45,098 nucleotides of DNA from a virus. Each line of letters opens with the position of its first letter. Positions within the stretch are counted from its first letter, which is position 1. A program made the translations under genes and the position numbers. The notes under the pieces are model-generated. The model was not told where the DNA came from. It worked only from the letters and a program-made list of their open reading frames with translations, and did not search any database. Below, one piece after another: positions 1 to 45,098 of this stretch. The stretch covers positions 1 to 45,098 of IMG/VR virus record IMGVR_UViG_3300032236_001251. One strand, given 5' to 3'.

Positions 1-18
1 AAAAGAAAAGGACAATAG

Positions 19-90
19 ATGAGCAGTAACACAACAGTAATCATCGGAATAATTTTTGCAGTAGTTTCAGCGTTAGGAGTAATTATCTAA
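19..90 (+). CDS. 23-residue single-span membrane peptide
   Basis: Starts at an ATG preceded by AAAGGA and reads as a short polar N-terminus (MSSNTT) followed by an almost purely hydrophobic stretch to the stop, i.e. one membrane helix and nothing else. Its stop codon overlaps the next start (TAATG), which suggests translational coupling. A peptide of the same size and design, also coupled to its downstream gene, lies at 6019-6090. Function unknown; a membrane regulator or toxin-like peptide is possible. Not inspected by any coding-potential program. Confidence 0.55.
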   Translation: MSSNTTVIIGIIFAVVSALGVII

Positions 91-272
91 TGATGACCCG
101 TAAAGATTATGTCGCAACAGCAGAGATTCTAAATTCATATGGATCAGAAATGAAGTTAGAAGTTTTTGAAGACCTTGTAAATGATTTCATTGAAATGTTT
201 GCAAAAGATAACGAGCGTTTTGATAGCGATAGATTTTGGGACGAGTGTTTCAAAACAGTTAATCATAACTAA
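90..272 (+). CDS. small conserved-type hypothetical protein (60 aa)
   Basis: Acidic, helical 60-residue protein translated from the ATG that overlaps the preceding stop. The pattern (YVATAEIL near the N-terminus, MFAKDNERFDSDRFWDEC near the C-terminus) resembles small proteins that I recall from many actinobacterial phages, which also end in an F..DN.RFD..RF motif; the resemblance is from memory. Function unknown. It ends its little operon: the following 215 bases are regulatory. Confidence 0.65.
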   Translation: MMTRKDYVATAEILNSYGSEMKLEVFEDLVNDFIEMFAKDNERFDSDRFWDECFKTVNHN

Positions 273-342
273 ATAAATTGGGAGCTGAGCGATCTCCATA
301 AAAGGCTCACAATATTTTATTAGAACACTTGTTCGGATTTTT

Positions 343-362
343 CGACGGGGTCGGGCGTGTCG
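343..362 (+). repeat. GC-rich mini-hairpin repeat, copy 1
   Basis: Core CGACGGGGTCG directly followed by GGCGTGTCG (sharing bases). With the next two bases it forms two tandem tiny hairpins, CGAC-GGG-GTCG and GGCG-TGT-CGCC. Identical cores occur at 1740-1759, 3147-3166 and 4489-4508. It lies between a gene end and a CRP-like palindrome that begins 7 bases downstream. Confidence 0.9.
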
Positions 363-369
363 CCTTACG

Positions 370-385
370 TGTGATGTTTATCACA
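370..385 (+). promoter_or_regulatory. CRP-like palindrome 1 (TGTGA-N6-TCACA)
   Basis: Perfect half-sites TGTGA and TCACA separated by six bases (TGTTTA), the exact layout of CRP/FNR-family operators. It is one of seven such sites in the left arm, four of which follow a GC-rich repeat. The regulator is unknown: it could be a host CRP-family protein or a phage factor. Confidence 0.75.
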
Positions 386-409
386 TTTAAGACGCTCCAT
401 ATATTGAGA

Positions 410-435
410 CTACTCACCAGTATACTGGATAGTAG
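410..435 (+). promoter_or_regulatory. 26-bp operator-like inverted repeat
   Basis: CTACT and AGTAG flank a perfect 12-bp palindrome CCAGTATACTGG (417-428), two bases out on each side. The element covers the expected -35 position of the promoter whose -10 is at 449-454, so a protein bound here would be expected to control the zinc-ribbon gene at 488. Confidence 0.7.
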
Positions 436-448
436 CAAAATTGTATGC

Positions 449-454
449 TAAAAT
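449..454 (+). promoter_or_regulatory. extended -10 (TGC-TAAAAT) with AACGATAGTT element
   Basis: TGC followed by TAAAAT, then ATAACGATAGTTAAA overlapping the likely start of transcription. The same arrangement recurs at 668-673 (TGT-TAAACT followed by AACTAACGATAGTT, a perfect 5-bp inverted repeat around ACGA). The two promoters are therefore probably co-regulated. Confidence 0.6.
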
Positions 455-487
455 AACGATAGTTAAACAATAAGAAAGGTTCTAAAA

Positions 488-628
488 ATGAACACTATAA
501 AATACATAGAATACGCATACTGTCCTACCTGCAAGGTTCCCGCCTTAGTAGATCAAGAATATGTCTCACCTGCTGAGATCACCGTAGAGTGCAGAAACTG
601 CCTAGATATGAGCCAAATCACACTCTAA
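488..628 (+). CDS. 46-aa zinc-ribbon protein
   Basis: Preceded by AAGAAAGG at a normal distance. Contains two CxxC knuckles, CPTC at residues 12-15 and CRNC at 35-38, separated by about 19 residues, the layout of a minimal zinc ribbon. No other domain is present. Followed by a GGCGTGTCGCC mini-hairpin (634-644) and the next promoter, so it is probably a single-gene transcript. Role unknown; such proteins can bind DNA, RNA or a partner protein. Confidence 0.7.
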   Translation: MNTIKYIEYAYCPTCKVPALVDQEYVSPAEITVECRNCLDMSQITL

Positions 629-633
629 AATAC

Positions 634-644
634 GGCGTGTCGCC
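634..644 (+). repeat. short mini-hairpin GGCGTGTCGCC
   Basis: Half of the larger GC-rich repeat, forming GGCG-TGT-CGCC. Another exact copy is at 4456-4466 just after tRNA-Asp, and near copies with TACGGCGTGTCG occur at 1815-1825 and 4548-4557. It lies 5 bases after a stop codon here, so a role in 3' end formation is possible. Confidence 0.7.
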
Positions 645-706
645 TTGAAATTCAACCCAAAGTATGTTAAACTAACGATAGTTAAAAATAAAGAAAGGTG
701 GTCAAA

Positions 707-901
707 ATGACTACACTAAATAAAGTAAATATAGGTAAGACTCTAGAAATTTCTGGAGCATTAGAAAATCGTATTATTCACGATGTAAATAATGGTGGTG
801 CTAAATCCACTTATGGGCTAAATATGGCTCAGCGTAATTGGTTAATACAAGTAATATTCTCTAACAGTTTTCCTAAGTGTAATTGCTTAGAGTGTTTATA
901 A
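707..901 (+). CDS. hypothetical protein (64 aa)
   Basis: ATG at 707 is chosen because AAAGAAAGG lies just upstream; an in-frame GTG at 698 would sit inside that ribosome-binding site. The protein ends in CNCLECL, a cysteine pair arrangement that could join in metal binding with a partner, but only three cysteines are present. Transcribed from the extended -10 promoter at 668-673. No family recognised. Confidence 0.6.
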   Translation: MTTLNKVNIGKTLEISGALENRIIHDVNNGGAKSTYGLNMAQRNWLIQVIFSNSFPKCNCLECL

Positions 902-919
902 GAAAGGATAACTAAATAT

Positions 920-1132
920 ATGCTAATATCTGAAGCCCTAGAGGGTAAATTCATCCGTTCATTTAATTCCCGCCGAGAGGGAATTATTCAGCAGGCAGAT
1001 ATCCGTAGCGATATCTCAACCCCCGAGGGTTGCTATGCTTATGCGGTAAAAGTAAGACCGCAATGGAATGGCGAGGGATATCCTAAGCCAGACTTTTGGA
1101 CAACAATTTATATTGGAAAGGATGACGAATAA
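920..1132 (+). CDS. hypothetical protein (70 aa)
   Basis: Starts at ATG 920 behind AGAAAGGA. Mixed alpha/beta composition with a C-terminal half rich in aromatics and prolines (KVRPQWNGEGYPKPDFWTTIYIG). Its stop overlaps the next start (TAATG). No family recognised. Confidence 0.6.
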   Translation: MLISEALEGKFIRSFNSRREGIIQQADIRSDISTPEGCYAYAVKVRPQWNGEGYPKPDFWTTIYIGKDDE

Positions 1133-1284
1133 TGAATGACTTAAAAGATATCGTTGCGGTAGAATGCGATGAATGCGGTGGCGCAGGATTTGTATTCTAT
1201 GGTTCAAGCGAGGACTATGATGTAATGAAATGCGAATGCATTTCTGATGATGTAGATTTTATTGACGGAATTATGGGGGCTTAA
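1132..1284 (+). CDS. 50-aa CxxCxG zinc-knuckle protein
   Basis: Starts at the ATG overlapping the previous stop. CDECGG at residues 12-17 and CEC at residues 34-36 form a DnaJ-type CxxCxG plus CxC arrangement that can hold one zinc ion. The next gene begins on the base after its stop, so the three genes 920-1500 are a tight operon. Role unknown. Confidence 0.65.
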   Translation: MNDLKDIVAVECDECGGAGFVFYGSSEDYDVMKCECISDDVDFIDGIMGA

Positions 1285-1500
1285 ATGAAATATTCAAATT
1301 ATTCAATAACGGTTGCGTATGACGGAAAACCTGTTCATTGGCAACAATGGTATGAAAATGCTCTTGATGCGGTTAATTCATTTAACAAATTTGTTGATCA
1401 CGGATTTGCTGATGAATATGCAACTGTAAATTTAATTGAAGCATCTGGCAAAATGCACACAAGACATTTTTATCGTAATGGAAAGGTGGGTGGCAAATAA
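1285..1500 (+). CDS. hypothetical protein (71 aa)
   Basis: Begins directly after the stop of the zinc-knuckle gene and its own stop overlaps the next start (TAATGG). Sequence suggests a small beta-rich fold (YSITVAYDGKPVHWQQWYENALDAV, then YATVNLIEASGKMHTRHFY), reminiscent of small phage proteins with a strand-helix-strand-strand order. No function assigned. Confidence 0.65.
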   Translation: MKYSNYSITVAYDGKPVHWQQWYENALDAVNSFNKFVDHGFADEYATVNLIEASGKMHTRHFYRNGKVGGK

Positions 1501-1604
1501 TGGAAAAAGATATTTTTGGATTTGCTGATGCAATTCAAATTGATCATTTAACAAATGAACAAATTGAAACCCTGTTAAAGATTTTTGATAAAGATGAAAG
1601 GTAA
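1500..1604 (+). CDS. 34-aa hypothetical peptide
   Basis: Starts at the ATG overlapping the previous stop and is preceded by GGAAAGGTGG in the upstream gene. Reads as an amphipathic helical peptide (DHLTNEQIETLLKIFDKDER). Its tight coupling to both neighbours is the main support for it being real. Confidence 0.5.
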   Translation: MEKDIFGFADAIQIDHLTNEQIETLLKIFDKDER

Positions 1605-1608
1605 AATT

Positions 1609-1719
1609 ATGGAAAAAGTAAAGAGAATTCAAGAGTTGCGTCGCAGTAATGCTGCGACTGCAATTCCATCCAAGAAAAAATATTCACGAAAAATAAAACA
1701 TAAAAATAAATTGAAATAA
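1609..1719 (+). CDS. 36-aa strongly basic peptide
   Basis: Four bases after the previous gene, with GAAAGG upstream. Half of the residues in the C-terminal 20 are lysine or arginine (SKKKYSRKIKHKNKLK), so it probably binds nucleic acid or the ribosome. It closes the 920-1719 operon, 21 bases before GC-rich repeat 2. No family recognised. Confidence 0.5.
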   Translation: MEKVKRIQELRRSNAATAIPSKKKYSRKIKHKNKLK

Positions 1720-1739
1720 TTTCAGCTGCAAAAAAAATT

Positions 1740-1759
1740 CGACGGGGTCGGGCGTGTCG
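1740..1759 (+). repeat. GC-rich mini-hairpin repeat, copy 2
   Basis: Identical 20-base core to copy 1, preceded as in copies 3 and 4 by an A-run and ATT. It is followed by CCACGCCGTC, which can pair back to the core, and then by a degenerate CRP-like site. Confidence 0.9.
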
Positions 1760-1776
1760 CCACGCCGTCTTACGGG

Positions 1777-1792
1777 TGTGATTTTAATCATA
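1777..1792 (+). promoter_or_regulatory. CRP-like palindrome 2 (TGTGA-N6-TCATA)
   Basis: Left half-site perfect, right half-site with one change. Same position relative to the GC-rich repeat as sites 1, 3 and 4. Confidence 0.55.
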
Positions 1793-1831
1793 TAGTTACG
1801 GCTATGTAATTTACGGCGTGTCGCTTGCTTG

Positions 1832-1853
1832 TGTCGGTGCGATGTGTTATTAT
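1832..1853 (+). promoter_or_regulatory. TGTCGGTG-box promoter A
   Basis: TGTCGGTG (1832-1839), eight bases, then TATTAT (1848-1853) preceded by TGT. One of six promoters with this exact spacing; drives the gene at 1881 after a leader containing GAAAGAAAGG. Confidence 0.7.
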
Positions 1854-1880
1854 TCCATTATTGAAAGAAAGGAAAACTAA

Positions 1881-2024
1881 ATGAATACTTGTGAAGATTT
1901 CCCATGTTGCGGTCATGAGCTAAATGACTGCGATGGATCTTTATATGGCTCTGATGATGTTCTTAAGCAGGACATGTGGCGGATGATGACCCGCATGGCT
2001 GACGCTGAAATGGGAGACTTATAG
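1881..2024 (+). CDS. 47-aa Cys-rich acidic protein
   Basis: ATG with GAAAGG at a normal distance. N-terminus MNTCEDFPCCGHELNDCDG has four cysteines and a histidine (C4, C9, C10, H12, C17), a likely metal knuckle; the C-terminus is a Met-rich helix (MWRMMTRMADAEM). I recall similar CED.PCCGH proteins in actinobacterial phages. Its stop lies inside a terminator-like hairpin (2012-2030). Confidence 0.6.
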   Translation: MNTCEDFPCCGHELNDCDGSLYGSDDVLKQDMWRMMTRMADAEMGDL

Positions 2025-2030
2025 TCTCCC
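2012..2030 (+). terminator. hairpin over the stop codon
   Basis: GGGAGACT-TAT-AGTCTCCC, an 8-bp perfect stem with a 3-base loop that includes the stop codon of the upstream gene. No U-run follows, and the next promoter starts three bases later, so it may insulate rather than terminate by the classic route. Confidence 0.55.
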
Positions 2031-2032
2031 CG

Positions 2033-2054
2033 TGTCGGTGCCCCCTGATATAAT
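2033..2054 (+). promoter_or_regulatory. TGTCGGTG-box promoter B
   Basis: TGTCGGTG (2033-2040), eight bases, TATAAT (2049-2054) with TGA in front (extended -10). The leader reads AAACCCAACACCCCAAC before the ribosome-binding site, as at promoters E and F. Confidence 0.8.
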
Positions 2055-2093
2055 AAACCCAACACCCCAACTAAAGAAATGGAAAATAAATAA

Positions 2094-2303
2094 ATGACCG
2101 TATCAATCCAACACTCGCTAGAATTTGTAACTGAATTAGATGAGACCAATCCAACTGCTAGGCGCCTGCTTGCACTATCTCACGAGGGGCAAGTAGAACT
2201 GCTTGAAAGTATGCTAAAGTCCTTGGTTGCCCCACAACTTCAACCAATCCTTGATGAACTAAATGCAGGTAACACTTATGCAACTCTTAAGGTGGTGATG
2301 TAA
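2094..2303 (+). CDS. hypothetical helical protein (69 aa)
   Basis: First gene of a five-gene operon behind promoter B. Acidic and helical (RRLLALSHEGQVELLESMLKSLVAPQLQPILDEL). Its stop overlaps the start of the next gene. No family recognised. Confidence 0.65.
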   Translation: MTVSIQHSLEFVTELDETNPTARRLLALSHEGQVELLESMLKSLVAPQLQPILDELNAGNTYATLKVVM

Positions 2304-2593
2304 TGAGTTTGGCAACACTATTTCAAATTAGAGAAACTGTAGGCGAATGCATTACTGATATTGATGTGATGACTGCTGCTCGTGAAATTGCATGGGAATA
2401 TGCAGACGGGGATACTGAGAAATTAGATCGGATCTCTAATCTAATGTTTAAGTATTCTACAATTCTTGCAAGTCTTACTGCAACTAAACTATCACACTTG
2501 CTTATGGGTGATGAGTTTGATAAAATGGCGGATGAAGCCATGGAATTAGAAAATATGTTTGATCAAATTAAAGGAGAAGAAAATAATGGGTAG
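2303..2593 (+). CDS. hypothetical helical protein (96 aa)
   Basis: ATG overlaps the previous stop. Acidic, entirely helical by composition, ending in QIKGEENNG. Its last codons hold the ribosome-binding site (AAAGGAG) for the next gene. No domain recognised. Confidence 0.65.
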   Translation: MSLATLFQIRETVGECITDIDVMTAAREIAWEYADGDTEKLDRISNLMFKYSTILASLTATKLSHLLMGDEFDKMADEAMELENMFDQIKGEENNG

Positions 2594-2879
2594 TGTATTT
2601 GCCACTGAATTAGCAGAGAATGATTTTAATCTAGGCATGGCTGGAGCAATTGGAATACACTTGCGATCCAATCATTACCCTCCCGTCCCGTTGACAATGG
2701 TAGATCCATGCATCGCAGCAATTGACGCATACTGGGAAGACGATTTAAATCGTAGTATTGAATTGCCCGAAGGTGTCCTATGGCGTGGCGAGACTAGTGC
2801 TCCTGCGTATGCAGTTATTGAATCGCATCACTTGGAAGCATGGTGTCAAGAGGACTACGTGGAGGAAGATTATGAGTAA
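2586..2879 (+). CDS. hypothetical acidic protein (97 aa)
   Basis: The ATG at 2586 follows AAAGGAGAAG and overlaps the upstream gene by 8 bases; a longer in-frame start at 2559 has no such signal. Acidic C-terminus (EDYVEEDYE). Middle contains PPVPLTMVDPCIAAIDAYWEDD. No family recognised. Confidence 0.65.
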   Translation: MGSVFATELAENDFNLGMAGAIGIHLRSNHYPPVPLTMVDPCIAAIDAYWEDDLNRSIELPEGVLWRGETSAPAYAVIESHHLEAWCQEDYVEEDYE

Positions 2880-3015
2880 ATCATTAGATGAAGTATTAAT
2901 GCAATGGTACCCAGACGGTGACTTTAATGAAGAGGACCTATGGGATGCAATTGCAGAAGTTAACGGTGTAGACGTTAATGAAATTATGGATCAAGATCTA
3001 ACTTTATTTATTTAA
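2872..3015 (+). CDS. hypothetical acidic protein (47 aa)
   Basis: ATG at 2872 lies 8 bases before the upstream stop and behind GGAGGAAG, the best ribosome-binding site in the operon. Reads SKSLDEVLMQWYPDGDFNEEDLWDAIAEVNGVDVNEIM; the alternating acidic pattern looks EF-hand-like in places but no full calcium loop is present. Confidence 0.6.
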   Translation: MSKSLDEVLMQWYPDGDFNEEDLWDAIAEVNGVDVNEIMDQDLTLFI

Positions 3016-3035
3016 ATTTAACTGGGTGGGGTGCA

Positions 3036-3113
3036 ATGAATATACTGGCTCATATGTTTGTCTATGGCATCATAGGGGCCTTTATATTTTTTATAAGTTT
3101 ATTTGATTTTTAA
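3036..3113 (+). CDS. 25-aa single-span membrane peptide
   Basis: ATG behind GGGTGGGG. MNILAHM is followed by VYGIIGAFIFFISLFDF, one hydrophobic helix. Third membrane peptide of this size in the left arm (others 19-90 and 6019-6090). It is the last gene before GC-rich repeat 3. Confidence 0.45.
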   Translation: MNILAHMFVYGIIGAFIFFISLFDF

Positions 3114-3146
3114 AGCGTTGCCCCTTGACAAAGCTCTGCAAAAATT

Positions 3147-3166
3147 CGACGGGGTCGGGCGTGTCG
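3147..3166 (+). repeat. GC-rich mini-hairpin repeat, copy 3
   Basis: Identical core to copies 1, 2 and 4. Upstream it shares CTTGACAAAGCT.TGCAAAAATT with copy 4 (one mismatch), so the repeated unit is about 45 bases in these two cases. Confidence 0.9.
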
Positions 3167-3174
3167 TACACAAG

Positions 3175-3183
3175 TTATCCACA
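3175..3183 (+). promoter_or_regulatory. consensus DnaA box TTATCCACA
   Basis: Exact match to the bacterial DnaA-box consensus, placed between GC-rich repeat 3 and CRP-like site 3. Only one perfect box was noticed, so an origin is not demonstrated; a regulatory DnaA site is equally possible. Confidence 0.5.
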
Positions 3184-3193
3184 AGCTTTACGG

Positions 3194-3209
3194 TGTGATA
3201 TTTATCACA
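3194..3209 (+). promoter_or_regulatory. CRP-like palindrome 3 (TGTGA-N6-TCACA)
   Basis: Both half-sites perfect with spacer TATTTA. Lies about 75 bases upstream of promoter C. Confidence 0.75.
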
Positions 3210-3269
3210 TTAAGAAAATCGGACATATTGGACAAATGTATCTCTAATTGGTTATTAAGAATGGACATA

Positions 3270-3291
3270 TGTCGGTCCTATATGCTAGACT
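3270..3291 (+). promoter_or_regulatory. TGTCGGT-box promoter C
   Basis: TGTCGGTC (3270-3277), eight bases, TAGACT (3286-3291) with TGC in front. Drives the DUF932 gene. Two GGACAWA repeats lie just upstream (ATCGGACATATTGGACAAAT). Confidence 0.7.
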
Positions 3292-3316
3292 AGGGATACA
3301 TAACGAAAGGAAACTA

Positions 3317-4345
3317 ATGTCTAACTTAGCACATAAATCAGAAATTGAGGATGGCTCTGCGTCATTCGCACTAGTTGATTCCCGCCAAAAGCCTGCGTGG
3401 CATTCATTTGCAAATCACGTATGGGACGCCGATGTTGAAACACCTAGCATTCAACAAATTATGGATTCTGCGAAACTTTCAAATTGGAATGTTCGCTTAG
3501 AGCCTGTTGCAGATTTGGTTCCTAACTATAATATGGTTAGCGATTCTTACCTTGTTGTTCGTGATAACCCATATAACGATGGCGAAAAAGATGTTCTCGC
3601 TACCGTAGGATCACGCTACAAAGAAGTGCAGAATGAAGATTTATTTGCATTCGCACAAAACCTACATGATTCAAACCCTGATGTAAAAGTTGATTCTGCG
3701 GGATCACTTAAAGGTGGACGTGTAGTATTTGGCACATGGTCTATTCCAAACACTCTAGTGCTAGATCCAAAAGGTGCAAATGATCAAACAAATCTTTATT
3801 TGGTTATTTATACCTCTCACGATGGATCAGTTGCGGTTCAAACTGCAATTACACCTGTTCGTGTCCGTTGCCAAAACACACTTAATTTTGCTATGAAACG
3901 TGCTAAGCAATCTTTCAAGATTCGCCACACACAAACCGTAGATGGTAAAATTGCTGCTGCTCGTGAGGCACTAGGTCTATCTGTTGCTTATTTTGATGAA
4001 TTTTCAAAGCAAGCACAAACACTATTTGAAACAAAAGTTGATGACGCTAAGTTTAGCAAAATTATCAACACAATGTATCCAAAGCCTGAATTGGATAAAA
4101 AGGGTTCAATAAAAAAGTGGGAAAACAAAGTTCTCTTGCTTGACGAGTTGTATCACAATTCAAACACAAATGCTAATATCAAAGGCACTGCTTGGGGTGT
4201 TGTAAATGCTCTAACCGAACGTCTTGATTATTTCCGCACTGCTCGTAAGGGTGGAGATTCACTAATGGCAGGCGCAAGCGGATTTGATCCTGTTATTACT
4301 GCAGAAAAAAATAAAATTGTTAAGCAGGTTCTTGCTCTCGCTTAA
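3317..4345 (+). CDS. DUF932 phage/plasmid-like protein (342 aa)
   Basis: The ATG at 3317 follows GAAAGGAAA; upstream in-frame starts would lie inside promoter C. The sequence has the features of the DUF932 (TIGR03299-type) family: KPAWHSFA near residue 24, VVRDNPY followed by LATVGSRYKEVQNEDLFAFA, VSSGSLKGGRVVFGTWSI-like strand-rich centre, and RVRCQNTLNFA with a helical C-terminal half. These proteins are common in plasmids and in phages of actinobacteria; their molecular role is not established, with links to replication or recombination suggested. It is the largest product of the left arm and has its own promoter and downstream hairpin. Confidence 0.8.
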   Translation: MSNLAHKSEIEDGSASFALVDSRQKPAWHSFANHVWDADVETPSIQQIMDSAKLSNWNVRLEPVADLVPNYNMVSDSYLVVRDNPYNDGEKDVLATVGSRYKEVQNEDLFAFAQNLHDSNPDVKVDSAGSLKGGRVVFGTWSIPNTLVLDPKGANDQTNLYLVIYTSHDGSVAVQTAITPVRVRCQNTLNFAMKRAKQSFKIRHTQTVDGKIAAAREALGLSVAYFDEFSKQAQTLFETKVDDAKFSKIINTMYPKPELDKKGSIKKWENKVLLLDELYHNSNTNANIKGTAWGVVNALTERLDYFRTARKGGDSLMAGASGFDPVITAEKNKIVKQVLALA

Positions 4346-4351
4346 TAAATC

Positions 4352-4371
4352 GGTGGGGCGAAAGCCCCACC
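4352..4371 (+). terminator. GAAA-tetraloop hairpin
   Basis: GGTGGGGC-GAAA-GCCCCACC, an 8-bp perfect GC-rich stem with a GNRA-type loop, six bases after the DUF932 stop and seven bases before tRNA-Asp. There is no U-run, so it may stabilise or process the transcript that also contains the tRNA. Confidence 0.65.
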
Positions 4372-4378
4372 ACATTCT

Positions 4379-4452
4379 GGTCTGGTAGATCAATTGGTTA
4401 GATCGCCACCCTGTCACGGTGGAGGTTGCGGGTTCAAGTCCCGTCCAGATCG
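4379..4452 (+). tRNA. tRNA-Asp (GUC)
   Basis: Full cloverleaf by eye: acceptor GGTCTGG pairs with CCAGATC (one G-U), anticodon stem CCACC/GGTGG around loop CTGTCAC with anticodon GTC, T-loop GGTTCAAGTCC, discriminator G. CCA is not encoded. It is the only tRNA in the left arm and lies between the DUF932 hairpin and GC-rich repeat 4. Confidence 0.95.
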
Positions 4453-4488
4453 CTCGGCGTGTCGCCTTGACAAAGCTTTGCAAAAATT

Positions 4489-4508
4489 CGACGGGGTCGG
4501 GCGTGTCG
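4489..4508 (+). repeat. GC-rich mini-hairpin repeat, copy 4
   Basis: Identical core. Preceded by the short mini-hairpin GGCGTGTCGCC (4456-4466) and by CTTGACAAAGCTTTGCAAAAATT as in copy 3. Confidence 0.9.
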
Positions 4509-4520
4509 CATTCTTTACGG

Positions 4521-4536
4521 TGTGAGTTTTATCACA
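4521..4536 (+). promoter_or_regulatory. CRP-like palindrome 4 (TGTGA-N6-TCACA)
   Basis: Perfect half-sites with spacer GTTTTA; the symmetry extends one more base on each side (GTGTGA...TCACAC). It is 21 bases upstream of the -35 at 4558. Confidence 0.75.
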
Positions 4537-4557
4537 CCACATATTACGGCGTGTCGT

Positions 4558-4586
4558 TTGATTACCCAATAGTAACCTGCTACAAT
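4558..4586 (+). promoter_or_regulatory. sigma-70-type promoter, leaderless
   Basis: TTGATT (4558-4563), 17 bases, TACAAT (4581-4586) with TGC in front. The ATG of the next gene is only seven bases after the -10, so transcription should start at or next to the start codon. Leaderless mRNAs are common in actinobacteria. Confidence 0.7.
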
Positions 4587-4593
4587 ATCCGCT

Positions 4594-5208
4594 ATGATGA
4601 ACACAAATGAAAAACCAACCTGGTATAAATGGGATTATTTATGCACAAATTGCGATGCTAATATCGTAATGATTATCAAGTCTGAGGGATTACCACACGC
4701 AGAAATGTGTCCGAAGTGCTGTGTTCAGATGACCTTGATGTCGGTGCTAGATGCTACAATATATCCAACAAAGAAAGAGGATAAAATGGAACTTACAACT
4801 GACTATAATCCAAACCTACTCGTTACCTACAAAGTTATTACTGATGGTGAAACAAAGTATGAAACTCGCAAGATGAACGAACTAGAGTGGGATATGGAAC
4901 AATTCCGCAAACTACGCAAAGCAGAAAATAATTGGTGGGGTAAAGAAAGCCAACTCCGTAATCTTATTTCTGATGTATATCAAGACTCTCCAGATCAAGA
5001 AACATTATTGCAAATTGCAGATATTTTTGGTATCCCATTAACTAAGACTATTGAATATACTGCAACTATAAATGTATCTGGAACTATGGAAGTAGATTTA
5101 ACTGATACCTATGACTTAAGCGATATGCTATTTAGTAATCTAAATGTATCTGGATATGGCGAAGTTGAAGTGTTAGATTTTGATGTATATTCAGTAGAGG
5201 AGTGTTAA
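4594..5208 (+). CDS. zinc-ribbon N-domain fused to a hypothetical protein (204 aa; internal start 4786)
   Basis: Residues 1-64 hold a zinc ribbon (CTNC at 17-20, CPKC at 39-42) and are read from a leaderless start at 4594. In frame at residue 65 lies a second ATG (4786) with its own ribosome-binding site (AAAGAAAGAGG) and its own TGTCGGTG-box promoter D inside the coding region, which would give a 140-residue protein without the zinc ribbon (MELTTDYNPN...). The C-terminal half repeats a beta-strand pattern (YTATINVSGTMEVDL, LNVSGYGEVEVLDF). Two products from one frame are therefore likely. No family recognised for either part. Confidence 0.7.
   Translation: MMNTNEKPTWYKWDYLCTNCDANIVMIIKSEGLPHAEMCPKCCVQMTLMSVLDATIYPTKKEDKMELTTDYNPNLLVTYKVITDGETKYETRKMNELEWDMEQFRKLRKAENNWWGKESQLRNLISDVYQDSPDQETLLQIADIFGIPLTKTIEYTATINVSGTMEVDLTDTYDLSDMLFSNLNVSGYGEVEVLDFDVYSVEEC
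4739..4760 (+). promoter_or_regulatory. TGTCGGTG-box promoter D (intragenic)
   Basis: TGTCGGTG (4739-4746), eight bases, TACAAT (4755-4760) with TGC in front, located inside the open frame that begins at 4594 and 26 bases before the internal start at 4786. The leader CCAAC-AAAGAAAGAGG resembles those of promoters B, E and F. Confidence 0.7.
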
Positions 5209-5209
5209 T

Positions 5210-5434
5210 ATGGCTGTTGCCCTTATTCAAGTCCCGTCCCGTGCTCGTATGGCGAACGGGATTAGCAAAGCCATCACCGCTGGTGTAGAGTATGACCTTC
5301 TGGATAATATGCAGGTAGAGGTTACCTGTGCAGATGAGCTGGTCTTGGCAAAGATTATTACCGCCTTTCAAGGCAAGATCCTAAAGGCTTGGCACACAAA
5401 GCCTGTCGTGCCTGACCTACCCCGTAACGACTAG
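5210..5434 (+). CDS. hypothetical protein (74 aa)
   Basis: Starts one base after the previous stop, behind AGAGGAG. Strand-helix pattern ending in KAWHTKPVVPDLPRND. Noticeably richer in GC than its neighbours. Ends 18 bases before promoter E. No family recognised. Confidence 0.6.
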   Translation: MAVALIQVPSRARMANGISKAITAGVEYDLLDNMQVEVTCADELVLAKIITAFQGKILKAWHTKPVVPDLPRND

Positions 5435-5452
5435 ATTTCTCTACCCCCTGCT

Positions 5453-5474
5453 TGTCGGTGGGGGGTGGTAGAAT
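5453..5474 (+). promoter_or_regulatory. TGTCGGTG-box promoter E
   Basis: TGTCGGTG (5453-5460), eight bases, TAGAAT (5469-5474) with TGG in front. The leader AAACCCCAACAACCCAAC precedes AAAGGAAAAG. Confidence 0.8.
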
Positions 5475-5511
5475 AAACCCCAACAACCCAACAAACAAAG
5501 GAAAAGAAAAT

Positions 5512-5931
5512 ATGGCATCAAGAGCAATATCTGTAAAAGTAGCAACTGTTAAGGTAATCAAGTCTTTAGAGGACAAGTTAGAACAAATCCAAAAAGACTA
5601 TGCTAATCAAGAACAATATGAAGCCCAATATCAAGAAGCATACAAGTCTTGGCAAAAACAGTTATTTGAGTATGCACTATCAAAAGTAGCAAATGCTACA
5701 AATGTTCGCACAAACTTTCGCACTTGGAATAATAATCTAAATGTAGATTTTGATATTACTACAAATGGAAATGATTTTCCTGCTGAACCAAAGCGTGAGT
5801 TTGAGCAAATCAACCACTACACTTATCGTGAAATGGTTGAGGAAATTACTAACGCTATCCGTATCTTAAAGATGACCGACGAGGAAACTGTAAATGCAAC
5901 GACCTTCAAGTCTATTGCAAAGTATCTCTAA
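5512..5931 (+). CDS. hypothetical coiled-coil protein (139 aa)
   Basis: The ATG at 5512 is behind AAAGGAAAAG; an upstream in-frame GTG falls within promoter E. Residues 15-60 look coiled-coil (SLEDKLEQIQKDYANQEQYEAQYQEAYKSWQKQ), followed by a mixed region and a C-terminal helix. Alone on its transcript, closed by a hairpin at 5945-5971. No family recognised. Confidence 0.7.
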   Translation: MASRAISVKVATVKVIKSLEDKLEQIQKDYANQEQYEAQYQEAYKSWQKQLFEYALSKVANATNVRTNFRTWNNNLNVDFDITTNGNDFPAEPKREFEQINHYTYREMVEEITNAIRILKMTDEETVNATTFKSIAKYL

Positions 5932-5944
5932 CTAAATAATCTTG

Positions 5945-5971
5945 GTGGGTGGGGTTCAAGTTCCCACCCAC
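5945..5971 (+). terminator. GC-rich hairpin
   Basis: GTGGGTGGG and CCCACCCAC form a 9-bp perfect stem around GTTCAAGTT, 13 bases after a stop codon. No U-run follows. The next promoter begins 12 bases later. Confidence 0.6.
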
Positions 5972-5983
5972 TACCTTCCCAAC

Positions 5984-6012
5984 TTGACGAACGGATTTTT
6001 ATAGGATAGGAT
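5984..6012 (+). promoter_or_regulatory. sigma-70-type promoter, leaderless
   Basis: TTGACG (5984-5989), 17 bases, TAGGAT (6007-6012). The ATG at 6019 is six bases after the -10, so a leaderless transcript is expected. There is no ribosome-binding site. Confidence 0.65.
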
Positions 6013-6018
6013 AGCCAA

Positions 6019-6090
6019 ATGGCAAACACACTCACAATTATAGTAATTTTAGCAATAGCATTTTTAATAGGAATAGGTGGCATACTTTAA
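6019..6090 (+). CDS. 23-residue single-span membrane peptide
   Basis: MANTLT followed by a continuous hydrophobic run to the stop. Same length and design as 19-90, and again its stop overlaps the next ATG (TAATGG). The leaderless promoter and the coupling support expression. Confidence 0.55.
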   Translation: MANTLTIIVILAIAFLIGIGGIL

Positions 6091-6437
6091 TGGGTGCAAG
6101 AACAAATTACACAATAGTAACGACAAACTTTGACTCTCAAAACATAAATGTTTATGCTCATTGGGACGGAGATGAGGCTGTCGCAATTATGCAGTCTGCT
6201 GTTGCAGCAGCGTTGCCACGCATCAAGATGGGAGATACTGCTTATGCCGTTCGCATCATCATTGACCAACTAACGAAACACGGGCGGGATTCAGAAACTG
6301 GTTATGGTATTTATATTGGCTCAGAAATAACCGCAGAGGAACAATATGAGTATAAAGAAATTAACTTAGTTAATCAAACAATTACTGTCGGAAGTATGAA
6401 GTTTGGATTGGAACAATTTGTGGCGGTGCTAACATGA
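6090..6437 (+). CDS. hypothetical protein (115 aa)
   Basis: Coupled to the membrane peptide. Starts MGARTNYTIVTTNFDSQNINVYAHWDGDEAVAIMQSAVAAALPR; NYTI followed by NVY.HWDG and a helical segment resembles small phage proteins of unknown role that I recall from actinobacterial phages. C-terminus is strand-rich. Overlaps the next gene by four bases (ATGA). Confidence 0.65.
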   Translation: MGARTNYTIVTTNFDSQNINVYAHWDGDEAVAIMQSAVAAALPRIKMGDTAYAVRIIIDQLTKHGRDSETGYGIYIGSEITAEEQYEYKEINLVNQTITVGSMKFGLEQFVAVLT

Positions 6438-6586
6438 TGGGATATGATGTAAATGATGTGAGGCTAATGATGGATGCAATTGGTCTTGCAAAAAAATCAA
6501 TCTCAAATCAAAATACTAAAATCCTAACTGGATTAGATTTAGCTTATGAGTTTTTTGAAGGATTGATGGCAGAAGGCAGAATCTAA
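6434..6586 (+). CDS. 50-aa hypothetical protein
   Basis: ATGA overlap with the preceding gene. Helical, MMGYDVNDVRLMMDAIGLA then ILTGLDLAYEFFEGLMAEGRI. Coupling is the main support. No family recognised. Confidence 0.5.
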   Translation: MMGYDVNDVRLMMDAIGLAKKSISNQNTKILTGLDLAYEFFEGLMAEGRI

Positions 6587-6598
6587 AACCAGGCGTGT

Positions 6599-6616
6599 CC
6601 CACTTGACAAAGTGGG
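6599..6616 (+). repeat. degenerate repeat module with CCCACTT hairpin
   Basis: CCCACTT-GACA-AAGTGGG forms a 7-bp hairpin in which the CTTGACAAAG of copies 3 and 4 has become the loop and stem. It follows GGCGTGTCCC and precedes AGTCGAAAAAGGG, so it looks like a fifth, decayed or rebuilt copy of the GC-rich module. Confidence 0.6.
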
Positions 6617-6655
6617 GCCCAGTCGAAAAAGGGTACAAAACGGACATTTACGACA

Positions 6656-6671
6656 TATGATAAAAATCACA
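6656..6671 (+). promoter_or_regulatory. CRP-like palindrome 5 (TATGA-N6-TCACA)
   Basis: Right half-site perfect, left with one change. It sits 20 bases upstream of the -35 at 6692, the same distance as site 4 from its promoter. Confidence 0.6.
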
Positions 6672-6691
6672 TTTACGAGATGATTTTAAAA

Positions 6692-6721
6692 TTGACTGGA
6701 TACCTTACGATATGATAGGAT
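6692..6721 (+). promoter_or_regulatory. sigma-70-type promoter, leaderless
   Basis: TTGACT (6692-6697), 18 bases, TAGGAT (6716-6721) with TGA in front. The ATG at 6728 is six bases later, with no ribosome-binding site. Confidence 0.7.
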
Positions 6722-6727
6722 GTTCCC

Positions 6728-6994
6728 ATGGAAACATTAAGAATATATGAAATAGATTATTCAGTCTCACCTGGTGGGATAAATTCATATGAAATATATC
6801 CTGATTTAGATAATGATTATGAGAGCCCATATCCACTATATGAGACAGAAAGTCTTACAGATGCGTGTAAATGGGCATATAACCAAGGATGTAATTTTAC
6901 CCTATTTACCCTAGCACAATATCATAGAGAGTTTGAAGAAGATAATATTTCCAACACTCCCGCCTCCGCCTTGACGGCTGTCGGTGGGGTCTGA
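6728..6994 (+). CDS. hypothetical protein (88 aa)
   Basis: Leaderless start. N-terminal strand pattern (LRIYEIDYSVSPGGINSYEIYPDLDNDYESPYPLYETESLTDACKWAYNQG). Its last codons contain promoter F, so the reading frame and the next promoter overlap. No family recognised. Confidence 0.65.
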   Translation: METLRIYEIDYSVSPGGINSYEIYPDLDNDYESPYPLYETESLTDACKWAYNQGCNFTLFTLAQYHREFEEDNISNTPASALTAVGGV

Positions 6995-7000
6995 TACAAT
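6979..7000 (+). promoter_or_regulatory. TGTCGGTG-box promoter F
   Basis: TGTCGGTG (6979-6986), eight bases, TACAAT (6995-7000) with TGA in front; also a good TTGACG at 6971-6976, 18 bases before the -10. Leader reads AACCTATTAACCCAAC before GAAAGGA. Confidence 0.8.
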
Positions 7001-7029
7001 GAACCTATTAACCCAACGAAAGGATACAA

Positions 7030-7209
7030 ATGCCAAAGTATAAAGTTACTGCCGCAACAGTTCAAGAATATGTTATTGAAGTAGAGGCTAACGATCTATC
7101 TGAATCTTATTTAATCGCTAGTGAAGTGGATATCTCTGACGAACGTTGGGAGCCACTATCTTTTGAATTGCAAATGGGCTTTGCTGAACCTGTAGAAGAA
7201 TCCAACTAG
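7030..7209 (+). CDS. hypothetical protein (59 aa)
   Basis: ATG behind GAAAGGATA. MPKYKVTAATVQEYVIEVEANDLSESYLIASEVDISDERWEPL has the strand-helix pattern of small acidic phage proteins (often described as DpnD/PcfM-like, with a conserved VEA.....A pattern), but the match is weak. First gene of the 7030-8580 operon. Confidence 0.6.
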   Translation: MPKYKVTAATVQEYVIEVEANDLSESYLIASEVDISDERWEPLSFELQMGFAEPVEESN

Positions 7210-7226
7210 TAGAAAGAATCTCTCCA

Positions 7227-7910
7227 ATGCCAAACTGGGTATACAACGGACTTACCGTAGAGGGTAAGCCAGAATCTATAACTAAATTAGTAGAACAACT
7301 AAACCAACCATTTTCTCTTGTGCACGATTCTTGGGATTTTGAATCTGGTGAGATGAAGAAGAAACTTACCACATATCCAAATCCTGTGTTTGCTTTCTGG
7401 AATATAATTAAACCAACAGACTTAGAAACATATTCTAATCAACCTGATCATAGCAAAGATATCTTTGATAAATCTGGGGATGATTGGTATAACTTTAATA
7501 TCAGAAATTGGGGAACCAAATGGGATGTAGCAGTTTCTTCCAATGATGATCATCCTGATACATATATGGAAGGTCCTGCATATAATGGTGATACTAAAGT
7601 AATCTATTATAACTTTAATACAGCGTGGGGTGTTCCTATGCCTGCTCTGGTTACACTGTCTTCTCAGTATCCCGACCTCTTATTTACCTTGTCATATGAA
7701 GAAGAAACAGGGTGGGGCGGAGAGTTAGAATTGCTCAGAGGTGTATTATTATCAGATGAGCAATATACTTGGAAATGCTCTGATTGTGAACTTATGTTAG
7801 AACAAGATCCACAATATTGTGAAGATTGTGAAAATTATGTATGTCCACAATGTTCATATGGAGCAGAAGATGATCATAGCGAACATATCAAGGAGGATGT
7901 TAATGTCTAA
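7227..7910 (+). CDS. Api92-like protein with C-terminal zinc finger (227 aa)
   Basis: Begins MPNWVYNGLTVEG, the hallmark start of the Api92/YubB ferredoxin-like family (DUF1281-type), and carries its second hallmark NFNTAWGVPMPALVTLSSQYPDLLFTLSYEEE around residues 130-162 followed by GWGGEL. Residues 180-220 add a cysteine-rich finger (CSDCEL, CEDCENYVC, QC) not usual in the family. The family is found in phages and plasmids; function unknown. Overlaps the next gene by 8 bases. Confidence 0.8.
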   Translation: MPNWVYNGLTVEGKPESITKLVEQLNQPFSLVHDSWDFESGEMKKKLTTYPNPVFAFWNIIKPTDLETYSNQPDHSKDIFDKSGDDWYNFNIRNWGTKWDVAVSSNDDHPDTYMEGPAYNGDTKVIYYNFNTAWGVPMPALVTLSSQYPDLLFTLSYEEETGWGGELELLRGVLLSDEQYTWKCSDCELMLEQDPQYCEDCENYVCPQCSYGAEDDHSEHIKEDVNV

Positions 7911-8280
7911 TGAATTAGATATACAAGATCATACACGTATGATGGACACATATAGAGACATCAACGATATCATTAATAAGATTGGGGGACTACAATTATT
8001 CCCGCCCCTGGTTTGGGTAGATGCTTGGGATGTAGCCAAGGATCTATATGAAGGCTTTCAAGATGGTAGCGAAGGTGAATACGGAGTTACTATGAGCCTT
8101 GAGAAATTCTGGGCTGTGTTCTATGAGAATGCTGACCAAAATGGTTTTACATTAGAGTATGGATCAGAAGACTTGTATGAGCACATCCGTGACTGGATGT
8201 TTGATGCAGGTGTTGTTGAGGACGTAGAATTTGACGAAGACGAAGATGATGTGCTAGAATCCAACAAGGAAGAGGTATAA
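7903..8280 (+). CDS. hypothetical acidic protein (125 aa)
   Basis: The ATG at 7903 follows AAGGAGG, a full ribosome-binding site within the end of the upstream gene; the longer open frame begins out of phase inside that gene. Strongly acidic C-terminus (EDVEFDEDEDDVLESNKEEV). No family recognised. Confidence 0.7.
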   Translation: MSNELDIQDHTRMMDTYRDINDIINKIGGLQLFPPLVWVDAWDVAKDLYEGFQDGSEGEYGVTMSLEKFWAVFYENADQNGFTLEYGSEDLYEHIRDWMFDAGVVEDVEFDEDEDDVLESNKEEV

Positions 8281-8283
8281 CAT

Positions 8284-8580
8284 ATGGCAAGCGTAGAAGA
8301 AGCAACGTTTAAAAAGTTAGCAGCAGGTTTGGCGGATCAAAGAATGTCTCCTGCTATTCTAGCAATGAAGTTAACAAGAGAAAATCTAGCAGTCAACGAA
8401 GGAATGCTGGCCTTGATAATTAATTACATTATCATTATGGCAACAAAGCCACTGGTTCCCTTTCAATTGGCTGAATTACAGCAAGTATGCAAGTTACTAA
8501 AGATTTCCTTAGAGGAGTTGGGCCTCACGGGAACTATACAACAGGAACAAGTTGACAACAACGAGTATCTAGTTGTATAA
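8284..8580 (+). CDS. hypothetical helical protein (98 aa)
   Basis: Three bases after the previous stop. Helical, with PFQLAELQQVCKLLKISLEELGL near the C-terminus resembling an HTH-like segment, and a hydrophobic ALIINYIIIMA stretch at residues 43-53 that is too short and isolated to call a membrane span with confidence. Last gene of the rightward arm. Confidence 0.6.
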   Translation: MASVEEATFKKLAAGLADQRMSPAILAMKLTRENLAVNEGMLALIINYIIIMATKPLVPFQLAELQQVCKLLKISLEELGLTGTIQQEQVDNNEYLVV

Positions 8581-8622
8581 TAATAAGAAATAGGGCGTTC
8601 AGGCTTTCGCCAAGTCCACACA

Positions 8623-8656
8623 AGACCCGCAGTTGGAGAGCTGCGGGTCTTTTCTT
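8623..8656 (+). terminator. strong intrinsic terminator
   Basis: AGACCCGCAG and CTGCGGGTCT form a perfect 10-bp stem around TTGGAGAG, followed by TTTCTTTT. It ends the entire rightward arm. Confidence 0.92.
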
Positions 8657-8914
8657 TTGCCCCCATTGTTTAATCTGTTTATTTTTTTTGCGAAATTTTT
8701 AAAAAATTTTCAGACATTACGAAGGGGCGGGAATTTCGCTGGAAGTTATACCAATTTCCAATTTCACCTAGATAAAACATATTAGACATTACGAAGAAGC
8801 TAAAAATTCGCTGGATGTTTCAAGAATTTGACCTTATGATCATATAAAAATTTTTTATACCACATATTGATCATATTTGTCAAGAGGATAAATGGGATAT
8901 ATCGGACATTTATG

Positions 8915-8930
8915 TGTGATATTGATCATA
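8915..8930 (+). promoter_or_regulatory. CRP-like palindrome 6 (TGTGA-N6-TCATA)
   Basis: One mismatch in the right half-site; spacer TATTGA. Flanked by GGACATT and AGACATT. Confidence 0.5.
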
Positions 8931-8974
8931 TTTAGACATTTACATAAAAAAAGTCCAATAATTGGACAAAATCA

Positions 8975-8990
8975 TGTGAAATGGATCACA
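8975..8990 (+). promoter_or_regulatory. CRP-like palindrome 7 (TGTGA-N6-TCACA)
   Basis: Perfect half-sites with spacer AATGGA. Not followed by a recognisable gene, unlike sites 1-5. Confidence 0.6.
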
Positions 8991-9228
8991 TTTTGCCTAA
9001 TATTTGGACATATTGGGGGTGTTTTGTATAAAATATATGGAAAATTTAGACATTACGAAGGCATATGTCTAATGTTCTATAACACGATAAAAATTATCTC
9101 ATATATTGATATGAGTTTAATAGTTTATTTACTGATTATATTCTCCACATTGCTCCACTTTACTCCCTTTTAAATGGTTCTAAATGGCTCTATAAGGCCT
9201 TATAAGTGGGCGGGGAATACAATATTAC

Positions 9229-9366
9229 CTAGTAAATAGGCTTGCATTCTGAGCATTTATGCTCGTAGCAACTATGAATTACATTGCTCTGTATTAGTTC
9301 ATCTTGGTCTTTATAGTAGGATATACATATATAGGTAGCTTTGGTATTACATTCTAGGCAGTTCAT
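9229..9366 (-). CDS. 45-aa Cys-rich zinc-binding protein
   Basis: Start overlaps the stop of the upstream gene (ATGA). CLEC at residues 3-6, single C14, C33, C38 and C41 with intervening histidines give a two-knuckle zinc module (CNTKATYIC and CYEHKCSEC). Last of the leftward genes before the gene-free region. Role unknown; one of seven tiny cysteine proteins between 9229 and 11495. Confidence 0.65.
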   Translation of the reverse strand: MNCLECNTKATYICISYYKDQDELIQSNVIHSCYEHKCSECKPIY

Positions 9367-9440
9367 TTATCCCCGCCCAAATACCATTTATCCATAGTTT
9401 CATAGATATACGCATGGACCATCAAATTGGCGATGATCAT
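9363..9440 (-). CDS. 25-aa hypothetical peptide
   Basis: ATG behind AGGAGAAATC and coupled by ATGA overlap to the zinc protein that follows. MIIANLMVHAYIYETMDKWYLGGDK resembles a short amphipathic helix. An in-frame ATG 30 bases upstream has no ribosome-binding site. Confidence 0.45.
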   Translation of the reverse strand: MIIANLMVHAYIYETMDKWYLGGDK

Positions 9441-9472
9441 GATTTCTCCTATAAATATTAATTTAAGCATGT

Positions 9473-9580
9473 TTAAAATTTAAAGGTTTCGCCACAATGG
9501 ACACATATTAATCTATCGCCATTTGTATCAGGCGTTAATCTGTGTTTACATGTATTTGGCGTACTGTCGTTATTTGACAT
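9473..9580 (-). CDS. 35-aa zinc-knuckle peptide
   Basis: ATG behind ACAGGAG. CKH at residues 11-13 and CVHC at 26-29 make a minimal CxH...CxxC zinc knuckle. Lies 21 bases after the nuclease gene. Role unknown. Confidence 0.55.
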   Translation of the reverse strand: MSNNDSTPNTCKHRLTPDTNGDRLICVHCGETFKF

Positions 9581-9601
9581 ATGCTCCTGTTTTTTCGCTC
9601 A

Positions 9602-10093
9602 TTATTCTTGCCATCCCGATATTGGGAATAGTGTATCAAATAGGTCTAATTCTTTTTCAGGCTCTATATAGATTACTTGATCTATTATACCTGCTTTTAA
9701 TGCTGTGTTAATCATTATGTCTGAGGAGCTATTTGGTGTTGGCTTACATGAGAAATAGACTAAATAGTGTGCTTCAGGATCTACCGCCTTTATAAGTGCA
9801 CCATTGGCTATAGCCTTCTTTACGCTATCTGTTCTCTTGGCTCCTGGACGCTTCTTATCCCCTTCATACCCGCCTTTAGCCTCTATATAATGGCTATCTG
9901 CACGGAAATCAACCTCAACTCCCGCCTCTGGGATAAACACATTCTTTTCAATGTTTTGATAACCATTTATAACTAATTCTTCATACACTAAATCTTCAAA
10001 ATGATCACCCGATTTTTTTGATTCAGATTGAAAATTATTTAATTCTACATTCATAGGATTGTTATATGGATTAATATAAGCACTATTTTGCAT
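9602..10093 (-). CDS. PD-(D/E)XK nuclease-like protein (163 aa)
   Basis: The central motif VEVDFRADSHYIEAKGG gives D62 and E71-x-K73, the metal-binding core of restriction-endonuclease-fold enzymes; E33 in the preceding helix (HFEDLVYEEL) fits the helix A acid. The rest of the fold is consistent (helix, GYQNIEKNVFIPEAG strands, then KKAIANGALIKA). The role could be DNA repair, resolution or host DNA attack. Followed by tiny zinc proteins and preceded by a coiled-coil membrane protein. Confidence 0.7.
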   Translation of the reverse strand: MQNSAYINPYNNPMNVELNNFQSESKKSGDHFEDLVYEELVINGYQNIEKNVFIPEAGVEVDFRADSHYIEAKGGYEGDKKRPGAKRTDSVKKAIANGALIKAVDPEAHYLVYFSCKPTPNSSSDIMINTALKAGIIDQVIYIEPEKELDLFDTLFPISGWQE

Positions 10094-10113
10094 TGCTATA
10101 ATAACCCCTGATA

Positions 10114-10680
10114 TTATTCATCATTACGCTTTATATGCCAATCATATGTTGCTGATGGATATCCTGTATGAATACCGCTTTTGAGTTCAGTAATTTGAAG
10201 CTTTAATTGCTCTATCTGTGCTTGCAGCATACGATTATCTAAATCTAATTGAGTAATTATCTTATCACTTTTTGTAGTATTTGATGGATGCTTTGATAGC
10301 GATAATGCCCTTTTATAATCATTTATAGTATCATTTAATTCTTTGATTTCTCTGATCTGTTCTTGTATTACTACATTGTTTATAATGCTATCTCTGGAGG
10401 ATTCTTGTTGCGATTCCCGCCGATATGTTGAGAGTCGGTTTCTTAAGTCCACATTTTCCAATTGCAATCTAGTATAATGGCTATTGTCCATAACTAGTCT
10501 ATTAGACTTTTCAGTTAATTCTTCTTGTAGACTGTCAATAAAGTTCTGTTGCTCTTTATACCAGAGTTGAGTAATTTTTAGATCTTTCTTAACCCGCTCA
10601 AGCTTTTTTTCATAAGCCCATACAGTAACAATTAAAATACCAGTCAATAGTCCTGGATACAATATATAAAGTTTATTCAT
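10114..10680 (-). CDS. membrane-anchored coiled-coil protein (188 aa)
   Basis: Residues 5-25 form an N-terminal membrane helix (ILYPGLLTGILIVTVWAY); the rest is long heptad-rich helix (residues 28-170). Its layout is like phage spanin inner-membrane subunits or periplasmic tethers, and it is placed next to another short membrane protein. The C-terminus SGIHTGYPSATYDWHIKRNDE is not coiled. A lysis role is a guess. Confidence 0.65.
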   Translation of the reverse strand: MNKLYILYPGLLTGILIVTVWAYEKKLERVKKDLKITQLWYKEQQNFIDSLQEELTEKSNRLVMDNSHYTRLQLENVDLRNRLSTYRRESQQESSRDSIINNVVIQEQIREIKELNDTINDYKRALSLSKHPSNTTKSDKIITQLDLDNRMLQAQIEQLKLQITELKSGIHTGYPSATYDWHIKRNDE

Positions 10681-10689
10681 ATTTACTCC

Positions 10690-10845
10690 TTATTTAGGTG
10701 GAAGGGTATTCCCACCACGATCTGACGTATATCTTTTGGGTATAATGTCAGTTGTTTTTAAACTTTCATCATTTTTTAAATTTTTATAAACCCAAGCGCA
10801 TGCTAAAGTAATTATAATTAATATTAGTTGTACGAACCAATTCAT
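10690..10845 (-). CDS. 51-aa membrane protein
   Basis: The ATG at 10845 follows AAAGGAATT; the longer frame start lies inside the upstream gene. Residues 2-20 (NWFVQLILIIITLACAWVY) are one membrane helix, followed by a polar tail ending in GGNTLPPK. Overlaps the upstream gene by four bases (ATGA) and lies just before the coiled-coil membrane protein, with which it could pair. Confidence 0.6.
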   Translation of the reverse strand: MNWFVQLILIIITLACAWVYKNLKNDESLKTTDIIPKRYTSDRGGNTLPPK

Positions 10846-11036
10846 TGTAATTCCTTTTTTATGGCTTGAATAGTGGGACAAGGATAAGATTTAAAATCAT
10901 GCTTGCATTGTTGAGTTGGGTTGCCAACTGGCTTATGAAGCTCCACTACTGCACGAAGGGCATTGGCATTAAAACTAGGTTCAGCCCAAGCATCTGCATT
11001 TGATCCTACTATTGCCAGCAATTCATCGTGGGTCAT
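10842..11036 (-). CDS. hypothetical protein (64 aa)
   Basis: Start ATG at 11036 overlaps the upstream stop (TAATG). MTHDELLAIVGSNADAWAEPSFNANALRAVVELHKPVGNPTQQCKHDFKSYPCPTIQAIKKEL closely resembles small actinophage proteins with a conserved ALRAVVELHKP...C..D...YPCPTI..I pattern, recalled from memory. The C...YPCPT cysteines may hold metal. Role unknown. Confidence 0.7.
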   Translation of the reverse strand: MTHDELLAIVGSNADAWAEPSFNANALRAVVELHKPVGNPTQQCKHDFKSYPCPTIQAIKKELQ

Positions 11037-11209
11037 TAGTAACCGCCCAAGCATTTATCAGAATGGGTATGCTTGCTATAGTTCATTAAGTATTCGTTTT
11101 TAGTAGGGGCAAATAGTTCTGTGCCACATGCACCACATTGACCAAACCATTCCCTAGCAAAGAAATCAAAGGTCATATTAGTTCTAGGCTTTATGATTTG
11201 CGCCACCAT
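11036..11209 (-). CDS. 57-aa zinc-knuckle protein
   Basis: ATG at 11209 overlaps the 3' end of the upstream gene by 19 bases. CGACG at residues 25-29 plus H47, H49 and C53 form a plausible CxxC...HxH...C zinc site. Third in a run of overlapping mini-genes. Role unknown. Confidence 0.6.
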   Translation of the reverse strand: MVAQIIKPRTNMTFDFFAREWFGQCGACGTELFAPTKNEYLMNYSKHTHSDKCLGGY

Positions 11210-11340
11210 TTCTTTTTTAGTTTTGGTGGATATCCCCTATAACCTTTTCCAAAGCATGATCCACATACGGGGGATGCAGGAGTACTTAGATTGAAATAGC
11301 CATTACATCCTTCTACGGTACACTTACCTGATCCACTCAT
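11191..11340 (-). CDS. 49-aa zinc-ribbon protein with basic tail
   Basis: ATG behind GAAAGAG and overlapping the upstream stop (ATGA). C7, C12, C26 and C29 (KCTVEGC and VCGSC) make a zinc ribbon; the tail PPKLKKKWWRKS is basic, consistent with nucleic acid binding. Confidence 0.65.
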   Translation of the reverse strand: MSGSGKCTVEGCNGYFNLSTPASPVCGSCFGKGYRGYPPKLKKKWWRKS

Positions 11341-11495
11341 ATTTTTGCTCTTTCGTCTGGTGATCTAAGATAGAATACCATATCCATCTCTTTACCGCAA
11401 GGGCATGCAATATGCTTATCTAATTCAGTATGTACTTCCATCTTGATCCTATTGCCACATGAGCAATCATATTCATAGGTGTGTAGATAACTCAT
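11337..11495 (-). CDS. 52-aa zinc-ribbon protein
   Basis: YEYDCSCGN (residues 7-15) and ACPCGKEM (30-37) give two CxC knuckles in the manner of FmdB/rubredoxin-like ribbons. Behind GGAG, and overlapping both neighbours by four bases. Role unknown. Confidence 0.65.
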   Translation of the reverse strand: MSYLHTYEYDCSCGNRIKMEVHTELDKHIACPCGKEMDMVFYLRSPDERAKI

Positions 11496-11617
11496 TCCTG
11501 ACTCCACATCCCGCCCTTATATGGTCCAAGTAAGGCATTCATAAACATCGCAAATTCCTCATCTGTGACCTTATCTTGAGGGAATTCAATGATATTGTCT
11601 TCCATTTTTTCGCTCAT
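11492..11617 (-). CDS. 41-aa acidic hypothetical protein
   Basis: Overlaps both neighbours by four bases (ATGA at each end). MSEKMEDNIIEFPQDKVTDEEFAMFMNALLGPYKGGMWSQE; no cysteines and no known domain. Real status rests on the coupling. Confidence 0.5.
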   Translation of the reverse strand: MSEKMEDNIIEFPQDKVTDEEFAMFMNALLGPYKGGMWSQE

Positions 11618-11799
11618 TTTTTCGTCACCGTCAATGATTCTATTTGTGTGTTTAAATCATTAATTTGATTAGTTAGCTGATTAATTTGAGAGTTTGCATC
11701 TTTAATCTGATTTACATAATCTGCTTGGGTTTGATTCCATGCTGCTAAATTTACCCCAAAAGCAACTAGTAGTATCCAGAATAAGATTTTGACTATCAT
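11614..11799 (-). CDS. membrane-anchored coiled-coil protein (61 aa)
   Basis: Residues 3-20 (VKILFWILLVAFGVNLAA) form a membrane helix; residues 25-58 are a clean heptad repeat of I/L positions (QIKDANSQINQLTNQINDLNTQIESL). A smaller version of the design at 10114-10680. Start overlaps the upstream stop (TAATG). Possible spanin-like or membrane-scaffold role. Confidence 0.65.
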   Translation of the reverse strand: MIVKILFWILLVAFGVNLAAWNQTQADYVNQIKDANSQINQLTNQINDLNTQIESLTVTKK

Positions 11800-12044
11800 T
11801 ACTTCTTATTCTTGTTTAATTCTTGTAATGAAACTAGTCTGTCAATAATATACTTGATTTCTTTTTCAGTTCTGAGAGACAGCTCTTCTTTACCCGTCAA
11901 CTTGCTAATCTTCTTCTTGTACTTGATCTTTTCAAAATCAAAGGTCATCTTTCCAGCACTTATACGATTATAAAGAAATTTAATATGATTGTCCATATTT
12001 TTTCTTTTACGCAATTTGCGATTAATATCTCTACCGTATTTCAT
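11799..12044 (-). CDS. basic hypothetical protein (81 aa)
   Basis: The ATG at 12044 overlaps the SSB stop (TAATG) and is preferred over an upstream frame start inside ssb. Rich in Lys and Arg throughout (RDINRKLRKRKNMDNHIKF), helical, with a coiled segment at the C-terminus. Translational coupling to SSB suggests a DNA-related role, but no domain is recognised. Confidence 0.65.
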   Translation of the reverse strand: MKYGRDINRKLRKRKNMDNHIKFLYNRISAGKMTFDFEKIKYKKKISKLTGKEELSLRTEKEIKYIIDRLVSLQELNKNKK

Positions 12045-12451
12045 TAGAATGGCACATCGCCTTCTGCGTTCCAAATATTATCTTCAGGCTTGCTTGAGAT
12101 TCCCACCAAGTTTTTCTTTAGGGTTCTAGTGGTTACCGCAATCTTTTCGGCATTAATTTCATAGGTGTTGCGAGTATTACCTTCTTTGTCAATGTAAGAC
12201 TCCTCAATCATCTTTCCAATTACAATTACTTCATCTCCCTTTTTCAAAGTGTTTAGAGAGTCTTCTGCAACCGTTTTCCAAGCTTTTACTGTCCACCATG
12301 AAGTATCTTTATCTTCCCATTCGCCAGTATTGGCATTCTTTGTTCGGTCATTTGTAGCAATTCGTAGTCTAAGTCCAGTCCCGCCAGCATACTTAATTGG
12401 GTCGGGGTCTTGACCAATACGTCCAGAAATTGTAACTATTGGATTACTCAT
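12044..12451 (-). CDS. ssb: single-stranded DNA-binding protein
   Basis: OB-fold SSB of 135 residues: N-terminal TISGRIGQDPDPIKYAGGTGLRLRIATNDR, central TSWWTVKAWKTVAEDSLNTLKKGDEVIVIGKM, and the last residues GDVPF, matching the acidic D-D/V-x-P-F tip by which bacterial SSBs recruit partners. Shorter than cellular SSBs (about 165-180 residues) because the linker is brief. It coats single-stranded DNA in replication and recombination and would serve the DnaE/RecA module at the other end of the window. Confidence 0.93.
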   Translation of the reverse strand: MSNPIVTISGRIGQDPDPIKYAGGTGLRLRIATNDRTKNANTGEWEDKDTSWWTVKAWKTVAEDSLNTLKKGDEVIVIGKMIEESYIDKEGNTRNTYEINAEKIAVTTRTLKKNLVGISSKPEDNIWNAEGDVPF

Positions 12452-12582
12452 TTTGTCTCTTTTCTTTGTCTTTTAGGTTTAGGTAGTGTTTGTATATACT
12501 TATTTAATTGTTCTATTTCCCATTTAAGATATGCGATCCTGCTTAGCAAATAAACGCAAAACGGTATTAGGACATAAATCAT
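12448..12582 (-). CDS. 44-aa membrane peptide with basic tail
   Basis: Four-base overlaps with both neighbours (ATGA). MIYVLIPFCVYLLSRIAYL is a short hydrophobic N-terminus and the tail KPKRQRKETK is strongly basic. The coupling to ssb is the main support. Confidence 0.5.
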   Translation of the reverse strand: MIYVLIPFCVYLLSRIAYLKWEIEQLNKYIQTLPKPKRQRKETK

Positions 12583-12818
12583 TGATTAGATGACCAATGA
12601 TCGGATGCTTTTCCTTCTGATTCTTTTACAGACTTTCCTTCGTCATATAATTTATGGATAGTGCCATGATTTGTAATTCCTTTAACATAATCTAAAGAGT
12701 GTTTTTCAGCATCTTCTAGCGTGTCCCCATAACCCCTGCATTGCCAGTTGCCACATTTTACATACCAAGACCAAAAATCACGGACCTTGGTAAATTGTAT
12801 TCTTACTTCTTCAGCCAT
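12579..12818 (-). CDS. hypothetical protein (79 aa)
   Basis: Leaderless start: a TTGACA-18-TAGAAT promoter ends six bases before the ATG. Strand-rich (VRIQFTKVRDFWSWYVKCGNWQCRGYGDTLEDAEKHSLDYVKG), with a pattern like small phage or dsRBD-like folds (W.W...C....C.G...T.EDA...), but no confident family. First gene of a leftward operon that contains ssb. Confidence 0.7.
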   Translation of the reverse strand: MAEEVRIQFTKVRDFWSWYVKCGNWQCRGYGDTLEDAEKHSLDYVKGITNHGTIHKLYDEGKSVKESEGKASDHWSSNQ

Positions 12819-12824
12819 TGTTTT

Positions 12825-12854
12825 ATTCTATCACTTGCTGTTAGCTTTTGTCAA
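12825..12854 (-). promoter_or_regulatory. leaderless promoter TTGACA-18-TAGAAT
   Basis: On the minus strand TTGACA (12849-12854), 18 bases, TAGAAT (12825-12830) with TGA in front, then six bases to the ATG at 12818. The -10 partly overlaps the stop of the glycosylase gene. Confidence 0.8.
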
Positions 12855-13319
12855 GGGGTGTGTAGGCCAATAATATAAACATTTTTCACAACAAGGTGTG
12901 TTATATTTACTATTTACTGACTTTGCATGCTCGGCATAATATATTGGATCTTTGCGATATAAATTTGCTTTATGAGTTGCAACAATACGGCTTAATGTAT
13001 CTTTGTTTAAATACCATTCTGGAGTTTTACTACCCCATTTGTTTTTCATGGTTTTGAATAAAACTTCAATATTTTCTTCGTTTTTGTCTGTTTTAATGCC
13101 ACGATATTTAGCTTCTTTAATCATTGTTTGAACATAGTCATACAGGTGATATTCAGATCCCTCCCACATTAAAACTGCAGGATGATTACGCCATGCCTTA
13201 CCATTAGTAGACAATACTTTAAGAATTTGATATCCCTCAAGTATTTGTTTGTTTAGTCTTTTATTGTCTAGGTACTGTGCAGCAAATATATAATTTGCAG
13301 ATGGAAGAAATGTTTGCAT
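12831..13319 (-). CDS. pyrimidine-dimer glycosylase-like protein (162 aa)
   Basis: N-terminus MQTFLPSANYIFAAQYLDNKRLNKQILEGYQIL followed by AWRNHPAVLMWEGSEYHLYDYVQTM matches the MSMEG_6728-type family related to the PF03013 pyrimidine-dimer glycosylases (LD..RL.KQ.....IL, W.NHP....W). These are thought to cut DNA at UV dimers. A phage of sunlit water would gain from such repair, but activity is unproven. A C-terminal CCEKC segment adds a possible metal site. Transcribed from a leaderless promoter just upstream. Confidence 0.75.
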   Translation of the reverse strand: MQTFLPSANYIFAAQYLDNKRLNKQILEGYQILKVLSTNGKAWRNHPAVLMWEGSEYHLYDYVQTMIKEAKYRGIKTDKNEENIEVLFKTMKNKWGSKTPEWYLNKDTLSRIVATHKANLYRKDPIYYAEHAKSVNSKYNTPCCEKCLYYWPTHPLTKANSK

Positions 13320-13325
13320 GACCTT

Positions 13326-13355
13326 ATTCTACCATGCAATATCTTGCCTTGTCAA
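13326..13355 (-). promoter_or_regulatory. leaderless promoter TTGACA-18-TAGAAT
   Basis: Minus-strand TTGACA (13350-13355), 18 bases, TAGAAT (13326-13331) with TGG in front, then six bases to the ATG at 13319. Same hexamers and spacing as the promoter at 12825-12854. It overlaps the rightward promoter at 13344-13372. Confidence 0.82.
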
Positions 13356-13372
13356 CAGTCAAATGGTATAAT
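13344..13372 (+). promoter_or_regulatory. rightward promoter TTGCCT-17-TATAAT
   Basis: TTGCCT (13344-13349), 17 bases, TATAAT (13367-13372) with TGG in front. Drives the PA14-protein operon; its -35 is entangled with the divergent leaderless promoter, so the two are likely to compete. Confidence 0.7.
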
Positions 13373-13409
13373 TAACTAGTTATATATGCTTTACCTCGGA
13401 GGTCATTAA

Positions 13410-15824
13410 TTGACCAGAAAGATTAAATATTTTGTTATAACCCTATTTGCCATAGGGCTATTCTTTTTATTAGCACCTTCTAAGGCTCATGCTGATGATA
13501 CTACCTCTATTCAAGCTCAAATAGCCCCAGATACGTCTTCAGATCCCGCCCCAATTATAAATATTACAACTCCAGATATACAGTCTAAAATAAATAGCGC
13601 TACCGCTCTTTTAAACACAACATCTCAAGCAGATTCTACCGCAATTATTACAGCTATTCAAGCCAACGTACCTAATGCGGATACTCAAACAACCATTCAA
13701 ATAGCAACCAGCCAAGAACCAATTTTATCTGCAATTGATAGTGCCACAACGCAAATTGAAATAGCACATCAAGCAATAGATTCTGCTACAGTTGCTTTAA
13801 ATATTGCAAACAATAATAAATTAATTTTAGATTCACAAACCGTTATTGTTTCACAAGCACAATTATTTTTAGATACTTCTACTGCTTTATTAAACGATGC
13901 TCAAAATACATTAACAATAGAAACTGCAAAATTATCAGATCTTCAATTAACATCTGATACAACACAATCTAATTTTTATACAGAAAACAGCAATCTTGGT
14001 ACAGCTACAAGCAATTTAGATATTGCACAAAATAATTTAACATCTGCACAAACAGATTTAACAAACAATGGAACAATTACTGTAACAACAAATGGAATTA
14101 CCGCAAGCGTTTATAATGCAGGAGGAAGATCTCCCGCACTGCCCGCTTCAAATGCTACACCAGTACTGACAACTACAGTACCTCAAATTGTTTATAATTG
14201 GGGTAGTGGATCAGTATTGGGTGCAAGAGCAGATGGCGTAATTGTAAAATTTACAGGAACAATAACAATTCCAAACGAAGCAAGTTCATTAAGATATGCA
14301 GTTTATTCTGATGATGGAGCACTTTTATATATTGATAATCAAGTAGCAATTAACAATTGGAGAGATCAAGGACCAACTTGGAGTCCTTATAGTCAAACTT
14401 ACGATGTATCTTCAAATAAACAACAAACATTTACTCTTTGGTATTATGAAAATGGTGGCGGAGCAGTTTGTACCCTAGGTTGGATGATAATTAGAGCAGA
14501 CGGTACAGGTTATTTTACAAGCCCTACTGCAATTAATTTTGGTACAAATACAACAACTCAAGATCCAGTTAAAGTTGCTGCTGTAAATACAGCACAAAAT
14601 AATTTATCATCTGCTCAATCTGCCTATGCAACTCAATTATCTATAAGAGACTCCGCTTATCAAGCATGGCAAGATGCCATAAATGCTGTTAATGCTCAAC
14701 AATCTGTTATTGATTCTGCACAAGCAACATATAGTACCGCTCAACAAAATCTTATTATTGCTCAACAAAATTTAACTACAGAACAACAAAATTTAACTAT
14801 GCAGCAACAAAACTTAAACATTTCTTTGCAAACAGCAAATTCTCTTGCAGATACTGCAACTGTTGCAGTTCAATCAGCTGTTACGGCTATGGATAATGCT
14901 GTATCTGTTACAAATGATTATTATGCACAACTTGCAGCAGCGAAAGCAGCAGCAGACAAAGCAGCAGCAGATGCAGCAGCAGCGAAAGCACAAGCAGATG
15001 CATTGGCAGCACAAAAAGCAGCAGCGAAAGCACAAGCAGATGCATTAGCAGCACAACAAGCAGCACAAAAAGCAGCAGCGGATAAAGCAGCAGCAGATGC
15101 AGCAGCAGCAAAAGCACAAGCAGATGCATTGGCAGCACAACAAGCAGCAGACAAAGCAGCAGCGGATAAAGCAGCAGCAGACAAAGCAGCAGCGGATCAA
15201 GCAGCAAAAGATGCTCAAGCCAAAGCAGATGCTGCAAAAGCAGAAGCAGATGCAAAAGCTGCAGCACAACAAGCAGCGGATCAAGCAGCAAAAGATGCTC
15301 AAGCCAAAGCAGATGCTGCAAAAGCAGCAGCAGATAAAGCAAAACAAGATACTATTGGTGTTGTACCAAATAGTCCAGATCAACTTTCAGATACCGTAGT
15401 AAAAGAAGCACCAGCCGAAGCCCTAGTTCCACATATTCAACAAGATGTAAAGGGTGTGGAAAACGGTGGTATTCAATTCTTTGGTACTAAATCACAACCA
15501 CAAGTAGTTGGAGAAGATGGAAAGCTTACTCCACCACCTCCACCTCCAGGTTCAGGTTTACCTATTCCACCAGAAGCTATCACAACTAAAGATACTTTTA
15601 TTGGACAGCCTGGAGGTACTACTTTTAATGCTCCAGATATATTTGTTCCAGTAGATACAATTACCGTAACAGTTCCTGTTCCTGGAGCACAAGCATTGGC
15701 TGATGCATATGTAGCATTGGCTAATATTGGGGCTGATATGTCCCCAGTAACCCGCAAAAAAGCTAAAAAAATATTAGTTCTAACTGTAGCAGTTAGTGCT
15801 ATTAGAAGGAGGTTTGGACAATGA
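13410..15824 (+). CDS. secreted PA14-domain, Ala-rich coiled-coil protein (804 aa)
   Basis: TTG start with GGAGGT six bases upstream. Residues 1-28 are a signal peptide (FVITLFAIGLFFLLAPSKAHA). Residues 50-215 are coiled-coil-like; about 226-363 is a PA14 domain (VKFTGTITIPNEASSLRYAVYSDDGALLYIDNQ, then FTLWYYENGGGAVCTLGW), usually a carbohydrate-binding module; 390-505 is coiled again; about 507-645 is a TolA-like Ala-rich repeat (AKAQADALAAQ units); then a PPPPPPG stretch and a hydrophobic segment ending in RRRFGQ. It would be exported and anchored at the cell surface, or be a virion fibre. Heads a rightward operon with two membrane proteins, opposite to its surroundings. Confidence 0.8.
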   Translation: MTRKIKYFVITLFAIGLFFLLAPSKAHADDTTSIQAQIAPDTSSDPAPIINITTPDIQSKINSATALLNTTSQADSTAIITAIQANVPNADTQTTIQIATSQEPILSAIDSATTQIEIAHQAIDSATVALNIANNNKLILDSQTVIVSQAQLFLDTSTALLNDAQNTLTIETAKLSDLQLTSDTTQSNFYTENSNLGTATSNLDIAQNNLTSAQTDLTNNGTITVTTNGITASVYNAGGRSPALPASNATPVLTTTVPQIVYNWGSGSVLGARADGVIVKFTGTITIPNEASSLRYAVYSDDGALLYIDNQVAINNWRDQGPTWSPYSQTYDVSSNKQQTFTLWYYENGGGAVCTLGWMIIRADGTGYFTSPTAINFGTNTTTQDPVKVAAVNTAQNNLSSAQSAYATQLSIRDSAYQAWQDAINAVNAQQSVIDSAQATYSTAQQNLIIAQQNLTTEQQNLTMQQQNLNISLQTANSLADTATVAVQSAVTAMDNAVSVTNDYYAQLAAAKAAADKAAADAAAAKAQADALAAQKAAAKAQADALAAQQAAQKAAADKAAADAAAAKAQADALAAQQAADKAAADKAAADKAAADQAAKDAQAKADAAKAEADAKAAAQQAADQAAKDAQAKADAAKAAADKAKQDTIGVVPNSPDQLSDTVVKEAPAEALVPHIQQDVKGVENGGIQFFGTKSQPQVVGEDGKLTPPPPPPGSGLPIPPEAITTKDTFIGQPGGTTFNAPDIFVPVDTITVTVPVPGAQALADAYVALANIGADMSPVTRKKAKKILVLTVAVSAIRRRFGQ

Positions 15825-16009
15825 AACAATTCTTTAAGGATATTTCTGCAGATTTTTTCAGTGAAATCTGGACATTTGTTGGGTTATTCTCAGCTTGGCT
15901 AGTTTTGACGGGATCTGCAAAAACAATTATTGGACAAGTAACTTTAATATCTTTTGTTCTCTGGATTATAACCTTGAGACTAAGAAATCCAAAGGATAAG
16001 GAGGACTAA
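15821..16009 (+). CDS. small membrane protein (62 aa), holin candidate
   Basis: Overlaps the PA14 gene by four bases (ATGA) and is preceded by AGGAGG. Two predicted helices, roughly residues 15-33 (IWTFVGLFSAWLVLTGSA) and 37-52 (IGQVTLISFVLWIITL), with a charged C-terminus (RLRNPKDKED). Size and layout fit a class II holin, but the endolysin is 8 kb away. Confidence 0.6.
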   Translation: MKQFFKDISADFFSEIWTFVGLFSAWLVLTGSAKTIIGQVTLISFVLWIITLRLRNPKDKED

Positions 16010-16294
16010 ATGGCTAAAGTAACAGAAGAACCAACACAAGTTGGAAGCGGTGCTATTGCAAGCATCAATAACATCATTATGCGAATTGTTGCAGTATTTG
16101 CTGCATCTGGTTTGAGCGTAATTGGTGCTGGTGCAGTTGTAGGAATCTCTACAATTAAAGCAGTAATATTGGCTGGAACATTAGGAGTAGCCACAGTAGT
16201 TGAAAGACTTGCTCGTGGATTCCTTGATGATGGTAAATTAACTATTGATGAAATCAATGGTGCATTTGCAGCAGTTGATAAAAAAGCTAATTAA
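16010..16294 (+). CDS. membrane protein (94 aa), holin candidate
   Basis: Starts on the base after the previous stop, behind AAGGAGG. Two hydrophobic segments (IIMRIVAVFAASGLSVIGAGAVVGIS and AVILAGTLGVATVVERLA) followed by an amphipathic tail FLDDGKLTIDEINGAFAAVDKK. I recall this DGKLT.DEIN.AF ending in putative holins or membrane proteins of actinobacterial phages. Last gene of the rightward island. Confidence 0.65.
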   Translation: MAKVTEEPTQVGSGAIASINNIIMRIVAVFAASGLSVIGAGAVVGISTIKAVILAGTLGVATVVERLARGFLDDGKLTIDEINGAFAAVDKKAN

Positions 16295-16360
16295 TGTTTT
16301 GTTTTACAATGTATAATTTGTGATACTAAAACTGAGATAATAAGGCAAGTATTAATACAT

Positions 16361-16403
16361 AGGATGATGGCGATGGGCATATTTTAATCCCTCCCATCAT
16401 CCT
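16361..16403. terminator. hairpin between converging genes
   Basis: AGGATGATGG (16361-16370) pairs perfectly with CCATCATCCT (16394-16403); an inner GGG/CCC adds to the stem and the loop is AT-rich. It overlaps the 3' end of the DUF1003 gene and lies 67 bases past the rightward operon, so it probably acts in both directions. Confidence 0.7.
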
Positions 16404-16767
16404 TTATCATTCTTAAATCTTCTTGCATGTCTCTAATGACATCATGAATTTCTTCAACCATTATGTTAGTTTCAGTAGAGATTCTTAAATCTTTACGGGC
16501 TATTTTCTTCTCTATATCCCCTTCTCTATTTCCTGATGAAAGGAGTAGGGAAGACAATATAATAGCTTCTAAAGACACTACAAGGGTTAATAAGCCAAAA
16601 GGAAAAGGCTCTACTTTAAATATGATCCAGACTGCCCACCATATAAGATGACCAATCAGGAACCAAGGACTAGCAGACTTTTCTGCAGTCCAATCTGAGA
16701 ATTCTTCAATCCTATTCTCAAAATGTAAGAATAAATGTTTAATCTTTTTAATTATTTTTGTTTTCAC
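16384..16767 (-). CDS. DUF1003-family membrane protein (127 aa)
   Basis: GTG start nine bases after a TATAAT (TGA in front). Two membrane helices (FLIGHLIWWAVWIIF, FGLLTLVVSLEAIILSSLLLSS) linked by KVEPFPFG, then NREGDIEKKIARKDLRISTETNIMVEEIHDVIRDMQEDL. This reproduces the DUF1003 pattern (W...N.....FDPYPF..L....S..A......S.NR....R...D......E.EI..L). Role unknown in cells and phages. Confidence 0.8.
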   Translation of the reverse strand: MKTKIIKKIKHLFLHFENRIEEFSDWTAEKSASPWFLIGHLIWWAVWIIFKVEPFPFGLLTLVVSLEAIILSSLLLSSGNREGDIEKKIARKDLRISTETNIMVEEIHDVIRDMQEDLRMIKDDGRD

Positions 16768-16796
16768 GATATAGCAATTATATCATGAAATGAATA

Positions 16797-17018
16797 CTAA
16801 ATTAGTTTTTGTTTGTTTGATTCCAACAACATATGGTAATTAAATTGTTCCATAAACTTATTAATAATAAAAACTGTATCATCTACTGCATGTTGTGCAG
16901 CTTTTACCATTTGATCTTCTTCAAAACGATCATTGATTGCCCATTGTTCAAGTAATTCTCTTGAAACTTGAGTTGTAATATCTTCAAGTTGTTGCATTGA
17001 TAGTGGAATATCAGCCAT
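16797..17018 (-). CDS. hypothetical helical protein (73 aa)
   Basis: Overlaps the upstream gene by 8 bases. All-helical by composition (LEDITTQVSRELLEQWAINDRFEEDQMVKAAQHAVDDTVFIINKFMEQFN). No family recognised. Confidence 0.6.
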   Translation of the reverse strand: MADIPLSMQQLEDITTQVSRELLEQWAINDRFEEDQMVKAAQHAVDDTVFIINKFMEQFNYHMLLESNKQKLI

Positions 17019-17301
17019 GATTTTTATTCTTTCTACTATAGTTCATTGGATTAATGTGAAACATACTTCTAATTTTATTTGCTCTTGCCTCTGTTATCCA
17101 TTTATTAATGTTAAATAGATATACTGAGATGTAAATGGTTGAACCAAATATAAATCCCCATTGCTTTGTTATGATACTATACCATACCCAAGCACATTCT
17201 GTCATTATTCCTACTGCATATCCCCGCCAATTTTTGCGTCCAGTAAGATATATTCCTACTACGCCTATTGCAGATAATGCCCACGACCAAATTGGATTCA
17301 T
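17011..17301 (-). CDS. small multi-span membrane protein (96 aa)
   Basis: ATG behind AAGGAG. Three likely helices (PIWSWALSAIGVVGIYLTG, GYAVGIMTECAWVWYSII, WGFIFGSTIYISVYLFNI). The pattern NP.WSW.LSAIGV.G..L.GRK...A...G...Q..W..Y....QWGF is one I recall from membrane proteins of many actinobacterial phages, with PQ-loop-like features. Function unknown. A TATAAT (17317-17322) right after the terminator of the Ig-like gene could be its promoter. Confidence 0.7.
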   Translation of the reverse strand: MNPIWSWALSAIGVVGIYLTGRKNWRGYAVGIMTECAWVWYSIITKQWGFIFGSTIYISVYLFNINKWITEARANKIRSMFHINPMNYSRKNKNHG

Positions 17302-17328
17302 ATTTACTCCTTATTTATTATACCAAAA

Positions 17329-17351
17329 GGGACAGGATTTTTTCCTGTCCC
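17329..17351 (-). terminator. intrinsic terminator of the Ig-like gene
   Basis: GGGACAGGA and TCCTGTCCC form a 9-bp perfect stem with an A/T loop, followed on the minus strand by TTTT. It lies 17 bases after the stop of the 575-residue gene, so that gene is an independent transcript. Confidence 0.9.
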
Positions 17352-17367
17352 CCAAGGTTGTTTTAAT

Positions 17368-19095
17368 TTAAGCGTTTAGCTTTGCCTTGATCTTTGTTAC
17401 AAGAGCAATTAGTGCCTTAACTTGTAGTGCTAGTGCCTTAACGGCTGCTAGTGCTTCTGAAGCGGCTTGTGTTGCATTTTGAGCCTCATCGTATGCATTG
17501 TTAGCAGCATCTGTTGCAGCGTTAGCAGCATCAAGTGCTAGTGAAGAGTCACTTGAACCTGAGATATTTGCTACTGCAGAGAGATCAATTCCCTTTGCTG
17601 CAGTTGCAAGACCTGTTGCGGTTCCTGACTTAGCCTTAATTGTAAATGTTCCTTGATATAGAGGAGCATATACTGTCCATGTTGCAACACCATTTACAAA
17701 CTTTGGTGTAGCAGAACCAGCAAGTGAAATACCACCCAATTGTGTAGATGATGTAATATCTGAATCAAGCAGATTTACATATGATGCACTAGCAGATGCA
17801 GTATCTGAAATTGCATTACCCGAAGCATCTAGTGCTGTTAGAGTGATCTTTACTTCTGTTCCTGGAGCGTAAGTATCTTTGTCAAAAGCCAACTTTAGTG
17901 TTGAAGCAACTGAATTACCTACAGTAACTGGAGTAGTTGCAGAAGCAACTGCTGTTGTAGCATTTCCGTTGTCTGTAAATGTAATTACAGATGAACCTGC
18001 TGCGACGCCTGTTACTGCAAAATATGCAATACCAGCAACTGTTGTTTGTGTGGCTGAAACAGTAGCAATTGTTGTGGTTGATGATGAAGCATAAACGGTT
18101 GTACCATCTGCTACAAGATTACCATTTGAATCTGTTACCTTTACTGCAATTCCTGGATTTGTTGAAGAACCATTAGTTCCATTGGAACCTACACGGTAAA
18201 CTCCCCAACCCTTTGTTACTTCAAACTTAGATGCAGTTCCAGAGAATGCTACTGTCTTTGTTGAGAAAATTGAATTTCCAACATAAACTGTAATAGTTCC
18301 TGTTCCCGCAGTTCCGTCTGGACTAATACCAACATAACCGACACCATTTGTTAGTGTGATTGCTGCTAGGCGTGATGTACCAGATGTATTGCCATTTGCA
18401 ATAAGTCCGCTACCTGAAATTTGTGCATAAACATCTGTACCAGCATATGCTGATCCGACGCCATCTTTTAGGACAAGGCGAATGTTTCCTGCTTGTGATC
18501 CAACATTCTTAGATACGGCAATTGTCGCATCTGTGGTTGTAGTAGTATCTGTTCCAGCATTTAGCAATGCAGTTGAATCTGCTGGTGCAAATGTTCCTGC
18601 CTTTGCTGCTGCATTAACAGTAATTGTTACTGATGAATCTGCAGTTGAACTAAAAATACCGCTTGATGTTTCAAGATATGTATTTGCAACAATTGTTCCT
18701 ACGTTTGGAGTATTGATTACAATTGTGTAAAGTTGTGCAGTTGGAGTATCGTTTGACACAAAAGCAGATGTTGCTCCTGATGTAATTGTTACTTTACCTG
18801 ATGATGTACCATTTGAACTAGCAATGGTGGCACCTGCTCCACTTACTGTTACAACAGTTTTTTTAGTTGTATTTGATAATACTTGTAGCGTAACTGTGTT
18901 TGCGGGACCCGCCACACCGTTTGCTGTTTTTACGTCTGCTGATGGTTGCACTACAGGAGTATGACCGTCGTCATAAAGCACTGCCAATGAAACTGTTTGG
19001 TTAGCAGGAGTTGTAGCTGATGCTGACACTGCTGAAACGAAACCAAGTCCCAATGAGATTGCAAGAATCGCAGAGATCTTTTTCATATTCTTCAT
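17368..19095 (-). CDS. secreted Ig-like surface protein (575 aa)
   Basis: Signal peptide at residues 1-27 (ISAILAISLGLGFVSAVSASA). The body is rich in Thr, Ser, Ala, Val and Gly with repeated Ig-like strand patterns (VKVTDSNGNLVADGTTVYA, VKITLTALDASGNAISD), as in bacterial Big-type domains or S-layer proteins. The last 70 residues are an Ala-rich heptad helix (LDAANAATDAANNAYDEA...) ending in KIKAKLNA. I recall abundant cell-surface proteins of freshwater actinobacteria with the same ending, so it may be a captured host surface protein. It has its own strong promoter and terminator, so high expression is likely. Confidence 0.75.
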   Translation of the reverse strand: MKNMKKISAILAISLGLGFVSAVSASATTPANQTVSLAVLYDDGHTPVVQPSADVKTANGVAGPANTVTLQVLSNTTKKTVVTVSGAGATIASSNGTSSGKVTITSGATSAFVSNDTPTAQLYTIVINTPNVGTIVANTYLETSSGIFSSTADSSVTITVNAAAKAGTFAPADSTALLNAGTDTTTTTDATIAVSKNVGSQAGNIRLVLKDGVGSAYAGTDVYAQISGSGLIANGNTSGTSRLAAITLTNGVGYVGISPDGTAGTGTITVYVGNSIFSTKTVAFSGTASKFEVTKGWGVYRVGSNGTNGSSTNPGIAVKVTDSNGNLVADGTTVYASSSTTTIATVSATQTTVAGIAYFAVTGVAAGSSVITFTDNGNATTAVASATTPVTVGNSVASTLKLAFDKDTYAPGTEVKITLTALDASGNAISDTASASASYVNLLDSDITSSTQLGGISLAGSATPKFVNGVATWTVYAPLYQGTFTIKAKSGTATGLATAAKGIDLSAVANISGSSDSSLALDAANAATDAANNAYDEAQNATQAASEALAAVKALALQVKALIALVTKIKAKLNA

Positions 19096-19168
19096 TATTA
19101 CCTTTCGTATACGTTGTTTATTTTTTATCCCTGATCAGGATTATCGTACCTTTTGGCACGAATACTCT

Positions 19169-19198
19169 ATTGTACCGCATAATTAACCTTTTGGTCAA
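19169..19198 (-). promoter_or_regulatory. strong promoter TTGACC-18-TACAAT
   Basis: Minus-strand TTGACC (19193-19198), 18 bases, TACAAT (19169-19174). The untranslated leader of about 65 bases holds the palindrome CCTGATCAGG and ends in GAAAGG before the ATG. CCAAAAGG occurs twice, once between the hexamers and once just past the -10. Confidence 0.8.
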
Positions 19199-19215
19199 GG
19201 CGTCTCAGGATACTC

Positions 19216-19764
19216 TCAGTTTGCTTTCTTACTTTGTTTTTGTTGTTTAATTATCTGAAATGGTCCAGATGTATAAATATCATTGTTAGCAGCAATTTGT
19301 AGAGCTTGTTCTACACTTGCCCCCGCATACAACGCACCAATGGCGAATTTAGATCCATTTCCTACACCGTATATGCCGTCGCCATTCAACAATACGCTAA
19401 AATCATCTCCTATGTCAAATAATTCTCCATCATAGGCTATAAGCATGCTAAATCCAGAATCTTTGTCATCAGTATCAGGCTTCCACCCATTTTCAGATAA
19501 ACACTCTCTCATTTCTGGAACAAATTTAGTAATCATAAATTTGTACATATTTTTTCTTTCAGAAGCACTAGGAATTGGTGGAACAAATATATGCTGTAAA
19601 ATGTCGCAGGGGGTAGAATCTCCACTCCCTGCGATAAGATACCCATTGTTTTTAGTAATCTTTTCCATAGTTAAACTATTATTGATTCTATCGCCGTCTG
19701 TAACTTGTGAATCTGCTCCCATAGTTACATTTCCGTTTTTACATACGCCTACAATGGTTGTCAA
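19216..19764 (-). CDS. proteasome beta/HslV-like Ntn hydrolase (182 aa)
   Basis: Begins MTTIVGVCKNGNVTMGADSQVTDGD, matching the HslV/proteasome-beta start where the exposed Thr after Met is the nucleophile; the downstream KI....GYLIAGSGD and the C-terminal GVGNGSKFAIGALYAGASVEQALQIAANNDIYTSGPF are the family's characteristic G.G..ALGA...G.S...A...A...D signature. Such proteins assemble into degradative rings in cells; phage versions are known but their targets are not. There is no ATPase nearby. Begins 13 bases after the secreted nuclease gene ends. Confidence 0.8.
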   Translation of the reverse strand: MTTIVGVCKNGNVTMGADSQVTDGDRINNSLTMEKITKNNGYLIAGSGDSTPCDILQHIFVPPIPSASERKNMYKFMITKFVPEMRECLSENGWKPDTDDKDSGFSMLIAYDGELFDIGDDFSVLLNGDGIYGVGNGSKFAIGALYAGASVEQALQIAANNDIYTSGPFQIIKQQKQSKKAN

Positions 19765-19777
19765 TTTATATCCTTAA

Positions 19778-20323
19778 TTAGTTATCTGATGTGTCTGCTG
19801 TGTCTGTAGCAGTAACATACTTCTTGTATGCATCCGCCCAATTTGTTGCAATTGCTTTTTGAGCATCTGCTAATTTAAGTGTACCCGCACATACTAAACG
19901 CTTCAAAGCTGTTTCTGTAACGTCTTTCTTACGAGCATTATTTCCTGCATATGGTTCAGGCCAAAGGTTTTTAGGATCAGTAGGGCTTCCACCTAATTGA
20001 AGTGAAATTAAATGATCTTCTTCGTACGATGCAGATGCTGTTCCGAATTGTGCTTGGAGATACTTGTAGTCTCCAGCCATCTGTGTAGCCTTAAGCTTAT
20101 TGGTATATGATACTGTAGGTCTGACTGTTGATGTCCAGTTAGCCTTGCAAACATTATCCTTAATATTAGCTTGTGTGACATTTGGATTTAATACTCCTGG
20201 CGTAACTTTTGCATTTGGTAATACCCAATCTGGTACTGCTGTTTTTGTTGCTGCTACAGAAGAACCTGCAACCAGTGCAGTAATAAAAAATCCAACTGTA
20301 ATTGTTTTTACTCTATGCTGCAT
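19778..20323 (-). CDS. secreted HNH-type nuclease-like protein (181 aa)
   Basis: Signal peptide at residues 1-25 (ITVGFFITALVAGSSVAA). The C-terminal half contains YEEDHLISLQLGGSPTDPKNLWPEPYAGNNARKKD, an HNH/beta-beta-alpha metal motif (DH...LGG....NLWP) followed by AQKAIATNWADAYKKY. Bacterial proteins with this DHLIPLELGG...NLWPE motif are commonly annotated as HNH endonucleases. An exported nuclease could attack extracellular or competing phage DNA. Overlaps thioredoxin by 11 bases. Confidence 0.72.
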   Translation of the reverse strand: MQHRVKTITVGFFITALVAGSSVAATKTAVPDWVLPNAKVTPGVLNPNVTQANIKDNVCKANWTSTVRPTVSYTNKLKATQMAGDYKYLQAQFGTASASYEEDHLISLQLGGSPTDPKNLWPEPYAGNNARKKDVTETALKRLVCAGTLKLADAQKAIATNWADAYKKYVTATDTADTSDN

Positions 20324-20621
20324 TATTTTTTCCCATTTCTGTCAGAATTTCATCTGACGTTTTACCCGTAATCTTTTTATTAATTATTCCCTTATTCATT
20401 TCAAAAATTTGCGGAATACTTTGAATTCCATATTCAGTCAAATATCTTGAATCAATCTTATCAACATCTACCAAATAGTAATTGGTATCTTTATCAATTA
20501 CTGCTGCTTTAGCGTATTGTGGTTTTAAAGCTTTACATGGTTGACACCATTCTGCAGAAAAATAAACAATAGCGGTATCTTCATTTATAATTTCTTCCAT
20601 GTCATTACTAATTTTTAACAA
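20313..20621 (-). CDS. thioredoxin-like protein
   Basis: 102 residues with the redox motif WCQPC (C26, C29) after VYFSAEW, cis-proline P70 in IQSIPQ and ITGKTSDEILTEM at the end. A TTG start at 20621 follows AGAGGAAA; an internal ATG seven residues on would also leave a complete fold. It would reduce disulfides, and phage thioredoxins also serve polymerases (as in T7) or nucleotide reduction. It is coupled to the exported nuclease. Confidence 0.88.
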   Translation of the reverse strand: MLKISNDMEEIINEDTAIVYFSAEWCQPCKALKPQYAKAAVIDKDTNYYLVDVDKIDSRYLTEYGIQSIPQIFEMNKGIINKKITGKTSDEILTEMGKNNAA

Positions 20622-20636
20622 TTTAATTTCCTCTTT

Positions 20637-20867
20637 CTAAGCGATAAGTTCTTCTGCGTCAATTGTTCTACCAATATAACGTCGCTTAACAATATAATCT
20701 CTTACAAACTCAGCACCATTTTGTCTTCCCGCCAAAATAATGACCCACCTAGGCTCAAACTTAGAGTCTATGCAGGTTTGACACATAAATAGTGTCACTC
20801 CATCAATTATAGCGGATTTCTTTGGTTGAAGTTCATTTTTCTGTTTTCCACAGCTAAAACACAGCAT
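20637..20867 (-). CDS. zinc-ribbon protein (76 aa)
   Basis: CFSCGK at residues 3-8 and CQTCID at 29-34 form a zinc ribbon, followed by a basic region RDYIVKRRYIGRTI. The layout (CFSCGKQKNELQPKKSAII.G...FMC..CI) is common in actinobacterial phage proteins, from memory. Stop of the upstream gene overlaps its start. Confidence 0.7.
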   Translation of the reverse strand: MLCFSCGKQKNELQPKKSAIIDGVTLFMCQTCIDSKFEPRWVIILAGRQNGAEFVRDYIVKRRYIGRTIDAEELIA

Positions 20868-21091
20868 TATAAATTATCATCCGTTTCTTCAATATATCCA
20901 ATATTAATTTCATTGACTACAATAAAATCTTCATTTGGGATCTCAACAATATACCCAACTCCGTTATCAAAATATTGCACGGTAGACACATATGGACCTT
21001 CTTTAATTAAGAATCCATTTAAACCTTCGTCTGGAATATAGACGTATGTTATTTTGTCACCGTTGTTTTCTTCTAGCTCTGAGTTGCTCAT
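20867..21091 (-). CDS. hypothetical acidic protein (74 aa)
   Basis: Strand-rich, with ITYVYIPDEGLNGFLIKEGPYVSTVQYFDNGVGYIVEI suggesting a small beta barrel. Overlaps the 3' end of the next upstream gene by 35 bases in another frame. No family recognised. Confidence 0.65.
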   Translation of the reverse strand: MSNSELEENNGDKITYVYIPDEGLNGFLIKEGPYVSTVQYFDNGVGYIVEIPNEDFIVVNEINIGYIEETDDNL

Positions 21092-21335
21092 GAGTATATT
21101 TCATCCCTTCTATTTCGCATGGCGTTCCATAAGACATAATTAGTTCTCTTACTAATAGCAAATAATCCATAGTTGCCATTCGTTGAGTTTCATTCATCTC
21201 CATGATATTGCTTTCGTATACCGTAAGTGCTAAGTAATTTGGTCTTGCCCTTATATCCATGATTAGATTTTTTACAGGAGGTTTTATATTCCTGATTTTT
21301 CTAGCCATCTCAGCCGTGTACGTTATTTTTTCCAT
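21057..21335 (-). CDS. hypothetical actinophage-type protein (92 aa)
   Basis: ITYTAEMARKIRNIKPPVKNLIMDIRARPNYLALTVYESNIMEM...MDYLLLVRELIMSYGTPCEIEG is a pattern I recall from many actinobacterial phage genomes. Helical, no catalytic motif. Overlaps WhiB by 26 bases upstream and the acidic protein by 35 bases downstream. Role unknown. Confidence 0.7.
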   Translation of the reverse strand: MEKITYTAEMARKIRNIKPPVKNLIMDIRARPNYLALTVYESNIMEMNETQRMATMDYLLLVRELIMSYGTPCEIEGMKYTHEQLRARRKQR

Positions 21336-21636
21336 GAAGCTTCTTTAATTGTTTCCATACTTCGGGTGTTTTGTGAGAGTTATGTTGTTTATCTGGTCTA
21401 CCAAGATCCATGTAAACTCCACCCCAAACACCTTTTTCTTTATTTCTTACGCCTTCACTATGACACATATTGATAACTGGACAATGCATACAAACTTGAT
21501 CAATTTGTTTTGCCAATTCCTTATCTGCTTCATAGTCATCATAAAACCAATTGATTGACATCTTGTCACAAGTGGCAAGATGATACCATCTTATGTCTAA
21601 CTCATCTATTCCTAAATAACTAAATAAGTTTGGCAT
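21310..21636 (-). CDS. WhiB-family iron-sulfur transcription factor
   Basis: Counted from a possible earlier start at 21663, cysteines lie at 32, 58, 61 and 67 (ATCDK...CMHCPVINMC) and are followed by GVWGGVYMD (78-86): exactly the Wbl layout of four cluster ligands plus the G[VI]WGG turn. Wbl proteins are confined to actinobacteria and their phages, bind a [4Fe-4S] cluster and usually contact the main sigma factor. The start at 21636 (MPNLFSYLG) fits family length better; 21663 is an alternative. A phage Wbl could redirect host transcription or block superinfection, as reported for mycobacteriophage TM4 WhiB. Confidence 0.9.
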   Translation of the reverse strand: MPNLFSYLGIDELDIRWYHLATCDKMSINWFYDDYEADKELAKQIDQVCMHCPVINMCHSEGVRNKEKGVWGGVYMDLGRPDKQHNSHKTPEVWKQLKKLHGKNNVHG

Positions 21637-21850
21637 ACTTATCACTGATTTCCCATATGCCATTGGAATTTACTTCATACCTCAAAGAGTATCCCCATTG
21701 ATTATTACGAAACATACCATTTTTTTGCATATAACCATTATGGCCTGGCGTCCATTTCATCATGGAATAACCATCCCAATAAAAACCTAATTTTTTATTT
21801 TTTTCAACAAAATTATGTGCTTGTTCATAATTTAAAGCTATTTTAGCCAT
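21620..21850 (-). CDS. hypothetical protein (76 aa)
   Basis: Aromatic- and Asn-rich (LGFYWDGYSMMKWTPGHNGYMQKNGMFRNNQWGYSLRYEV), ending EISDKYAKLI. Lies between GroES-like and WhiB genes, overlapping both. No family recognised. Confidence 0.65.
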   Translation of the reverse strand: MAKIALNYEQAHNFVEKNKKLGFYWDGYSMMKWTPGHNGYMQKNGMFRNNQWGYSLRYEVNSNGIWEISDKYAKLI

Positions 21851-22151
21851 TGTTTTCTACCGTTCCAAATAGTTGTCGCCAATTAATAAATTTATATTTA
21901 TCTCCAGCATCATCTTCTATTTCTGTAGTATGATTATCTGAGTAAATAATTTCATCTTCAATGTTTAGTGGAATTGGATAATGATTCCCCGCATTATCGT
22001 GATCTCCAGATCCAATTGCAACTACCTTGCCACGTTTTAAACCAAAGTCCAAAGAATCTGCTGTAAGCACAAGGCCAGACTTAGTGGTCTTTTCTTCTAC
22101 CTTGATTTCTTGAATTAAAATTAAACTGCCAAGCGGTTTAATGTTTGTCAT
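21843..22151 (-). CDS. GroES-like co-chaperonin (102 aa)
   Basis: IKPLGSLILIQEIKVEEKTTKSGLVLTADSLDFGLKRGKVVAIGSGD aligns with GroES (P...R.LV......E..T.SGI.L.......P..G.VVAVG.G), including the mobile-loop position KTTKSGLVL; the C-terminal strand KYKFINWRQLFG matches the roof-to-edge end. No GroEL gene is seen, so it would pair with host GroEL, as T4 Gp31 does to fold the capsid protein. Has a TTGACA-18-TACAAT promoter directly upstream. Confidence 0.85.
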   Translation of the reverse strand: MTNIKPLGSLILIQEIKVEEKTTKSGLVLTADSLDFGLKRGKVVAIGSGDHDNAGNHYPIPLNIEDEIIYSDNHTTEIEDDAGDKYKFINWRQLFGTVENNG

Positions 22152-22180
22152 TTATTTCCTTTGTTAGTAGGGACTATTAC

Positions 22181-22210
22181 ATTGTATCATCTTTATAGAT
22201 ATCATGTCAA
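22181..22210 (-). promoter_or_regulatory. promoter TTGACA-18-TACAAT
   Basis: Minus-strand TTGACA (22205-22210), 18 bases, TACAAT (22181-22186) with TGA in front; leader with AAAGGAAAT before the GroES-like ATG. It heads a leftward operon running to the proteasome-like gene at 19216. Confidence 0.85.
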
Positions 22211-22221
22211 GCGTATTTTTA

Positions 22222-22590
22222 CTATTCTTTAATAAATCTATGAGGTATTCCGTAAATCTCTAATAGTTTAAGGCATGATTTATTACGTGGGGAATCTCCA
22301 AAAACAAGGGCAAAATCTGGGGTAGACTCAATTAAGTCAAGATCTGTTAAGCCTTGATTTTTTCTAATTAATTCTTCTTTAATCTTATATCCTTTTTGTC
22401 TGAGGAACTTTTCTGTTTTACCTATATATTCGGTAATCATATTTTCGGCACCCCGCCTGCCCGTGTGAACAAAAATATATTCTTTGTCATCTGGATAAAA
22501 ATGTTTACGATCATCAATTAATACGGTTAGCTGACGAATTAAATCGTTATAATCTGTATAATCATTTGATCCAAATACTAAAACTCTCAT
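22222..22590 (-). CDS. SLOG/DUF2493-type protein (122 aa)
   Basis: Starts MRVLVFGSNDYTDYNDLIRQLTVLID and contains FVHTGRRGAENMITEYIG, matching the YspA-like DUF2493 pattern (RVLV.GSR.....I...L, then .I.GGARGAD..A). SLOG folds bind nucleotide-derived ligands. The motif here is HTGRRGAEN rather than HGGARGAD, so the ligand site is variant. Directly after the terminator of the upstream gene. Confidence 0.7.
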   Translation of the reverse strand: MRVLVFGSNDYTDYNDLIRQLTVLIDDRKHFYPDDKEYIFVHTGRRGAENMITEYIGKTEKFLRQKGYKIKEELIRKNQGLTDLDLIESTPDFALVFGDSPRNKSCLKLLEIYGIPHRFIKE

Positions 22591-22608
22591 AGTTTCCTTT
22601 CTAAATGA

Positions 22609-22633
22609 ACAAGGACGGGGTTACCGTCCTTGT
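22609..22633 (-). terminator. intrinsic terminator
   Basis: ACAAGGACGG and CCGTCCTTGT form a perfect 10-bp stem with a 5-base loop, followed on the minus strand by TCATTT. Ends the transcript of the 277-residue structural-type gene. Confidence 0.85.
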
Positions 22634-22655
22634 ACACATATATACGTATATATAA

Positions 22656-23489
22656 TTACTTAATCAGTGGAGAAAATGCTCCGCCCCAAAGAGACTTCTT
22701 CATTTCTTCCTTCTTTTCGTCTGCAGCAGTTTCCTTGGCTTCTTCTTCCTTAGATTCTGGTTCATCTGCAGCCTTTTCAATTGCATCTTCTTCCTTAGAA
22801 GAATCTGCTTTACCCATGCATTCATGAAGTACTGATCCGCCACAATCTGGACAAGTCATTGACTTATTAATTGTAACTTTTTCAGGTTGATTCATTTCTG
22901 CTTCCTTTGAAGGAGCAACTGATGATGTTGCTGAGCTAGGAATTGTTTCTTGATTTGGAACTACTGCTTCGCTGTTTGGTGCATCAGATACTGATGTTGC
23001 TCCATCAACTGGGCGAGTTTCTTGTCCAACAAGATGATCTCCTCCTGCTGTAGGGAAAGACTTTGTTACTGCAATATCTCCCTTTGGATCTGGTTCTGTT
23101 GTGTTTGACACTATTGTATTACCTCCTGTCTGAGTATTTGTATTAGTATTAGAATTTCCTCTAACATAATTTTCTACGGTTCTTTCATCCCGCTCTTGGT
23201 TTGCTGATGATGATGTTCCGATTGACTTAATCATATCTAAAATTTCATCAAAAAACTTTTTAACCTTCCATGTATCTGGAAGTTGATTAGATGCTCCTAA
23301 TGCTTTTGCTCTACGAATAATGTGAGCTTTTGCTTCTGTAGGATTTTTTGCACGACCTATTGATTGAATAGCGTTGTGCAAATCATTTACATTTTCAATA
23401 GGAAAAGACCCATCTGGAAGAGCATGGCCTTTATCTGCCAATTTTTTACGCTTCTCTTCAGAAAATTCTTTTTTCTCTAAATCGTTCAT
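22656..23489 (-). CDS. DUF6582-type protein with C-terminal GAFSP tag (277 aa)
   Basis: Residues 9-75 match a motif frequent in phage head and portal-associated proteins: FSEEKRKKLADKGHALPDGSFPI.N..DL.NAI...GRAKNP..AK.HI..RAKALG....LP.TW (DUF6582-type, recalled). A disordered Thr/Ser/Pro stretch follows, then a zinc knuckle CPDCGGSVLHEC (about 215-226), an acidic Glu/Ala-rich segment and a C-terminal SLWGGAFSPLIK. The last motif recurs in the protein at 30356-31300. It may be a minor virion protein. Confidence 0.7.
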   Translation of the reverse strand: MNDLEKKEFSEEKRKKLADKGHALPDGSFPIENVNDLHNAIQSIGRAKNPTEAKAHIIRRAKALGASNQLPDTWKVKKFFDEILDMIKSIGTSSSANQERDERTVENYVRGNSNTNTNTQTGGNTIVSNTTEPDPKGDIAVTKSFPTAGGDHLVGQETRPVDGATSVSDAPNSEAVVPNQETIPSSATSSVAPSKEAEMNQPEKVTINKSMTCPDCGGSVLHECMGKADSSKEEDAIEKAADEPESKEEEAKETAADEKKEEMKKSLWGGAFSPLIK

Positions 23490-23725
23490 TACTTTGATCC
23501 TGCCTCAGTTGTTGTGATGTTGCCACCTGCATATTGAGGAGTTGTCATTGAAACATCGCTTCCTGTAAATGGGCGTGATGTTTCTGCCTTTGAAGGATTA
23601 TTGACTCCTAGGTTTGTTACTGAAGGAGTAGTTGTTCCTGCTTCTGGGCCTGCTTGTTCTGTTACATGAACTGGTGTTGAAGGTTGTTCTGTTCCAGATC
23701 CTGCTACTTGTTGATTGTTATCCAT
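23489..23725 (-). CDS. Thr/Ser/Pro-rich low-complexity protein (78 aa)
   Basis: Almost entirely polar and disordered in composition, no cysteines or aromatics besides one F and one Y. The start of the gene at 23489 overlaps its stop. Possibly a short virion or linker component cotranslated with the 277-residue protein. No family recognised. Confidence 0.6.
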   Translation of the reverse strand: MDNNQQVAGSGTEQPSTPVHVTEQAGPEAGTTTPSVTNLGVNNPSKAETSRPFTGSDVSMTTPQYAGGNITTTEAGSK

Positions 23726-23758
23726 AAATTAATCACCGCCTTATTGTCTTATTATACA

Positions 23759-24085
23759 TTAGAAATCTTCGTTTTCGGAACCATCTACATCAAATCCAGC
23801 CATCCTTAGGGCTTCTTTTCCTTCTTCGGATACCGTCATTTGAGCATTAAGCTCTTCGTCATAACTTACATCAATTAATCCTTTTTGATACAAATCAATT
23901 AAAATATTGTCCATATCATCTAAAAGGACCTGATGAAAGTCTGGCATGATCTCTTCTAACAAATCCATATCAAACTTATAGATTATTTCTCCATCTTCAT
24001 CAACGCCGTCAATTTCTGCAGCACCTTCTGAAATAAGATAATCCATTATACTTCTATGCTCTTCGTTAGAAGGATCATATTCCAT
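23759..24085 (-). CDS. hypothetical acidic protein (108 aa)
   Basis: Very acidic. YDPSNEEHRSIMDYLISEGAAEIDGVDEDGEIIYKFD and LIDLYQKGLIDVSYDEELNAQMTVSEEGKEALR look like two winged-helix segments, common in small phage proteins. Nine bases after the endolysin. Role unknown. Confidence 0.65.
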   Translation of the reverse strand: MEYDPSNEEHRSIMDYLISEGAAEIDGVDEDGEIIYKFDMDLLEEIMPDFHQVLLDDMDNILIDLYQKGLIDVSYDEELNAQMTVSEEGKEALRMAGFDVDGSENEDF

Positions 24086-24094
24086 TTTTAATCC

Positions 24095-24643
24095 TTATGC
24101 TGTATAAGCTGGACGACCAAAACCGACAACTGTTGCCCACTTGCCTTTTTTGTTTCCAACTTTGTAGCCACGGATATTTGATGCAACTTCTCCACCATTT
24201 GCAGCAGAACCTGCTGGTTTGCTGTCTGGTGATGTGTTGCCTTCAACCGTTGTAATTGTTCCATCGCCATTATTTTTAAGAACAACACCTACATGTTGAA
24301 CTTCATCTGTTGGCTTTGCTGCTGCTGCAAAATGAAAGAAAATTAGATCTCCTGGCTTTGGATCTGCCTTATCGGCGTCTGTCCATGTTCCCAATTTTTT
24401 AAATGCATTTGCACCATTTGGTGTGTAAACTGTATCTGGAATTGTTACTCCAGCTTCTTTAGCACACCACATCATGAAGCTTCCGCACCATGCTTGAAAG
24501 TCGTGCTTAGTAAACTTGCCGTAATCTGTTTCATTGTCTTTAGGACCTTCTACAACACCAACTTGAGACATTGCTACTTCAAGAAAACGTGCTGCTGATC
24601 CTGGCTTATTTGCTCCAACTGGTGGAACTGGTTTTGCTGACAT
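24095..24643 (-). CDS. CHAP-domain endolysin
   Basis: 182 residues forming one CHAP domain: C53 in FQAWCGSFMMWC, H117 in EVQHVGVVL and the acidic/polar partner E134-G-N136 in TTVEGNTS. GDLIFF precedes the histidine as in the family. CHAP enzymes cut peptidoglycan peptides or amide bonds. There is no cell-wall-binding module and no signal peptide, so release would need a holin. Has AAGGAG upstream and precedes the acidic protein. Confidence 0.85.
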   Translation of the reverse strand: MSAKPVPPVGANKPGSAARFLEVAMSQVGVVEGPKDNETDYGKFTKHDFQAWCGSFMMWCAKEAGVTIPDTVYTPNGANAFKKLGTWTDADKADPKPGDLIFFHFAAAAKPTDEVQHVGVVLKNNGDGTITTVEGNTSPDSKPAGSAANGGEVASNIRGYKVGNKKGKWATVVGFGRPAYTA

Positions 24644-24700
24644 TTATTTCTCCTTAAATTATAATTTGGATACTTCCTCTAACCTTAATTATACAGGCTA

Positions 24701-25579
24701 TTACTTTAAAGCACCATTCAAATTAATGGTAGGGACATTTTTTACCCCAGTATTGCTTGATAGTGTTTGAGTTGCCTTGATTAGATCATATTCTTGATCA
24801 TAGGTTAGGCTAGGCTTTGCTTGCTTGATAGCCATCCAAGATGCTGCAAATACCTGTGCTGCCAATGAAGTGCCTACGGCTTGAATTGTAGAATTACCGC
24901 CATTAGAAACAACCATTGTTCCCATAGCATCAAAATCTAAATCTGAGCCTGCATTACTGTATAGTGCATGACCGTATTTATCAATAGAGCCAACCGCAAT
25001 AACGGGCGCTAAACATGCTGGAAAAGCTACATGTACATAGTCATAGTTATTGCCTGTTGCTGAAATAACGGGGATTCCTGCTGTTTTGAAATTGTTTACT
25101 TGTGTAAGAATCATATTGTTTGTAGGGCATGCCGTAGTAATATTTCTTGCTGCACTAAATACTACTGCTCCGATATTTAATCTATCTTTATTTGAATAAA
25201 TCCAAGAAAGAATGTTTGAAAAATCATTATCTGTAGGTGACATTAAAGTTGTACCCAAAATTCCATAAGCCCTAATAAATACATAATTTGTGCTTGGATT
25301 TGTAAGAATTGATGCTGATAGCATTTGTGTTCCATGAACAGCATCTCTGGCTGTTAATTGTATTGAAGACAATCTTGCTGCTCCCGCACCTTCTTGAAAA
25401 GACTTCCCATTAGGGCATGAACTAGTAAAGCAAACCTCATCTACAATTTTTCCTGCAAATTGAGATACTGATGGATCAAATCCAGTGTCAATAATTGCAA
25501 TGTTTTGATTTGTTGCAGCATGTGCTTGAATTGGAATAATTGATAGTAGTGCTACTGCGATTGCTGTTATTTTTTTCAT
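24701..25579 (-). CDS. secreted subtilisin-like serine protease
   Basis: 292 residues. Signal peptide at 1-21 (ITAIAVALLSIIPIQAHA). The catalytic triad is complete: D31 in IAIIDTGFD, H82 in AVHGTQM, S238 in AVGTSLAA, with the oxyanion N177 in SATGNNYD. No propeptide is present between the signal and the catalytic core, unusual for subtilases, which usually need one for folding. Exported protease could cut host surface proteins, tail components or competitors. Located between the endolysin and tRNA-Arg. Confidence 0.88.
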   Translation of the reverse strand: MKKITAIAVALLSIIPIQAHAATNQNIAIIDTGFDPSVSQFAGKIVDEVCFTSSCPNGKSFQEGAGAARLSSIQLTARDAVHGTQMLSASILTNPSTNYVFIRAYGILGTTLMSPTDNDFSNILSWIYSNKDRLNIGAVVFSAARNITTACPTNNMILTQVNNFKTAGIPVISATGNNYDYVHVAFPACLAPVIAVGSIDKYGHALYSNAGSDLDFDAMGTMVVSNGGNSTIQAVGTSLAAQVFAASWMAIKQAKPSLTYDQEYDLIKATQTLSSNTGVKNVPTINLNGALK

Positions 25580-25612
25580 TTTATTCTTTCTGTTAGTAGT
25601 TTATTTTTTGTG

Positions 25613-25685
25613 CGCCCCTGGAAGGGATTGAACCTCCGACGCAGACCTTAGAAGAGTCTCGCTCTATCCACTGAGCTACAGAGGC
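25613..25685 (-). tRNA. tRNA-Arg (UCU)
   Basis: Minus strand: acceptor GCCTCTG with CAGGGGC (one T-G pair), anticodon stem AGACT/GGTCT, loop CTTCTAA with anticodon TCT, T-arm GGAGG TTCAATC CCTTC and discriminator G. Decodes AGA/AGG, useful in an AT-rich phage. Confidence 0.93.
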
Positions 25686-25692
25686 TTAATAT

Positions 25693-25995
25693 TTATTTTT
25701 TATATTTAGGGTTTTTACCATTTCTTATATCTTCAGCACTTTTTTCAAGATGACATGGAACACATAACAATTGACATTTATTTACTTCTTCCCAAAACAT
25801 TTTTTCATTTCTACTTGAAGCTTTAGCAATTGTCATTATTTTAGTAGAAGGCTCAATATGATCAAATTCTAAAAAATCTGTAGAGTTACACCTTATACAT
25901 TTACCTCCTAGGTAGTCTATTGCACTTTGCCTTCGTGCTTCCCACCTTTGTTTCATATATTTATTCATACTTTTGTTATAATCTTTATATCCCAT
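25693..25995 (-). CDS. HNH endonuclease between tRNA genes (100 aa)
   Basis: The ATG at 25995 avoids the tRNA-Lys gene that the longer open frame would invade. Zinc knuckle CIRCN, then LEFDHIEP (HNH histidine) and CQLLCVPCHLEKS closing the second knuckle; a complete C-C...DHI...C-C-H HNH core. N-terminus is basic and helical. Flanked by tRNA-Arg 7 bases downstream and tRNA-Lys 36 bases upstream, the usual setting of a free-standing homing endonuclease. Confidence 0.85.
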   Translation of the reverse strand: MGYKDYNKSMNKYMKQRWEARRQSAIDYLGGKCIRCNSTDFLEFDHIEPSTKIMTIAKASSRNEKMFWEEVNKCQLLCVPCHLEKSAEDIRNGKNPKYKK

Positions 25996-26031
25996 ATGTA
26001 GATTATAACATATTGTTTTAATCTTTTCAAG

Positions 26032-26104
26032 TGTCCTCAGCAAGAATTGAACTTGCGACCCGAAAATTAAAAGTTTTCTGCTCTACCGACTGAGCTATAA
26101 GGAC
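26032..26104 (-). tRNA. tRNA-Lys (UUU)
   Basis: Acceptor GTCCTTA with TGAGGAC (one T-G), anticodon stem GAAAA/TTTTC and loop CTTTTAA with anticodon TTT, T-arm GCAAG TTCAATT CTTGC, discriminator A. Confidence 0.93.
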
Positions 26105-26155
26105 AAATACAAAAGGCCCCGTAGGACCTTATGCATTTATAACCTTATTATACTA

Positions 26156-26593
26156 TTACTTAAGTGTTGATGTCAACTGCCATTGCCAAAATGCATGCTT
26201 ATCTTGACGATCTGCTAAAAAGTTTGCAATTCCATTTTCTTTTTCTTCGGTTGCAATATCAAAAGCATACTTTAATCTATCAATAATTTGAGCATTAGTT
26301 TTAGCTAATTCAGTAAACATTTGTTGTGAAGTTAAATCTAATGAATCATTAATTCTTAGTGCACTATTTTGCTGTAATTGTTCTAGTCCAAATGGTGCTT
26401 TTACCTTAATTTTTCTTAAATTTTCTGCATATGCATCTATAGAGTCAAATACATCCTCATAGATTTCTAGTAGGAAGGCGTGATCTTGCTTGAATTCCCG
26501 CCCTTCAATATTCCAATGGTATCCGTGAGATTGTGCGTAAATCTTCATAGCCATTGATTGTAATTCTTTTAGTACTGCTGCTAATTCATTCAT
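26156..26593 (-). CDS. Dps-like ferritin (145 aa)
   Basis: Four-helix Dps pattern: MAMKIYAQSHGYHWNIEGREFKQDHAFLLEIYEDVFDSIDAYAENLRKI supplies the ferroxidase histidines H23/H26 and the acids near D50, D53 and E57; the C-terminal part ends in WQWQLTSTL. Dps proteins oxidise and store iron and protect DNA. In a phage it could protect DNA from peroxide or adjust host iron. It overlaps a small membrane protein gene by four bases. Confidence 0.8.
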   Translation of the reverse strand: MNELAAVLKELQSMAMKIYAQSHGYHWNIEGREFKQDHAFLLEIYEDVFDSIDAYAENLRKIKVKAPFGLEQLQQNSALRINDSLDLTSQQMFTELAKTNAQIIDRLKYAFDIATEEKENGIANFLADRQDKHAFWQWQLTSTLK

Positions 26594-26841
26594 TTAATAT
26601 CCTTAATTATATCTTCATCTGATCTATTTGGATCATTTTCGGTATATAGAGCTTTTATTGTTTTTTTATTTTCTGCTCTTTGAGCCATTTCTCCCATACC
26701 AATCATAAACATGACTGAAGGAATTAATAGATCTATTAATTTACCAGAAAAATATTTATGTCCCCACAAAATTAATGCTGATGTATATCCAGACACTCTG
26801 GCTGGATATCTTTTAAAGTATGTTGAGATCTTGTTCCACAT
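26590..26841 (-). CDS. small membrane protein (83 aa), holin candidate
   Basis: One or two membrane segments (VSGYTSALILWGHKYF and LIDLLIPSVMFMIGMGEM) between a basic N-terminus and a charged C-terminus (ENDPNRSDEDIIKDIK). Third holin-like candidate in the window and the closest to the endolysin (about 2 kb). Coupled to the Dps gene. Confidence 0.6.
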   Translation of the reverse strand: MWNKISTYFKRYPARVSGYTSALILWGHKYFSGKLIDLLIPSVMFMIGMGEMAQRAENKKTIKALYTENDPNRSDEDIIKDIK

Positions 26842-26856
26842 ACAATTAATTATACA

Positions 26857-26988
26857 TTATTTAGAGATCTTAGCGTAACCTGTTTTTTTCTTATTCATGG
26901 AACCAGGCTTTTTAAATCCCGACCCTTTAGGCATATTTGCAATACGAATTGCTAGTCTTGCTTCTACCTTTTTTTGCTTTTGAGTCAT
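26857..26988 (-). CDS. 43-aa basic protein
   Basis: ATG behind AAAGGAATA. MTQKQKKVEARLAIRIANMPKGSGFKKPGSMNKKKTGYAKISK is strongly basic with a G/K/P-rich tail, so nucleic acid or ribosome binding is likely. No family recognised. Confidence 0.6.
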   Translation of the reverse strand: MTQKQKKVEARLAIRIANMPKGSGFKKPGSMNKKKTGYAKISK

Positions 26989-27084
26989 ATTATTCCTTTG
27001 TTAGATGAGCAGTTTATTACGGGACATGCTCAGGTCCCCAATCTGCGACTTCCCGATGAAAGGATGCAGATTTATATTATATCA

Positions 27085-27519
27085 TTATTTTATTTTAATT
27101 GTTTTAGGCTTGGCTTCTTCAGGCACTTCCCGTTCAATTCTTACGGTTAGCAATCCATTATCAAGCGAAGCCGATTTAACAACCATATATTCGCCAAGCG
27201 TGAAGGTTTGTGTAAAATTACGTCCAGCAATTCCTTTGTGCAAGAAATCGCCTTCTTCTTCGTTATCACGATTACTTTTGATGATAAGAGTATCTTTATC
27301 TACTGTTACATCAAGATCTTCACGATCATATCCCGCTACTGCAAGTTCAACCAAGAAATTATCTTCGTCAACCTTTTTTACATTGTATGGGGGGAATGTG
27401 GATGTTATCTTCTTATTGTTTTCCCATCTTACAAATTGATCATTAAACCCTAAAAAGAACGGGTCATTAAAAATAGATTGAATTTGTTTGAATGGGTCTT
27501 TATATACTAGGTTTGTCAT
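27085..27519 (-). CDS. small heat-shock protein (Hsp20 family)
   Basis: 144 residues with the alpha-crystallin core: PPYNVKKVDEDNFLVELAVAGYDREDLDVTVDKDTLIIKS, then FLHKGIAGRNFTQTFTLGEYMVVKSASLDNGLLTVRIEREVPEE, with the conserved GLL/TV.I.RE.PE end. N-terminal NDPFFLGFNDQF is IbpA-like. Holds unfolded proteins; phage Hsp20s are common in aquatic phages and are thought to assist virion assembly. It has its own promoter inside the terminator hairpin upstream. Confidence 0.92.
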   Translation of the reverse strand: MTNLVYKDPFKQIQSIFNDPFFLGFNDQFVRWENNKKITSTFPPYNVKKVDEDNFLVELAVAGYDREDLDVTVDKDTLIIKSNRDNEEEGDFLHKGIAGRNFTQTFTLGEYMVVKSASLDNGLLTVRIEREVPEEAKPKTIKIK

Positions 27520-27579
27520 ACTTAGCTCCTTTTCAGCAAGTTAGTTAAATTCGGGATCCATTAGGCATCCTGTCTTTAT

Positions 27580-27608
27580 ATTATATAACAGAAAGCCAGA
27601 TCGTGCAA
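27580..27608 (-). promoter_or_regulatory. promoter TTGCAC-17-TATAAT
   Basis: Minus-strand TTGCAC (27603-27608), 17 bases, TATAAT (27580-27585). The -35 sits in the loop of the terminator hairpin at 27594-27626. Drives the Hsp20 gene. Confidence 0.7.
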
Positions 27609-27626
27609 GTTGCAGAGGATCTGGCT
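27594..27626 (-). terminator. terminator hairpin of the glycan operon
   Basis: AGCCAGATC and GATCTGGCT pair perfectly (9 bp) around a loop holding a second small hairpin GCAA-C-TTGC; followed on the minus strand by TTCTGTT. It lies 38 bases past the Fringe-like gene. Confidence 0.75.
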
Positions 27627-27663
27627 ACGCTACTATTAGTATATCATGAACTATATTTTTTTG

Positions 27664-28317
27664 TTAAAATTCTATTAAACTATAGTATTTCTTCATTTGA
27701 TCAGGTGAACAATGATGATATGTAAAATTTTTATTTACTTCTAAGCTAGTCATGATATCTTGTGATTGCTCGTAAGTATGAACTTGATTAAATCTTTCAT
27801 CAAATTTTATTAAAATTTTATTTCTAAATAGGATTTCGGATAAAGCAACATCTCCATAATTAGTTTCAGTATAATCATATTTTGTAATTTTTTTTATATT
27901 TTTTATTGATATTAAAATTCCTGCTCCGCCATAAACCATCCCTCTTTTTGGTAAAAGCGAAAACATTGGATGTGATCTGCCATAAACAAAATTTTCATCA
28001 AAACCATTTATTTCTTTTTTAAAATAAATTGCATTTAAAAATGTATCGTCATCAACAAATAAAACCCATTTATAATCTAAAGCGTTTTTATTTTTATAAA
28101 AAACTTTTCCTTCTTTTATATCTTTAAGTATTCTAGTTTGTTTTATTACGTTGCTGTCATAATTTGATTCTTTACAAACTTTATAAGTATTATTTTCAAC
28201 ATCTTCATGATCAGAATAGAATAAAGTGTCAATATCTTTGTACCATGTACTCGTAACACCTTCTCTTCTATGCGTAAATCTTTCTGTAGTCATTGACATT
28301 ACTAATATTTCATTCAT
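27664..28317 (-). CDS. Fringe/GT31-like glycosyltransferase (217 aa)
   Basis: The core KWVLFVDDDTFLN places the DxD-type metal motif at residues 89-91; GMVYGGAGILIS and YGDVALSEILFRN follow in the order and spacing of Fringe-like beta-1,3-glycosyltransferases (D.D.Y, YGGAG, DD...G). The N-terminal TTERFTHRREGVTSTWYKDID matches the R...I..TW start. Such enzymes are best known from eukaryotes. Overlaps the UDP-galactopyranose mutase gene by 8 bases, so it may use UDP-Galf or a related donor. Confidence 0.75.
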   Translation of the reverse strand: MNEILVMSMTTERFTHRREGVTSTWYKDIDTLFYSDHEDVENNTYKVCKESNYDSNVIKQTRILKDIKEGKVFYKNKNALDYKWVLFVDDDTFLNAIYFKKEINGFDENFVYGRSHPMFSLLPKRGMVYGGAGILISIKNIKKITKYDYTETNYGDVALSEILFRNKILIKFDERFNQVHTYEQSQDIMTSLEVNKNFTYHHCSPDQMKKYYSLIEF

Positions 28318-29407
28318 AAAGTTTCCTAAAAGTTGATAACGCTGATGCTATTGCCATATGCATATCCAAATATTGATAACTTCCCAACCTACCGCCAAAA
28401 ATTACATTTTTTTCTTTATCAATTAAGTACCTGTATTTTTTTAATATATCCTTATCTTTTTCTGAATTAATTGGATAATAAGGATCATCATTTCTATCAG
28501 CAAACCTAGAATATTCTTTAGCAATTATAGTACCATTATACTCTTTTTCTGAAACAAAATGCTTAAATTCATGAATTCTTGTATATAAGTTTTTTATGTT
28601 TGAATAATTAATAACTGATGTTCCTTGATAATCATTTATTTTATGATATTCAAATTCAAAATCTAAAGTTCTCCAACTAAGATCTCCTTCACAATAATTA
28701 AAATATTTATCAATTGGACCTGTATAAAATATTTTTGAATTTTTAAAATTATCTTTTACATCAAAAAAATCTACATTTAATTCAATTTTTATATTTGAAT
28801 TATCAATCATTTTTTCTGCCCAGATGCCGTAACCATTTAATGGAATACCTTGATATTTATCATCAAAATAATTTATATTAAAATCATATCTTACAGGAAG
28901 CCTAGATATAGTTTCTGGCGGAAGCAATCTTGGATCTGTTTGCCATTGTTTTTCTGTATATCCTTTAATAAAAGCTTCATACAAATCTTTACCTATAAGT
29001 GATATTGCTTTATCTTCTAAATTTTCTGGTGTAATTTGAGATTGAAAATTTAATATCATTTTTTTAGCTTCATCTGGAGACATTTGTTTTTCAAAAAATA
29101 AAGACATTGTAGCCAAATTTATAGGCATTGGGTATATTTTATTATTATAATTAGTCCATACCGTATGTTTATAATTATTAAATTTGGTAAACTTATTGCA
29201 ATATTTCCAGACTTTTTCATTTGAAGTATGAAAGATATGAGATCCATATTTATGTATTTCTACATTTGTTTTTTTATCAAGATAAGAATAAGCATTTCCC
29301 GCTATATGATCTCTTTTATCTATAATTAATACTTTTTTGCCTACTGATGCCAATCTTTCAGCAATTGTAAGGCCGTAAAATCCCGCCCCAACAACTAAAT
29401 ACTCCAT
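28310..29407 (-). CDS. glf: UDP-galactopyranose mutase
   Basis: 365 residues, full family length. N-terminal FAD motif VVGAGFYGLTIAERLA (5-20) and IDKRDHIAGNAYS, then IHKYGSHIFHTSNEKVWKY with the UDP/flavin-contact histidine region, KGYTEKQW near residue 150, RLPVRYDFNINYFDDKYQGIPLNGYG and C-terminal FGGRLGSYQYLDMHMAI. Converts UDP-galactopyranose to UDP-galactofuranose, a building block of actinobacterial arabinogalactan and many surface glycans. With its neighbour it could make a furanose decoration for the fibres or alter the wall. Confidence 0.95.
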   Translation of the reverse strand: MEYLVVGAGFYGLTIAERLASVGKKVLIIDKRDHIAGNAYSYLDKKTNVEIHKYGSHIFHTSNEKVWKYCNKFTKFNNYKHTVWTNYNNKIYPMPINLATMSLFFEKQMSPDEAKKMILNFQSQITPENLEDKAISLIGKDLYEAFIKGYTEKQWQTDPRLLPPETISRLPVRYDFNINYFDDKYQGIPLNGYGIWAEKMIDNSNIKIELNVDFFDVKDNFKNSKIFYTGPIDKYFNYCEGDLSWRTLDFEFEYHKINDYQGTSVINYSNIKNLYTRIHEFKHFVSEKEYNGTIIAKEYSRFADRNDDPYYPINSEKDKDILKKYRYLIDKEKNVIFGGRLGSYQYLDMHMAIASALSTFRKLYE

Positions 29408-29410
29408 AAA

Positions 29411-30346
29411 TTAATTCTTTGCTGCTACGCTTACTGACCAATTTACGTCAGTTACTGTTGTTAAAGACCAATTTACTGCATCTGTAGATGTAGCAATATA
29501 GTTTTTATCATTTGAAGATAATGGGTTGTAACCAGTAATTACAAACTTTCCATTAAAGAATGTGGAAGAGTTCCAAGTCACATTTGCTGGAAGCGTTGTT
29601 TGATTCCATGTTGTTCCGCCGTCAGTTGAATATACTCCATTATTTGAATTTGTTATTGGGCAAAAATATATTCCATTTCCATAAGAAGATCTAATCCATG
29701 CTCCAGATATGGGCAAAGAATTATTTGTCCAAGTAGATCCGTCCGTAGAAGTTTTAGCTATATTTCCATTATTTGTAAAAGCTACAAATTTATTTCCATA
29801 AACAAGTGAAAGATAAGAGTACGTATCGTTAGTAGTTCTTCTTACCCATGTAGCACCGTCTGTTGAAGTATGTGCTGCTCTTGAACTAGAGGCACCCATC
29901 TCTACAAAAGTTCCATTTCCATACTCTATTACATATCCGCCAATATATCCTGCTGATGCTGTTCCTGCCGTCCATGTAGATCCGTCTGTTGAGTATGCAG
30001 TTCTTCCACTTGTTGATCCAGATGATGCGACATACCTTCCATTACCATAAGTAATATCTTTCCAGTTTGCTGAAATTCCCAGAGATCCATTTGTCCAATT
30101 TATGCCATCTGTTGAAATGTTATATGTTCCACTTGAATTCATGGTAATAAAATTATTGTTTAAATATTTTATAACTGTTGCTGTTACTGGAAGAGTTCCT
30201 TTTGTCCAATTAACTGCGTCATGAGAATATGCAAAAGTAGTTCCATAAGCAGAAACTAGTGTTCCTGTTGGTGTATTTTGAGTAGCAGTATTCAAAAATG
30301 ATCCTAAGCCTGCTATGCTTCCCGCACCCTGAATTGATATTGTCAT
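29411..30346 (-). CDS. BNR-type repeat protein, probable fibre (311 aa)
   Basis: ATG behind AAGGAGATAAA. Seven or more repeats of about 40 residues, each with a STDG..W or SHDAVNW motif (NISTDGINW, AYSTDGSTW, TSTDGATW, TSTDGSTW, YSTDGGTTW, TSTDAVNW), as in sialidase-like beta-propellers. Fits a sugar-binding propeller in a tail fibre or receptor-binding protein. No catalytic residues identified. Gene order with the collagen-like proteins supports a fibre role. Confidence 0.75.
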   Translation of the reverse strand: MTISIQGAGSIAGLGSFLNTATQNTPTGTLVSAYGTTFAYSHDAVNWTKGTLPVTATVIKYLNNNFITMNSSGTYNISTDGINWTNGSLGISANWKDITYGNGRYVASSGSTSGRTAYSTDGSTWTAGTASAGYIGGYVIEYGNGTFVEMGASSSRAAHTSTDGATWVRRTTNDTYSYLSLVYGNKFVAFTNNGNIAKTSTDGSTWTNNSLPISGAWIRSSYGNGIYFCPITNSNNGVYSTDGGTTWNQTTLPANVTWNSSTFFNGKFVITGYNPLSSNDKNYIATSTDAVNWSLTTVTDVNWSVSVAAKN

Positions 30347-30355
30347 TTTATCTCC

Positions 30356-31300
30356 TTAAGAATTACTTTTTCCATGCTTGCTTGATGAATTTCCATAGCC
30401 TACTGATGGTTCCCCGTCATGTTGTGGCGGGCTGTTGTAGGTTGGAACCATTGGTTCCCCTTTTACTGATCTGTGAACAAATGGAGAAAATGCTCCTGTC
30501 CAAAAATTCATTTCATCGTCGCCATCATCTTGAGGTCCTTGTTGTAAAGTTCCCGCAACAGTATCTGGATCTGCAGTATGCATTGCCTTATTAATTTGAG
30601 GTTCGTTTACTGCAATTGCTTTCATGGCTTCTTCTGCATGCTCTTTAGTTGTATAACAACCAATTACTTGTCCAGTCCCCGCTTTTGTAATGGCATATCC
30701 ACCTTGACAGTCTGGAACATTGTACTCAAGCTTAAATCCTACGCCACCATCAATGCGTCCTGCGCCTGCAGATTCTTTTTCAATTTTGTTTTCTTTATTT
30801 ACAATAGCACGAGACCAAGCATAACCTGCGTCTCCACCCCAAGCATTCCACATAATCTTTCCATGTGATGGCTTGTCCCAATCTTTACCCTTTTTATCAA
30901 CCTCATGGCGTGAAAAGAAAGAATACATACGCTTTACTGTATCAAGCGACATAGATCTTCCAGCTACAATATCACTTGCACGACCCCAGCCTACAGGAGT
31001 TCCTGCACCAGTTGCCATACCAGCATCTTTCCACTTCAATGCACGACGTGCTGCGGCTTTCATGCCTGCATTTGGTTGGTATCCGCCATCAGCTTTTTTG
31101 ACGGGAATACAATTTGGCACAGTCCTGCCACCTTGCTCTTTAGTTCCTGCATATTGATAACCGTCCCAACATGGGCCTTGGCCTTTATTAATACAAGAAG
31201 TACATTTTTCTGTATCAGAAATATAATGATGATCATTACCTAAATCATCGCATCCGCATGTCATACACTTTTTAGTTTCTTCTGTTTGCTTATTTTCCAT
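30356..31300 (-). CDS. virion-type protein with zinc ribbon and GAFSP tag (314 aa)
   Basis: N-terminal zinc ribbon (CMTCGCDD...CTSC, residues 13-36). Residues 70-170 carry a motif I recall from phage capsid/prohead-associated proteins: GRASDIVAGRSMSLDTVKRMYSFFSRHEVDKKGK..DKPS.GKI.WN.WGGDAGYAWSR. Then PDCQGGYAITKAGTGQVIGCYTTKEHAEEAMKAI resembles a small DUF-type repeat. The C-terminal part has NFWTGAFSPF, nearly identical to the end of the 22656-23489 product. Probably a structural protein. Confidence 0.7.
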   Translation of the reverse strand: MENKQTEETKKCMTCGCDDLGNDHHYISDTEKCTSCINKGQGPCWDGYQYAGTKEQGGRTVPNCIPVKKADGGYQPNAGMKAAARRALKWKDAGMATGAGTPVGWGRASDIVAGRSMSLDTVKRMYSFFSRHEVDKKGKDWDKPSHGKIMWNAWGGDAGYAWSRAIVNKENKIEKESAGAGRIDGGVGFKLEYNVPDCQGGYAITKAGTGQVIGCYTTKEHAEEAMKAIAVNEPQINKAMHTADPDTVAGTLQQGPQDDGDDEMNFWTGAFSPFVHRSVKGEPMVPTYNSPPQHDGEPSVGYGNSSSKHGKSNS

Positions 31301-32277
31301 TACCAGTTGTCTCCTGCATGATAATCAATCTTTTTCCAAATTGGTGTTGAATTATTTACATAATCTCTTATGCATACATATAAGAAGGAAGAGTCATGTG
31401 CGATCATGCCTTCAACATCCCCAGATACTCCGTAAGAGTGTGCTGGGACAGAAGATTTCACAATTACAGATTTAATATCGCTATTGTATGAAATTTCACC
31501 TGTTGAAGTGTTATAAGATAATGGCTTTATTCCAGCAGATTGGGCTCTATAACCTATACCATTTATATAAGTTTTACCACCATCTTGGTAGATACCATTA
31601 GATCCCCCACCAAAATAAATCTTACCTACGCCATTTTCCTCAACTATACGTAAAACCACATTATCATTACCATCATGCAATTCAATATTATTTGTTACAA
31701 TTGCAGGTAATTGTGCTTGTGCAACACCATTGATAAGAAATACACTATTATCAATTGTTATTGCTGCTTGTTCTCCTGTTGTAGCATCTGTAATATAGAT
31801 AGTACCTTCACCAATTGAAATAGATTTCCATCTATGTTCAAGATTTCCAAGAGCATAAGCATTGTCGGAAGCTGGGATAAGGTCTGTACCTATTACAGTT
31901 TTACCAGATCCATCTGTACCAATATTTTGTACCATCCCAGTTCCAAAGGATATGTAGCCTTTTGATGAGTCTTCAACACCTCTGACTGAAAGTGTGTTTT
32001 CAATATTAACATCACCTAGCCAAGTATCATCACCAACTTTTACATTGGTTCCATTTCCATTATTTGTTACATAAATCTTATCAAATGAAGGAGAATCAGA
32101 TGTTCCTAAATTTTGTGGAAGTGTAGCATCTGTTCCTTTAGCGCCTGTTGGGCCAGTAACTGATGGACCTGTTGGACCTTGTGGGCCTGTTGACCCAGTT
32201 GCACCTACTGCACCTGCTGGACCCTGAATTCCTGGGGTTCCCGAAGCACCCGTTCTTGTATAATAAATTTCTGGCAT
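31300..32277 (-). CDS. collagen-like tail fibre protein (325 aa)
   Basis: Residues 10-50 contain Gly-X-Y triplets (GTPGIQGPAGAVGATGSTGPQGPTGP), followed by strand-rich repeats (FDKIYVTNNGNGTNVKVGDDTWLGDVNIENTLSVRG, IELHDGNDNVVLRIVEENG), and IKPLSYNTSTGEISYNSDIKS, typical of phage tail fibres with chaperone or head domains. Start overlaps the preceding gene's stop (TAATG). Confidence 0.8.
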   Translation of the reverse strand: MPEIYYTRTGASGTPGIQGPAGAVGATGSTGPQGPTGPSVTGPTGAKGTDATLPQNLGTSDSPSFDKIYVTNNGNGTNVKVGDDTWLGDVNIENTLSVRGVEDSSKGYISFGTGMVQNIGTDGSGKTVIGTDLIPASDNAYALGNLEHRWKSISIGEGTIYITDATTGEQAAITIDNSVFLINGVAQAQLPAIVTNNIELHDGNDNVVLRIVEENGVGKIYFGGGSNGIYQDGGKTYINGIGYRAQSAGIKPLSYNTSTGEISYNSDIKSVIVKSSVPAHSYGVSGDVEGMIAHDSSFLYVCIRDYVNNSTPIWKKIDYHAGDNW

Positions 32278-32564
32278 TAGAGGGTAATCCTAATAACTCC
32301 GACTTGAGTTGTTCCTGTATCCGTAACGGCATACAATTCACTATCCCAACTAAGTTCTTGAACCGTAAAAGTATCGCCTGGATCAATTCTATATCCATAA
32401 GAACTTGTTGATACAGAAGAATCTCCTATAAAAACAAAATGTGTTGCATGTAAATTTTGTACTGAAATAGTAATTCCTTTTGCATATGGCTCTTCACTAC
32501 CAGCTGCTAATGTTAAAAGATGTGCGGTTTGATTAAGTGTTACTAAAGAGTGCGATAAAGCCAT
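32277..32564 (-). CDS. small beta-rich virion-type protein (95 aa)
   Basis: ATG at 32564, stop overlapping the fibre gene start. HSLVTLNQTAHLLTLAAGSEEPYAKGITISVQNLHATHFVFIGDSSVSTSSYGYRIDPGDTFTVQELSWDSELYAVTDTGTTQVGVIRI follows the pattern of small jelly-roll/fibre-head or capsid decoration proteins (ATG..VYLGG..V....G..L.PG....). I am fairly sure of a structural role, less of the exact part. Confidence 0.7.
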   Translation of the reverse strand: MALSHSLVTLNQTAHLLTLAAGSEEPYAKGITISVQNLHATHFVFIGDSSVSTSSYGYRIDPGDTFTVQELSWDSELYAVTDTGTTQVGVIRITL

Positions 32565-32614
32565 TTAAATCTCCAATGTAAAGCATATTTTATAAAATAA
32601 TTATATCATCAAAG

Positions 32615-32704
32615 CGGAAGAAATAGGATTTGAACCTATGGTAAGAATATAATTCCTACGACGGATTAGCAATCCGCTGCCTTAAACCACTCAGCCATTC
32701 TTCC
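32615..32704 (-). tRNA. tRNA-Ser (GCU)
   Basis: Long variable arm of class II. Acceptor GGAAGAA/TTCTTCC perfect, anticodon stem GCGGA/TCCGT, loop TTGCTAA with anticodon GCT, T-arm ATAGG TTCAAAT CCTAT, discriminator G. Confidence 0.93.
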
Positions 32705-32708
32705 TTGG

Positions 32709-32779
32709 AGCGGATGACCAGAATTGAACTGGCACTATCTGCTTGGAAGGCAGAGGCACTACCATTATGCAACATCCGC
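32709..32779 (-). tRNA. tRNA-Gly (UCC)
   Basis: Acceptor GCGGATG/CATCCGC perfect, anticodon stem TCTGC/GCAGA, loop CTTCCAA with anticodon TCC, T-arm CCAG TTCAATT CTGG, discriminator T as usual for tRNA-Gly. Four bases separate it from tRNA-Ser. Confidence 0.93.
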
Positions 32780-32897
32780 AAGGGGCTATATACGTATTCC
32801 AGCACCGAATGACGCTGCCCTATCTCACCATAACTTTTACGCTACGGGATATGTATATGTAACTATAACATCCTAAGAAAGTGACGTATATAGCCTT
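32780..32897 (-). ncRNA. 118-nt structured element filling the gap between tRNA-Gly and tRNA-Thr
   Basis: Its ends pair: minus-strand AAGGCTATATACGT with ACGTATATAGCC-CCTT, giving 14 bp with a 2-base bulge. Internal GGATGT/ACATATCC can form another stem. It fills the space between the tRNA 5' end at 32779 and the tRNA 3' end at 32899 almost to the base, so tRNA processing would release it. It has no T-loop GTTCAA, no anticodon arm and no long reading frame. It may be a small RNA comparable in setting to T4 RNAs C and D, or a rearranged tRNA relic. Confidence 0.55.
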
Positions 32898-32898
32898 G

Positions 32899-32970
32899 AG
32901 CCTCCAGTCAGGATTGAACTGACGACCTTCCGCTTACAAGGCGGATGCTCTACCACTGAGCTAAAGAGGC
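32899..32970 (-). tRNA. tRNA-Thr (UGU)
   Basis: Acceptor GCCTCTT/TGGAGGC (one T-G and a T-T at the base), anticodon stem TCCGC/GCGGA, loop CTTGTAA with anticodon TGT, T-arm GTCAG TTCAATC CTGAC. The T-T mismatch at the bottom of the acceptor stem is unusual but the rest is complete. Confidence 0.9.
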
Positions 32971-32971
32971 G

Positions 32972-33045
32972 TAGAGTGGGTAGGACTTGAACCTACGATA
33001 GCCGAATTATGAGTTCGGGGCTTTGACCAACTAAGCTACCACTCC
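32972..33045 (-). tRNA. tRNA-Met (CAU), elongator or Ile2 type
   Basis: Acceptor GGAGTGG/CCACTCT (a G-T at the end), anticodon stem CCGAA/TTCGG, loop CTCATAA with anticodon CAT, T-arm GTAGG TTCAAGT CCTAC, discriminator A. The acceptor top is paired, so it is not a classic initiator. Elongator Met and lysidine-modified Ile2 cannot be told apart by eye. Confidence 0.9.
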
Positions 33046-33052
33046 GTGATAT

Positions 33053-33295
33053 TTAGTTTTCAGAACCTATAAGTTTATTTTGAATTAACTTTTCTCTTTC
33101 ATCAACAATTTCATATGCAAATTTAATTAATGCAGCTTCATTTTGAGCAAAATGATGTCCACAAAACATTAAATCTCCAGAAACACCTTTTACTAAAACA
33201 TATGCCTGAGCATTACATTGATCACATCTATCAATAACATTTAATTGATATTCTTTTTCTTGTGACTCTTCTGTTTTTTCCGCCATCATATTCAT
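33053..33295 (-). CDS. DUF7455-type zinc protein (80 aa)
   Basis: The ATG at 33295 follows GAAAGAG; the longer open frame runs into tRNA-Asn. IDRCDQCNAQAYVLVKGVSGDLMFCGHHFAQNEAALIKFAYEIVDE matches the actinobacterial DUF7455 pattern (DRCD.CGA.AYV.......L.FC.HH...), a small zinc-binding domain restricted, as I recall, to actinobacteria and their phages. Lies between tRNA-Asn and tRNA-Met, as part of the tRNA operon. Role unknown. Confidence 0.82.
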   Translation of the reverse strand: MNMMAEKTEESQEKEYQLNVIDRCDQCNAQAYVLVKGVSGDLMFCGHHFAQNEAALIKFAYEIVDEREKLIQNKLIGSEN

Positions 33296-33330
33296 AATTA
33301 TACTCTTTCTAATAGAAGGTTTGTAATTGG

Positions 33331-33402
33331 CTGGTCTGGTAAGACTCGAACTTACAACATCCCGATTAACAGTCGGGTGCTCTGCCATTGAGCTACAGAC
33401 CA
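33331..33402 (-). tRNA. tRNA-Asn (GUU)
   Basis: Acceptor TGGTCTG/CAGACCA perfect, anticodon stem CCCGA/TCGGG, loop CTGTTAA with anticodon GTT, T-arm GTAAG TTCGAGT CTTAC, discriminator G. First tRNA of the leftward tRNA run, six bases after the 95-residue gene. Confidence 0.93.
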
Positions 33403-33408
33403 ATTACC

Positions 33409-33696
33409 TTATTCTACTTTACCAAATGGGTTATTGTCAATCATCTTAAGAAGATCTTCTGGATTATTAATCATTCTTCTTTGTGCTTCAAACTTACCCA
33501 ATTGAACCATCTCATCTGCAAGTGTATGCATCATGTCTAAAAGACCTTGTGCATATCTTTTATCTTTTGGGCCAACGCCTTTTACTTCTTTATTCATGTT
33601 TACTGCTGATTGTGTAAAATATTCACATAGGGCAGTTAATGAAATATAGATGTCATCTTCATCTTCAATTGTCTTAATTGTTCCGTTTGCTAACAT
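33409..33696 (-). CDS. hypothetical protein (95 aa)
   Basis: ATG behind AAGGAGA. Helical, MLANGTIKTIEDEDDIYISLTALCEYFTQSAVNMNKEVKGVGPKDKRYAQGLLDMMHTLADEMVQLGKFEAQRRM. Located between terminase and tRNA-Asn. No family recognised. Confidence 0.65.
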   Translation of the reverse strand: MLANGTIKTIEDEDDIYISLTALCEYFTQSAVNMNKEVKGVGPKDKRYAQGLLDMMHTLADEMVQLGKFEAQRRMINNPEDLLKMIDNNPFGKVE

Positions 33697-33724
33697 ATAT
33701 CTCCTTTAATAGGTTTGTAGTCTA

Positions 33725-35572
33725 TCAGAGTATCTGCATGCTGTCAACAGGAAATTCATCTTCATCATCATCTATTCCTAAGAAATCCCGCAAACTTGAT
33801 GGCATTTCTTCTTTTTTTGGCATAATTACTGTGTTATTTCTAATTAATCTAGCATCCGATTCTTGACGAAGTTGTTCTAATTCATCTCCAAAAACTCCAG
33901 AATATGTATGTATATCTATTTGTTGATTAGCATCTCTTGGGGTCCATGCTATTGCATTATAAATAGCCCCGCAAACGGCGTCAGAAAGGTCTTTAGAGCC
34001 TTTTCTTGGGTGATCTACCTTATCCTTTACAATTCTTAATTGAAGCAATTCATCTATCAAAAGTTGAATTTTAGGTCCAAATACACGTTCTTCATTTATA
34101 GTCAAAGCCATATCTTCATAATGTTTTTTGGCTACAGAAAGAACTTGGCAATTCATACCATAAGCTTTTAATTGTTCCATCATGTCAAAAGAGTTCCAAC
34201 GGTCAAATGTGACTACCTTAAGATTAAATCCCCGCTCACGTAAACCAATTATATATTCTTTTACTTCAGTAAAGTCAACAGATTTAGATGCTGTAGGGGT
34301 CCAATATCTTACTGCATCTACTACTATTCTTGGTGCAGCTTCTGTCATCTTGTCACCAAATTTCATTTGAACAAATTTTTCTACATGTGCTAATGCTACT
34401 GCACAGTGGTCGTGTTTTTGAGCTAAGTCTACGTGAATATAATAACTTTTTTCTGAATCTGGTTTAAAGTCATCGTCAAAGGCACCGTATTGACTTACAC
34501 CCAGTTTAGTGTTAGAGAATGCTGCTTCAATTTTATCTCTATTTCTAAAGAAGGCGTCGGTGGCATCTGGTGGCATGCAAGCAAAACGTGATAACGCATC
34601 TGTAGGATCTGTATAAAAGTCAATTGTAAAATCTTCAATTTTACGTGTTGGGTTAATTTCCCATGTTGGTCTTTTTAATGCATAAACTCTGGGGATCTTG
34701 TATGAAACAATATGATCTTCTTCCCATTCCATTTCAAATTCATTGCCATCAGTTCCATCTGGAAGTTCTGGATCAACTTTAAATTTATAACTTCTTATTA
34801 CAACTTCTTTTTCTGCCACAACTTCATTATATCTTTGTTGAATATAGTCATTTTTAAAGCGTGGGAAAGAAAGCAAAACTAATTTACCAAAATCTGGAAA
34901 ACGAGAGTTTACAGAAGCACGATACATTTTATAAATACTTGATGCAGTTTTTGCCTGCTCATTTCCAGAAGTTGAGTCCAAGTCAAATCCTGAAATTTCA
35001 TCAAGGATAACAATTAATACGTTATAACCTTCCCAAGATTCTCTTTGTGAGTGTCCTGAGTGTACGGTAATTTCATGATCAAACTCTATGCTATTTGCTT
35101 TAGCAATGTATCTTCCTTGAAACCATGGAGATTTTTCAATACGTTGATTAAATCCTTTAAAGAATACTCGGTTAGCCTGAACTGCGTTAATAGCAATATT
35201 AATAATATCAATAGCGTCCCCTGGTGGCTTTCCAAAATATCTGGCAGGATCTTTTAAGCATAAAAGCAAATGCACTACATATGCACAAGCAATTGTAGAT
35301 GTATAGTCTTTTCCAGAACCTTTGCCTAACTGCAAGATAACTTCATTACAAGTTTGTTTAAATATTTTATTGCCTTCATCTTCACCATAAAGCTTAATTA
35401 AAGTTTCTTTTTTATAAACTTGTGTTGATGCTCTAATCATTGTATATTGATATTCAGATAAAGGTGGCAAACCTAAATAATCTTTACTTGTTACAAACTC
35501 TTCAATAGTTGCTGGCTTTTCATTAAAGTCATCATTTTCAAGAGCATCTAAAAAGATATCAAAATCAGTCAT
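33725..35572 (-). CDS. terL: terminase large subunit
   Basis: 615 residues. ATPase: Walker A GKGSGKD (83-89) after VILQL and Walker B VLIVILDE (185-192) with the catalytic glutamate, followed by the coupling segment VLLSFPRF. Nuclease: YYIHVDLAQKHDHCAVALAH (RNase H-like first Asp), TFDRWNSFDMMEQL and KGSKDLSDAVCGAI with the late catalytic Asp. Packages DNA into proheads and cuts it. GKGSGKD is an accepted variant of the classical GRRSGKT. The small subunit gene overlaps its start by 8 bases. Confidence 0.93.
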   Translation of the reverse strand: MTDFDIFLDALENDDFNEKPATIEEFVTSKDYLGLPPLSEYQYTMIRASTQVYKKETLIKLYGEDEGNKIFKQTCNEVILQLGKGSGKDYTSTIACAYVVHLLLCLKDPARYFGKPPGDAIDIINIAINAVQANRVFFKGFNQRIEKSPWFQGRYIAKANSIEFDHEITVHSGHSQRESWEGYNVLIVILDEISGFDLDSTSGNEQAKTASSIYKMYRASVNSRFPDFGKLVLLSFPRFKNDYIQQRYNEVVAEKEVVIRSYKFKVDPELPDGTDGNEFEMEWEEDHIVSYKIPRVYALKRPTWEINPTRKIEDFTIDFYTDPTDALSRFACMPPDATDAFFRNRDKIEAAFSNTKLGVSQYGAFDDDFKPDSEKSYYIHVDLAQKHDHCAVALAHVEKFVQMKFGDKMTEAAPRIVVDAVRYWTPTASKSVDFTEVKEYIIGLRERGFNLKVVTFDRWNSFDMMEQLKAYGMNCQVLSVAKKHYEDMALTINEERVFGPKIQLLIDELLQLRIVKDKVDHPRKGSKDLSDAVCGAIYNAIAWTPRDANQQIDIHTYSGVFGDELEQLRQESDARLIRNNTVIMPKKEEMPSSLRDFLGIDDDEDEFPVDSMQIL

Positions 35573-36089
35573 TTACTTCTACGGCTTCTAACTGGCCAGT
35601 AACCTGAGACAATCTTCTAGATACTTCCCATTTGCAATGATCACAATTTGATGTAACATCTTTAAGTATCCCAACTAAGATATCTTGTTTTCTTTCTGTT
35701 TCCAATATTTGATCTGCCATGGAGTTATCTTCTAGCACTCCCGCCTTATTAAGCATATCAATACGCTTAGCTTCAATATCAGCAATTAGTTTTAACGTTT
35801 GAGATTTAACATTTAAAGCTTCTTGAGCATCTGCTTGTTCAACTGTTTTCCAAGCTTCTTTAATCAACATGTTGTAATGTTCGTCTGCTCCAGCTAAGGC
35901 TTCTTTTGCACGTTCACGAACAGCATTATTATCATGAACAAAAACTTTCCAAGTCTTAATGTGTGTATCTACCTGAACTCTGGTAAGTTCTAAGTTACGA
36001 GCAATTTGTGCGGGGGTATTACCTTTAAGTAGTTCTTCAACTACTTTATTCATTTGATCAAATTGTCCAGCTACTTCTATTTCGCTCAT
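35565..36089 (-). CDS. terminase small subunit-like protein (174 aa)
   Basis: The ATG at 36089 comes directly after the FmdB stop; an upstream in-frame start would run into that gene. LLKGNTPAQIARNLELTRVQVDTHIKTWK is a helix-turn-helix typical of small terminase subunits and their DNA recognition; the rest is helical with a coiled centre, and SNCDHCKWEVSRRLSQV near the end adds a cysteine pair. Position before terL supports the call. Confidence 0.75.
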   Translation of the reverse strand: MSEIEVAGQFDQMNKVVEELLKGNTPAQIARNLELTRVQVDTHIKTWKVFVHDNNAVRERAKEALAGADEHYNMLIKEAWKTVEQADAQEALNVKSQTLKLIADIEAKRIDMLNKAGVLEDNSMADQILETERKQDILVGILKDVTSNCDHCKWEVSRRLSQVTGQLEAVEVND

Positions 36090-36090
36090 A

Positions 36091-36270
36091 TTATCCGTTA
36101 TCTGTTTTATAAAATCCAGAACCTTTAAATTGAATTCCTGGAGCACTATATGATCTTGCCATGTTATAGCCACAAGAAGGGCATGGCGGAACTACTTCAG
36201 GATCATTAAATCCTCTTGTTATTTCTTCTGATTTGTCACACGTTACGCATGAATATTCATATGTAGGCAT
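36091..36270 (-). CDS. FmdB-family zinc-ribbon protein (59 aa)
   Basis: MPTYEYSCVTC then CPSCGYNMARSYSAPGIQFKGSGFYKTDNG is the FmdB pattern (M..YEY.C..C..........C..CG.......PGI.FKG.GFY.TD). CxxC pairs at residues 8-11 and 30-33 hold zinc. In cells it regulates formamidase genes or is of unknown role; in actinophages it is frequent. It is the first gene after a TTGACA-18-TATAAT promoter whose -10 ends five bases from the ATG. Confidence 0.9.
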   Translation of the reverse strand: MPTYEYSCVTCDKSEEITRGFNDPEVVPPCPSCGYNMARSYSAPGIQFKGSGFYKTDNG

Positions 36271-36275
36271 ATTTA

Positions 36276-36305
36276 ATTATACTCCTTAAACCTATATCTT
36301 GTCAA
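36276..36305 (-). promoter_or_regulatory. promoter TTGACA-18-TATAAT, near-leaderless
   Basis: Minus-strand TTGACA (36300-36305), 18 bases, TATAAT (36276-36281), five bases to the ATG at 36270. AAGGAG overlaps the end of the spacer, too far upstream to be the ribosome-binding site if transcription starts normally. Heads the FmdB-terminase transcript. Confidence 0.85.
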
Positions 36306-36311
36306 CACAAT

Positions 36312-37142
36312 TTATGCTTTTAAATTTAAAAATTCTTCTAGGGCTATTAATTTATATTTTGGCAGTATGTCTGTGCTTTCTAGGTGATTTCTTTGTATGC
36401 CAAATGAAAAATGACAAAAAATAGTATCTCCAACAATTATATTTGGACTATTTATCATTTTAGATTTATGATGAGAAAGCCAATCTTCATCGTCATAATG
36501 ATCTATCTTGCCTTCAAATTCATTAAACATTTTTCCAGTCCAAGCAACAGCATTAATTGATATTCTTGGAAAACCCTCGGGCTTTATATTTTTCATATAA
36601 AAATGTTCTAAACCAATAGATTCATATTTATTTAAAAATAATCTGTGCAAATCTTCTGCAAATATTGCATCTTTTAATCCAACTTCGTCAAATGCGTCAT
36701 AAGTTACTAGCTTTTCGCTTGATATTATGTTGTTTTTTTGATAATAATGAGAAATTATTGAATTATTTATTATATTTCCAAAAACCAACAAACTTTTATC
36801 ATTAGACTGTCTTTCTTTAAATATTTTGTCAATTGAACCTTTTTCTATAAAACAAATATCATCATCTAACTTTAAATACATGGAGTCTTGATCAATACAG
36901 TATTCATAAAAAGGAACTATAGTTTTTACTGGATAGCCTTTAACTATAGGTAATTTACTAGGTACAGTTTTTATCCAATTATTTTCTTTTTCTAATTGAT
37001 ATATATACTCAACATCATCTTCATTGTCAGTATTTACCCAAAGATGCCACTCGTCAAATTCATTTTTTTTTGTTAAAAGATGCAGATACAGTATCTCTAA
37101 AAATCTAATTCTTCCCGCTGGCGTAATTATAATTCTTTTCAT
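36312..37142 (-). CDS. glycosyltransferase-like protein (276 aa)
   Basis: IIITPAGRIRFLEILYLHLLTKKNEFDEWHLWVNTDNEDD begins a GT-A-like fold, and MYLKLDDDICFIEKGSIDKIF supplies the acidic D.D motif near residue 95. WTGKMFNEFEGKIDHYDDEDWLSHHKSK fits acceptor-side residues. No specific family can be named. Overlaps the next gene by four bases in the sugar operon 36312-39716. Confidence 0.7.
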   Translation of the reverse strand: MKRIIITPAGRIRFLEILYLHLLTKKNEFDEWHLWVNTDNEDDVEYIYQLEKENNWIKTVPSKLPIVKGYPVKTIVPFYEYCIDQDSMYLKLDDDICFIEKGSIDKIFKERQSNDKSLLVFGNIINNSIISHYYQKNNIISSEKLVTYDAFDEVGLKDAIFAEDLHRLFLNKYESIGLEHFYMKNIKPEGFPRISINAVAWTGKMFNEFEGKIDHYDDEDWLSHHKSKMINSPNIIVGDTIFCHFSFGIQRNHLESTDILPKYKLIALEEFLNLKA

Positions 37143-37462
37143 TTATTAATAGCAATCTTTAACAACATTAAATAACCAATTAAATCATCAATGTCGTTAT
37201 CTCCAGCAAAACCCTTATTGTTTTTTATTCTATTAATTTTATCATCAATGCGTACTTTTAATTGCTCAACATTATCTGATGAAGCAAAAATTCTAACTGG
37301 GTTTATGGCAGAGTTGCCGTATGAAATATTTTTTTCTATTAATAGTTGAGCTATTTCATGACAAACACTCCAAATATCTTTTCCTGCAGGAGCTTCCAAT
37401 GAGTGCATATATAGGTCTGAACATCTAAAATCTATAGAATCAGAATATACTGGTTTAAGCAT
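37139..37462 (-). CDS. DUF1599/Nmad1-like protein (107 aa)
   Basis: The ATG at 37462 overlaps the epimerase stop (TAATG). LIEKNISYGNSAINPVRIFASSDNVEQLKVRIDDKINRIKNNKGFAGDNDIDDLIGYLMLLKIA follows the pattern LL..KN..YG.S...P...F......I..RI.DK..RI.......DT..DL.GY, found in nucleotide-modification associated domain 1/MazG-like proteins. It may bind or hydrolyse a modified nucleotide. Confidence 0.7.
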   Translation of the reverse strand: MLKPVYSDSIDFRCSDLYMHSLEAPAGKDIWSVCHEIAQLLIEKNISYGNSAINPVRIFASSDNVEQLKVRIDDKINRIKNNKGFAGDNDIDDLIGYLMLLKIAINK

Positions 37463-38361
37463 TATTTGTTTTCCTTTATCCATTCTTCTAGGGAGACTGT
37501 TGGCATCCATCCAAATGCTGATTTTATCTTTTCTGTATTAGAAAGAGTTTCTTTTGCTTCTCCTGGCCTTTCGGGAATATATTCTATTCTATCAGATATC
37601 ATGTGTGCTATGTCAAATATCGTATAGTTTTTTCCATAACCCACGTTATATGTTTGACCAAATGAAGATAGATCTAAATCATTCATTCCCGCCATAATAT
37701 TAGCTGAAACTGCATCTGCAACATAAGTAAAATCTCTTTTTTGTAAACCATTTCCAACAACAGTTAAAGCTTTTCCCTCTTTATTTTGTTTAATAAATAA
37801 ACCTATAACTGGAGCATACTGTCCTTTTAAAGGTTGGCGTTCCCCATAAACATTAAAATATCTGAGTGCGATTGTTTTAAGTCCATATAGATTAAAATAA
37901 ACTTTTGCAAGATTTTCTCCGAAAACCTTTGCAACAGAATAAGGAGTCAAGCAATCTTCTTTTTGGGTTTCAACATTTGGAAGATCATTTTTTTTGCCAT
38001 ATGCAGAAGAGGTACTTGAAAGAACAACCCTTTTAACATTATTTACTCTTGAAGCTTGCAAAATATTAAATGTGCCAAGTACATTTGTATCTATTGATTT
38101 TTTTGGATTTAATATGGCTGGTTGAATTCTAGCATCTGATGCTAAATGGAAAACCACTTCTACATCTTTAAACAAATCAACAATTTGTTCATAATTGCAA
38201 ATATCATATTTATAATTTTTTGCAGAGGAATTCCAATAAAATTGTTCATTTGATTCTGCACTCTCATTATCAATACAAACTACCTCATGCCCTAAGTATA
38301 TAAGTGTATCTACTAGGTGAGACCCGATAAAACCCGCACCGCCAGTAACTAAAGTTTTCAT
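37462..38361 (-). CDS. NAD-dependent sugar epimerase/dehydratase (299 aa)
   Basis: Extended SDR: VTGGAGFIGSHLVDTLI (residues 4-20) binds NAD, VFHLASDARIQP, SSTSSAYGK and the catalytic YSVAK, plus RYFNVYGERQ. UDP-glucose/galactose 4-epimerase-like enzymes have this set; it is close to the RmlB/GalE class. Could supply UDP-Gal for the galactopyranose mutase. Starts three bases from the methyltransferase gene. Confidence 0.85.
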   Translation of the reverse strand: MKTLVTGGAGFIGSHLVDTLIYLGHEVVCIDNESAESNEQFYWNSSAKNYKYDICNYEQIVDLFKDVEVVFHLASDARIQPAILNPKKSIDTNVLGTFNILQASRVNNVKRVVLSSTSSAYGKKNDLPNVETQKEDCLTPYSVAKVFGENLAKVYFNLYGLKTIALRYFNVYGERQPLKGQYAPVIGLFIKQNKEGKALTVVGNGLQKRDFTYVADAVSANIMAGMNDLDLSSFGQTYNVGYGKNYTIFDIAHMISDRIEYIPERPGEAKETLSNTEKIKSAFGWMPTVSLEEWIKENK

Positions 38362-38364
38362 TTA

Positions 38365-39015
38365 TTAACTCTTTCTTTTTGCATGTATGTCTTTCCAACC
38401 TAATTTTTTTTCTGCTAATTCATAAAACAATTCTTCGGCATCTAGTTCTTTTTCTTTTATATCTTCCCATATTGGTCCTGCAGAATGATAAGGAAATTTA
38501 TCTCCATATATACTATTTATACTTGCACCGTCCAAAAGCTTATAACTTTTATATTGTTCAGATGAAACTAGAAGGCTAAAAACTTTTACATCATGACATT
38601 CAGCAGATATATAATCTGGATAAATTTTATTTTGAAACAAATCTTTAATTACAAAAAAATCCATATGCTCAACATCAATTTTTATATAGTTTGGCTCACC
38701 AAATTCAAACACAATATCTGAAGCTTTTTTTGAAGGCAACGTTACTAATTTGTAATTTTCAGGGTCTTTTGGTAACACTGCACTACTTAAAACATCATTA
38801 TCTTTGTGAATATAAAAATCAACATTATTTTCAAATTCAGATAAAACACAATTAACAACAACTAGGCGGTTATTCTCTATCTCTTTTTTAAATTTATTTT
38901 TTATTTGCTCTGTCATGGCAGGATTTGCATCTACTGCTACTATTTTATCAAACTTGCTAAAATAATAAGGAATGTTGATTCCATTATTTGCTCCAAAATC
39001 ATATACAATCTTCAT
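38365..39015 (-). CDS. FkbM-type methyltransferase (216 aa)
   Basis: IVYDFGANNGINIPYYFSKFDKIVAVDANPAMTEQIKNKF is the SAM-binding core (DFGAN.G, VDANP); NYIKIDVEHMDFFVIKDL matches the FkbM (K.D.EG.E) catalytic-side motif. FkbM enzymes methylate sugars or polyketides. In this cluster, capping or decorating a glycan is the likely job. Confidence 0.82.
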   Translation of the reverse strand: MKIVYDFGANNGINIPYYFSKFDKIVAVDANPAMTEQIKNKFKKEIENNRLVVVNCVLSEFENNVDFYIHKDNDVLSSAVLPKDPENYKLVTLPSKKASDIVFEFGEPNYIKIDVEHMDFFVIKDLFQNKIYPDYISAECHDVKVFSLLVSSEQYKSYKLLDGASINSIYGDKFPYHSAGPIWEDIKEKELDAEELFYELAEKKLGWKDIHAKRKS

Positions 39016-39716
39016 TATATATCAGATGGCTTTATATCATAGGGGTAATCATATTTTTCTTGACCTGGCTCCCCGCCCCATTTTTTAGAATAATGATCAT
39101 AAATATTTTTTATTTGAGAATCCCATAAAGATTGCTCTCTTTCATTTTTTAGTGTTGCTGAACCAAAATGTGAAACTCCACCAACACGGTCCATTGGAAC
39201 GTAAGTTATTTCTCTATCACCTAGTTCTTTTATAACATAGCCTAAAGATCTTACTCTTCTATAATAATCGTTGTCTAGCAGATATCCGTTTTGCTGAGTG
39301 GGCCAATTTTCATCTCCCCAAACACCTATCTTTTCAAAAGCTTTTGTATTGAAAGCGCACAAAACATCATAGTTTGTAAATATAACGCCCCAGTTTTCTG
39401 AACATGACTCTGCATACTTTACTAATTCAATATCTGTGTCATCGTGAACTTGACCATCATTATGCATAAATGAATAAAAATTATATTCATTATCAATAGC
39501 ATATTGACGCATTATGTTTTGTGTTTCAGTAAAAGTCATTCTTCTTTCAGGTTGCCAAATTCTAAATTGTGTTCCAGAGTAAACGCCTTCTGGTATTTCT
39601 TGCTCTGAATTATTAAAAATAATATATTCATCATACAAATCCAATTTAATTCCTTTTACTGCTTTTTCCAATAAATCAAATCGGTTTACTACTGGAATAA
39701 ATATAAATTTTTTCAC
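39015..39716 (-). CDS. GT-A glycosyltransferase-like protein (233 aa)
   Basis: GTG start overlapping the HTH gene stop (GTGA). FIFIPVVNRFDLLEKAVKGIKLDLYDEYIIFNNSEQEIPEG opens a family 2-like fold; SFMHNDGQVHDDTDIELV carries the acidic motif, and WPTQQNGYLLDNDYYRRVRSLGYVI fits the acceptor-side ED/D..Y..R..R.G pattern. Sugar donor unknown. Confidence 0.75.
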   Translation of the reverse strand: MKKFIFIPVVNRFDLLEKAVKGIKLDLYDEYIIFNNSEQEIPEGVYSGTQFRIWQPERRMTFTETQNIMRQYAIDNEYNFYSFMHNDGQVHDDTDIELVKYAESCSENWGVIFTNYDVLCAFNTKAFEKIGVWGDENWPTQQNGYLLDNDYYRRVRSLGYVIKELGDREITYVPMDRVGGVSHFGSATLKNEREQSLWDSQIKNIYDHYSKKWGGEPGQEKYDYPYDIKPSDI

Positions 39717-39874
39717 TTAGTCCACTTTCTAGGCTTCTTAATATATCCATATCTTTCAAGTTGTCTTTGTATGGTCATATGAGAGCATTTAGCTTCTACA
39801 GCCATATCAACAATTTTTTTCTTTTCAATTACATAACGCTTATGTAACCAATCTTTACTATCATACAATTTCAT
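39713..39874 (-). CDS. small HTH DNA-binding protein (53 aa)
   Basis: Coupled to both neighbours (overlaps the RuvC-like gene end by 14 bases and the glycosyltransferase start by 4). DWLHKRYVIEKKKIVDMAVEAKCSHMTIQRQLERYGYIKKPRKW is a homeodomain-like/MerR-type HTH segment like those in HNH-linked or recombinase accessory proteins (W....Y....S...IA...GVS...V...L...G). Might regulate the operon or guide a nuclease. Confidence 0.65.
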   Translation of the reverse strand: MKLYDSKDWLHKRYVIEKKKIVDMAVEAKCSHMTIQRQLERYGYIKKPRKWTK

Positions 39875-40418
39875 TTACTGCATACCACGCTATTCCCGCT
39901 GCATCAGCGACATTATCAGACTCAGTGTCAATTCCCATTGTTCTCGCAAAGTCAATTGTTTTTGATTTTCTAATTTCTCTAATTTTTCCTTTATACCATG
40001 TTTCTGATTTTCCTGGGAACTCATCTTTAACCGCCTGCTTTTCAGCTTTTGTAAAATTTTTATTACCTAGGTAGGACTGCCAAGTTATAGGGTGAACCTC
40101 TACCACCTCAACATCATCATTAAGCAACTCTCCCATTATAGCACCAAATACATATGCCATCTTAATCCCAGTATGGACAGATTTTACTGATATTGCAGCT
40201 TCTATAACTACAAAATCAGTATCTAATTGGTTCTTAAATGATTTTATCTTTTTTTTGGCATCAAGAATTCTTTCATAAATATTGTTTCCCTCAAACTTTA
40301 TTTCTCCCCATTTAACAGGAACCTTATCATTCATAAGGCAAAAAGCAATGCTATTTGTACTGGCATCTATTCCCAAAACTTTATGGGATCTAACCCTAAT
40401 TAGATCTGTTAGTGGCAT
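39861..40418 (-). CDS. RuvC-like Holliday-junction resolvase (185 aa)
   Basis: RNase H-fold catalytic residues: D18 in LGIDASTNS, E73 in FVVIEAA, and the last pair in SDNVADAAGIAWY. Order and length fit phage RuvC-type resolvases. Resolves recombination junctions or trims branched DNA before packaging. It sits between the HTH and a zinc-finger gene in the recombination module. Confidence 0.85.
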   Translation of the reverse strand: MPLTDLIRVRSHKVLGIDASTNSIAFCLMNDKVPVKWGEIKFEGNNIYERILDAKKKIKSFKNQLDTDFVVIEAAISVKSVHTGIKMAYVFGAIMGELLNDDVEVVEVHPITWQSYLGNKNFTKAEKQAVKDEFPGKSETWYKGKIREIRKSKTIDFARTMGIDTESDNVADAAGIAWYAVNEIV

Positions 40419-40692
40419 TTTTTACCATATCTACTAGGAGCTTTCTTTCGGATTCTTTTTTCTTGCCCTTGCATTTATCACAAATATTGCCTTCATTATA
40501 CATGCTAAGTATTACATTACATCCTGAAGTTTTGCACTTTCTCTGCTTTCCCGCAAGTCTTGCTTTTTTTTCATAATAAGCATCTTTTAATTTTTCATTT
40601 GTTGCTATACGGCAGCATTCATCAGAACAATATTTTTGATTGTGTGTTTTTGGTTCAAATTCTTTTTGACAATCTTCATATGCACATATCAT
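40396..40692 (-). CDS. zinc-finger protein (98 aa)
   Basis: Two modules: CAYEDCQKEFEPKTHNQKYCSDECC (residues 3-27), similar to the CxxC...YCS..C knuckle linked to many phage nucleases, and CKTSGCNVILSMYNEGNICDKC (53-74). Basic stretches (KKARLAGKQRK, KGKKKESERK) suit nucleic acid binding. Overlaps both resolvase and Cas4-like genes. Confidence 0.75.
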   Translation of the reverse strand: MICAYEDCQKEFEPKTHNQKYCSDECCRIATNEKLKDAYYEKKARLAGKQRKCKTSGCNVILSMYNEGNICDKCKGKKKESERKLLVDMVKNATNRSN

Positions 40693-41468
40693 TTTGGTGG
40701 TACCATTGCTGGTATAAAGACTTCACCTTCATCCAGTTCCTTCCAACAAGTATTTTTTACGGGACAATAAGTACATGCCGATTTAGATTTAGTAAAAGGT
40801 CTTTCTGGTAAAGTTCCTGCTTGCCAATTTGCATAAACTTGTTTTAACCATTCAAAAGTTTCATCAATTAAATTTTTATTTCTATCATTCATGTTTACTG
40901 GAATAACTAAATATGATTGATCATTTTTATTTTCATAATACAAAAACCCTTGATCTGCATTTCTAATCTTCATGTAAGCTAGTATTTGAAGCAAATGATT
41001 TCCTGAAGGAGCCATTGCTGCTTGACGCATAGAATAAACTTCATCCTTAGCAGTCTTTATTTCCCCAACTACTTCTTTTCCGTTCCATTCAATAATTGCG
41101 TCTGCAAATCCTCTAATTGGTGGACTATCATTGGTAATTTCAATTTCTGTTGCTTTGAGGATTCCAGTTTTAGCCATGACTTTCTGAATGCGTTCATGAG
41201 CAGCCGTACCATTATCCATGTTAGCCCTAGCCATAGCATCAAACTTGTCTTCAAACTCCGCACCAGTAAAAGCAATGAACCAATATCTAGCACAGTTACC
41301 GTGACCATAACCAATAGTGCTAGGACTAAATGTCTTTTTTTGAGTGAAAGAATCTTTTTGTTCAACATCTGTATATGCCTTTTCCATTAATTGTGCAAAT
41401 TCATTTGCATTAAATCCATCATCCATAGGTTTTTGAAACTTCAGGTTACCTATAATTTTTCTAGCCAT
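40689..41468 (-). CDS. Cas4/RecB-like PD-(D/E)XK exonuclease (259 aa)
   Basis: Nuclease core H91, D123 in IRGFADAII, E136-I-K138 in VVGEIKT and Q161 in LLQILAY. Cysteines C59 (GNCARYW) and C232, C235, C241 (ACTYCPVKNTC) form the Cas4-type iron-sulfur site. Phage Cas4-like enzymes act as exonucleases in recombination and can interfere with CRISPR adaptation. There are no Cas1/Cas2 genes here. Tightly packed with the RecA-RuvC module. Confidence 0.87.
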   Translation of the reverse strand: MARKIIGNLKFQKPMDDGFNANEFAQLMEKAYTDVEQKDSFTQKKTFSPSTIGYGHGNCARYWFIAFTGAEFEDKFDAMARANMDNGTAAHERIQKVMAKTGILKATEIEITNDSPPIRGFADAIIEWNGKEVVGEIKTAKDEVYSMRQAAMAPSGNHLLQILAYMKIRNADQGFLYYENKNDQSYLVIPVNMNDRNKNLIDETFEWLKQVYANWQAGTLPERPFTKSKSACTYCPVKNTCWKELDEGEVFIPAMVPPK

Positions 41469-41794
41469 TACGCTCCATATCTTGCAGAATACTTAAGAGC
41501 ATCTACCAGTCTATTTATTGCTTCTTCTGCTGTGTAATATACATTTTTCTTTTTACTATTTTCCCCGCCTTTTTCAAAGGTGGTGTAATATCTTGACATT
41601 ATTGCAAATTTTGCTGCAAGTGCTTGCATCTTAATAATAAGGTCGGGAGCTTTTGATGAAGGAACATCAGGCTTAGAAATAAGCTTAATAATAAGATCAA
41701 GAGCATAGTCTAAATCTTTATCATTCATAAACTCTTTCATATCATTAAATTCTGTAAGTTCGCTGATTAATTCTACTACTGGTTTATCTGTCAT
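41468..41794 (-). CDS. hypothetical helical protein (108 aa)
   Basis: Starts overlapping the next upstream gene; its stop overlaps the start of the Cas4-like gene (TAATG). Helical, VVELISELTEFNDMKEFMNDKDLDYALDLIIKLI...LIIKMQALAAKFAIMSRYYTTFEK. I recall similar pieces in actinobacterial phages next to Cas4/RecB-like genes. Role unknown. Confidence 0.65.
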   Translation of the reverse strand: MTDKPVVELISELTEFNDMKEFMNDKDLDYALDLIIKLISKPDVPSSKAPDLIIKMQALAAKFAIMSRYYTTFEKGGENSKKKNVYYTAEEAINRLVDALKYSARYGA

Positions 41795-41973
41795 TCCATA
41801 ATCCTAACGCAGAACTGACAAGGGTCTCCGCCATCTTCCCATTCTTTTTCTTCTTCTTCGGTTAAAGAAGGAACTCCATCATGTGTTGCACAAAACATAT
41901 CTGTAATCCAACCTCTTGCAACTCCATTATCAAACCAAATACGAAATTCATCTACATTTGATTCATCAATCAT
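41791..41973 (-). CDS. acidic Cys-containing protein (60 aa)
   Basis: MIDESNVDEFRIWFDNGVARGWITDMFCATHDGVPSLTEEEEKEWEDGGDPCQFCVRIME: C28 plus CQFC at 52-55 with H31 could bind a zinc ion. The pattern WITD.FC.THDG.P.T.EEE.E...G.DPC....R is familiar from actinobacterial phages (recalled). Overlaps both neighbours. Confidence 0.7.
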   Translation of the reverse strand: MIDESNVDEFRIWFDNGVARGWITDMFCATHDGVPSLTEEEEKEWEDGGDPCQFCVRIME

Positions 41974-42274
41974 TATGTGTCTCCCAACACTCTATTAATT
42001 GTTCTAGTAAAGCCCATTCAATTACCGCAAGCCTAGTCTTTTGTCCAGTTCCTCCAAGTATAAGTTTAAGAACTGGATATTTGTCACGAGATACTTTAAA
42101 GGTATCTGTGCAAATTTTAGCCCATATATCCTTATTAATAGATATTGACTTTTCATACTCTTTGTAATCAACCACGAAATCGGACCAGATAGCATCACCT
42201 TTTTGGTAATCACCTCGGCCACTGTTCTTTTGTGCTTTTGCACCGTCACGCTTTATTTCTCCACGCTCTGACAT
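41966..42274 (-). CDS. variant PD-(D/E)XK-type nuclease or resolvase candidate (102 aa)
   Basis: RGDYQKGDAIWSDFVVDYKEYEKSISINKDIWAKICTDTFKVSRDKYPVLKLIL follows the small resolvase-type pattern D......V(E/D).K........I.........A...P.LVI, with D at the GDA position and D-Y-K where ExK is usual. The rest is helical. Size matches phage Holliday-junction resolvase/VRR-like proteins. The acidic swap lowers certainty. Confidence 0.5.
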   Translation of the reverse strand: MSERGEIKRDGAKAQKNSGRGDYQKGDAIWSDFVVDYKEYEKSISINKDIWAKICTDTFKVSRDKYPVLKLILGGTGQKTRLAVIEWALLEQLIECWETHND

Positions 42275-42468
42275 TAAATTGCCACACTGCTTTCGTGACC
42301 TTTATCACAAACCCAAAAAACTTTATTTATCTGTCTATCCATTCCAGCAGATGTGACTACTTCATCACAATTTGCATCTTGACACTTAAAAGAACCTTCT
42401 ACTTCATCAAAAGTAGTTGTAATTTTTTTCTTAGGCTGATCATTAAGAAATTCTTCAAGATTTGTCAT
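42274..42468 (-). CDS. zinc-binding protein (64 aa)
   Basis: The ATG at 42468 lies 14 bases inside the recA end, behind AAAGGAAA; a longer frame start is buried further. SFKCQDANCDEVVTSAGMDRQINKVFWVCDKGHESSV has C29, C34, C54 and H58 as a zinc site. Role unknown; it follows recA tightly. Confidence 0.65.
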   Translation of the reverse strand: MTNLEEFLNDQPKKKITTTFDEVEGSFKCQDANCDEVVTSAGMDRQINKVFWVCDKGHESSVAI

Positions 42469-43459
42469 AAATTTCCTTTTGTAACTTTTCAACAACATCT
42501 GGACTTGATCTTAAATATTCTACCGTCTTTGCACGACCTTGAAATCTTTCTTCTCCAACGGTATACCAAGCTCCGCCTTTTTGAACAATACCCATCATTT
42601 CAGCAGTATCAAGAACTTCGCCTACTGAATCAACTCCCAAGTTTTCTCCTTGATAGTAAAAGTCATATTGACCTGACAAGTTTGGGGGTCCAAGTTTGTT
42701 GTAGTCAATAATCCAATTAACGGGACGACCCACTCTTTGTTCAATAATTTTGTCACCAACTTGAACTCCAGATTTAATAGCATTTGCTTCAGCTTCTGAT
42801 GACCAAAGTTTAATGACGGTACTAGAAAAGAATTTGACTGCCATTCCTCCAGTCGGGATGTGACTGGCATGCATAGAACCGAATTGATTTCTCTGTTGAG
42901 AAATAAGAACGAGTAATGTATTTTTATTGGCATAGTTAAGCATTTTAACTGCATGAGTCATATCCTTTGCTTCTGCACCTATCTGTTTTGTATCTTCAAG
43001 TTTTTTAAGATCTGTACTATCTTTTTCAAAATATATCGCTGGCAATAGAGCAGAGATAGAGTCTACAATAATAATGTCTATTCCCGCCTCCATTAATTGT
43101 TGTGCAATATCAACCATATCATTAATTGTTTTGGCTGGAGAATAAATAAGCTTTTCTGAATCTACTCCTAATTTGCTTGCCCATTCTGCAGAATAAGATG
43201 CCTCAGCATCAATCCAAGCACAGGTCTTGCCATTTTTTTGAGCATCAGCAATCATTTGTAAACAAAAAGATGATTTACCTGCAGATTTATTTCCCCAAAC
43301 AAGAACTTGTCTTCCAAAACCAAGTCCTCCTTTAAGAGCCATATTAAGGCCAATACTAGGAGTCTTTTGTTTTTCTACGTCTACTGTTGTTGCTAGTTGT
43401 ACTCTTGCTCTTGTTTTTGGATCTAGTCTTGCCAAGATCTCTTCTGTTACCATCGTCAT
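42455..43459 (-). CDS. recA: RecA recombinase
   Basis: 334 residues with Walker A GNKSAGKSS (56-64), Walker B IDIIIVDSISALLP (about 125-138), the L2-region LISQQRNQFGSMHASHIPTGGMAVKFFSS with the conserved QQRN signature and C-terminal motifs (DKIIEQRVGRP, WYTVGEERFQGRAKTVEYLR). It polymerises on single-stranded DNA and drives strand exchange. Slightly divergent from cellular RecA (GNKSAGKSS rather than GPESSGKTT). Its first 104 bases overlap the upstream gene in another frame. Confidence 0.93.
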   Translation of the reverse strand: MTMVTEEILARLDPKTRARVQLATTVDVEKQKTPSIGLNMALKGGLGFGRQVLVWGNKSAGKSSFCLQMIADAQKNGKTCAWIDAEASYSAEWASKLGVDSEKLIYSPAKTINDMVDIAQQLMEAGIDIIIVDSISALLPAIYFEKDSTDLKKLEDTKQIGAEAKDMTHAVKMLNYANKNTLLVLISQQRNQFGSMHASHIPTGGMAVKFFSSTVIKLWSSEAEANAIKSGVQVGDKIIEQRVGRPVNWIIDYNKLGPPNLSGQYDFYYQGENLGVDSVGEVLDTAEMMGIVQKGGAWYTVGEERFQGRAKTVEYLRSSPDVVEKLQKEIYDKS

Positions 43460-43616
43460 TTAAGCTCTTCTCTAACTCGGCAGCCACTTCTTTAATTTCT
43501 GCAATACGGCTGGAAGATAAATAATCTATTATCTTATATATTGCTTTTTCATCTTCTGCTCTAATGACCAAAAGATATTCGTTTTCCGTACCTTTTAAAA
43601 TATAGGATTTAGACAT
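43356..43616 (-). CDS. hypothetical protein with basic tail (86 aa)
   Basis: Starts behind AGGATAAG eight bases after a TATAAT. The first 52 residues (YILKGTENEYLLVIRAEDEKAIYKIIDYLSSSRIAEIKEVAAELEK) look folded; the remaining part, encoded within the overlapping recA start, is a Ser/Lys/Arg-rich tail (TRSKNKSKSTTSNNSRRRKTKDS). Because recA begins inside, the two proteins are probably coupled. Role unknown. Confidence 0.65.
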   Translation of the reverse strand: MSKSYILKGTENEYLLVIRAEDEKAIYKIIDYLSSSRIAEIKEVAAELEKSLNDDGNRRDLGKTRSKNKSKSTTSNNSRRRKTKDS

Positions 43617-43635
43617 CTTATCCTATTATACCAAT

Positions 43636-43878
43636 TTATTCAGGTTTTTGCTCAGCTTCTTTGATACTAGCATTATCCGCTAGTGCGAATGTTATCGCCT
43701 TAGTTTCTGGATCTTGCTTAATAGCAATACTCTTATCGCTGTAGTTAGTAAGTAGATCTTCTAGAGATACTTCTACTTCTGTAAGAGTCTTGATAATAGC
43801 TGCACAAATCTGCTCAATGCTGATATTTACACCATTATTTTGTTGCTCAGAAGTTACTTCTGTTGTTTCATCTGTCAT
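43636..43878 (-). CDS. hypothetical acidic protein (80 aa)
   Basis: Between the polymerase and the small basic gene; start overlaps the polymerase stop (TAATG). MTDETTEVTSEQQNNGVNISIEQICAAIIKTLTEVEVSLEDLLTNYSDKSIAIKQDPETKAITFALA has a helix followed by two strands. I recall such small companions of phage replication genes but cannot name a family. Confidence 0.6.
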   Translation of the reverse strand: MTDETTEVTSEQQNNGVNISIEQICAAIIKTLTEVEVSLEDLLTNYSDKSIAIKQDPETKAITFALADNASIKEAEQKPE

Positions 43879-45098
43879 TAGTTCACCTCCTTTACAAATA
43901 AAGTGCCATCATCCATTTTGGATATGGCGGGATCACAAATAGTTCCTGGTTTCATTTTACCAAGTGCTTTTGTATAAAGTTTTGGAAAGGCAATAACACG
44001 CTCTAGGTTTTTATCTGAATCAGATAAGATAATATGAGCCATCATTTTATTAGCCTTTGTTTTATAATGTGTAAAATCAAGAACCAACATTTTTCCATCA
44101 TCAATCTTTAACTTATCTCTATATAGCCAAGTTACGAAAGGATCGTCAATTTTATTTACTACATCATCTATTGTAACATATTTATGAATTCTATTGTCGC
44201 CAACTAAGAAAAAATACATCATCCCTGTTTCAATTTGTGTATTTTCACTATGGAATATACCAATAGATCCTGTATCATCTACAAGCTCAACTCTTGACCA
44301 TCCCTGCCCCTTTTTAATGGATTTAACCATAGCTAGTAGTACGAAGCATCCTTGCTCTAAAAACTCCTCTAAAGGGTCAATCTGGGCTTTAATTGATGGG
44401 CTTAGCTTTCCTGTATCAAACTTTGGTATGCCAAGGTATTCATAAAGATTTTCATTTTCCGTACCTTTGCGTGGGTTGTCTGGAAAAGCTGCAGCACCAA
44501 TCATATTAAGAGATTCTATAGCCCTTGCATTAATACCGCTGCCTTTTTCTTTTGCCTGTGCTGTAAAATCTTCATAACTTTTAAATGGTTGCATTGCAAC
44601 TATCTTGCTACTAATTTTATCGGAAATAAACTTAATGTTTGATAAACCAAATATAATTGAATTGCCTAAGATTTTAAAGTCTAGGTCTGATTCATTTATA
44701 TGTGGTAGAAGAACCTTAATGCCCAATCGCTTGGCTTCCAAGAGATAATCCGTTCTAGCATCTTTATCCTTTTCGTTTTTGAGAATGGCAAACATAAACT
44801 CAAGAGGAAAATAATGCTTAAGCCAAGCAGTATAATAAGAAAGCATACTGTACGCAATAGCATGCGAACGGTTGAACGAATAACCTGCGTGAGCTTCAAA
44901 ATCGTGCCATAGCTTTTGGGCATCTTCTGGCGTAATGTGCTTACTAGCACCTGTGATAAATTGGTCTTTATATTGATCAAATTCTTTAGCATCCTTTTTC
45001 TTTCCAATAATCTTTCTAACTTTATCAGCATCAGCCCATGACATCCCGCCCAAATAAACGCAAGCCTGCATAACCTGTTCTTGATAAATAATAACTCC
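43878..45098 (-). CDS. dnaE: DNA polymerase III alpha subunit, C-terminal part (5' end outside window)
   Basis: The frame is open to the window edge; the first visible codons read GVIIYQEQVMQACVYLGGMSWADADKVRKIIGKK, matching the DnaE finger segment (GI.VYQEQVM......G.S...AD..RR..GKK). HAGYSFNRSHAIAYSMLSYYTAWLKHYFPLEFMFAIL and RLGIKVLLPHINESDLDF are further DnaE hallmarks, and GWSRVELVDDTGSIGIFHS is the OB-domain. A bacterial-type replicative polymerase encoded by the phage; the palm domain with the catalytic aspartates is outside the window. Confidence 0.93.
   Translation of the reverse strand, partial: GVIIYQEQVMQACVYLGGMSWADADKVRKIIGKKKDAKEFDQYKDQFITGASKHITPEDAQKLWHDFEAHAGYSFNRSHAIAYSMLSYYTAWLKHYFPLEFMFAILKNEKDKDARTDYLLEAKRLGIKVLLPHINESDLDFKILGNSIIFGLSNIKFISDKISSKIVAMQPFKSYEDFTAQAKEKGSGINARAIESLNMIGAAAFPDNPRKGTENENLYEYLGIPKFDTGKLSPSIKAQIDPLEEFLEQGCFVLLAMVKSIKKGQGWSRVELVDDTGSIGIFHSENTQIETGMMYFFLVGDNRIHKYVTIDDVVNKIDDPFVTWLYRDKLKIDDGKMLVLDFTHYKTKANKMMAHIILSDSDKNLERVIAFPKLYTKALGKMKPGTICDPAISKMDDGTLFVKEVN

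Follow-up and report, generated by a model that had tools for sequence, protein, structure and literature searches.

In a virus record from IMG/VR (45,098 bases), analysed as a whole and called the window below, we found between two tRNA genes a 118-nt element that is, close to certainly, a member of a new conserved structured RNA family. The most conserved part of this RNA is complementary to helix 69 (H69) of 23S rRNA, and a hairpin with the same core recurs directly behind capsid genes; both observations go beyond a preliminary description of this DNA. Judging from these sequences, we see an even chance that the element is an RNA that pairs with H69 of the host 50S subunit, acting in trans here and in cis in capsid mRNAs.

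An RNA family in phage tRNA clusters

Read along the minus strand, the gene order is tRNA-Asn, a small gene, tRNA-Met, tRNA-Thr, the element, tRNA-Gly and tRNA-Ser (tRNAs predicted by ARAGORN; Table 1). The preliminary description had placed the element tightly between tRNA-Gly and tRNA-Thr, and the ARAGORN borders indeed abut it on both sides; the one base by which it was said to be separated from tRNA-Thr is, strictly, C32898, the single base past the Thr discriminator. Since the terminase of the window is 66% identical to those of Streptomyces phages, Francob and Gilson among them, the host of this phage is likely actinobacterial. Elsewhere in the window, positions 28310-29407 and 36312-39716 carry genes for UDP-galactopyranose mutase, a nucleotide-sugar epimerase and a glycosyltransferase.

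Table 1 Coordinates of the RNA element, its parts, its neighbours and the related capsid-UTR hairpin
Feature	Position	Strand	Basis or remark
Structured RNA element, 118 nt	32780..32897	-	5' end 32897, 3' end 32780; R1 126.8 bits
tRNA-Thr(UGU), upstream neighbour	32898..32970	-	ARAGORN
tRNA-Gly(UCC), downstream neighbour	32706..32779	-	ARAGORN
Terminase large subunit	33725..35572	-	PHROG terminase match
P1 closing helix, 5' strand GGCUAUAUACGU	32884..32895	-	12 pairs, 100% paired in family
P1 closing helix, 3' strand ACGUAUAUAGCC	32784..32795	-	MFE fold, covariation
P2 hairpin, 5' outer strand GGAUGU	32868..32873	-	MFE
P2 hairpin, 3' outer strand AUAUCC	32847..32852	-	MFE; varies among members, without column-wise covariation demonstrated
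P3 hairpin, 5' strand CGUAGC	32841..32846	-	R1 helix 2 (7-pair version)
P3 hairpin, 3' strand GUUAUG	32829..32834	-	Covariation; family loop GUAAGA
P4 hairpin, 5' strand CAGC	32814..32817	-	88% of cells paired
P4 hairpin, 3' strand GCUG	32800..32803	-	R1 structure
Invariant core CUUAGGAUGUUAUAGUUAC	32859..32877	-	Complementary to 23S rRNA helix 69 and adjoining CCUAAG
Capsid-UTR hairpin CUUAGG..GUUAUAGUUAC and terminator	L328-L407, part of L408-L487		Directly after capsid stop codon

Folded as RNA of the tRNA strand, the element reaches a minimum free energy (MFE) of -38.8 kcal/mol, compared with -26.1 ± 3.5 kcal/mol in dinucleotide shuffles (z -3.65), and none of 200 such shuffles folds as well. 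Its ends, described before as a 14-bp stem, do pair; the continuous helix, however, comprises 12 pairs (GGCUAUAUACGU/ACGUAUAUAGCC), with extra pairs between the AAGG and CCUU outside P1 possible only across a bulge.

Relatives were fetched by terminase only, without reference to the element, which yielded 80 IMG/VR loci. Many of these hold homologous sequence between tRNA genes, in a space of 82-134 nt that mostly precedes tRNA-Gly. A covariance model of the tRNA-cluster RNA family (R1), searched in 81 sources (the window and the 80 loci), matches in 57 of them at 46-131 bits, and several of the R1-negative sources are contigs that stop short of the tRNA cluster or break off within it. Such a covariance-model check on relatives had been proposed beforehand; it returned compensatory double changes at 11 of the 12 pairs of P1 (for example, GGCUAUAUACG/CGUAUAUAGCC versus GAGACUACAGAUGG/CCAUCUGUAGUUCUC), which is paired in 100% of cells of the family alignment. 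P3 is paired in 78% of cells, with both sides changed in six of seven pairs, and P4 in 88%, with small variation. The covariation score of the whole structure is 0.443, as against 0.198 ± 0.010 for shuffled alignments and at most 0.105 for slid versions. A pseudoknot between GGAUG and the CAUUC loop of P4 was considered and set aside: it is feasible in many members, with both sides too conserved for a test.

The same structural picture emerged from a second locus set, found via the core pattern. In a short form of 82-85 nt (L074, L063, L025), P1 and the core are kept and P3-P4 are absent. The seven longer records that carry the family have one copy each. Some members lie apart from tRNA genes (L038, L050, L054, L173, L133, L179); where tRNAs flank the element they vary, with Leu, Met, Gln or Thr upstream and Gly, Gln or Thr downstream. 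The element is absent from Streptomyces phages Samisti12, Moab, Coruscant and Angela and from phage DSL-LC01, and no window-type core was found among the phage isolates of INPHARED, so the family is so far known only from uncultured phages. In a scan with the 4227 models of Rfam release 15, only the flanking tRNAs matched at gathering score, and the best sub-threshold match to the element reached 11.7 bits (E=9). The earlier surmise of a new phage small RNA is thus borne out as regards a new family, by the R1 matches, the P1 covariation and the lack of an Rfam match.

The tRNA clusters of the relatives hold further conserved stretches. A second RNA-like family of 153-172 nt (L003:13038-13206, L011:7378-7547, L026:4142-4313, L038:5808-5960, L054:3797-3949) shares the invariant blocks ATCTGAACAAT, GCATCATACGAAG, GTTCAG, GGAGATTGCTCTGC and ACAGCCA; the two loci scanned with Rfam (L003, L011) gave no match, and the family has no clear complementarity to rRNA. 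Another conserved noncoding stretch, the third, measures 140-162 nt and lies between tRNA genes (L008:6423-6562, L011:7623-7784), with TTGTCnGAGCACTCGG in common. No clear rRNA complementarity was seen in the F2 and F3 RNAs from these tRNA clusters.

Complementarity of the core and its recurrence behind capsid genes

The most conserved stretch of the family has the form CUUAG-(spacer)-UAUAGUUAC and is present in the window (Table 1). In the minimum-energy folds of 45 of 64 members, its GUUAC occupies a simple hairpin loop, and the five GUUAC bases have a mean pairing probability of 0.12-0.21. The reverse complement of the core, GTAACTATAAC-AT-CCTAAG, closely resembles the actinobacterial 23S rRNA sequence GTAACTATAACCATCCTAAG (L203), the sequence of helix 69 and its adjoining strand (~1910-1929 in E. 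coli numbering). Helix 69 is a near-universal intersubunit bridge that touches tRNAs and the decoding centre.

This complementarity was noticed after the fact, and we compared it with shuffled sequences. A mean complementarity profile of 40 elements along an Arthrobacter rRNA operon has one outstanding peak, at H69 (score 40.0), with 30.1 at the next best site and 25.8 in the best of 20 shuffled sets. At H69 of Arthrobacter 23S rRNA, the window core alone scores 39, which was reached by 1 of 3000 shuffles; for the b-type core, none of 3000 shuffles reached the score. RNAduplex gives -25.6 kcal/mol with H69 for the window-type core and -21 to -28 kcal/mol across the tRNA-cluster group, whose cores mostly pair better with H69 of the actinobacterial type (CCAUCC) than with that of the gamma type (CGGUCC). 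All tRNA-cluster members are imperfect H69 complements with one-base bulges or mismatches, and the spacer opposite the H69 3' strand is variable, with neither its length nor its sequence following the rRNA. Substitutions at pairing positions extend beyond wobble-compatible ones (G to A, C or U within CUUAGG; UAUAU and UAUAA variants), and the natural core variants comprise two wobble-compatible changes (CUUGG, UGUAG) and several mismatching ones. The imperfect complementarity and the substitutions unconstrained by the rRNA weaken the case for pairing; covariation with H69 cannot be demonstrated because the target is nearly invariant.

Several other resemblances were tried and rejected. A second rRNA site (GUGCAG versus 23S CUGCAC) was not significant. 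A mimic of the GTPase-associated centre (L11-binding), suggested by the shared words AGGATGTT and GCGTAAnAG, was dropped, the GUAAGA loop being present in only part of the family, and the likeness to the Pistol ribozyme amounts to a similar word with helices that do not match. Antisense to the sarcin-ricin loop, considered as a parallel class, gave 10 matches, those inspected looking like coding sequence or 23S itself; for three 15-nt exact antisense matches (L618, L620, L622), one frame gives by eye the shared peptide GPLVL.ARV.RTV, and on that inspection we read them as a coding coincidence rather than RNA. As separate observations, the 23S rRNA of several Chloroflexota, Omnitrophota and others (L211, L215, L217, L240, L262, L286) has an H69 stem of the CUG/CAG type, of which the core TTAGGACTGTTATAGTTAC is an exact complement, and in many cyanobacterial genomes (L209, L212, L220, L225, L226, L235, L236, L249 and other contigs) sequences similar to (T)CATTTAGGATTGCTATAGTTAC occur in places other than 23S genes, as a repeat or an element resembling a promoter.

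Searching IMG/VR with the core pattern returned tRNA-cluster elements, a few P1-enclosed elements near other genes, and a large second class in which the hairpin follows the major capsid gene, about a dozen bases or less from its stop codon, and precedes a terminator. The raw number of matches was rejected as evidence, the reversed pattern being abundant too, and genomic context was compared instead: among the matches listed, 12 of 118 fall inside long ORFs, as against 99 of 120 for the reversed pattern. Within a panel of 16 records, the motif occurs once in 12 and twice in none, and the reversed control pattern does not occur.

To avoid motif selection, capsid genes were then fetched by protein and not by motif, giving 78 and 79 3' UTRs from two capsid families. 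The motif is present in 67 of the 78 UTRs of the first family, with diverged versions in most others, and in 13 of the 79 of the second, together with a few UGUAG variants and many UTRs without it. In the capsid-UTR hairpin the 3' arm co-varies, whereas little change is seen in the 5' arm (CUUAGG) or the loop (GUUAUAGUUAC); one arm and the loop fixed and the other arm free is a pattern that points to a constraint, of whichever kind, from outside the hairpin. Scored against Salmonella 23S rRNA, the capsid-UTR core reaches 49 (null, 23.9 ± 2.5; 0 of 3000 shuffles), and most such cores give -27 to -33 kcal/mol with E. coli-type H69 (RNAduplex). They mostly prefer CGGUCC over CCAUCC H69, a match of type that is only suggestive. 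The idea that the spacers of these hairpins vary only in rRNA-compatible ways held in motif-selected sequences and was abandoned, contradicted by GUA, CUA, GAA and GUCC in the protein-selected set.

Two further occurrences were noted. In the human-gut phage scaffold MT835492.1 (L204:2490-2660), an AT-rich noncoding stretch has, close to its beginning, a hairpin with the core GGTTAGGACTGTTATAGTTACGAATTTCACGATTAACC and closes with a terminator-like hairpin; it may be another small RNA. In Streptomyces phage Samisti12, the sequence CTTAGGATGGTATAATTAC lies in an intergenic position and could be a promoter.

Proposed action and alternative explanations

In the reading that we favour, the element is the gene for a structured phage RNA of ~118 nt, presumably co-transcribed with the tRNAs. 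Processing of the tRNA-Thr 3' end would release its 5' end, and the RNase P cut at the 5' end of tRNA-Gly its 3' end. P1 would clamp the ends of the RNA, and a small hairpin inside would present the invariant loop together with its 5' flank (CUUAG..UAUAGUUAC). The core would base-pair with H69 of the host 23S rRNA, loop to loop first and then into CCUAAG, so that the RNA docks on free 50S subunits; the tRNA-cluster RNA would do so in trans, and the equivalent hairpin of capsid mRNAs in cis, just past the capsid stop codon. As to the outcome, we can offer guesses: subunit joining of idle 50S may be hindered or modulated, ribosomes may be held near the capsid mRNA, or H69 may be shielded from a nuclease or modifying enzyme. 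For cleavage of helix 70 by MazF as the thing to be countered, no supporting paper was found in the literature searched. A wider reading, which we hold tentatively and at somewhat less than even odds, is that a one-per-genome phage RNA module targets host H69, in trans in the actinobacteriophage relatives and in cis in the capsid mRNAs of unrelated phages.

Against pairing speaks that H69 is folded, modified and buried in the 70S ribosome. A synthetic antisense PNA to H69, by the account in PMC7038079 (Kulik et al.), stops the growth of E. coli, and H69 can therefore be targeted.

The main rival to H69 pairing is a protein-binding loop. The core would then be a recognition site for a phage or host protein, or else a self-contained tertiary motif, and its match to H69 a coincidence; the RNA would serve as a scaffold or decoy, and the partner of the hairpin in capsid mRNAs would be a stabilising or regulatory protein. 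Several features are in keeping with this: the core is near-invariant, GUUAC forms part of a hairpin loop both in most members and in the hairpins of capsid UTRs, as in protein-binding loops, and the substitutions in the core ignore rRNA pairing rules. The fixed CUUAGG with its varying partner suits a protein as well as it suits rRNA. What such a site leaves unexplained is that two conserved blocks match adjacent 23S blocks in the right order, and we regard it as possible but the less probable account.

The flush position between tRNA genes in most relatives would also fit a role in cis for the tRNA transcript, as a spacer that guides tRNA folding or processing or stabilises the precursor. This is improbable given the members away from tRNA genes, the differing flanking tRNAs, the conserved core and the other tRNA pairs of these clusters, which need no spacer. 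Even less can be said for a cis-regulatory element (a riboswitch, attenuator or self-cleaving ribozyme): the fold is compact and multi-helix with a conserved core, and some members lie upstream of a gene (L133, L110), but Rfam gives no match, a tRNA and not a gene comes directly next in most loci, and no expression platform or cleavage-site signature was seen, which makes this very unlikely.

Hardly any weight, slightly less again, goes to a DNA-level signal, namely an extended -10 promoter (TGnTATAGT) within the cluster. TG-N-TATAGT is similar to an extended -10 element, and Samisti12 has TGGTATAATTAC upstream of a hairpin. However, the covarying strands of P1 flank the motif on either side, so the RNA spans it; the capsid-UTR stems, too, covary across it, and in many members TG and TATA are two bases apart (TGGATATAG).

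Despite its location in a tRNA cluster, the element is not a decayed or intron-bearing tRNA, and the chance that it is a small ORF is likewise negligible: a tRNA model gave no match down to E=10, ARAGORN with introns allowed found no tRNA inside it, the strong conservation speaks against decay, its stop-free stretches are short with no ORF among them, and element lengths in relatives fall in all three classes modulo 3 with no conserved frame. The same searches uphold the preliminary description, which had noted the lack of tRNA arms and of a reading frame and had named a decayed tRNA with intron as the alternative to be checked.

Relation to known RNAs

Phage tRNA clusters have been listed as holding stable RNAs of unexplained role since T4. 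With the family described here, one of these RNAs now has a conserved structure and dozens of relatives, along with a core that can be measured and a specific, testable candidate target on the ribosome. If the pairing is true, phages would handle host ribosomes by RNA, by way of RNA-based ribosome control or protection, a strategy that the literature searched was not found to describe; should the pairing prove false, what stands is a phage RNA family that is new and supported by covariation, together with the recurrent hairpin of capsid mRNAs.

The parallel drawn earlier with the stable RNAs of T4 holds for the position and not for the sequence. Like the element, rnaC and rnaD (species 1 and 2 stable RNAs) are small phage RNAs, of 119-139 nt, in a tRNA cluster, although rnaD sits between rnaC and tRNA-Arg and not between two tRNAs. 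R1, run over the T4 tRNA cluster with filters off, gave no match in either RNA (best 14.4 bits, elsewhere), and neither has rRNA complementarity beyond chance. The function of rnaC and rnaD was still listed as unknown in 2022 (PMC9697503). Phage phiKZ likewise encodes noncoding RNAs, detected by Grad-seq and one of them ~100 nt long (PMC8545117), in a different phage and host; the comparison is by description. In its way of working, the proposed RNA can be compared with the antisense H69 PNA (Kulik et al. 2017, via PMC7038079), which as described there is likewise an H69-complementary oligomer and inhibits growth; the PNA is synthetic and not a gene, and the phage RNA exceeds it in length, is structured and matches H69 only imperfectly.

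Full-text searches of open-access papers turned up no phage RNA described as having complementarity to 23S rRNA, and we rate both the RNA family and its proposed mode of action as being without known counterpart. Should only the family be real and the core bind a protein, it would count as one more kind of phage tRNA-cluster RNA, itself a loose group. Pairing of mRNA elements with small-subunit rRNA is known from calicivirus TURBS and from the Shine-Dalgarno/anti-Shine-Dalgarno interaction. The capsid-UTR version would work like these, in that base pairing close to a stop codon would tether the mRNA to a ribosomal subunit. It would differ from them in its target, proposed to lie on the large subunit, and the element of the window would differ by acting in trans.
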